Shown here piece by piece: positions 1 through 34,777 of a stretch of 34,777 bases of DNA. Numbering within the stretch: position 1 is the first letter of the stretch; every line of letters begins with the position of its first letter. Both the position numbers and the translations under genes were made by a program. The notes under the pieces are model-generated. The model searched no databases and was not told the DNA's origin. It was given only the letters and a program-made list of their open reading frames with translations. Origin of the DNA: an uncultured Candidatus Actinomarina sp. (GTDB lineage: Bacteria; Actinomycetota; Acidimicrobiia; Actinomarinales; Actinomarinaceae); contig CACOKA010000001.1 in NCBI GenBank assembly GCA_902627635.1, positions 1 through 34,777 on the forward strand, read 5' to 3'.

Positions 1-2
1 TA

Positions 3-611
3 CTTAATCGATTAAATATAGAATATGTTTTTCTTCCTGATGAAGAGTATATGTTTCCTGAATCAGGTTTTGACAAACTTGATGCAGGTAATTTAGGAAA
101 AAAATATGAAGGAAATTCTAGACCTGGTCATTTCGATGGAGTAATAACAGTCGTAAATAGATTATTTGAATTGATTGCTCCAAAAACTGCAGTGTTTGGA
201 GCAAAAGATTTTCAACAATTGTTTTTGATTAACAAGTTGATTTTAGAAAAGAAATACAATATAAAACTAATTGAAAATAAGACAGTAAGAAATAGTTCAG
301 GTCTTGCGTTAAGCAGCCGTAATCAACACCTGTCAAATAAGGGCATTCTTCAGGCAAGTTTTATTTACAAATCATTGAATGCCGCAAAAGATGAATTTAT
401 AAAAACTAACAACACAATAGATGCAGTCAAAGTTGGGACAGATATATTATTTGATAACAATATTGATTTAGATTATTTTGAAATTCTTGATCATAAAACA
501 TTTTCACCTCCAAAAAATACTACAAAAAAATTTATAATCATTACTGCTGCTTATGTTGAGGGTATAAGATTAATTGATAATATTCAGTTTGAAGTTGGAG
601 CTACAAAATGA
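3..611 (+). CDS. panC: Pantothenate synthetase (PanC), 5'-truncated by window edge
   Basis: PanC condenses D-pantoate with beta-alanine using ATP, the last step of pantothenate (CoA precursor) synthesis in the cytoplasm. The reading frame is open from base 3, so the start and the N-terminal nucleotide-binding HIGH-type motif lie outside the window. The visible part carries GHFDGVITVVNRLF, the GAKDFQQL motif (family form GEKDxQQL) and LALSSRNQHLS, equivalent to the conserved SSRN substrate/ATP-binding motif. The internal Met at base 51 is not a credible start because homology-like sequence (EYVFLPDEEYMFP) continues upstream of it. Its stop overlaps the coaX start as ATGA, suggesting translational coupling of two CoA-pathway genes. 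In many actinobacteria panD lies between panC and coaX; it does not here. Confidence 0.95.
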   Translation, partial: LNRLNIEYVFLPDEEYMFPESGFDKLDAGNLGKKYEGNSRPGHFDGVITVVNRLFELIAPKTAVFGAKDFQQLFLINKLILEKKYNIKLIENKTVRNSSGLALSSRNQHLSNKGILQASFIYKSLNAAKDEFIKTNNTIDAVKVGTDILFDNNIDLDYFEILDHKTFSPPKNTTKKFIIITAAYVEGIRLIDNIQFEVGATK

Positions 612-1375
612 AAAATATAGTCGCAATTGATGTTGGAAACAGTGAAACAACTGTTGGTGTTGGAAATAATTTATCTTGGAGAAGCTATAGATATACAACT
701 AGAAAAACAATTACTTCTGATGAATTATTTATGATGTTTAAAACAACAATTGACCCTGAGAGTATTAATGACGAAAATCTTGATGGCTCAATTATATGCT
801 CAGTAGTTCCTCAAATAACTGAAAGCGTTGTAGAAGCTACCGAGAGATTTACCTCTAAAAAAGTTTATACAGTTGGCCCAGGAATAAAGACAGGTTTAAA
901 AGTAAACATTGATAATCCAAAAGAATTGGGACCTGATAGGATTGCAAATTCTGTCGGTGGTTTCAAGATGGCTCAAAAATCTGTAATTATTGTTGATTTG
1001 GGTACTGCCACAACTTTTGATGTAGTAAATGATAAAAAAGAATATTTAGGCGGATCAATCGCTCCAGGTATCAAAATATCGCTTGAGGCATTAACCACAA
1101 AAACATCCTCATTAAAATCAGTAGAAATATTAAGCCCCAAATCAGTAATTGGTAAAAATACCTATGAAGCTATACAAAGCGGTCTTATTTTAGGACATGC
1201 TTCGATGATAGATTCAATGTTGGAAAAAATAATTTTAGAGACAGGCACTAATCCAAAAATTGTTATTACTGGTGGCTTAGGTGAGGTAATTCAACCACAA
1301 TTAAATGTCGAAACAGAGTATTCAAAAGATCTAACATTAAATGGACTTGAAGAAATATATTTTTTGAATAATTAG
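608..1375 (+). CDS. coaX: Type III pantothenate kinase (CoaX)
   Basis: CoaX phosphorylates pantothenate, the first committed step of CoA synthesis. Type III enzymes belong to the acetate kinase/Hsp70 (ASKHA) fold, usually need a monovalent cation and are not feedback-inhibited by CoA (family knowledge). The 255-aa length is normal. Visible motifs are the N-terminal phosphate loop AIDVGNSETT (residues 6-15), the substrate motif GPDRIAN, the second phosphate loop VDLGTATTFD, GGSIAPGI and a C-terminal ITGGLG. The ATG start overlaps the panC stop (ATGA). lysS follows after 10 nt, so panC-coaX-lysS is probably one transcription unit, as in Mycobacterium and other actinobacteria. Confidence 0.96.
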   Translation: MKNIVAIDVGNSETTVGVGNNLSWRSYRYTTRKTITSDELFMMFKTTIDPESINDENLDGSIICSVVPQITESVVEATERFTSKKVYTVGPGIKTGLKVNIDNPKELGPDRIANSVGGFKMAQKSVIIVDLGTATTFDVVNDKKEYLGGSIAPGIKISLEALTTKTSSLKSVEILSPKSVIGKNTYEAIQSGLILGHASMIDSMLEKIILETGTNPKIVITGGLGEVIQPQLNVETEYSKDLTLNGLEEIYFLNN

Positions 1376-1385
1376 GCTATGAATA

Positions 1386-2870
1386 GTGAGTAATTTTTCA
1401 AAATCAGAAAAAGAAATCTATGAACTTAGAAAGCAGAAAATTGCTTTTCTTAATGATATTAGTAGTGATTCTTTTCCAACAAAATTTAATGAATCAACCA
1501 AGATTTCAAATATTATCAATGAACATAGAGATATTAAAGAAGGTATTCATACAGGCATATCTGTAACTGTTAGAGGAAGATTATTAAATGCAAGATCGTT
1601 TGGCAAATTATTATTCTATGACATATTAGATCAATCTGGAAAAATTCAATTACTTGTAAATTCTGGTGAAATTGAGGATGTTTATCTGAGGCTTTTTGAA
1701 AATTTTGATATTGGTGACATAATTGCAGTAAACGGAGAGGTAATTAAAACTAAAAAAGGGGAGCTATCAATTAAAGTAAACCAGTCAACAATACTATCTA
1801 AAAGTTTAAGATCATTTCCGGAAAAATGGCATGGATTAAAAGATAAAGAAACAAGATTTAGGCAAAGATACTTGGATTTAATAGTGAACCCCGAGTCAAA
1901 AAAAATTTTAGAAACTAGATCAAAGGTAATAAAGCTAATAAGAGAATATTTACATGAAAATAGTTTTGTAGAGGTGGAAACTCCAATTTTGCAAACTAAA
2001 GCTGGTGGTGCGATAGCAAAGCCGTTTACAACACACCATAATGCGTTAGGTTTAGACATGTATTTAAGAATTGCACCAGAACTTTATCTAAAAAGACTAA
2101 TTATTGGTGGATTTGAAAAAGTATTTGAATTAGGAAAAATTTTTAGAAATGAAGGTATTGATCAAACACATTTACCAGAATTTACGATGTTAGAGAGCTA
2201 TCAGGCATACGTTGATGCAAATTCTGTTATGGACATGGTTGAGGATATGTGTACATATGTTTTTAAAAATTTAGAAACTGATACAAAGTTGCATTTTGGT
2301 GAAAATACCGCTGATTTCTCAGGTCCATGGAAAAGAGTAAGCATGTTTGATATGGTTTCTGAAAAATTAAATATAGACATACAATTTAATTCAGATTTTA
2401 AGAAAATTAGTAAGGAATTAAAAAAACAAGGAGTTGATTTTGAAGCCAAATCAATTGGATTACTTGTTTACGAACTTTTTGAGAATTTCGTAGAAAAAGA
2501 AATCATCGATCCAACATTTGTAGTTGATTATCCTGTTGAAGTTTCACCTTTTGCAAGGGAAAAGAAAGATGAAAACGGCATAACAGAGAGGTTTGAGCTT
2601 TTTGCATTTGGTAGTGAATTAGCAAATGGTTTTTCAGAACTTATCGACTCAGAAGACCAGGCCAAAAGATTAAAAGAACAAGCGATTAAAAAGAATGATG
2701 GTGATGAAGAAGCCCATGTTGAAGATGAAGATTATGTTGAAGCTTTACAGTATGGCTTACCTCCAACTGGTGGTTTAGGTTTTGGGGTTGACCGCTTTGT
2801 CATGATGCTTGTGGGAAAAACTTCAATACGTGAAGTAATTTCATTTACACATTTAAAACCAGAAAATTAA
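1386..2870 (+). CDS. lysS: Lysyl-tRNA synthetase, class II
   Basis: LysRS charges tRNA-Lys. The order is an N-terminal OB-fold anticodon-binding domain (about residues 55-150, with VTVRGRLLNARSFGK) followed by a class II catalytic domain: RFRQRYLDLIVNPE with motif 1, then FVEVETPILQ, motif 2 around KIFRNEGIDQTHLPEFTMLE, and C-terminal motif 3 GGLGFGVDRFVMMLVG. Length 494 aa is typical. The start is GTG; the nearby ATG at 1379 is out of frame and stops after four codons. No strong ribosome-binding site is visible, and translation probably benefits from the nearby coaX stop. The 3' end interlocks with the convergent polyprenyl synthase gene: the four bases TTAA give TAA stops on both strands. 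Confidence 0.97.
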   Translation: MSNFSKSEKEIYELRKQKIAFLNDISSDSFPTKFNESTKISNIINEHRDIKEGIHTGISVTVRGRLLNARSFGKLLFYDILDQSGKIQLLVNSGEIEDVYLRLFENFDIGDIIAVNGEVIKTKKGELSIKVNQSTILSKSLRSFPEKWHGLKDKETRFRQRYLDLIVNPESKKILETRSKVIKLIREYLHENSFVEVETPILQTKAGGAIAKPFTTHHNALGLDMYLRIAPELYLKRLIIGGFEKVFELGKIFRNEGIDQTHLPEFTMLESYQAYVDANSVMDMVEDMCTYVFKNLETDTKLHFGENTADFSGPWKRVSMFDMVSEKLNIDIQFNSDFKKISKELKKQGVDFEAKSIGLLVYELFENFVEKEIIDPTFVVDYPVEVSPFAREKKDENGITERFELFAFGSELANGFSELIDSEDQAKRLKEQAIKKNDGDEEAHVEDEDYVEALQYGLPPTGGLGFGVDRFVMMLVGKTSIREVISFTHLKPEN

Positions 2871-3844
2871 TTACTTCTCTCAATAAGGTATCTGTTTAAA
2901 TCTAAAAGTATATTTCGAATATCTTTGTTCTCAATTTTCATTGCAGCATTTTCACTTTTTTCAATATGTTTTTTGAGAAACAATTTTGATTCTGAGATAA
3001 TCTCGTCATTGTTGAATTCAGATATAACTTCTTTTAAAATTACTTTTTCATCAAGGACATCTGATAATATTTTTTTAATCTTTTCTGGCTGTTTCTTTAA
3101 AGCAATTAAAACTGGCAATGTGTAAGTACCCTCAAGAATGTCGTTGCCTGAAGGCTTACCCAAAGTTTGTTCGTCAGAACTCAAATCCAATATATCATCT
3201 GTAATCTGAAAAATAATTCCATTGTGCCAAGCCCATTCACTTATAAAATTTACAGACTCTTGGTTACTATCTGAAGCCATTGCTCCTAACTTTGCACTTG
3301 TCTTTATTAAGCTTGCCGTTTTGCCCTGAATTATTTTCATGTAATCTTCAGTTCCATGATTTGTGTCATATGAAAATTGAACTTCTTTAGTTTGGCCTTC
3401 AACAAGCTGAGCATATGTGGAAGCTAATAGCTTTACAGATTCAAGTCCTAATGACTCAGCTGCCAACTCAGAGGACCTTGCAAGAAGGTAATCTCCTGCC
3501 AAAATTGCTAGAGTTGAGTTCCATTGTTTATTTGTACTTACCACCCCTCTTCTCGTTGTTGCATCGTCAATAACATCATCGTGATACAAGCTTCCAAGGT
3601 GTATTAGCTCGACTGAAACACCAGCATCAATTACTTTTTTGTTATCTCCTTCACCTAATTTTCCTGCCAGCAGAGCAATCAATGGTCTGAATCTTTTTCC
3701 ACCAGCTGATATTAAGTATTGTGATATCTCTGTGAGATATGGATCAGAAGAACTACTGATTTGTATAAGTCTGTCCTCTAATAAATCAAGATCTTCCCAA
3801 ATGCTTTGTATAGGAATTATGTTTTTTAGCTCTTTTGATTCCAT
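2867..3844 (-). CDS. Trans-polyprenyl diphosphate synthase (long-chain)
   Basis: Adds isopentenyl diphosphate units to an allylic primer to make an all-trans polyprenyl diphosphate. Visible are GGKRFRP (residues 48-54), the first Asp-rich motif DDVID (89-93) followed by ATTRRG, and the second Asp-rich motif DDILD (216-220). The residue five positions before the first Asp motif is Gly (GSLYHDD), so no bulky residue blocks chain growth; this points to a long chain such as a menaquinone side chain (inference, exact length unknown). At 325 aa it has the family's normal length. It converges on lysS and diverges from clpC. Together with the geranylgeranyl/menaquinone reductase at 25886 it suggests local menaquinone side-chain synthesis. 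A role in undecaprenyl or carotenoid metabolism is less likely. Confidence 0.9.
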   Translation of the reverse strand: MESKELKNIIPIQSIWEDLDLLEDRLIQISSSSDPYLTEISQYLISAGGKRFRPLIALLAGKLGEGDNKKVIDAGVSVELIHLGSLYHDDVIDDATTRRGVVSTNKQWNSTLAILAGDYLLARSSELAAESLGLESVKLLASTYAQLVEGQTKEVQFSYDTNHGTEDYMKIIQGKTASLIKTSAKLGAMASDSNQESVNFISEWAWHNGIIFQITDDILDLSSDEQTLGKPSGNDILEGTYTLPVLIALKKQPEKIKKILSDVLDEKVILKEVISEFNNDEIISESKLFLKKHIEKSENAAMKIENKDIRNILLDLNRYLIERSN

Positions 3845-3875
3845 AAGTTAAAGAATAAGAGGATTTCACAAATAG

Positions 3876-3924
3876 TTGTAATTTTCGTTTAGAGGTATAA
3901 ACAGAGCCTTATTAATATAAATGT
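3876..3924 (+). promoter_or_regulatory. clpC promoter region with short inverted repeat
   Basis: This is the distal part of the 80-base gap between the divergent polyprenyl synthase and clpC. It holds an imperfect dyad, GTTTA (3887-3891), six bases, TAAAC (3898-3902), and a -10-like TAATAT at 3913-3918 just 6 bases before the ATG at 3925. No Shine-Dalgarno sequence precedes the ATG. A leaderless transcript, common in actinobacteria, would fit. I see no match to a HAIR/HspR-type operator, and I cannot confirm a ClgR site. Weak evidence overall. Confidence 0.25.
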
Positions 3925-6405
3925 ATGTTTGAGAGGTTTACAGATAGAGCTAGAAGAGTTGTCGTTCTTGCACAAGAAGAAGCAAGAAGACTAAACCATA
4001 ATTATATTGGTACAGAGCACATCTTACTTGGTTTAATACAAGAAGGTGAAGGTCATGCTGCTAAAGCAATTGAAGAACTCAATATAAGCATTGATAGCGT
4101 AAGATCTGAAGTTGTTGAAATTATAGGAGAAGGTCAGCAATCACCAAGTGGTCACATACCTTTTACACCAAGAGCAAAGAAAGTTTTAGAATTATCACTC
4201 AGAGAAGCATTACAGCTTGGTCACAACTACATCGGAACAGAGCACATTTTATTAGGTTTAATTAGAGAGGGAGAAGGTGTAGCAGCTCAGGTACTGAAAA
4301 AACTTGGAGCTGAACTATCACAAGTGAGACAGACTGTTATAAAACTTATTTCAAATTCGGGTGAAGGTAAAAAAGCTCAAGCAGCTTCAACAGGTGGAAG
4401 AGAAAGACCGGGATCAGGGACTGGTTCAGCAATACTTGATCAATTTGGAAGAAATCTTACAAGAATGGGTAAAGAGGGCAAGCTAGACCCTGTTATTGGA
4501 AGAACAACTGAAATCGAAAGAGTGATGCAAATTCTCTCGAGAAGAACAAAAAATAATCCTGTTTTAATCGGTGAACCAGGTGTCGGAAAAACAGCAATTG
4601 TTGAAGGGTTAGCGCAAAAAATTGTATCAGGAGATGTGCCATCGACATTACAGGGTAAACAAATTTACACATTAGATTTATCAGCTTTGGTTGCAGGCTC
4701 AAGATATCGTGGAGATTTTGAGGAAAGACTTAAAAAAGTTTTAAAAGAAATAAAAACAAGAGGGGACATCGTTTTATTTATCGATGAAATTCATACATTA
4801 GTTGGTGCTGGAGCTGCTGAAGGAGCCATCGATGCTGCATCAATATTAAAACCAATGCTTGCGAGAGGTGAGTTACAAACAGTAGGAGCTACAACATTAG
4901 AAGAATTTAGAAAGCATTTTGAGAAAGATGCAGCATTAGAAAGAAGATTTCAATCAGTAAAAGTTGATGAGCCAAATCTCTCAGATGCAATTGAGATACT
5001 TGATGGGTTAAAAGATCGATACGAAATTCACCACGGTGTAAGATTTACTGATCAAGCAATCGCCTCAGCAGTCAATATGGCTGATAGATACATTTCAGAC
5101 CGATTTTTACCAGATAAAGCTATCGATTTAATTGATGAAGCAGGAAGCCGTATGAGAGTATATAAAAAGCCTTTAGATGCTGACAAACAAGAGCTCTCTG
5201 ACAAACTTAAAAATCTTAGAGAACAAAAGATTGATGCTGTTCAATCACAATTATTTGAAAAAGCTGCTCAAATAAGAGACCAAGAAAAAGTCTTGTTGGA
5301 TGAAGTTGACTCCATTGAAGGAAGTAGCTCTTCAGACATTGAGATGGTCATTGATGAGGAAGAAATAGCAGAAGTTTTAGCACAATGGACAGGAATTCCC
5401 GTACATAGATTAACACAGGAAGAAACAGCAAGATTACTTGAAATGGAAAATGAACTCCATAAGAGAATTGTTGGACAAAATGAAGCAATTACTGCTGTTT
5501 CAAAGGCTATTAGAAGAACAAGGTCAGGCTTAAAAGATCCGAAAAGACCATCAGGTTCATTTATTTTCCTTGGACCATCAGGTGTTGGAAAGACTGAAAC
5601 TGCAAAAGCACTAGCTGAGTTTTTGTTTGGCGATGAAGATTCTTTAATTCAAATTGATATGTCAGAATACATGGAAAAGCACACAGTAAGTAGGTTAATT
5701 GGATCTCCTCCAGGTTATGTTGGTTATGATGAGGGTGGGCAATTAACTGAAGCAGTTAGAAGAAAACCATTTAGTGTTGTTCTTTTAGATGAGGTAGAAA
5801 AAGCACATCCAGATGTATTTAACACTCTGTTACAGATTCTTGAAGACGGTAGGCTAACGGATGCACAGGGTAGAACAGTTGACTTTAAGAATACTGTCAT
5901 AATAATGACAAGCAACCTTGGTACTAAAGATCTTTCAAAAAATATTGGATTTAGTAACTTAACTGACTTAGATTCATACGAAAAAATGAAATCTAAAGTT
6001 AATGAAGAGCTTAAGCGTTATTTCAAGCCAGAATTTTTAAATCGTATTGATGAAACTATCGTTTTCCATGAATTAACACTTGATGAAGTAAAAGAGATTG
6101 TTGATTTAATGCTTGATAGAGTTCATAAACAACTTAAAAATTCAGATTTAGAAATAGTTTTGTCTGATGAAGCAAAACAGTATTTAGCTACCGAAGGATA
6201 TAATAAAGAATTCGGAGCTCGACCATTAAGAAGGTCTATACAGAGACTTCTAGAAGATCCATTATCTGAAGAACTACTTCAAGGTAAATATAAAGCTGGT
6301 TCAACAATCATTGTCTCACTAAATGAAGAACATGGGACACTTGAATTTGAATCAGTAGAAGCTCCAAATGAACCCGAAGTTGACTTCGCAGATTCAGATT
6401 CCTAA
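3925..6405 (+). CDS. clpC: ATP-dependent Clp protease ATP-binding subunit ClpC
   Basis: ClpC is the AAA+ unfoldase that feeds substrates to ClpP; in actinobacteria it is usually central to protein quality control. Domain order: two Clp-N repeats (about residues 1-70 and 78-145, each with [14 protein letters not shown]-like sequence), AAA-1 with Walker A GEPGVGKT (216-223) and Walker B VLFIDE (about 283-288), a middle UVR-like segment (about 425-460), AAA-2 with Walker A GPSGVGKT (about 550) and Walker B VVLLDE (about 618), then the C-terminal D2 small domain (NRIDE, GARPLRR). At 826 aa it is full length. The middle region is short, as expected for ClpC rather than ClpB. The start [20 protein letters not shown] is the classical one. 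lsr2, which separates lysS and clpC in mycobacteria, is absent. No clpP is in the window. Confidence 0.97.
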
Positions 6406-6469
6406 GTTAAGTCTGTCAAACCAATATAAAAAATATACAAGTATCAAAAGATAATTAATTAAAAATTGC

Positions 6470-6531
6470 TACTATAAATTCCAACGGGGTTTTAAAGGTA
6501 TTTTTATACCTACAACTAGTTGGACAAGGAG
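6470..6531 (+). promoter_or_regulatory. Promoter and 5' leader hairpin of the Bmp lipoprotein gene
   Basis: The 131-base gap after clpC contains a -10-like box (TACTAT 6470-6475, or TATAAA 6473-6478) without a convincing -35. A leader hairpin follows, with stem AGGTAT (6496-6501), TTTT loop and ATACCT (6506-6511). A strong Shine-Dalgarno AAGGAG lies at 6526-6531, five bases before the GTG start. The hairpin is not followed by a T run, so it looks like a leader or stability element rather than a terminator. I compared the leader mentally with the purine riboswitch consensus and saw no match. No terminator is obvious for clpC. Confidence 0.4.
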
Positions 6532-6536
6532 TAAAC

Positions 6537-7676
6537 GTGACTCGAATGAAGTCAAAATGGCTTGTACTTTTTATAGTATTTGGCCTTATATTAACTGCTT
6601 GTGGGGGAAGTTCAGATGACGCAGCTGAAGAAGTTGTTGTAGAAGAAGAGCCGGCTGAAACGCTTGATGCTCCAGCTACAACGGCAGCAGCAGCTGAACC
6701 AGAAGAACCAGCCGCAAAGGTATGTTTAGTATTGGATATCGGAGGTCTAGGTGACCAAGGATTTAATGACATGGCTTATGATGGATACAACAAAGCATTA
6801 GCAGATTTTAATGTTGAAGGTACCTTCTTAGAGCCAGATGAAGGTGGCGAAAACAGAGGTGAATTATTAGATCTTTGTGCTGCCGATGGTAACGATCTTG
6901 TAATCGGTAATGGTTTCCTTTTCGCAGGAGCAATTACTGAAGCTGCAGCAAATCACCCTGATGTAAACTTCGCCATAACAGATGAAACATTTGTTCAAGG
7001 TGAAAACATTAGATCAATGGTTTTTGCTGAGGAACAAGGTTCATATCTTGTTGGTGTAGCAGCCGCTCTCAAAACAACATCAAATGTTGTTGGTTTTGTT
7101 GGTGGAGTTGATATACCATTAATCCATGCTTTCGAAGCAGGATTCATACAAGGTGTAAGATCAGTTAATCCAGATATCACAATTATCTCTAAATATGCAT
7201 CCGTACCTCCTGACTTTTCAGGTTTCAATGATCCTGTTAAAGGAAAAGAAATCGCACTAGCTATGTATGAAGAGGGAGCTGACATTGTTTACCACGCCGC
7301 TGGCGGTACTGGTATTGGTGTATGTCAAGCAACCGCAGAAGCATCAGCTGGTGGTGAAAAAGTCTGGTGTATCGGTGTTGACACTGATCAAATTACAACG
7401 ATTGGTTCAGCATTCCCAGAAACACAAGAATACTTCCTATCATCAATGTTAAAGCAGGTTGATGTTGCAGTTTATAACGCAATCAGAGATGTTGTAAACG
7501 GTGATTTTGGAAGTGGTTCTGATGGCGGACCAGCCGTTATTAGAGAAAACCTTGCTAGTGGTGGAATAGATATTTCATATACCGGTGGTTACATCGATGA
7601 TATAAAAGATTCTATTGAAGCTGCAAGGGCAGATATTATTAGTGGAGCAGTTACAGTTTCAAGAGAACGTCCCTAA
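6537..7676 (+). CDS. Bmp-family substrate-binding lipoprotein (probable nucleoside binding)
   Basis: Extracytoplasmic binding component of a Bmp/NupN-type ABC importer; characterised relatives bind purine nucleosides (PnrA/TmpC, B. subtilis NupN). The signal peptide ends in lipobox LTAC with lipid-anchored Cys22, then an acidic Ala/Glu/Thr-rich linker (about 27-60) and the Bmp fold. Fold landmarks are CLVLDIGGLGDQGFNDMAYDG, GFVGGVDIPLIHAFEAGF, YHAAGGTGIGVCQAT, WCIGVDTDQ and SMLKQVDVAVYNAI. The start is GTG at 6537, chosen because AAGGAG sits five bases upstream; the ATG at 6546 is too far from it. It is first in a four-gene transport operon and is separated from the ATPase gene by a long stem-loop, which fits high expression of the binding protein. 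Nucleoside specificity is inferred from the family only. Confidence 0.92.
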   Translation: MTRMKSKWLVLFIVFGLILTACGGSSDDAAEEVVVEEEPAETLDAPATTAAAAEPEEPAAKVCLVLDIGGLGDQGFNDMAYDGYNKALADFNVEGTFLEPDEGGENRGELLDLCAADGNDLVIGNGFLFAGAITEAAANHPDVNFAITDETFVQGENIRSMVFAEEQGSYLVGVAAALKTTSNVVGFVGGVDIPLIHAFEAGFIQGVRSVNPDITIISKYASVPPDFSGFNDPVKGKEIALAMYEEGADIVYHAAGGTGIGVCQATAEASAGGEKVWCIGVDTDQITTIGSAFPETQEYFLSSMLKQVDVAVYNAIRDVVNGDFGSGSDGGPAVIRENLASGGIDISYTGGYIDDIKDSIEAARADIISGAVTVSRERP

Positions 7677-7692
7677 TAATCAATAAATTTGT

Positions 7693-7727
7693 TTTATTCG
7701 TTCCAAGTTTTACTTGGAACGAATAAA
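7693..7727 (+). other. Perfect 15-bp intercistronic stem-loop
   Basis: TTTATTCGTTCCAAG (7693-7707) and its exact reverse complement (7713-7727) flank a five-base TTTTA loop, filling most of the 67-base gap between the binding-protein stop and the ATPase start. No T run follows, so it is not a classical rho-independent terminator. In binding-protein transport operons such structures typically protect the upstream mRNA from 3' exonucleases or attenuate read-through, giving excess binding protein over membrane components (known principle, applied here by inference). Confidence 0.85.
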
Positions 7728-7743
7728 CATTTAAAACAATTTC

Positions 7744-9255
7744 ATGAGTAAATCAATAAAAATTCACGATATATCGAAAAGTTATCCAGGAGTTAAAGCT
7801 AACTCTAACGTATCGTTTGACATTGACAATGCTTCAATACATGCCATTGTTGGTGAAAATGGAGCTGGAAAATCTACATTAATGAAGATACTTTACGGTA
7901 TGGTAAAACCTGATTTTGGAGAAATATATGTCTTCGACGAAAAGATTTCTCTAAGTTCTCCAAAAGATGCTATTAATTATGGTCTCGGAATGGTTCATCA
8001 GCACTTTATGCTAGCTGACAATTTTACAGTACTTGAAAGTATCATTTTGGGCATAGATGGTGCAGGAATTACAAATCTAAAACTTGAAAAATACAGAGAG
8101 TCAATTAACGAGGTCATGAGCAGATATTCATTGAATGTAGAGCTAGACAGATTTGTTGACGATCTAGGTGTGGGTGAGAAACAAAGAGTAGAAATTTTAA
8201 AGGTATTATTCAGAGGAGCAAAAATACTTATTCTTGACGAACCGACAGCAGTTTTAGTTCCCCAAGAAGTAGATGAATTATTTAAAAATCTTAAAGAATT
8301 GCAAAAAAATGGAGTCACAATAATCTTTATTTCACATAAATTAGATGAAGTATTGAAAATTGCAGATCAAATAACTGTTATGAGAGGTGGAGAAATTGTT
8401 GGAACTGTTGATTCCGAAGGTATAGACAAGAAAGATCTTGCTGAAATGATGATAGGAAAAAGTTTACCAAAACCTCCTGAAAGAACTTCTGAAAGTAGTC
8501 AAGATAATGTTTTAAAGATAGAAAATTTAAATTCTAGAAATGAGGAGGGAAAGAGAGTCTTTGAAGATATCTCTTTTGAAATTAAAAAATCTGAGATTTT
8601 GGGAATAGCCGGTGTAGAAGGAAACGGGCAAAAAGAATTAATCGAATCGATAATTGGAATCCATACAATAGAGGATGGCGAAGTATACCTTGAAAATCAA
8701 AATTTAAATGATTATGGAGTAAAAGACAGACTTGATTTAGGTATAAGCTTCATTCCTGAGGACAGGCAAGCTCAGGCTCTAGTAATGGAAATGAAACTAA
8801 ACGACAATATTATTCTAGGTCGTCAAACAAAAGACATATATAAAACAAACCTCTCTACTGTAAATTTTAAAAATGCTAGTGAGATCTCAAGACAAGTAAT
8901 TTCCGATTTTAATGTTAAAACTCCAAATGAAACAACTATTGCAACAGCATTATCAGGAGGTAATCAGCAAAAATTTGTAGTTGGTAGAGAATTAGATGAT
9001 GATCCAAAAGTATTAATCGCATCACAACCAACGAGAGGAATTGATATCGGTGCCCAAGCTCTAATTTGGGATAAACTCAGAGAAACTAGAGATAATGGCT
9101 TAGGAGTACTCCTAGTCTCAGCTGATTTAGAAGAATTAATTGGATTATCTGATCGCATAATCGTAATTTATCAGGGAAAATTTGTAGCTAATTTAGATCC
9201 TCAAAATATAACACCAGAGGATCTGGGTGCTTATATGACAGGTTTGAAACAATGA
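7744..9255 (+). CDS. Double-domain ABC ATPase of the nucleoside-type importer
   Basis: Energises the Bmp-type importer. Two fused nucleotide-binding domains are visible. Domain 1 has Walker A GENGAGKST (residues 37-45), a variant signature LGVGEKQ and Walker B ILILDEPTAVLVPQE. Domain 2 has a degenerate Walker A (GVEGNGQKE), a canonical signature ALSGGNQQK and a changed Walker B (VLIASQPTRGIDIGA, lacking the catalytic DE). This asymmetry, with one intact and one degenerate site, is the usual pattern in the NupO/YufO and sugar RbsA-type families and is not a sign of decay. The 503-aa length is typical. The stop overlaps the first permease start as ATGA. The neighbouring permeases and Bmp lipoprotein favour nucleosides over sugars. 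Confidence 0.93.
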   Translation: MSKSIKIHDISKSYPGVKANSNVSFDIDNASIHAIVGENGAGKSTLMKILYGMVKPDFGEIYVFDEKISLSSPKDAINYGLGMVHQHFMLADNFTVLESIILGIDGAGITNLKLEKYRESINEVMSRYSLNVELDRFVDDLGVGEKQRVEILKVLFRGAKILILDEPTAVLVPQEVDELFKNLKELQKNGVTIIFISHKLDEVLKIADQITVMRGGEIVGTVDSEGIDKKDLAEMMIGKSLPKPPERTSESSQDNVLKIENLNSRNEEGKRVFEDISFEIKKSEILGIAGVEGNGQKELIESIIGIHTIEDGEVYLENQNLNDYGVKDRLDLGISFIPEDRQAQALVMEMKLNDNIILGRQTKDIYKTNLSTVNFKNASEISRQVISDFNVKTPNETTIATALSGGNQQKFVVGRELDDDPKVLIASQPTRGIDIGAQALIWDKLRETRDNGLGVLLVSADLEELIGLSDRIIVIYQGKFVANLDPQNITPEDLGAYMTGLKQ

Positions 9256-10331
9256 ATTTAAGATATAGATTAATTAGTTTATCAGCTCCAATTTTGGCTC
9301 TATCGTTATCAGTTTTATTAACATCTTTGATTTTGACTGCTATTGGAAAAGATCCTATTGAGACATTTGTCCTAATGTATGATTATGGAACTACTGGAAA
9401 GTCTCTGGTATCTGTTTTTAATAGATTTATTCCTTTGTATATTTCTGCAATAGCAGTCGCAGTAGGTTTTAAAATGGGCCTTTTTAATATTGGTGTTGAA
9501 GGTCAATATTTATTGAGTGCATTACTCGCTGCTGCTATCGGTGCGTCGTTCAGCGTTTCAAGACCATTACATATTTTATTAATTATGTTAATTGCAACTG
9601 CAATATCATCTGTTTGGGGGGCGATAGCTGGATATCTTAAAGTAAGTAGAGGAATACATGAAGTTATTTCAACAATCATGTTGAACTATATTGGTACAGG
9701 AATAATAGCATATCTTCTTGGACAGGTTTTTAATGATGAAGATGCTGCTAATCTAATTCCACAAACGACTCCATTACCTGAAACTGGTCAAATACCTTCT
9801 TTAAATAATTTACTGAATATTGAAAACTTACCTAGTTTGCACGGTTTCTTACCAATTGCGATATTTTTAGGGCTACTCTATTACTTTTTAATTTGGAAAA
9901 CTACTCTTGGTTACAACCTTAGAATAACTGGTCAAAATCCCACAGCGGCAAAATTTAGTGGAGTTGATCCTAAGAGATTGACCATGCTCGCAATGGTTAT
10001 TTCAGGAGGTTTTGCTGGATTAGTTGGAATGGGTCCATTATTAAGTTACCATCATCAATATTCAATCGATTTTCCAGCAGGAATTGGGTTTGCTGGTATT
10101 GGGGTCGCCTTGCTTGGAAGAAATCATCCTGTTGGTATGGCTTTTGGCGCAATTTTATTTGCATTTCTTGAAAGGTCCTCACAAATTCTTGATCTTAGAG
10201 ATGTTCCAAAAGAAATTGAAACAATGATGTCAGCATTTATTCTGTTAATTGTTGTAGTTTTTTACGAAGTAATAAGAAGATATATTGTCACACAACAAAT
10301 TAAAGAAGCATCTAGACAGGTTGATGACTAA
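9252..10331 (+). CDS. ABC transporter permease, NupP/YufP-like
   Basis: Integral membrane permease of the BPD_transp_2 family (shared by LivH/M, RbsC and Bmp-type systems). The 359-aa protein has an N-terminal membrane helix (about residues 7-32), then multiple hydrophobic segments, with family landmarks GFKMGLFNIGVEGQYLLSALLAA and GFAGIGVALLGRNHPVGMAFGAI. The latter is typical of the first permease of nucleoside importers. ATGA overlap with the ATPase gene and a 2-base gap to the second permease support a tightly coupled operon. Substrate assignment rests on the neighbouring Bmp lipoprotein. Confidence 0.9.
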   Translation: MNLRYRLISLSAPILALSLSVLLTSLILTAIGKDPIETFVLMYDYGTTGKSLVSVFNRFIPLYISAIAVAVGFKMGLFNIGVEGQYLLSALLAAAIGASFSVSRPLHILLIMLIATAISSVWGAIAGYLKVSRGIHEVISTIMLNYIGTGIIAYLLGQVFNDEDAANLIPQTTPLPETGQIPSLNNLLNIENLPSLHGFLPIAIFLGLLYYFLIWKTTLGYNLRITGQNPTAAKFSGVDPKRLTMLAMVISGGFAGLVGMGPLLSYHHQYSIDFPAGIGFAGIGVALLGRNHPVGMAFGAILFAFLERSSQILDLRDVPKEIETMMSAFILLIVVVFYEVIRRYIVTQQIKEASRQVDD

Positions 10332-10333
10332 TT

Positions 10334-11578
10334 ATGAATAAACTAACAATTTTTTTAAGAGAAAAGTATCTTGTAATAACTCCAATATTATTAATAATTT
10401 CTATTGCGCAACTTGAACAATATTCACAATTAACAACAAGTGGAACATTTGGTGCAGCTCTCAGGCTTTCGATTCCCATACTGCTTGCTGGTTTAGGAGG
10501 GCTATTTTCAGAGAGAACAGGAATTGTAAACATTGGCCTAGAGGGAATGATGATTATGGGAACATGGTTTACAGCCTGGGGAGGAGTTTTATATGGGCCT
10601 TGGTACGGTATTTTATTTGGGTTAGCTGGGGGAGCCTTGTTTGGATTGATACATGCAGTCGCAACAGTTTCATTTCAAGTAGACCACATTGTCTCTGGAG
10701 TTGCAATAAATATTCTTGCAGTAGGAGCAGGTAGATTCTTTAATATCCTAGCTTTTGATGATTATGAGTATGCAAGCTCAACAGCTTCTCCGATAGTTGA
10801 GGGGGAAATTGGAAGAATAACTTTACCATTTATTTCAGGTGGAGAAATAAATGGATCACCTACTTCTAATATTTTGGGATCTCTTGAAGAACAAAATATA
10901 ATCTTGTTATCTGATATTGCTGGCTTGTTATATGGTGTCACATCAAATATTTCTTATTTTTCCATAATATCTTTGTTGATGATTCCAGGGTCAATTTACT
11001 TGCTTTGGAGGACACCGCTAGGACTACAAATGAGAAGTGTAGGCGAGTTTCCTTCTGGAAGTGAGTCACTTGGAGTAAACGTTTATCTTATGAAATATAC
11101 AGGTGTAATTATTTCTGGAGCATTAGCAGGATTGGCAGGAGCTTACTTGGTATTAGAAGGGCCAAGTGTTTATCTAGAAGGGCAAACAAATGGTAGAGGC
11201 TTTATTGGATTAGCTTCTCTTCTTTTTGGTAACTACAGACCATTTGGAATATTTCTTGGAGCTGGTTTATTTGGCTTTGCTGATGCACTTCAACTTAGAT
11301 CTGAAGAATCCATACATGGATTATTGATTGTAATATTTTTATTCATGTTTATTTTGACTGCAAGAAATATTTATCAAAGAAATATTAGATCTGGTGTTTT
11401 ATCTGGTTTAGTTGGTCTCGCCTTTTTTGTTTGGTTCAATAATTCAACAACTATTCCAATTCAGTTTGTATATTTTACTCCCCACCTAACAACACTCATA
11501 GTGTTATCTTTTGCTAGCCAGAAGTTTAGGATGCCAAAAAGTGTCGGAAAACCTTATAAAAAAGGTGAGTTAAGTTAG
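10334..11578 (+). CDS. ABC transporter permease, NupQ/YufQ-like
   Basis: Second permease of the importer, also BPD_transp_2. The landmark GLFSERTGIVNIGLEGMMIMG near residues 56-76 is characteristic of NupQ-like subunits, as are DHIVSGVAINILAVGAGRF and the C-terminal GRGFIGLASLLFGNYRPFG. At 414 aa it is longer than the roughly 320-aa Firmicute homologues: there is a hydrophilic insertion around residues 140-190 and extra helices at the C terminus (about 350-405). Longer versions of this kind appear to be usual in actinobacteria (from memory). Its stop codon interlocks with the stop of the convergent zinc-ribbon gene (TTAG). Confidence 0.9.
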   Translation: MNKLTIFLREKYLVITPILLIISIAQLEQYSQLTTSGTFGAALRLSIPILLAGLGGLFSERTGIVNIGLEGMMIMGTWFTAWGGVLYGPWYGILFGLAGGALFGLIHAVATVSFQVDHIVSGVAINILAVGAGRFFNILAFDDYEYASSTASPIVEGEIGRITLPFISGGEINGSPTSNILGSLEEQNIILLSDIAGLLYGVTSNISYFSIISLLMIPGSIYLLWRTPLGLQMRSVGEFPSGSESLGVNVYLMKYTGVIISGALAGLAGAYLVLEGPSVYLEGQTNGRGFIGLASLLFGNYRPFGIFLGAGLFGFADALQLRSEESIHGLLIVIFLFMFILTARNIYQRNIRSGVLSGLVGLAFFVWFNNSTTIPIQFVYFTPHLTTLIVLSFASQKFRMPKSVGKPYKKGELS

Positions 11579-12396
11579 CTCTTTCCAAAAAATTTAATTT
11601 CTTGTATGGCACATTCTGTAAATGGATTTTGCCCATTTAATTCCTCACCAGGATAAGCACTTAGAATCTCAATTTTAATTGTGCTTGCACTGGTATTTAA
11701 GTCAATCCACTGCTGGAAATTATCATTTTCAAGTTCTTTTTCAACTTCATAATCACTTTGGTCTGTTGTAATTCTTATATCTCTAGCTTTAAAATTTCTT
11801 ATAAATGATGAACTTTTCTCTGCATTTTGTACAACTATAAATTCAAAATAGATTGTATCAGCAAATGTGAACTCAAGTGTTGCGTCTTTGCAACTTAAAC
11901 TATTATCCTGCCACATTGAATTAGATTCATCGTATAGATTTTCGCAAGAAAAATCATCACCTGGAAAAGCGCTTGAAGCTTTACAAGAAATTGGCACTTG
12001 GGGCTTCAAATTTCCTTGAATAGTAGTGCTAGTTGAAGTAATTGTTGTTTGTTCAATAACAGCGATTTCTTGAATAACTTCGTCTGCTACCCTGCTGTTG
12101 TAAAAAAAACTTGCTCCTGCAATGAGAGGAACTAATAATGCTAAAAAGAAGACTGCCCTTATTCCAGGAACTTCTTTTCTGCTTGGAAGACTAGTTGCTC
12201 CGTAATTACTCAAAGGTTTTACAGGAAGCTCCATCAGTCTTTCAATTCTCTGTTTTTTTGCTTCTGATGTATCTTCAACTTTCACGCTATTAGTAGTCTC
12301 TTCTAGCTTTAATCCAAGCCACTCACCACAACTAGAACAAAATTCTAGAGCCTCATTTACTGTTGCTTGACAACCCTTACAAGTAATTTTTTCCAA
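11575..12396 (-). CDS. Zinc-ribbon, single-span membrane protein with external discoidin-like domain
   Basis: Function unknown. The N terminus is a zinc ribbon with two CxxC pairs (CKGC at residues 6-9 and CSSC at 20-23). About 50 charged residues follow, then one hydrophobic helix (about 79-98, AVFFLALLVPLIAGASFFY), a Thr/Ser-rich stretch and a roughly 140-aa C-terminal domain. That domain has six cysteines or fewer and the pattern SSAFPGDDFSCENLYDES..MWQD.....DATLEFTF...I..I.V.N, resembling the NADase-type glycan-binding / discoidin-like modules found in actinobacterial membrane proteins. This is a pattern judgement, not a search. The TTG start is supported by AGGGA five bases upstream. The ribbon would be cytoplasmic and the C-terminal domain outside. 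It diverges from disA with an 85-base gap. Confidence 0.75.
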   Translation of the reverse strand: MEKITCKGCQATVNEALEFCSSCGEWLGLKLEETTNSVKVEDTSEAKKQRIERLMELPVKPLSNYGATSLPSRKEVPGIRAVFFLALLVPLIAGASFFYNSRVADEVIQEIAVIEQTTITSTSTTIQGNLKPQVPISCKASSAFPGDDFSCENLYDESNSMWQDNSLSCKDATLEFTFADTIYFEFIVVQNAEKSSSFIRNFKARDIRITTDQSDYEVEKELENDNFQQWIDLNTSASTIKIEILSAYPGEELNGQNPFTECAIQEIKFFGKS

Positions 12397-12481
12397 TTTT
12401 TTCCCTGGTATGTGAAGTAATAATAAAATAATACAGTAACATACGAATAAATAAAATACTCAAATAATAAAACGAGCAAAT

Positions 12482-13522
12482 ATGAAAAATAATCAACTAA
12501 TTCCTGGAGAGCCTTTAAGAGACGGAGTCGACTTAATTGCCGATAAAAAAACAGGTGCGTTGATAGTTGTTGGTAGCTCTACAAAGCTAGACAAAATTTC
12601 ATCTGGTGGAATCAATCTATCTAGTTGTAAATTTACTCCTGAAATGTTGTGTGAACTTGCAAAAATGGATGGAGCGATAATTGTTGATGACAATGTCGAT
12701 AAAATCCTTAAAGCAAATGTTCATTTAAACCCTTCAGATTCAATTGAAACATCACAAACTGGGACAAGGCACAGAACTGCGCAAAGAGTATCTGTCGAAA
12801 CAGAATTAGATGTAATCGCTGTTTCTGACGAATCTGGAATAATCAAGGTTTTTTCAAACAATGAGGTAAATGAATTAGAAGAATCATCGATGATTCTTGG
12901 AAGGGTAAACGAATCCCTACAGTCTATTGACAGAACAAGGAGAAGATTTGATGATGCGGTAGTTGAGCTAGGTGAATTAGAAATTGAAAACTCTATAACG
13001 AATCAACAAGTTTTGGAAGTTGTTCAAAGGGGGGAATTGTTAGAAAGATTATCTGAACAAGTAAGAAAAGAAGCAGAAAACTTAGGTGAAGATTCTGGCT
13101 TAGTTATGATCCAGATAGAATCACTAGAGTCTGGTGTAAGACAAACTTTAGATCTTGTACTAAAAGACCATCTGCCGACAAGAAAATTTAGAAATATAAA
13201 AAAGGCAGCTGATGAAATTTCAAATTTAACATATGAGGAACTTAACTCAATACAAACACTAGGAAATTTATTACATATGCAACCCCTTGATCAAGTATCA
13301 ACTCCAAAAGGATATAGAGTTCTTGCTAGATTTCCAGGACTTCCAGATAATTTACATGATTCTTTGGTTTCAAAATTTAAGTCATTACCTAATTTATTAC
13401 TAGCCTCCACAGATAAGCTATTTGAGGTTGATGGAATCGGAAGAAATAGAGCACAACAATTAAGAGAATATTTTGATACTCTTCTTAAAAATATAGGTTT
13501 TAGTTACATAAATGGTAACTAA
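12482..13522 (+). CDS. disA: DNA-integrity scanning diadenylate cyclase DisA
   Basis: DisA converts two ATP to cyclic di-AMP and senses branched DNA. The N-terminal DAC domain contains the catalytic DGA motif (residues 63-65, KMDGAIIVD) and TGTRHRTA (93-100), both intact. A helical spine follows (about 145-285), then a C-terminal helix-hairpin-helix DNA-binding region (about 295-345, FPGLPDNL and VDGIGRNRAQQLREYF). Length 346 aa is normal. The ATG has no obvious Shine-Dalgarno sequence. In many bacteria disA sits beside radA; here radA is absent and carD follows after 32 bases. No c-di-AMP riboswitch or phosphodiesterase is visible in the window. Confidence 0.96.
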   Translation: MKNNQLIPGEPLRDGVDLIADKKTGALIVVGSSTKLDKISSGGINLSSCKFTPEMLCELAKMDGAIIVDDNVDKILKANVHLNPSDSIETSQTGTRHRTAQRVSVETELDVIAVSDESGIIKVFSNNEVNELEESSMILGRVNESLQSIDRTRRRFDDAVVELGELEIENSITNQQVLEVVQRGELLERLSEQVRKEAENLGEDSGLVMIQIESLESGVRQTLDLVLKDHLPTRKFRNIKKAADEISNLTYEELNSIQTLGNLLHMQPLDQVSTPKGYRVLARFPGLPDNLHDSLVSKFKSLPNLLLASTDKLFEVDGIGRNRAQQLREYFDTLLKNIGFSYINGN

Positions 13523-13554
13523 ATAGTTTTCAATCTATACTAATGTTCTAATTT

Positions 13555-14109
13555 ATGGCAACAAAAGCTAAAAAACCACAAGACAAATATAAACCAAACA
13601 CATTTGTTGTACATCCACACCATGGAGCAGCAAAAGTAATTCGAAAAGTAAATAAAAACGTAGAGATTTTTGTTGAAGGAGAACCAAAATCAAAAAGAAT
13701 TCAATATTTTGAAATTGAAGTCTTAATGGACGGCTTAACGGTAATGGTTCCAGTTGATGCGGTAGACGAAGTTATAAGACCAGTTATTTCAAAAAATGCT
13801 GTATCAAGAAAAGTATTTCCAATATTTAAAGAAAAACCAGAAGAAGCCGGGACAAACTGGAGTAGATGGTATAAAGTCTTGACAGAAAAGATGACATCTG
13901 GTGATGTCATCCAAGTTGCCGAAGTCGTAAGAGATCTTTCGCATGCACAGATAAATAAAGGTATATCACCAGCACTTAAAAGGATGCTTGCAAAAGCAAG
14001 AATGACATTAGCAAGTGAAATAGCCTGTGCGTTACAAATTGACGAAGAAGCTGCTGTAGAAAAAATAAATCAATATCTTCCAGAGGAAGAACCAGACGAC
14101 GGTTTATAA
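13555..14109 (+). CDS. carD: CarD-family RNA polymerase-binding transcription regulator
   Basis: CarD binds the RNA polymerase beta subunit and stabilises open promoter complexes in actinobacteria. The N-terminal Tudor-like RNAP-interaction domain is at about residues 12-75 (FVVHPHHGAAKV, VPVDAVDEVIRPV). The C-terminal helical domain includes Trp102 in NWSRWYK, equivalent to the Trp that wedges into the upstream edge of the bubble in mycobacterial CarD. At 184 aa it is about 20 aa longer than the M. tuberculosis protein, with a Lys-rich N terminus and an acidic tail. No Shine-Dalgarno precedes the ATG; a TATACT box at 13536-13541 could be its -10. In mycobacteria carD is followed by ispD-ispF; here ispF follows directly. 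Confidence 0.94.
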   Translation: MATKAKKPQDKYKPNTFVVHPHHGAAKVIRKVNKNVEIFVEGEPKSKRIQYFEIEVLMDGLTVMVPVDAVDEVIRPVISKNAVSRKVFPIFKEKPEEAGTNWSRWYKVLTEKMTSGDVIQVAEVVRDLSHAQINKGISPALKRMLAKARMTLASEIACALQIDEEAAVEKINQYLPEEEPDDGL

Positions 14110-14133
14110 TTTATTTAAAAACAATATTAGAAA

Positions 14134-14604
14134 ATGTTAATTGGTCATGGTTGGGATTTACACCAACATTCAGATAGCAAAACCCTAATTCTTGGAGGTG
14201 TTAGCTTTGAGGAATATGGGTTTGAAGGCCATTCTGATGGAGACATCCTTCTTCACGCACTTTGTGATGCCTTATTAGGAGCAACTGGAAAAAAAGACTT
14301 AGGACATTATTTTCCGTCAGATGCATCTACTCCAAAAGATATTCCGAGTACAAAAATTCTTTCAGAAATCTTACTTGTTATTGAATATGAAAAATTTACT
14401 TTAATAAATGTCGATATAACAATTATTACACAGAAATTTAATGTTCAAGAAAAAGAAAAGAAGATTAAAGAGAATTTGTCAAAACAACTTGGAATTCCTT
14501 TAGAAAAAATAAATATTAAAGGAAAATCCTCAGATGATTATGGAATAATTGGAGACCAAAAAGCTTCATTAGCGATAGTAAGCTTGTTATTAGATAATGC
14601 TTAA
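14134..14604 (+). CDS. ispF: 2-C-methyl-D-erythritol 2,4-cyclodiphosphate synthase (IspF)
   Basis: IspF forms MEcPP in the non-mevalonate isoprenoid pathway, which would supply the polyprenyl synthase at 2867. Zinc ligands Asp8 and His10 (GWDLH) and His41 (EGHSDGDILLHA) are present, as are GKKDLGHYFPSD and the C-terminal IKGKSSDDYGIIG. At 156 aa it is full length and a stand-alone enzyme, not an IspDF fusion. The usual partner ispD is missing from its normal place between carD and ispF. The gene end overlaps the cysS start by 8 bases, suggesting coupling. Confidence 0.96.
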   Translation: MLIGHGWDLHQHSDSKTLILGGVSFEEYGFEGHSDGDILLHALCDALLGATGKKDLGHYFPSDASTPKDIPSTKILSEILLVIEYEKFTLINVDITIITQKFNVQEKEKKIKENLSKQLGIPLEKINIKGKSSDDYGIIGDQKASLAIVSLLLDNA

Positions 14605-15994
14605 ATTATATAATTCACTTACTAAAAAACAGGAAGAAATAAAGATAGATCAAGATGATGTAAGGATCTATCTTTGTGGACCAACTGTCCAATCATCTCC
14701 TCATCTAGGACACGGAAGATCAGCTGTAGTATTTGATTTTTTTATAAGGTACCTTAAGTATTTAAATTATTCAGTATTATTTGCAAGAAATATCACAGAT
14801 ATAGATGATAAAATAATTGAAAAATCACAGGAAAAAAACATAAGTTATCGTGAACTTGGAGATAATGTTTGGAAGGAGTTTGTTTTAGCCCATGAAAACC
14901 TCAATTGTTTGGTTCCTGATATTGAACCAAGAGCCACAGCTTATATTCCTGAAATTATCAAATACATCGAACAGCTAGTTCAAAATGGGTTTGGTTATGT
15001 TACACGTTCCGGGGTTTATTATGATGTTTCAAAATTTGAAGAATATCTTGAGTTATCAGGGAGAAGCATTGAGGATGTAAGGACTGGTACAAGGATTGAA
15101 ACAGAAGATGATAAAAAAACAGCGGAAGACTTTGCTTTATGGAAATTTTCTAAAGAAAACGAACCATCTTGGGATTCACCCTGGGGAGATGGTCGACCAG
15201 GATGGCATATAGAATGTTCAACAATGATCAGTGAAACATTAGGTAAAACAATAGACTTTCATTGTGGAGGAATCGATCTAATTTTTCCACATCATGAAAA
15301 TGAGATTGCTCAATCTAAGGGTGTTGATATTAATGAGAATTTTGCAAACTATTGGCTACACAATGGAATGTTGAACCTTTCAGGAAAAAAAATGTCAAAA
15401 TCAGACGGGAATGTGAAATTACTTAATGAATATATTGATGAATACGGTGGAGATGTTGTAAGATTCTTTTTTTTGAGAGCCCACTACAGAAGTCCACAAG
15501 AATTTAGTGAACAGTTGCTTGAAGAGACTAAAAAAACTTTGAGCAATTTAGCTGAATTTACAAAAGGTGTTGTTGCAGAACCAAATGATAATGATATATT
15601 AGATACTTTTATTAAATGTATGAATGATGATATGAATACTCCAAAACTTCTTGGAGAAATTTTTGAGAAAATAAAAGATATAAATAATTTAGATCAAGAA
15701 AATATAAAAAAAATTAAACAAACAGTGAAATTCATATTTAAAATTCTTGGATTTGAGCTTGATACCTCAAAACAAAACATAGTAGAAGAAAAATTATTAT
15801 CTAAATTTTTTGAAAAATATGATATTCAATTTAATGATATCGATTCGGCAATGAGTGAGTTTTCACTAAAAAGGGAAGACTTAAGATCAAACAAAAAATA
15901 TGGTGAAGCGGACAAAATGAGAGAAGATTTATTAGAGATTGGAATAGTCATGAATGATGGTGAAAATGTCGGATGGTATTGGAAAAATAGTTGA
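14597..15994 (+). CDS. cysS: Cysteinyl-tRNA synthetase
   Basis: Class Ia synthetase that charges tRNA-Cys. Zinc ligand Cys27 lies in LCGPTVQ, and the HIGH signature appears as PHLGHGR (residues 35-41). The RPGWHIECS and FPHHENEIAQS segments supply the remaining zinc ligands (Cys, His, Glu). KMSKSDGN is at 265-272. The C-terminal helical anticodon-binding part is present, giving a normal 465 aa. The homologous mycothiol ligase MshC is shorter (about 410 aa) and its gene sits elsewhere in actinobacteria, so CysS is preferred. It overlaps ispF upstream and rlmB downstream, matching the carD-ispDF-cysS-rlmB order of mycobacteria. Confidence 0.95.
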   Translation: MLKLYNSLTKKQEEIKIDQDDVRIYLCGPTVQSSPHLGHGRSAVVFDFFIRYLKYLNYSVLFARNITDIDDKIIEKSQEKNISYRELGDNVWKEFVLAHENLNCLVPDIEPRATAYIPEIIKYIEQLVQNGFGYVTRSGVYYDVSKFEEYLELSGRSIEDVRTGTRIETEDDKKTAEDFALWKFSKENEPSWDSPWGDGRPGWHIECSTMISETLGKTIDFHCGGIDLIFPHHENEIAQSKGVDINENFANYWLHNGMLNLSGKKMSKSDGNVKLLNEYIDEYGGDVVRFFFLRAHYRSPQEFSEQLLEETKKTLSNLAEFTKGVVAEPNDNDILDTFIKCMNDDMNTPKLLGEIFEKIKDINNLDQENIKKIKQTVKFIFKILGFELDTSKQNIVEEKLLSKFFEKYDIQFNDIDSAMSEFSLKREDLRSNKKYGEADKMREDLLEIGIVMNDGENVGWYWKNS

Positions 15995-16685
15995 AGGTTA
16001 TAATTCTGTAATTTCTGCACTAGAAAACAACAGAGTCTTAGAACTAGTAACTCTTGGAAAAAACATAGATTCAAAAAAAGTTAAAGACTTAATAGAAATT
16101 GCTCAACAAAAAAAAGCAAAAGTTACAATCATCAAAAGTAAAAATGAGTGGAAATTTACATCAACGGAGTATGTAGCTGCACTGTGTAAACCCAAAAAAA
16201 TATATAATGAGTCAGATTTAAAAAAATTTAATACTACAAACTTTATAGTATGTGACCACATTCAAGACACAAATAATCTTGGAGCTATTGCTCGTTCAGC
16301 TGCATCATTTGATTTCAATGTGATGTGTGTCCCAGAGAGAAGATCAGCCCGATTAAGTGAAAGAACTTTTAAGATTTCCTCTGGTGGATTAGAGAAAATA
16401 GATATTTTAGAATATAAATCAATTTTTAGTTTATTAAAGAAATTTCAATCTTTGGATGTTTGGACAATAGGGTTGGATATGTATGGAAAAGCCAATATAC
16501 AAAGTTTAGATTTAGGAAGCCAGAACTTAGCATTTTTTATCGGATCAGAGGAAAAAGGGTTGAGCGATGAAATTAAAAATAAACTTGATAATGTTGTAAG
16601 AATCCAAATGTCAAAAAATATTGAATCTTTAAACGTTTCAGTTGCTGCTGGAATAGCAATGCAACATATATTTATAAAAAAATAA
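15954..16685 (+). CDS. rlmB: SpoU/TrmH-family rRNA 2'-O-methyltransferase (RlmB-like)
   Basis: SAM-dependent SPOUT (trefoil-knot) methyltransferase, probably modifying 23S rRNA (Gm2251-type). Short N-terminal substrate-binding segment (VEGYNSVISALENN, about residues 13-26). Catalytic motifs: motif 1 VCDHIQDTNNLGAIARSA (Asn and Arg conserved), motif 2 FFIGSEEKGLS and motif 3 IQMSKNIESLNVSVAAGIA. The reported start at 15954 overlaps cysS by 41 bases; an in-frame ATG at 15966 is an equally good start and no ribosome-binding site separates them. Its position after cysS is the standard actinobacterial one. The exact target nucleotide cannot be told from the sequence. Confidence 0.9.
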   Translation: MMVKMSDGIGKIVEGYNSVISALENNRVLELVTLGKNIDSKKVKDLIEIAQQKKAKVTIIKSKNEWKFTSTEYVAALCKPKKIYNESDLKKFNTTNFIVCDHIQDTNNLGAIARSAASFDFNVMCVPERRSARLSERTFKISSGGLEKIDILEYKSIFSLLKKFQSLDVWTIGLDMYGKANIQSLDLGSQNLAFFIGSEEKGLSDEIKNKLDNVVRIQMSKNIESLNVSVAAGIAMQHIFIKK

Positions 16686-16704
16686 TTTTTTCAACTTTGA
16701 TGTT

Positions 16705-16713
16705 TGCTAATAT
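16705..16713 (+). promoter_or_regulatory. Extended -10 element upstream of tRNA-Thr
   Basis: TGCTAATAT at 16705-16713 matches an extended -10 (TGnTAnnnT). Transcription would start near 16719-16720, only a few bases before the mature tRNA 5' end at 16724. No good -35 is seen, as expected for an extended -10 promoter. Read by eye only. Confidence 0.4.
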
Positions 16714-16723
16714 TTAACTATTC

Positions 16724-16795
16724 GCCGGAGTAGCTCAGTGGTAGAGCAGCCGCCTTGTAAGCGGCAGGTCAGGGGTTCAACTCCCCTCTCCGGCT
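16724..16795 (+). tRNA. tRNA-Thr (anticodon TGT)
   Basis: Complete cloverleaf. Acceptor stem GCCGGAG pairs with CTCCGGC; D-arm GCTC/GAGC; anticodon stem GCCGC/GCGGC with loop CTTGTAA giving anticodon TGT (16756-16758), which reads ACA and probably other ACN codons; T-arm AGGGG/CCCCT with TTCAACT loop. The discriminator is T at 16795 and CCA is not encoded. The next gene starts (TTG) four bases after the discriminator, so tRNA and mRNA are probably on one transcript separated by RNase Z. Confidence 0.97.
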
Positions 16796-16799
16796 CAAA

Positions 16800-17645
16800 T
16801 TGAATTATTATCAAAATACAATCAGATTCACACTTTATCTCTTATTTCTATTACAAATTACCTTATATTTTCTAGGCTATCTACGACCTTCAATAATTTA
16901 TGACTATCTTGATTATTGGCCTATAACAATATTACCAATTTTGCTGTTAACTATTTTTAGAAGATCTTCTTCTTATGAAATGCTGAGGAATGTAGTCAAT
17001 ATATTTTTAGTTGTAGTAGTTTTAATTTTTTCATTTGGGCATTTGTTTGATTCAAAATTTTTAACCACATACAAATATGATTCTTTTTTTCAAAATGATG
17101 AATTAAGCTCTGACCATAATTATGTTTTACTAATAGATATTGATGGACAAATAAATTTAAATAGTTTTCAGGGAAGAGGATATAAATCTGAAATAATTGA
17201 TCAACCAGGAAATATTGGTTATCCAGAAGCAATAGAGACCGTTCTTGGAGAGCCTAGAGCCATTGTACTTAGGCAGTTAGAAACTAGTAATTTATTAAAA
17301 GTAAAAGGATGGAATATTTACTTAGGTAATCAAAATATTTGGGAATTAGATTTTTTTTCACTTGATTCATTCATTAATTTAAATGACATCAAGTTACAAC
17401 CTTCAAAACTTTCTGGAACTGGTGAAATATATTTAGGTTCCAATCTTGAGATCGAGAAACTTTCATTGAGTGGAAACTATGAAGTAGTAGTATCAAAAGA
17501 CTTATCAATACTTGTAAAAGGTCAGGCAACTGTACCTAATCAGTGGCTCGATGCTAGTGTTGGTAAATTAAATTATCCTGATAAAACCTATACTGTAATA
17601 ATTGAAATTATTGATGGTTCGCAAGTAATATTTAAGGATGGGTAA
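16800..17645 (+). CDS. Unrecognised membrane protein at the head of the liv operon
   Basis: I do not recognise this family. The N-terminal 85 residues contain three likely membrane helices (about 8-30, 38-56 and 63-84) with RRSSSYE between the second and third. The remaining 190 or so residues are hydrophilic and beta-rich (LDSFINLNDIKLQPSKLSGTG, then EIYLGSNLEIEKLSLSGNYE and VVVSKDLSILVKGQATVP), vaguely like the toast-rack domain of LiaF-type envelope-stress proteins; that likeness is a guess. The start is TTG immediately after tRNA-Thr, and the next in-frame Met is at residue 61, beyond two helices, so TTG is the best start. It ends 6 bases before livH, so it is probably co-transcribed and may be an envelope accessory of the transporter or an unrelated passenger. 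Confidence 0.7.
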   Translation: MNYYQNTIRFTLYLLFLLQITLYFLGYLRPSIIYDYLDYWPITILPILLLTIFRRSSSYEMLRNVVNIFLVVVVLIFSFGHLFDSKFLTTYKYDSFFQNDELSSDHNYVLLIDIDGQINLNSFQGRGYKSEIIDQPGNIGYPEAIETVLGEPRAIVLRQLETSNLLKVKGWNIYLGNQNIWELDFFSLDSFINLNDIKLQPSKLSGTGEIYLGSNLEIEKLSLSGNYEVVVSKDLSILVKGQATVPNQWLDASVGKLNYPDKTYTVIIEIIDGSQVIFKDG

Positions 17646-17651
17646 AACACT

Positions 17652-18566
17652 TTGATAGAACAGCTTGGAAATGGCCTTTTATTAGGAATAATAATTGCAG
17701 TTGCATCTGTAGCGCTTTCATTATTGTATGGAGTTACACGAATTGTTAATTTTGCTCATGGAGAAATTATTGCTCTCGGGGCTATAGCTACATTATTTCT
17801 TTCTAGCCCTGTTGATTCACGAGTAATTTTTTTAGATAGATTTTCTCCACTTGGTAATAATTTTTATATTTCTGTAGTAATCTCTGTCATTCTTTGTGGA
17901 TTGCTTGGCGGAATTTTAGAATTTTTTCTTTTTAGACCCCTTAGAAAAGCTGAGGTTGGAAACATCGCAGTACTCGTTGTAACGATTGGTCTTTCGCTTT
18001 TCTTAAGACATATTTATTTATTGTTTAATGCTAAGCCGCAAAATTTTCCATTAGAGCTACAAAGAAGAGAAACATACTTATTTTTTGATATGACACCCAG
18101 AAATTTTAGAGTATTAATTTTAGGAATATTTGTCATGGTATTAATTGGTCTTTTTCTAAATTACACAAGAATTGGAAAAGCTATGAGGGCAGTTAGAGAT
18201 TCAAATGATTTAGCAAGTGTGTCTGGAATCAATTCGGATAATATAATTTTATTTACATGGATTTCATCAAGCATGCTCGCTGGTTTAGCTGGTGTTTTTC
18301 AAGCAACTATAAATGATGTGAGATACAATATGGGATTTCTAATACTTCTTCTTATATTTGCTGGAACAGTGCTTGGGGGAATAGGAACCTCTTTTGGTGC
18401 AATGGTTGGAGGCTTCATAATTGGAATTGTTGTAAATGTTTCCGTTGGTTTACCATTTATGGAAGGACACACAGAGGCAAAAAATGCTGTAGCTTTAGCA
18501 ATTATGATATTAATTTTACTATTTAGACCTCAAGGTATTTTTGGTGAGAAGGAAAGGGTATCATGA
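17652..18566 (+). CDS. livH: Branched-chain amino acid-type ABC permease LivH
   Basis: First membrane permease of a hydrophobic-amino-acid (HAAT) importer, BPD_transp_2 family. Landmarks are the N-terminal GLLLGIIIAVASVALSLLYG, TRIVNFAHGEIIALGAIATLF, the cytoplasmic coupling-loop segment GKAMRAVRDSNDLASVSGIN and GGIGTSFGAMVGGFIIG. Length 304 aa is typical. The TTG start is accepted because the family N terminus begins there (EQLGNGLLLG) and it lies 6 bases after the upstream stop. It overlaps livM by 4 bases. Relatives also carry urea or short amides, so amino-acid specificity is a family-level inference. Confidence 0.92.
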   Translation: MIEQLGNGLLLGIIIAVASVALSLLYGVTRIVNFAHGEIIALGAIATLFLSSPVDSRVIFLDRFSPLGNNFYISVVISVILCGLLGGILEFFLFRPLRKAEVGNIAVLVVTIGLSLFLRHIYLLFNAKPQNFPLELQRRETYLFFDMTPRNFRVLILGIFVMVLIGLFLNYTRIGKAMRAVRDSNDLASVSGINSDNIILFTWISSSMLAGLAGVFQATINDVRYNMGFLILLLIFAGTVLGGIGTSFGAMVGGFIIGIVVNVSVGLPFMEGHTEAKNAVALAIMILILLFRPQGIFGEKERVS

Positions 18567-19618
18567 AATTTACCTTTAAAAGTTCATTCACAATACTTCT
18601 TACTATTTCTTCAATATTTTTGGTTTTTCTTTTAAATGAGGAGGGAGAAATACCAATACTTTTCAACTTATTAACATTTGCGGGGATTTATGGACTTGCT
18701 GCCATAGGATTAAATGTTCATTTTGGATTAACAGGATTGTTAAATTTTGGTCATGCAGCTTTTATGGGATTGGGTGCCTATGTAACTGTATTATTAATAC
18801 CTCATGCAGCCGGTAGAGAGGGTGTAGTTGTAACAACTGGTCTTCCATTTTTTCTTGCTTTATTAATTGGAATTATTTCAGCTGCACTTTTTGGACTTCT
18901 TTTAGGACTTCCAGCAATTAGATTGAGAGGTGATTATTTAGCTATAGTCACTATTGCTGCTGCAGAAATATTCCGCTTACTTGTTAGAGATCTTGAGTCC
19001 GTAACAGGTGGAGTTTATGGAATTATCAACTTTTCAAACTCACTACAACAATATAGATCAGGATTTATTGATAATTTTGCATCTTCAAATGAGCTAAATC
19101 CATCCCAAATATGGATAGCATTTTTATCTTGGACTTCAATAATTCTTGTTTTACTACTTTTAAGAAGACTTACAAATTCACCATGGGGGCGTGCACTAAG
19201 AGCAGTGCGCGAAGATGAAGATGCGGTGAGAGCATTAGGTAAAAACGCTGTTTGGTTAAAACTTCAAAGTTTTATGTTAGGAGCTGGCATTGCAGGACTA
19301 TCTGGAGTTCTATTAGCTTTTAACTATGGCACTATTCAAGTATCAACATTTGTACCAATACTTACATTCTACGTATGGGCAATTATGATTCTTGGTGGAG
19401 TAGGTAGCCTTACCGGACCAATATTTGGATCAATTATTTTTTGGGTCATCATTTCTGAAACGACTGGAATTGCTCAATTAATTTTTGAAAATGCAAATGG
19501 TCAACAAATAGCTGGAGTGAGATTTGTTTTAGTGGGCCTATTAATAATGCTTTTGATGATTTTTAGACCAAGTGGATTAATGGGAAAGAAAGAGGAACTC
19601 CTTTTAGATGTCAAATAA
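18563..19618 (+). CDS. livM: Branched-chain amino acid-type ABC permease LivM
   Basis: Second permease of the HAAT importer. Two N-terminal hydrophobic segments are followed by YGLAAIGLNVHFGLTGLLNFGHAAFMGLGAY, a LivM hallmark. The coupling loop SPWGRALRAVREDEDAVRALGKN and C-terminal RFVLVGLLIMLLMIFRPSGLMG are also typical. At 351 aa it is of normal length. The ATG overlaps the livH stop (ATGA), and its end overlaps livG by 11 bases; AGAGGA at 19591-19596 could serve the livG start. Confidence 0.92.
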   Translation: MKFTFKSSFTILLTISSIFLVFLLNEEGEIPILFNLLTFAGIYGLAAIGLNVHFGLTGLLNFGHAAFMGLGAYVTVLLIPHAAGREGVVVTTGLPFFLALLIGIISAALFGLLLGLPAIRLRGDYLAIVTIAAAEIFRLLVRDLESVTGGVYGIINFSNSLQQYRSGFIDNFASSNELNPSQIWIAFLSWTSIILVLLLLRRLTNSPWGRALRAVREDEDAVRALGKNAVWLKLQSFMLGAGIAGLSGVLLAFNYGTIQVSTFVPILTFYVWAIMILGGVGSLTGPIFGSIIFWVIISETTGIAQLIFENANGQQIAGVRFVLVGLLIMLLMIFRPSGLMGKKEELLLDVK

Positions 19619-20378
19619 ATACCTTGAAGTTACAAATTTAAAAAAAAGTTTCGGTGGATTAAAAGCCGTTGATGTTCAAAGTCTTAATCTTAATAGAAAT
19701 GAATTAACGTCAATTATTGGACCAAATGGTGCTGGAAAAACTACTTTTTTCGATTTAATTTCTGGGTTTCAAGATAGCGATGAAGGAAAAGTTTTTTTAA
19801 ATAAAAAAAATATCACAAAAAGCCAGCCCTACTCAATTGCTAGATTAGGAATGATAAGGACTTTTCAACTAACAAAAGTTTTCGATCGGATGACGGTTTT
19901 AGAAAATATGATGTTTTCAGCATCATCTGTCAACAACGATTCATTTATGAAATCTTTAATTAGATTACCAAGTCAAAAAACAACCGAAAAAAATATAAAA
20001 GAAAAATCATTTGAAATTATGAAAGACTTAAACATTGATCATATGGCAAACTCTTACGCAAGAGAGCTTTCTGGTGGTCAAAAAAAATTATTAGAACTCG
20101 GTAGATCAATAGTAAATGATCCGAGTATATTATTATTGGATGAACCACTAGCAGGTGTTAATCCAAAATTGGCAGAAGAAATTCTACAAATCATCTTAAA
20201 TCTTTCAGAAAAAGGAATTTCAATACTAATGGTTGAACACAACATTGAAGCAGTAATGAAAATTTCTCAAAGGGTTGTTGTATTAGCTGAGGGCATGGTT
20301 ATAGCTGATGATATACCTGAAAATGTAAGAACTGATGAAAAAGTAATCGAAGCATATTTAGGATCCGAAAATGAATAA
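19608..20378 (+). CDS. livG: ABC ATPase LivG
   Basis: Nucleotide-binding subunit of the HAAT importer. Walker A is GPNGAGKTTFFDL (about residue 41), the Q-loop region is IRTFQLTKVFDRMTVLENMM (typical of LivG, which has an RTFQ motif), the signature is LSGGQKKLLELGR, Walker B is ILLLDEPLAGVNP, and the switch His is in VEHNIEAVM. At 256 aa it is complete. It overlaps livF by 8 bases, so the two ATPases are translated as a coupled pair and should form the heterodimeric motor. Confidence 0.94.
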   Translation: MSNKYLEVTNLKKSFGGLKAVDVQSLNLNRNELTSIIGPNGAGKTTFFDLISGFQDSDEGKVFLNKKNITKSQPYSIARLGMIRTFQLTKVFDRMTVLENMMFSASSVNNDSFMKSLIRLPSQKTTEKNIKEKSFEIMKDLNIDHMANSYARELSGGQKKLLELGRSIVNDPSILLLDEPLAGVNPKLAEEILQIILNLSEKGISILMVEHNIEAVMKISQRVVVLAEGMVIADDIPENVRTDEKVIEAYLGSENE

Positions 20379-21087
20379 AACTGTTATTGAATGTAATGGA
20401 ATCGCAGCAGGATATGTAAAAGGTTTAAATATTCTTCAGGGTGTTGACCTGATTGTCGATGAAAAAGAAATTGTATCAATTATTGGTCCTAATGGAGCAG
20501 GTAAGTCAACTTTACTCAAAGCAATAATGGGAATAATAAATATTTCAGGTGGTCGCTTTTTTATTAATGGTGTGGAAAAAACTAATACTCCTACTCATCA
20601 AATTGTTAGTGAGGGAGTTGGTTACGTCCCTCAAGTTGAAAATGTATTTCCATCATTAACAATTGAAGAGAATTTAGAAATTGGTTCATGGTCTGTTAAA
20701 GGTAACATCAAACAAACAATTTCAAAATTATATGATGACTTTCCTATGTTAAAAGAAAGACATAAAGATAAAGCTGGAAATTTATCTGGTGGACAAAGAC
20801 AAATACTTGCTTTAGCAAGAGCATTGGTGACATCACCAAGTATTTTGTTATTAGACGAACCTTCTGCTGGTCTATCACCAGTTGCAATCAAGGAAGTATT
20901 TGAAATAGTTAAAGAGATCAATTCAAGAGGAGTAGCAATTCTTTTGGTAGAGCAAAATGCTACACGCGCATTAAATTTTAGTGATCGTGGTTATGTCTTA
21001 GATCAAGGAAGAAATGCTTATCAAGGAAAAGGACAAGAACTCTTAGACGACCCACGCGTTATAGATTTATATTTGGGAAAACTATAA
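20371..21087 (+). CDS. livF: ABC ATPase LivF
   Basis: Second ATPase of the importer. Walker A GPNGAGKSTLLKAIMG, signature LSGGQRQILALARAL, Walker B ILLLDEPSAGLSP, H-loop replaced by the LivF-type VEQNATRAL (Gln instead of His, which is usual in LivF). GVGYVPQVENVFPSLTIEENLE is a LivF hallmark. At 238 aa it is complete. Transcription ends at a strong bidirectional terminator starting right after its stop codon, beyond which the substrate-binding gene converges from the other strand. Confidence 0.94.
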   Translation: MNKTVIECNGIAAGYVKGLNILQGVDLIVDEKEIVSIIGPNGAGKSTLLKAIMGIINISGGRFFINGVEKTNTPTHQIVSEGVGYVPQVENVFPSLTIEENLEIGSWSVKGNIKQTISKLYDDFPMLKERHKDKAGNLSGGQRQILALARALVTSPSILLLDEPSAGLSPVAIKEVFEIVKEINSRGVAILLVEQNATRALNFSDRGYVLDQGRNAYQGKGQELLDDPRVIDLYLGKL

Positions 21088-21117
21088 AAAAAGGCCTGCA
21101 CATGGCAGGCCTTTTTT
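21087..21117. terminator. Bidirectional rho-independent terminator
   Basis: Perfect 13-bp stem: AAAAAAGGCCTGC (21087-21099), ACATG loop, GCAGGCCTTTTTT (21105-21117). The GC-rich core ends in six T on the plus strand and, because the left arm begins with A residues, in a T run on the minus strand as well. It can therefore end livF (+) and the converging binding-protein gene (-). It is the clearest intrinsic terminator in the window. Confidence 0.95.
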
Positions 21118-21131
21118 ATTAATTGTAAATT

Positions 21132-22430
21132 TTAAGAACCAAAATCTACTGATCTTAGGACTGGGTTTGTATCACCCTCAGTTGTCCAAATATCATATGT
21201 TGCTGCTGTAGGGTCTCCAGCTTCATTTAATTCAATTTCGCCAGATGCTCCAACATAGTCAACATCTACACCGCTAGCTGCAAGTTCAATACAAGCAACT
21301 CCGATACATTTTTCTCCACCAGATGATGCAGCAACTAATCCAGATGCAATATCTGGACCTGTTACACCATTAGCAGCAGCTGATATTGCCATTAACATGA
21401 CAGCATCATATGCTTGTGGAGCAAAAATAAAGGTTCCAGCTCCATCAGCACTCACTTGTGAGTATGCAGCTGAGAACGCATCAAATGCTTCACCAGCAGC
21501 AGATCCAGGTGCTGTTCCCTTCATTCCGTCAAGTGCAGTTCCTAATCCACAAAGTGATGCAAGACCAGCATCTTTAACACCATCGGTCATATACCATGGT
21601 GTATCAAGAAGACCTTGCTCAAATGCAGGTTGAAGAACTCCGCAACCAGTAGCAGGGAAAAGAATACCAACAATTGCGTCGGGTGAACCTTTACCTACGG
21701 CTGTTACTTCAGAGTTAAATTCTGTTGCATCAGGAGCGTGATAAACAACATTCTTTACAACTCCACCACCAGCTTCAAATGCTGATGCAGTAGCCTCTGC
21801 TAAACCTCTACCATAAGCGTCTGCTCTTGAAATGATAGCGATTGATTCAACACCATCTTCTAACAATAATGATGCAAGTACATCACCTTGTAATAGATCA
21901 GATGGAGCGGTTCTTGCATAAAATCCTTTTTTATCCATTTTGGTAAATTGAGGACTTGTATTTGATGGGGATACCATAACAACTTCTGCAGCTATAGCTG
22001 TATCTAAAATAGCGAGGGAAGTACCACTACATGCAGCACCCATAACCCCTTGTGCTCCTCCAGCTATTGCTTCAGTAAGACTGTCTAATGCTATCGCACC
22101 ATCACATCCACTGTCACCTTCAATAAGTTCGACAGGGACTCCATTTATACCGCCAGCAGCATTTATTTGCTCTACAGCGAGAGAAGCTCCTAGTGCAATA
22201 CCAGGTCCTAGTGCAGCTAAGTCACCTGATAATGGCATTAATGATGCCAATACAAGTGGGTCACCTGCAGGAGCAGCAGCAGTAGTAGTAGGAGCGGCTG
22301 TTGTTGCAGGAGCTTCAGTAGTTTCAACTACTTCTTCTACATCATCAGATCCGCCAGATCCTGAACCACCACAGGCTGCAGCGACTAGCGCTAAAATCGC
22401 AAACAAAGCTAAAGCTTTGCGATTTCTCAT
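21132..22430 (-). CDS. LivJ/LivK-type substrate-binding lipoprotein
   Basis: Extracytoplasmic periplasmic-binding-protein-like (type I) receptor for the adjacent HAAT importer. The signal peptide ends in VAAAC, giving lipid-anchored Cys20, then GGSGSGG and an acidic Glu/Thr-Ala-Pro linker (about 28-55) before the fold. Landmarks are LASLMPLSGDLAALGPGIALGA, VEQINAAGGINGVPVELI, GAACSGTSLAI and VVMVSPSNTSPQFT. At 432 aa it is complete. The Ala/Gly-rich sequence makes it locally richer in G+C than its neighbours; I see no sign of transfer. It has a clear Shine-Dalgarno (GAAAGGA) seven bases before its ATG. It lies on the opposite strand from livHMGF, so receptor and transporter are transcribed separately, which permits high receptor levels. 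The ligand (amino acid, amide or urea) is not determinable by eye. Confidence 0.92.
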   Translation of the reverse strand: MRNRKALALFAILALVAAACGGSGSGGSDDVEEVVETTEAPATTAAPTTTAAAPAGDPLVLASLMPLSGDLAALGPGIALGASLAVEQINAAGGINGVPVELIEGDSGCDGAIALDSLTEAIAGGAQGVMGAACSGTSLAILDTAIAAEVVMVSPSNTSPQFTKMDKKGFYARTAPSDLLQGDVLASLLLEDGVESIAIISRADAYGRGLAEATASAFEAGGGVVKNVVYHAPDATEFNSEVTAVGKGSPDAIVGILFPATGCGVLQPAFEQGLLDTPWYMTDGVKDAGLASLCGLGTALDGMKGTAPGSAAGEAFDAFSAAYSQVSADGAGTFIFAPQAYDAVMLMAISAAANGVTGPDIASGLVAASSGGEKCIGVACIELAASGVDVDYVGASGEIELNEAGDPTAATYDIWTTEGDTNPVLRSVDFGS

Positions 22431-22436
22431 ATAATT

Positions 22437-22483
22437 TCCTTTCAGTCACTGAAATTAAAAAATTCCTACATATTTGTAGGAAT
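22437..22483 (-). promoter_or_regulatory. 5' leader of the Liv-type lipoprotein: hairpin and ribosome-binding site
   Basis: Within the 114-base divergent gap, reading on the minus strand, there is a 9-bp hairpin ATTCCTACA / TGTAGGAAT (bases 22462-22470 and 22475-22483, 4-base loop), then the small dyad CAGTgACTG, then GAAAGGA as ribosome-binding site. A -10-like TTATAC lies just upstream (about 22484-22489). The arrangement parallels the leader of the other binding-protein gene at 6496-6531. The remainder of the gap up to 22544 is AT-rich with no clear element for the divergent CvpA-CAP gene. Confidence 0.5.
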
Positions 22484-22544
22484 GTATAACAACAATAGCG
22501 TAATTTGTGTACTCTTCAATAGCAGAAGCAAAAAATTTTAAAAA

Positions 22545-23558
22545 ATGGTTGAAAATTTAGAAAATTTGTTAACTTTTCTGAATAATTTAGATTATTTAGA
22601 CATATTCATATATATATTTATTGTTTATCTTATTTATTTCGGATGGAAAAAAGGCTCTTTATTAATTATTTATTATTTGATAACTTTTCTTATATCAATC
22701 TATTTAAGTTTTACTTATTCCTTTTCGATTGGTGAATATATAAGTGGCTGGCTAAATTCCAATCAGCAAACTTCACAAATTTTTGCAGGCGTCGCAATAT
22801 TTATTACAATCTTGACATTGAGTTCGATTTTTCAAAATTTAATTTACAGTGAAGGATCTAAAAAAGATATAGGAAATAAGTTACTGGGTAGCATTACCTC
22901 TATTGTTTTGAGCAATTTAGTTCTTACATTTATGTTTACAATTTTATCTCTTCTTTCCTTGCCAAAATATGTACAAGAAAGTATTGATCAGTCCAATATT
23001 GTATCGTTTTATCTAAATTCTGAAGGAGTACCCCAACAAACACTCGAAGTCATTACAGGAACAGATTTATTAAAAGTTACTTCAAGAATAAAGGAACTGA
23101 CAGGCAGCACCTCTATTTCGTTAGATGAATCAGGATGTCTTGAAATACCTTCTTTTACTCAATCAAAATTAATTTCCAAAACAAGTGAAACTAATGAGTT
23201 GTTTGAAATGGTTAATATCGAAAGAATAAATGTAAATTCTGATCCCTTAGAGTTCTCTCAAACATTATCGAATATTGCAGAAAACTATGCAAAAAAAATG
23301 TATACAGAGGGTTTTTGGTGTCACAAAGATCCAAACAATGGATATTTAGTTACTGAAAGACTTTTAGAAGTTGGTTATCCACCTCCAAAATTTATTGGTG
23401 AAAATTTAGCAATGGCATCAACAATTTATTCTGGTCATCAAAGCCTAATGTATTCTCAATCCCATAGAGCGACAATAATAGATAATGAATTTAAACGAAT
23501 TGGTATTGGAATAGTGTCTGGTCCGAATGGTTTAATTATTGTTCAAATATTTGCATGA
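22545..23558 (+). CDS. CvpA-like membrane domain fused to an external CAP (SCP/YkwD-type) domain
   Basis: Function unknown, architecture clear. Residues 16-135 form four hydrophobic segments of CvpA type (start IYIFIVYLIYFGWKKGSLL). A linker of about 80 residues follows. From about residue 215 there is a CAP domain: FEMVNIERINVNSDPLEFSQTLSNIAENYA, MYTEGFWCHKD with candidate active-site His260, GENLAM with Glu287, SHRATI with His308, and the end FKRIGIGIVSGPNG. Two cysteines, Cys198 in the linker and Cys259 next to His260, could form a disulfide outside the cell. The design recalls mycobacterial MarP, where a CvpA-type membrane domain carries an external protease, but here the external module is CAP. 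No Shine-Dalgarno. It overlaps the next gene as ATGA. Confidence 0.82.
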   Translation: MVENLENLLTFLNNLDYLDIFIYIFIVYLIYFGWKKGSLLIIYYLITFLISIYLSFTYSFSIGEYISGWLNSNQQTSQIFAGVAIFITILTLSSIFQNLIYSEGSKKDIGNKLLGSITSIVLSNLVLTFMFTILSLLSLPKYVQESIDQSNIVSFYLNSEGVPQQTLEVITGTDLLKVTSRIKELTGSTSISLDESGCLEIPSFTQSKLISKTSETNELFEMVNIERINVNSDPLEFSQTLSNIAENYAKKMYTEGFWCHKDPNNGYLVTERLLEVGYPPPKFIGENLAMASTIYSGHQSLMYSQSHRATIIDNEFKRIGIGIVSGPNGLIIVQIFA

Positions 23559-23854
23559 CAAATTTAGAAATAACCTCTTTTGCAAAATCTCTATGTGAAG
23601 GTTTAAAACAATATTTAAAAAATGAGAACATCAAAATCAATGATGTAGATTTTCAAGAGTTAGAAAATATATTAATAAATGAGTTCAATCTTCCATATTC
23701 TGAGCAAAAACAAACTCCAACTCAATTATTGAATAATTTTACCAAAACAATTTACAAATTTGAAAAAGTTATTACACCTCAAGATTTAGGTATTGAAGCT
23801 CATGAGCAGATTATGGTTTGGGGTCTATTAAAAGCTGATAATTTCAATGATTAA
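23555..23854 (+). CDS. Small unrecognised protein (99 aa)
   Basis: No family recognised. It is soluble, acidic to neutral, Asn/Gln/Lys-rich and predicted mostly helical, with no signal peptide, membrane segment, metal-binding pattern or catalytic motif visible. The ATG overlaps the CvpA-CAP stop (ATGA), and its end overlaps the MATE start by 8 bases, so it is very likely a real, translationally coupled gene rather than a chance frame. Codon use resembles that of its neighbours. Confidence 0.7.
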   Translation: MTNLEITSFAKSLCEGLKQYLKNENIKINDVDFQELENILINEFNLPYSEQKQTPTQLLNNFTKTIYKFEKVITPQDLGIEAHEQIMVWGLLKADNFND

Positions 23855-25127
23855 TAAAGTTAGAAAAGATATTTGGATTAATTCATATCCTATTTTTTTG
23901 TGGCTAGCCTTAGAACCGATAGTTGGTCTAATTGATTCAAAAATTGCTAGTGTTATAAATTTAGACACGCTTTCTGGAATTGGTATTGGAGAAACGATTT
24001 ATTTTGTTTTTATTTGGGTTTTTATCTTTCTAGCATACGGAACAACACCACTTGTTTCCTCTCTTAAAACTAAAAATGAAATCAATAAATTAAATTATTT
24101 TATAAAGTTTGGAAGAAATGTTTCGATATTGCTAGGTTTAGGATCATTTTTAATTTTGTACATAAATAGTGGTTATTTAATTTCGACTTTTCAACCTACT
24201 GCAAATATACAGCTACTTTCATCTGACTATCTAGTCTTTAGATGTATTGGGCTACCATTTTATTTAGTAAATATGCACTCTACTGCCGTATTGAGGGGTT
24301 TAAAGTATGCAAAAATTACTTTTTATAGTGCATTAATAGTATCAATCACAAATATATTTTTTAGCTTATTTTTTGGACTATTTCTAGGTTTTGGTGCTGG
24401 CGGGATTGGGTTTGCTAGTTCTCTTGCCTTTTTTTGTGCTTCCATTTATTCGACAATTATTCTAAAAAGACAATTAAGTGATATTTCTTCCACTGAAGAG
24501 CAAATAGACAAACCTAATTTAAGAAAAAAATTTTTCAGCGTCGGAACATATATTTTGATTAGATCATTATTTCTAACCTTATTCATGGCATATTTAAGAA
24601 ATAGAGCTTCCCTAATGTCTATGCAGGAAATAGCCTTGCAACACATCTTGCTTCAGTTATGGTCAGTAGGTTATATTTTTGTTGATGCAATTGCGATTGC
24701 TTCTCAAACACTAATTTCTGAACTTGTTTCAAAAAAAGAAAAATATCAAAAATCCGGATTACAAAAAGAACTCGTGTCGGTAACCACGGCGATATCTTTC
24801 ATCCTTGCAATAATAACTGTTTTATTTTTAGATAATTTTGTTGAAATGTTTGGGGATGACAAATTTGATCTATATATCGATTTACAACTAACAATTCTTG
24901 TTGCTATAAGTCTATTCATAGGTTGTTACGCATTTCTTTGGGACGGAGTTCTTCTCGGACTTGATAGGGCTAAAGAATTTTCTTTTCTTACTGTGGCTTC
25001 TTCAGTTGCTGGATTTTTAGTTTGTACTTATTTATTAAGAACACAGAATACAATATCAACACTTTGGATTGGTTTAAATGTTAGTTTGCTATTTAGATCT
25101 TTACTTGGATATTTATATCAGAAATAA
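23847..25127 (+). CDS. MATE-family efflux transporter (DinF-like)
   Basis: Multidrug and toxic compound extrusion family: cation-driven exporter with about 12 membrane helices in two bundles. The first helix region (NSYPIFLWLALEPIVGLIDSKIASVINLDTLSGIGIG) is the typical DinF/MATE start with the conserved Pro and Asp. The loop after the second bundle begins with KKFFSVGTYILIRSLFLTLF, and FVDAIAIASQTLISELVSKK also fits. At 426 aa it is normal. The physiological substrate is unknown; context with an envelope CAP protein suggests cell-surface or stress physiology, but that is inference. The stop is separated by one base from the stop of the convergent rex gene, with no terminator visible between them. 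Confidence 0.9.
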   Translation: MINKVRKDIWINSYPIFLWLALEPIVGLIDSKIASVINLDTLSGIGIGETIYFVFIWVFIFLAYGTTPLVSSLKTKNEINKLNYFIKFGRNVSILLGLGSFLILYINSGYLISTFQPTANIQLLSSDYLVFRCIGLPFYLVNMHSTAVLRGLKYAKITFYSALIVSITNIFFSLFFGLFLGFGAGGIGFASSLAFFCASIYSTIILKRQLSDISSTEEQIDKPNLRKKFFSVGTYILIRSLFLTLFMAYLRNRASLMSMQEIALQHILLQLWSVGYIFVDAIAIASQTLISELVSKKEKYQKSGLQKELVSVTTAISFILAIITVLFLDNFVEMFGDDKFDLYIDLQLTILVAISLFIGCYAFLWDGVLLGLDRAKEFSFLTVASSVAGFLVCTYLLRTQNTISTLWIGLNVSLLFRSLLGYLYQK

Positions 25128-25128
25128 A

Positions 25129-25773
25129 TTATTTGACTGCTTTAAGAACGGGTCTTTCTAAGTAGTAGCTGAGTATTTGTAATTCTTGTGAAAGGTCGAC
25201 AGATCTAATTTGAACATCTGGAATATTTTTTAATAATACTGGAGCGAAATTTAAAATTGACTTTACCCCACAGTCGACCAACTGATCTGCAATTTCTTGA
25301 GCAACTTTTCCAGGTGTTGCAATAATGCCAATTGCAACATTGTACTTTTCACAAACAGTTTTAATATCAGATATGGGTTTTACTACAAGGCCAGCTATTT
25401 GTTTACTTATTTTTTTTGGATCATCATCAAATAATCCCACAACACCAAATCCGCGTTCTTGAAATCCTCCATAATGTGCAAGTGCTGATCCAAGGTTACC
25501 AACTCCAACTATTACTGCGCTCCATCCCTCGACCAAACCAAGTTCTAATTGAATCTGATTTCTCAATGTTGAAATATCATATCCTACGCCTCTAGTTCCT
25601 AGTGTGCCTAAATATGATAAATCTCTACGAACTTGAGCATCATTTACTTTTGCAATTTCTGCTAATTTTTTAGAAGAAATTCCAATATTTTGGTCATCAA
25701 TTTGTTCTAAGCATTGAAGATATAGAGGCAGCCTTTTTACTGTTGCCGGTGGTATATTGCTATTTTCTTTCAC
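25129..25773 (-). CDS. rex: Redox-sensing transcriptional repressor Rex
   Basis: Rex senses the NADH/NAD+ ratio: NADH binding releases it from DNA, derepressing respiratory genes. The N-terminal winged helix (IPPATVKRLPLYLQCLEQI, ISSKKLAEIAKVNDAQVRRDLSYLG) contains the QVRRDLS recognition-helix motif. The Rossmann domain starts at AVIVGVGNLGSALAHY (GxGxxG), and the C-terminal swapped helix is LSQELQILSYYLER. I chose the GTG at 25773 because it leaves the usual six residues before the conserved IPxATxKRL; the frame also extends to a TTG at 25794. It lies divergently from the geranylgeranyl reductase gene and two genes from nuoA, whose leader holds a perfect Rex operator. I saw no operator in its own upstream region. 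Confidence 0.96.
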   Translation of the reverse strand: MKENSNIPPATVKRLPLYLQCLEQIDDQNIGISSKKLAEIAKVNDAQVRRDLSYLGTLGTRGVGYDISTLRNQIQLELGLVEGWSAVIVGVGNLGSALAHYGGFQERGFGVVGLFDDDPKKISKQIAGLVVKPISDIKTVCEKYNVAIGIIATPGKVAQEIADQLVDCGVKSILNFAPVLLKNIPDVQIRSVDLSQELQILSYYLERPVLKAVK

Positions 25774-25885
25774 TAATGCACAATCTAATAACAATTTAAA
25801 AATAAGGTAAATTACATTAAAAATATTTTATTCTTACTTAAATTTATGATTTATTAATAAATAAGGTATTTTTAGGTCATAAACA

Positions 25886-27175
25886 ATGATAAATAAGGAA
25901 CTATTCGATGTTTTAATTGTAGGGGCAGGTCCCTCTGGATCTAATACTGCAATTTCTTACAAAAATTTAAATCCTGATTTAAAAGTTGGAATTATTGACA
26001 AAGCTATTTTTCCAAGAGATAAATCTTGTGGTGATGCAATTGGTCCCGGGGTAATTAATGCTTTAAAAAGATTTAACAATGAGCATATACTGGAGGGTGA
26101 ACCCGAGGTTATCTCAACATCTTTATTTGGCCCCGATAATATAGGAATCCAAAATTATATTCCAAAAGTTAAAAACAAAGATGACTCTGTTGTTTATGTT
26201 ATTCCGAGATACGAACTTGATAATAGAATTTTTGATATTGCTAAAAATCTCAATGTCCACTCATTTGAAGGTGTAAGATATTTGAATTATGAGCAAACTG
26301 AAGATGAGAATATCTTAAAAGTAGAGATTGAGAATAGTAACAAAGAAAGAAACTTTTTATTCACAAAGCTGTTGGTAGGAGCAGATGGCGCAAATTCAAG
26401 AGTTAGAAAAAGTTTAGATCTAAAACAAAATAATGACATACACAAAGCAATTGCTATAAGAGCCTATATTGACAGTCCAAATTATTTAGAAATATTTAAA
26501 GAAAGAACACTTATGTTTGAAATTAATGTTTCAGCATTAAAAGGATACGCTTGGGCATTCCCTAGTAAAGGGAATTTAATAAATATTGGTATTGGTATGC
26601 CTTTAAATTTATTTAAAAAGGACAATATGGATATAAATGACATGCTTGATAGTTTTGTAACGACATTGGAATCAAAAGGTGTCATCGTTGAAAACTTGAG
26701 AATGGAAAAAAGTTATATGCTTCCTTTTGCTTCTTATAGACCAAAACTTTCACATGATAAAGTAGCTCTTGTTGGAGATGCTGGTTCAATGATAAATCCT
26801 ATGAGTGGGGAGGGGATTTTTTATGGCATGGAGGCAGGTTATTTACTTGCTAAAGAGACATTTGGTTCATTGAATTCAAATAAACAAAATAATTTAAATA
26901 ATAATTTAAAAAAATATGAGAAAGCTTTAAACAAAAGATTTGGAATGCATTTTCTTAGCTGTACGGTTGCTCGACTTGTTTTACAAAGTCCTTTTATGAC
27001 AAAAAGATTACTCAGAATTGCATCAGTGGATAAAAACACTATTAATTTTGTAGTTGAGCTGTTATTCGATGAGGCTAGATTGACGATTAAAGAAACTTTC
27101 TCGTTGGCTTTTAAATTTATTTTACCCTTTAAAACACTGCGGTTTTTCAATAAATCTCCTGCCTTTTCCTTGTAG
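25886..27175 (+). CDS. Geranylgeranyl reductase-family FAD oxidoreductase (MenJ-like)
   Basis: FAD-dependent enzyme that reduces isoprenoid double bonds. Dinucleotide motif VGAGPSGSN (residues 12-20), second FAD motif LVGADGANSRVRKSL (about 165), and the GD motif VALVGDAGSMINPMSGEGIFYGMEAG (about 297-322). The whole is 429 aa, normal for the family. In actinobacteria a reductase of this group often precedes nuo genes, and the mycobacterial homologue MenJ partly saturates the menaquinone side chain; the same role is inferred here, with archaeal-type lipid or carotenoid reduction as alternatives. The 91-base gap to rex contains the 9-base direct repeat AATAAGGTA (25801-25809 and 25860-25868). 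It ends 67 bases before nuoA. Confidence 0.86.
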   Translation: MINKELFDVLIVGAGPSGSNTAISYKNLNPDLKVGIIDKAIFPRDKSCGDAIGPGVINALKRFNNEHILEGEPEVISTSLFGPDNIGIQNYIPKVKNKDDSVVYVIPRYELDNRIFDIAKNLNVHSFEGVRYLNYEQTEDENILKVEIENSNKERNFLFTKLLVGADGANSRVRKSLDLKQNNDIHKAIAIRAYIDSPNYLEIFKERTLMFEINVSALKGYAWAFPSKGNLINIGIGMPLNLFKKDNMDINDMLDSFVTTLESKGVIVENLRMEKSYMLPFASYRPKLSHDKVALVGDAGSMINPMSGEGIFYGMEAGYLLAKETFGSLNSNKQNNLNNNLKKYEKALNKRFGMHFLSCTVARLVLQSPFMTKRLLRIASVDKNTINFVVELLFDEARLTIKETFSLAFKFILPFKTLRFFNKSPAFSL

Positions 27176-27211
27176 CAAAAAGCTAGATCAGTACTAAAAT
27201 AGAACGATACA

Positions 27212-27229
27212 TTGTGAAATATTTCACAA
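27212..27229. promoter_or_regulatory. Perfect Rex operator upstream of nuoA
   Basis: TTGTGAAATATTTCACAA is an exact 18-bp palindrome matching the Rex operator form TTGTGAA-N4-TTCACAA in every fixed position. It lies 13 bases before the nuoA start codon, between a TAAAAT -10-like box (27195-27200) and the ribosome-binding site. Bound Rex would block transcription of nuo when NADH is scarce. With a rex gene two genes away this is strong evidence for direct control. Confidence 0.93.
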
Positions 27230-27231
27230 AT

Positions 27232-27240
27232 AGGGAGGGA
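27232..27240 (+). promoter_or_regulatory. Strong ribosome-binding site that fixes the nuoA GTG start
   Basis: AGGGAGGGA lies two bases before GTG 27243 and selects it. The ATG at 27241 is immediately followed by TGA and cannot be used. This is one of the few strong Shine-Dalgarno sites in the window, and it heads the whole nuo operon. Confidence 0.7.
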
Positions 27241-27242
27241 AT

Positions 27243-27653
27243 GTGATTAATTGGTTACCAATTTTGGTAATGCTATTTATTGGCATAGGTTTTGCAATTG
27301 CGTCACTTGGAGTTAGTTATCTATTATCACCTAAAAACCCTACACCTGAAAAATTAACACCTTATGAGTCTGGTATTTTTCCTGAAGAAGAGCCATCACA
27401 AAGATTTCCAGTCAAATTTTATATGGTTGCAATGTTGTATATAGTTTTTGATATTGAAATAATATTTCTTCTGGCATGGGCTACGCGATTTGATAAGTTG
27501 GGTTGGTATGGAATAATTGTTATTTTCATATTTACATTTTTTGTACTTGAGACTCTATATTACGTTTGGAAAAGAAATGTTCTTGACTGGAATGTACCGA
27601 GAAGACAGAGATATCACGAACCTGTCTCAAATTATGAGGGAGTTAATAAATAA
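27243..27653 (+). CDS. nuoA: NADH-quinone oxidoreductase subunit A
   Basis: Small membrane subunit of complex I (ND3-like) at the junction of membrane arm and quinone site. Three membrane helices (about residues 5-26, 63-83 and 87-107) are present. The conserved loop [20 protein letters not shown] lacks the mitochondrial-type Cys, as usual in bacteria. [23 protein letters not shown] is the family signature. The protein is 136 aa. The GTG start is fixed by the upstream ribosome-binding site. It is first of nuoABCDEFGH and overlaps nuoB by one base (TAATG). Confidence 0.96.
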
Positions 27654-28114
27654 TGTTTTCACCTGATAATATCTTTACTACAACAATCGATAAAGCCGTA
27701 CGTTGGTCACGAACTCAATCCATGTGGCCCGTAACTTTTGGTCTTGCATGTTGTGCTATCGAAATGATGGCAGCAGGGTCGGCAAAATATGATTTAGCTC
27801 GATATGGAATGGAAGTATTCAGAGCGTCACCAAGACAGGCTGATTTGATGATAGTTGCTGGTAGAGTCTCTCAAAAGATGGCACCTGTTCTAAGACAAGT
27901 TTATGATCAAATGGCCGAGCCAAAATGGGTAATTGCAATGGGAGCTTGTTCTTCAACTGGGGGAATGTTTAATAATTATGCCCTTGTACAGGGTGTGGAC
28001 CACATAGTTCCTGTTGATATATATGTACCGGGATGTCCACCGGGACCACAGTCACTAATGCATGGGATCTTAACACTTCATCAAAAAATCATGGATAGAG
28101 AGATAAATAGATAA
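27653..28114 (+). CDS. nuoB: NADH-quinone oxidoreductase subunit B
   Basis: Carries cluster N2, the [4Fe-4S] centre that passes electrons to quinone. All four ligands are visible: the tandem Cys33-Cys34 (LACCAIEMM), Cys99 (GACSSTGG) and Cys128 (VPGCPPGP). The quinone-site segment [28 protein letters not shown] is intact. At 153 aa it is slightly short, mainly through compact termini. It overlaps nuoA and nuoC by one base each (TAATG), indicating translational coupling of equimolar subunits. Confidence 0.97.
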
Positions 28115-28521
28115 TGATAGAAAATTTGCATGTAACAATTGAAGATTATTTTCAAAAAGTCGAAGAATTGAAAAACGATGGATATGAAATGATGGTTGAT
28201 TTAACTGCTATCGATTGGTTTAGAAAAAAAGATCCTAGATTTGAGGTAGTTGTAAATTTTCTCTCTGTTTCAAAAAATAAAAGAATTTCGATCAAAGTCA
28301 AATTGAATGACGATTTAAGAATTCCTTCAATAACGAGTCTTTATCCAAGTGCAAATTTTTATGAAAGAGAAGTATTCGATATGTTTGGAATAAACTTTGA
28401 AAACCACCCTGATTTAACAAGAATTCTTATGCCTGATGATTGGGTTGGGTACCCATTAAGAAAAGATTATGGGACTGGAAGAATACCAGTCCAATTTAAA
28501 AATGCACCAAAGGTTGATTGA
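28114..28521 (+). CDS. nuoC: NADH-quinone oxidoreductase subunit C, compact form
   Basis: Structural 30-kDa-type subunit of the peripheral arm. The conserved core is present: [23 protein letters not shown] and the signature [38 protein letters not shown]. At 135 aa it lacks much of the N-terminal portion found in stand-alone NuoC proteins (about 160-240 aa). The upstream region is nuoB coding sequence, so the short form is not a start error. It is separate from nuoD, not a NuoCD fusion. Overlaps nuoB by one base and abuts nuoD. Confidence 0.94.
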
Positions 28522-28523
28522 TA

Positions 28524-29879
28524 ATGGAAGAAAATAACGACACTATAAAAGACATAGATCTTTGGGCTACTAACTCAGAAGAAGGTGGATGGAACATCTC
28601 CTCAACTGACGAAGGTTCGCAAAAAATGTTAGAACAAGAAGATGAAGTAACTACAAAAATTCAAATGGGTTCTGAAGTTATAGATGATTATTTTATAGAA
28701 GATGATATTTCTGATGATGAAAGAATGATTTTAAATATGGGACCTCAACATCCATCAACTCATGGCGTTTTAAGATTACAAGTTGAACTTGAAGGAGAAG
28801 TAGTAAGAAGAGTACAACCTGTAATTGGGTATCTTCATACTGGGATGGAAAAAACAGGAGAGGAATTAAATTACTTTCAGGGACCCACTAACACAACAAG
28901 AATGGATTATCTATCTCCCTTTTTTAATGAACTTGTTTTTTCATTAGCAACTGAAAAACTCTTAGGTATTGAAGTTCCAGATAGAGCTTCAACTATAAGA
29001 ATATTAATGACTGAACTAAATCGAATTTCCTCACACCTTGTTGCATTAGCAACTGGAGGAATGGATATAGGGGCATTATCAATGATGATTTTTGGATTTA
29101 GAGAACGAGAATTAATTCTAGATTTTTTTGAAAAGACAACTGGACTACGTATGAATCATAACTTTATAAGGCCAGGTGGTGTAGCAGCCGACTTACCAGA
29201 CAATTGGCAAAAAGACATTGAAGAGATATTGAAAGTCATACCTAAAAAACTAAAAGATTATGACGAAATGCTATTAGATAATCCGATCTGGCAAGGAAGA
29301 CTAAAGAATGTTGGAATTTTAACTACTGAAGAATGTTTTGCATACGGTATAACTGGTCCAAGTCTTAGAGCTAGCGGATATGCCTGGGACTTAAGAAAAA
29401 TGCAACCATACTCAGGTATAGATAAATATGAATTTGATATACCTGTTTTTGAAGAAGGAGATGTTTTTGCAAGATGGAGAATTAAAGTCTTAGAAATTTT
29501 TGAAAGCTTAAAAATTGTTGAACAAGCTATGGGGAATATGCCAAAGGGACCATATAAAATTCAAGATAAAAAAATTACACCTCCACCCAGAAAAAGACTA
29601 GACGAATCAATGGAGGCTTTGATCCATCATTTTAAAATATATACAGAAGGATTCAAAGTTCCAGAGGGAGAAGTTTATACAACAGTCGAGTCGCCAAGAG
29701 GTGAGCTTGGTTGCTTTATTGTTTCTGATGGATCATCAAAACCATATAGAATGCATGTAAGAGGACCTTCTTTCTGTAATCTCCAAGCTTTACCAGTAGT
29801 AATGTCTGACAGCCCAATTGCAGATGCAGTTGCAGCAATAGCCTCATTGGATCCAGTTTTAGGAGATGTTGACAGATGA
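28524..29879 (+). CDS. nuoD: NADH-quinone oxidoreductase subunit D
   Basis: 49-kDa-type subunit that forms the quinone-binding cavity with NuoB. The core begins at NMGPQHPSTHGVLRL (about residue 72), with the quinone-site His and the following VIGYLHTGMEKTGE. Also present are LNRISSHLVALATGGMDIGA, the FNFIRPGG-like HNFIRPGGVAADLP and the C-terminal SLDPVLGDVDR. About 70 N-terminal residues are an acidic, low-complexity extension (many Asp/Glu), like but longer than the acidic leader in other actinobacterial NuoD. I chose the ATG at 28524 rather than the TTG at 28518, which overlaps the nuoC stop. It overlaps nuoE by 4 bases (ATGA). Confidence 0.96.
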   Translation: MEENNDTIKDIDLWATNSEEGGWNISSTDEGSQKMLEQEDEVTTKIQMGSEVIDDYFIEDDISDDERMILNMGPQHPSTHGVLRLQVELEGEVVRRVQPVIGYLHTGMEKTGEELNYFQGPTNTTRMDYLSPFFNELVFSLATEKLLGIEVPDRASTIRILMTELNRISSHLVALATGGMDIGALSMMIFGFRERELILDFFEKTTGLRMNHNFIRPGGVAADLPDNWQKDIEEILKVIPKKLKDYDEMLLDNPIWQGRLKNVGILTTEECFAYGITGPSLRASGYAWDLRKMQPYSGIDKYEFDIPVFEEGDVFARWRIKVLEIFESLKIVEQAMGNMPKGPYKIQDKKITPPPRKRLDESMEALIHHFKIYTEGFKVPEGEVYTTVESPRGELGCFIVSDGSSKPYRMHVRGPSFCNLQALPVVMSDSPIADAVAAIASLDPVLGDVDR

Positions 29880-30493
29880 GCTGGGAAAAAGAATTGGTAG
29901 AAAAAGCAAATGAAATTATTGAATTATATCCCGAAAAGAGATCAGCTCTGGGACCACTTCTATATTTAGCCCAAGAAAAAGATGGTCATATATCAAATGA
30001 TTCAATTGTAGAAATTAGTAACCTTATTGGAATTACTGAAGTTCAAGTAAAATCAGTTGCTTCTTTTTACTCCATGTATAAAGAAGAACAAACTGGAAAA
30101 TACTTACTTAGTGTTTGTAAATCGATTTCTTGCGAAATAAATGACTCAAGAAGTGTTATTAATTCAGTAAAAGATTTTACTGGATTAGAAAATTATGAAA
30201 CTGATACCGATAAGGTTTTCACTTTTGAAGAAGTTGAGTGTATTGGAGCATGCGGTGGAGCTCCAGCTGTTCAGGTAAATTATGAAACAGTTGAAGGATT
30301 GACACCTGAAAAATCAATCCAAATGTGTGAATGGCTTAAAGAAGAGAGACCTAACGTAATTGTTGCTGAAGAGCTACAAGATAAATTTGGAGGTATCAAA
30401 TCATTCGATTGGGCCATTAAAGACAATACTGGATCATCGTATTCAGTTCCAGGCTTTCAGAACATTGGAACTGCAAAGGAAAAAAGCAAATGA
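29876..30493 (+). CDS. nuoE: NADH-quinone oxidoreductase subunit E
   Basis: 24-kDa-type subunit with the thioredoxin-like fold carrying [2Fe-2S] cluster N1a. Ligands are Cys81 and Cys86 (C-x4-C) and Cys122 and Cys126 (C-x3-C, ECIGACGGAP). The N-terminal helical domain (YPEKRSALGPLLYLAQEKDGHIS) is typical. The last 50 or so residues form a tail without known motifs, giving 205 aa. Together with NuoF and NuoG it forms the NADH-oxidising module, so this organism has a complete N-module rather than a ferredoxin-type complex I. ATGA overlaps on both sides. Confidence 0.96.
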   Translation: MSWEKELVEKANEIIELYPEKRSALGPLLYLAQEKDGHISNDSIVEISNLIGITEVQVKSVASFYSMYKEEQTGKYLLSVCKSISCEINDSRSVINSVKDFTGLENYETDTDKVFTFEEVECIGACGGAPAVQVNYETVEGLTPEKSIQMCEWLKEERPNVIVAEELQDKFGGIKSFDWAIKDNTGSSYSVPGFQNIGTAKEKSK

Positions 30494-31785
30494 AAGAAAC
30501 ATTATTACTTACAAAGCATATGCGTGAATTTCCTGAAAACAGTCATAAGCTTGACGTTTTTGAAAAAAACAATGGTTACAGTGCTTTAAAAAAAGTCCTG
30601 AAAGATAATGATCCTGAAAGTGTTATTAATGAAATTAAGGATTCAAACATCAGAGGCCGTGGGGGTGCCGGTTTCCCAACAGGAGTTAAGTGGGGATTTC
30701 TAGCTGAAGATGAAGATAGATACCTCGTAATTAATGGTGATGAATCCGAACCAGGAACTTTTAAAGATAGAATTTTACTTGAAAGGGATCCACACCAATT
30801 AATTGAGGGTGTAGCAATCACATGTTTTGCCTCAAATATCAAAAAAGCATTTATCTATATTAGAGGTGAATATGCAAAACCAGCAAGAAGAGTACAAGAT
30901 GCAGTTGAACAAGCTTATGAAAAAGGTTATCTAGGCAAGAACATTTTAGGAACAAATTTCTCTTTAGATGTTGTAGTACATCTTGGTGCAGGGGCCTATA
31001 TATGCGGTGAAGAGACAGCTCTTTTAAATTCATTAGAGGGTAGAAGAGGAGAGCCAAGACTAAAACCTCCTTATTTTCCAGCAGTAATGGGTTTGTACAA
31101 TAAGCCAACTCTTGTAAATAATGTAGAAACAATATCTTCAGTGCCTTGGATTATCAATAATTCAGGTAAGGAGTATTCAAAATTAGGAGTTGAGGGCTCA
31201 ACTGGTACTAGAATTTTTAGCTTATCGGGACATGTAAATAACCCTGGAAATTTTGAAATAGAAATGGGTAAAACCTTTGAAGAATTTATATACACATTTG
31301 GTAATGGTATAAAAAATAATAAAAGTGTTAAAGCATACATCCCAGGAGGTGCATCTGCTCCATGGTTTACTGGCGATCAATTGGATATAAAAATGACCAT
31401 TGATGATGTTGCAAATGCTGGATCTATGCTGGGTTCCGGGGCTGTTGTTGTTATGGATGAAAACACAAATTTAGTTTATGCAGCAAAAAGTATTGTCAGT
31501 TTCTTTGCACACGAATCTTGTGGTCAGTGTACTCCTTGTAGAGAGGGCACTACGTGGCTGGAAATGATATTAGACAGAATAGCTAGTGGTAGGGGTCGAT
31601 TATCTGACATAAGTTTATTAATTGATATTTGCGATAACATATCACCTGGCCTTGCATGGCCACCAAAAATGACAACAATATGTCCATTAGGCCCTTCAGC
31701 GGTATCTCCAATTACATCATTATTAAATAACTTTTCAGATGAAATTACAAACATGCTTCCAACAAAAATTCCCATTACTCAATGA
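30490..31785 (+). CDS. nuoF: NADH-quinone oxidoreductase subunit F
   Basis: 51-kDa-type subunit that binds FMN and NADH and carries cluster N3. Visible are the nucleotide/FMN motif RGRGGAGFPTGVKWGF (about 54-69), the second FMN region GAGAYICGEETALLNSLEGRRGEPR, and the N3 ligands ESCGQCTPCREG (three Cys, about 343-349) with a fourth Cys at about 398 (ICPLGPSAV). At 431 aa it is complete. ATGA overlaps with nuoE and nuoG. The presence of all ligands argues for an active NADH dehydrogenase. Confidence 0.97.
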   Translation: MKETLLLTKHMREFPENSHKLDVFEKNNGYSALKKVLKDNDPESVINEIKDSNIRGRGGAGFPTGVKWGFLAEDEDRYLVINGDESEPGTFKDRILLERDPHQLIEGVAITCFASNIKKAFIYIRGEYAKPARRVQDAVEQAYEKGYLGKNILGTNFSLDVVVHLGAGAYICGEETALLNSLEGRRGEPRLKPPYFPAVMGLYNKPTLVNNVETISSVPWIINNSGKEYSKLGVEGSTGTRIFSLSGHVNNPGNFEIEMGKTFEEFIYTFGNGIKNNKSVKAYIPGGASAPWFTGDQLDIKMTIDDVANAGSMLGSGAVVVMDENTNLVYAAKSIVSFFAHESCGQCTPCREGTTWLEMILDRIASGRGRLSDISLLIDICDNISPGLAWPPKMTTICPLGPSAVSPITSLLNNFSDEITNMLPTKIPITQ

Positions 31786-34118
31786 CTGATCAAATTAAAA
31801 TAAACGTCAATGGTTCAGAAATAATTTCAGAACCTGACCAACTTATTATTGAAGCATGTGAAGATTCTGGTATTCATATACCAAGATTTTGCTGGCATAA
31901 AAGAATGGACCCTGTGGGAATGTGTCGTATGTGTTTGGTTGAAATCGAAACTCCTCGAGGTAAGGCTTTGGTTCCTTCTTGTACCACAAAGGTATCAGAA
32001 GATTTAGTTGTAGATACTGAATCTGATGTTGTAAAAAAAGCTCAAGAAGGAGTTTTAGAGTTTTTATTAATTAATCACCCTCTTGATTGTCCAGTTTGTG
32101 ATAAGGCCGGAGAATGTCCTTTACAGGATCAAACAATGGCTTATGGACCTGGTGAGTCACGATTTGTAGAAGATAAAAGACATTTTGAAAAACCTATTCC
32201 AATTTCAGAGATAATTTTACTTGATCGAGAAAGATGCATATTATGTGCTCGATGTACAAGGTTTTCTGATGAAATATCTGGAGATCCTTTGATCGAATTT
32301 ATTCAGAGAGGAAATAAAACACAAGTAAATACTTTTCCTGATGAACCATTTAGATCATATTTCTCTGGAAACACAGTACAAATTTGTCCAGTTGGGGCAC
32401 TCACATCTTCATCATATAGATTTAAAGCACGTCCATGGGATCTTAAAAAAGTTTCATCAACCTCAAATTGTTCATCAGTTGGGTGTTCAGTTGAATTAAA
32501 CGTATCACAGAACAAAATGTTAAGAATTTTAGGTGAGGATAACGAATATACAAACCAAGGATGGCTTTCTGACAAAGGCCGATACAACTTTGAGTATCTG
32601 CATTCAGAAAAGAGAATTCAATCACCATTATTAGTTAATAATCCAAGCAAAGAGTTAAGTGTAAATGAATCCATGGAAATAATTGGTGATCAAATTCATA
32701 CCGATATAGATACGAATATAAGTTTTATAATTGGGCACAATAGTACAAATGAAGAATACTTTGCATTGAATAGTTTTATAAATAGCCTTAACGAAAACAA
32801 ACAAGAAACATCAATCCAAGACTTAAATGTTTATATAAGCGATGATTATTTGCACGAAGGATATTTTGATGACAGCTACTCACTTGGACAAATTAAAGAT
32901 TTGGATTCAGCAGATACAATAATTTTATGGTCCCAAGATATCAAAGATAATTTACCTACATTGTATTTACGAATAAAACAAGCTGTTAAGAAGGGAAAAA
33001 AATTAATTATATTTGGTCATACCAACACAGCTATGAAAAATCTTTCAGAAGAGTACTTTGGGGAAGAAGTAGTGTCTAAAAATTTTGAATTTAACATTGA
33101 AATATCTGATATTCCAAACCTTTCAAGACTTATAAATGGTAAAGAAGTATTAGCAATTGTTGGCAAATCCTCACCTATTCAGAATATGGAACCAGTTTCA
33201 AAATTAATAAATCATTTGAATAAAAACTCAAATCTCAAAATTCTTAACTGCTTTGCAAAAGGAAATACATTCGGAGCCTTTCAAAATTTAGATCTAGTAA
33301 AAGGTATAAATGATTTTGTAGATGAATTCGATAATTCCAGAAAAAATTTGATATTTACCATAGGATCAAATCCAGTAAACAATTCAGTTTATAGTCAAAA
33401 AATTAAGAATCATTTGATAAGCGCTGATTATGTAGTTGCTCTAGATTTATTCAAAAACGAAACTACAGAATTGGCAGATATTATTCTTCCAACAACTTCC
33501 TTTACTGAAAAAGAAGGGACCTTTACCAATCTTGAAATGAGAACGTTGATGCAAAACAAAATACTACCTGCTCCAGGATTGTCTTTGAATGAATGGGAAT
33601 ACTGGGCAATGTTACTTGGTAAAATTGGTTTGGAACAATCTTACGATTCTGAAATTCAGTTAAATTCATTGTTGTGTGAAGGATATACGAATAAAGATAA
33701 TCTTCCATCTTTTGATAATTTAAATAAACCATCAAATCTAGATGGGATAATGAATTCAAAGCCAATCAAAATTGAAACAAAGAATAATAGATTAGAAAAT
33801 CTAGAAATATTGTTCGTACACAGACTTTACGGAGATACATCATCACAAATTAATTCTCCGTCCATATCGATGTTAGGTTCTGAACGGTTTATAGAAATGA
33901 ATTCAGCAACATTTTATGGATCCTATATGCTTATAAGCAATGTTGTTACTCTTTCACAGGATGATAATTCAATTCAGGTAAATGTTAATATAAACGATTC
34001 TCTTCCAGACAACTTGCTAGTTATCCCAATCAATAGAAGAGGTTTTCAAAATCTTGATCCTGAGAAAAAGGTTGAGTTAGAGGTAGCAAGGAGTAGGGAG
34101 CAATTAAGTGTCAGTTGA
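31782..34118 (+). CDS. nuoG: NADH-quinone oxidoreductase subunit G, lacking N7 cluster ligands
   Basis: 75-kDa-type subunit. N1b [2Fe-2S] ligands are Cys37, Cys48, Cys51 and Cys67. N5 uses His99, Cys103, Cys106 and Cys112, and N4 uses Cys152, Cys155, Cys158 and Cys202. A molybdopterin-oxidoreductase-like domain follows from about residue 220. There the fourth cluster site (N7), normally CxxCxxxC then a distant Cys, is degraded: STSNCSSVGC keeps only Cys230 and Cys235 in altered spacing, and the distal Cys is Ser263 (WLSDKGRY). The main electron wire is unaffected because N7 lies off the path. Most of the large C-terminal domain (about 280-778) is weakly conserved, as usual. ATGA overlap with nuoF; nuoH begins inside its last codons. 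Confidence 0.96.
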   Translation: MTDQIKINVNGSEIISEPDQLIIEACEDSGIHIPRFCWHKRMDPVGMCRMCLVEIETPRGKALVPSCTTKVSEDLVVDTESDVVKKAQEGVLEFLLINHPLDCPVCDKAGECPLQDQTMAYGPGESRFVEDKRHFEKPIPISEIILLDRERCILCARCTRFSDEISGDPLIEFIQRGNKTQVNTFPDEPFRSYFSGNTVQICPVGALTSSSYRFKARPWDLKKVSSTSNCSSVGCSVELNVSQNKMLRILGEDNEYTNQGWLSDKGRYNFEYLHSEKRIQSPLLVNNPSKELSVNESMEIIGDQIHTDIDTNISFIIGHNSTNEEYFALNSFINSLNENKQETSIQDLNVYISDDYLHEGYFDDSYSLGQIKDLDSADTIILWSQDIKDNLPTLYLRIKQAVKKGKKLIIFGHTNTAMKNLSEEYFGEEVVSKNFEFNIEISDIPNLSRLINGKEVLAIVGKSSPIQNMEPVSKLINHLNKNSNLKILNCFAKGNTFGAFQNLDLVKGINDFVDEFDNSRKNLIFTIGSNPVNNSVYSQKIKNHLISADYVVALDLFKNETTELADIILPTTSFTEKEGTFTNLEMRTLMQNKILPAPGLSLNEWEYWAMLLGKIGLEQSYDSEIQLNSLLCEGYTNKDNLPSFDNLNKPSNLDGIMNSKPIKIETKNNRLENLEILFVHRLYGDTSSQINSPSISMLGSERFIEMNSATFYGSYMLISNVVTLSQDDNSIQVNVNINDSLPDNLLVIPINRRGFQNLDPEKKVELEVARSREQLSVS

Positions 34119-34777
34119 GCTTATTCTTGCATTAATTAAACCATTACTTGGATTGGGACTTTTACTAACCAACACAATACTTTTAATCTGGCTTGAAAGA
34201 AAAGTGGTTGCAGGTATGCAATCTAGAGTTGGCCCGGATCGGGCAGGTCCCTTTGGCATTCTACAGACACTTGCAGATGCTATAAAACTATTGTTAAAAG
34301 AACAGATCTTGCCTATGAAAGCAGACAAAGCAATGTACCTTTTGGCTCCTATTATTGCTTTAGTTCCATCTTTTCTTATTTTTATGATCATACCTTTAGG
34401 TCCTGGTTTTGATCTAGCAATTGGAGGAGAATCACAATTTATAAATATGGTCGGAGCAGATATTAACGTTGGTGTTTTATTTTTTCTAGCAATAAGCTCA
34501 TTGGCTGTATATAGCGTTGTCCTGGCTGGATGGTCTTCTGGATCAAAGTATCCGTTACTTGGAGGGGTAAGGGCATCTGCTCAAATGATATCTTACGAAG
34601 CTGCAATGGGGCTTTCTCTTGTTCCTGTAATTTTGTATTCAGGATCAATGTCAATGACAAAGATTGTTGAAAGTCAAGCTGGAAATTTATCAAGCACAAT
34701 ACCAATAGTTGATTCAATTGTGAGCTTGATACCAAACTGGAATATTTTTCCACAATTTTTAGCATTCGGAATTTTCT
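34108..34777 (+). CDS. nuoH: NADH-quinone oxidoreductase subunit H, 3'-truncated by window edge
   Basis: ND1-like membrane subunit that links the quinone cavity to the proton-pumping arm. The GTG start at 34108 overlaps the nuoG end by 11 bases and has AGGGAG (34095-34100) seven bases upstream. Translation reads VSVELILALIKPLLGLG, a first helix, then the family signatures ERKVVAGMQSRVGPDRAGPFG and LQTLADAIKLLLKEQILP, and later LAGWSSGSKYPLLGGVRASA followed by QMISYEAAMGLSLVPVIL. The frame is open to the last base, so the C terminus (and presumably nuoIJKLMN) lies beyond the window. Confidence 0.95.
   Translation, partial: MSVELILALIKPLLGLGLLLTNTILLIWLERKVVAGMQSRVGPDRAGPFGILQTLADAIKLLLKEQILPMKADKAMYLLAPIIALVPSFLIFMIIPLGPGFDLAIGGESQFINMVGADINVGVLFFLAISSLAVYSVVLAGWSSGSKYPLLGGVRASAQMISYEAAMGLSLVPVILYSGSMSMTKIVESQAGNLSSTIPIVDSIVSLIPNWNIFPQFLAFGIF

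Follow-up and report, generated by a model that had tools for sequence, protein, structure and literature searches.

A putative Rex operator before the complex I operon and a small candidate Rex regulon across Candidatus Actinomarina

Gene neighbourhood and nuoA operator

The window, by which we mean the whole 34,777-nt stretch of Candidatus Actinomarina DNA that was analysed, contains a divergent rex gene, a single intervening gene (ggr), and the beginning of an operon for NADH-type complex I that extends beyond the window end (Table 1). The original prediction had placed rex two genes from nuoA, and both its identity and its adjacency hold. The 221-aa rex product scores 284 bits against the NCBIfam model NF003992 (cut-off 226), has the winged-helix N-terminal and C-terminal Rossmann domains that define the Rex family, and matches solved Rex structures with E-values down to 8e-48; the gene is next but one upstream of nuoA. 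The same prediction put a menaquinone-modifying enzyme between the two. The ggr product does fall into the geranylgeranyl reductase family, but on the MenJ model NF045655 it reaches 117.8 against a cut-off of 700, and for this reason a menaquinone role is best described as plausible. The nuoA product scores under the cut-off of the NCBIfam NuoA models and is 79-95% identical to its relatives, the closest named of which come from Ca. Actinomarina single-cell genomes.

Two smaller features of the window deserve mention. The TTG start of rex (25760-25794) may be too early, since the alignments with relatives do not begin until residue 2 or 3, and seven codons into the gene a GTG adjoins a TTGTGCA half-site. 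Elsewhere, at 22545-23558, a CvpA-like membrane domain is fused with a CAP/YkwD-like domain.

Table 1. Features of the rex-nuo region, in window coordinates
Feature	Position	Strand	Basis
rex, redox-sensing repressor, divergent from ggr	25129..25794	-	NF003992, PF06971, PF02629, solved Rex structures
ggr, geranylgeranyl reductase family flavoprotein, in the rex-nuoA interval	25886..27175	+	TIGR02032, 166.3 bits (cut-off 158.8)
-10-like hexamer TAAAAT of the nuoA promoter; no clear -35	27195..27200	+	sequence; TANAAT here in most relatives
predicted Rex operator TTGTGAAATATTTCACAA, upstream of nuoA	27212..27229	.	exact match; conserved in relatives
Shine-Dalgarno-like GGGAGGG of nuoA	27233..27239	+	sequence; purine-rich stretch kept in relatives
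nuoA, first gene of the NADH-type complex I operon, GTG start	27243..27653	+	PF00507, 108.9 bits
nuoB	27653..28114	+	NCBIfam
nuoB and further nuo genes to a NuoG-like ORF (31782-34118), including NuoE- and NuoF-like ORFs	27653..34118	+	beyond nuoB, gene order and ORF translations

The element between the -10-like box and the nuoA start codon had been described as an exact 18-bp Rex palindrome 13 bases before the gene, and an exact-match scan of the window bears this out. It is identical to its own reverse complement and agrees with the consensus TTGTGAAN4TTCACAA without a mismatch, beginning 11 nt 3' of the TAAAAT hexamer and ending 13 nt before the GTG. The claim that the window holds no second operator also stands, as the sole further match with up to three mismatches, at position 10332, has all three. 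We infer from the sequence that nuoA transcription starts at about 27206-27208, which would put the operator at about +5 to +23.

Conservation within Actinomarina

Comparison across relatives and a genome-wide look for further sites had both been proposed as checks on the operator, and each came out in its favour. The species collection supplied 17 Actinomarina nuoA loci, and in every one the operator is perfect and close before nuoA. Of 30 loci retrieved around rex, 29 likewise have it in perfect form, in the order rex-ggr-operator, the 30th stopping at a contig edge. Among 33 distinct nuoA promoters, 16 of the 18 operator columns are invariant (TTGTGAAA-NN-TTTCACAA) while the 70 columns upstream drift to a mean conservation of 0.63; these promoters were gathered by demanding an exact site, and the independent counts are the 17/17 and 29/30 just given. 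Such near-perfect conservation suggests strong selection on the nuoA operator.

The draft genome from which the window comes (812,883 bp in 41 contigs, 77% complete) carries three exact sites and one site with a single mismatch, against no exact site for the reversed control. Of the exact sites, one belongs to nuoA, one to a WhiB-like gene and one to an operon for a copper P-type ATPase; the 1-mismatch site precedes menA. All 42 genomes of the family have between one and five exact sites, and the reversed control gives none in any of them. We detected rex in 38 of these genomes, in the fixed order rex-ggr-operator-nuoA, and failed to detect it in four; all are drafts.

A small putative regulon

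In nine better-assembled genomes, 38 of the 41 sites with at most one mismatch precede five gene sets: nuo, the WhiB-like regulator, menA-menG, the copper P-type ATPase operon, and a proton-pumping rhodopsin. The other three, all in one genome (G033) and each with one mismatch, fall inside genes, and we regard them as chance occurrences. The regulator had originally been pictured beside its target operon. The adjacency is real, but nuo is probably not its one target, as sites also stand at the WhiB-like, menA-menG and copper ATPase genes.

At the WhiB-family gene (PF02467) of the source genome, 13 nt separate the end of the site from the probable start codon, as at nuoA. This site is perfect wherever automatic placement of the gene succeeded; placement missed about half of the loci, and positions from other scans fill part of that gap. 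The copper operon consists of a gene for a 64-aa CxxC protein, then one for a CopZ-like chaperone, then the copper-type P-type ATPase, and its site is perfect in 30 of 30 cases. In the menA set, the gene for a UbiE/MenG-type methyltransferase comes after that for a PNPOx-UbiA (MenA-like) fusion; the site in front of them has one mismatch in 26 of 26 cases and in nearly all of these reads TTGTG[CT]ATTATTTCACAA.

The 64-aa CxxC protein (MTDGLKASQIKGG...; L168:7052-7246, contig C21 of the source genome), which heads the copper P-type ATPase operon behind its invariant site, has no Pfam match above cut-off and no NCBIfam match, and a second, diverged copy is found elsewhere in most genomes. The N-terminal pyridoxamine-phosphate-oxidase-like fusion of the MenA-like protein (L169:4074-5594, contig C5) is kept genus-wide. 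A sixth exact site, outside the five targets, occurs in two genomes (L405:4052-4069 in G011 and L406:3877-3894 in G016), and in G016 what may be an ORF of 31 codons, coding for a small membrane protein, comes after it.

Sites before the rhodopsin gene

The rhodopsin is of type 1 (PF01036). The region upstream of its gene was readable in 31 genomes, and the best site there has no mismatch in 4 of them, one in 10, two in 7, and at least three in 10. Nine of these last 10 belong, by rhodopsin identity, to the window's own sublineage, where the site is degenerate. The commonest form is TTGTGATNNNNTTCACAA, and its change is shared by the footprinted atpI site of Streptomyces avermitilis, TTGTGATACGGTTCACGA (PMC5355995). 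Three genomes (G004, G008 and G010) have two perfect sites 41 nt apart between divergent rhodopsin and photolyase genes, an arrangement given for the genus G4, which is thought to live deeper (PMC7771536). Because 400 kb of another genome (G035) contain a single site with at most two mismatches, and that one intragenic, sites in 21 of 31 short rhodopsin upstream regions are far above background. None with at most two mismatches was found near rhodopsins at 13 loci of other Acidimicrobiia, and the rhodopsin target is therefore Actinomarina-specific so far.

We think it somewhat probable that in many Ca. Actinomarina lineages Rex controls the MACR rhodopsin, a light-driven proton pump, alongside complex I and menaquinone synthesis, such that phototrophy and respiration would share a redox switch. 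If these sites work, they would explain in concrete, testable terms how light and respiration are balanced in a marine photoheterotroph. We found no published report of Rex sites before a proton-pumping rhodopsin among the open-licence papers searched; one match to proteorhodopsin and "transcriptional repressor Rex" was discarded as a paper on synthetic cells. As a separate observation, the rhodopsin upstream region of the window's sublineage has a TTTCACAA half-site and the sequence TGTGAA-CGT-TTCACA, a Rex-like pair whose spacer is 3 and not 4 (L188-L197).

Proposed mechanism and alternatives

We propose, with a probability of about 0.9, that Rex, encoded close by, uses the palindrome as its operator, providing NADH-responsive repression of nuo and of a small genus-wide regulon. 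This reading builds on the observed sites, their conservation and positions, on the presence of rex, and on the retention of most of its sensor residues. Points that weigh against it are the changes at Arg16 and Lys47 described below, the four draft genomes in which rex was not detected, the mismatch in the menA site and the degenerate rhodopsin site of the window's own sublineage. Characterised Rex proteins are DNA-bound at low NADH/NAD+ and released at high NADH (review PMC8063818), and by analogy Rex would bind the nuoA operator, respond to NADH and repress there. At low NADH/NAD+, a Rex dimer on the operator, just downstream of the predicted nuoA start, would block RNA polymerase. As NADH rises, NADH-bound Rex would change shape and leave the DNA, permitting expression of the NADH-oxidising complex I operon, which would in turn lower NADH and close a negative feedback loop. 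The same switch would act on the WhiB-like regulator, menA-menG, the CopZ/CopA-like operon and, in many lineages though not clearly in the window's, the rhodopsin. In other words, a shared target sequence at complex I, a few other energy genes and, in many relatives, a light-driven proton pump suggests one small redox switch for energy.

Other proteins or other uses of the same letters have to be considered. The CRP consensus agrees with the core letters of the operator, since TTGTGAAN4TTCACAA contains TGTGA-N6-TCACA, and the palindrome could in principle be a CRP/FNR/GlxR-type operator. We regard this as very improbable: the outer T/A and inner A/T positions do not vary at nuoA, although CRP sites leave them free, and the syntenic neighbour is rex. 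Moreover, 400 kb of G035, about a third of that genome, contain no TGTGA-N6-TCACA site, and a phmmer search with E. coli CRP as query returned no relative from those 400 kb, the window or the further loci that it covered, which makes an operator of this type unlikely. It is harder still to credit the palindrome to chance or to an RNA hairpin in the nuoA leader. As RNA it could form a short stem, but it is the letters themselves that are invariant, with no compensatory changes seen in the arms, and identical letters recur at four other promoters; the absence of the reversed pattern from 42 genomes had already excluded chance.

A more serious possibility, although still an unlikely one, is that Rex, though it occupies the site, does no more than fine-tune expression or hinder elongation as a weak roadblock, nuo being otherwise constitutive. 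The operator is downstream of the predicted transcription start, and an obligate aerobe is expected to need complex I all the time. Against this, the near-perfect conservation of the operator points to strong selection, and in S. avermitilis Rex represses cydA1 while bound downstream of the transcription start, where it protects -3 to +25, a placement comparable with that of the nuoA operator (PMC5355995). We retain NADH-responsive repression by Rex as the preferred reading.

Actinomarinales have been described as more streamlined than any other Actinobacteria, having few sigma factors and no two-component systems that could be identified (PMC7771536). A tight and near-perfect Rex regulon would show the link that such a streamlined cell keeps, namely that from NADH/NAD+ to the machinery of proton motive force. 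In Streptomyces, both nuo and a WhiB gene are already known to be controlled by Rex (PMC5355995). What appears unreported in the open-licence papers searched is a small, genus-wide and near-perfect putative regulon in a marine organism with a streamlined genome and, most notably, the rhodopsin sites.

Comparison with known Rex systems

In S. avermitilis, nuoA1-N1 and wblE are among the genes under Rex, so the original statement that Rex controls nuo in Streptomyces is correct (PMC5355995). The Actinomarina system resembles that of S. avermitilis and S. coelicolor in having TTGTGAAN4TTCACAA before nuoA-N, a WhiB-family target, and both variant half-sites, as the footprinted sites of S. avermitilis include TTGTGCA (found here at menA) and TTGTGAT (found here at the rhodopsin) (PMC5355995). 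However, Streptomyces autoregulates rex-hemACD and controls cydABCD, atp, hppA and ndh (PMC5355995), whereas Actinomarina lacks a rex site and has menA-menG, the CopA-like operon and, in other lineages than the window's, the rhodopsin as putative targets instead.

The gene order recalls the menG-operator-ggr-nuo cluster of Nocardiopsis, where ggr likewise stands directly before nuoA and the cluster contains an exact Rex site. In Nocardiopsis this site precedes ggr, behind a ubiE/menG-like gene and about 1.6-1.7 kb upstream of nuoA, whereas in Actinomarina it lies between ggr and nuoA, and menA-menG has its own site elsewhere. The Rex protein aligns in both domains with those of Thermus and Thermotoga (3IKT, 1XCB, 5ZZ5-5ZZ7), and the equivalents of Ala94, Tyr98 and Asp188 (T-Rex numbering) are kept. 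Unlike T-Rex, the Rex of the window has Gln for Arg16, a sensor residue like Tyr98 and Asp188, and Arg for Lys47; TmRex is likewise without the Arg16 of T-Rex.

Autoregulation, the second nuo cluster and other lineages

The original prediction noted that local autoregulation of rex seemed to be missing, and this suspicion is strengthened. None of 29 Actinomarina rex loci has an operator with at most two mismatches near rex, the best having 3-5, whereas 20 of 30 rex loci from outgroup Acidimicrobiia have a 2-mismatch operator-like site some 50-250 nt ahead of the rex match. Several of these outgroup sites have the form TTGTGCANNNNTTCTCAA; the rex site of S. avermitilis is TTGTGCACGCGTTCACAA (PMC5355995). 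Given this difference, local autoregulation seems to have been lost in Actinomarina. A TTGTGCA half-site remains at the start of rex in many Actinomarina loci, which suggests that the rex operator may have decayed.

The source genome also has a second nuo cluster without EFG (G000:C1:54016-63982), a type linked to coenzyme F420 (PMC7771536). The stretches read from this cluster contain no site with up to three mismatches, and the best match in its 300-nt upstream region has five. Because this EFG-less paralog is without a site, the operator marks the NADH-oxidising copy.

Rex itself is common outside the genus, scoring above the cut-off in 172 of 198 genomes of the class (Actinomarina included), and other families, too, have exact sites close to WhiB-like or YqeY-like genes. 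None of the other Acidimicrobiia loci examined has an exact site before nuoA. In records labelled Acidobacteria or Vicinamibacteria (L045, L048, L052, L053 and L067), 1-mismatch sites of the form TTG[CG]GAAANTCTTCACAA lie 23-114 nt before nuoA, and Rex control of nuo may thus be common there too.
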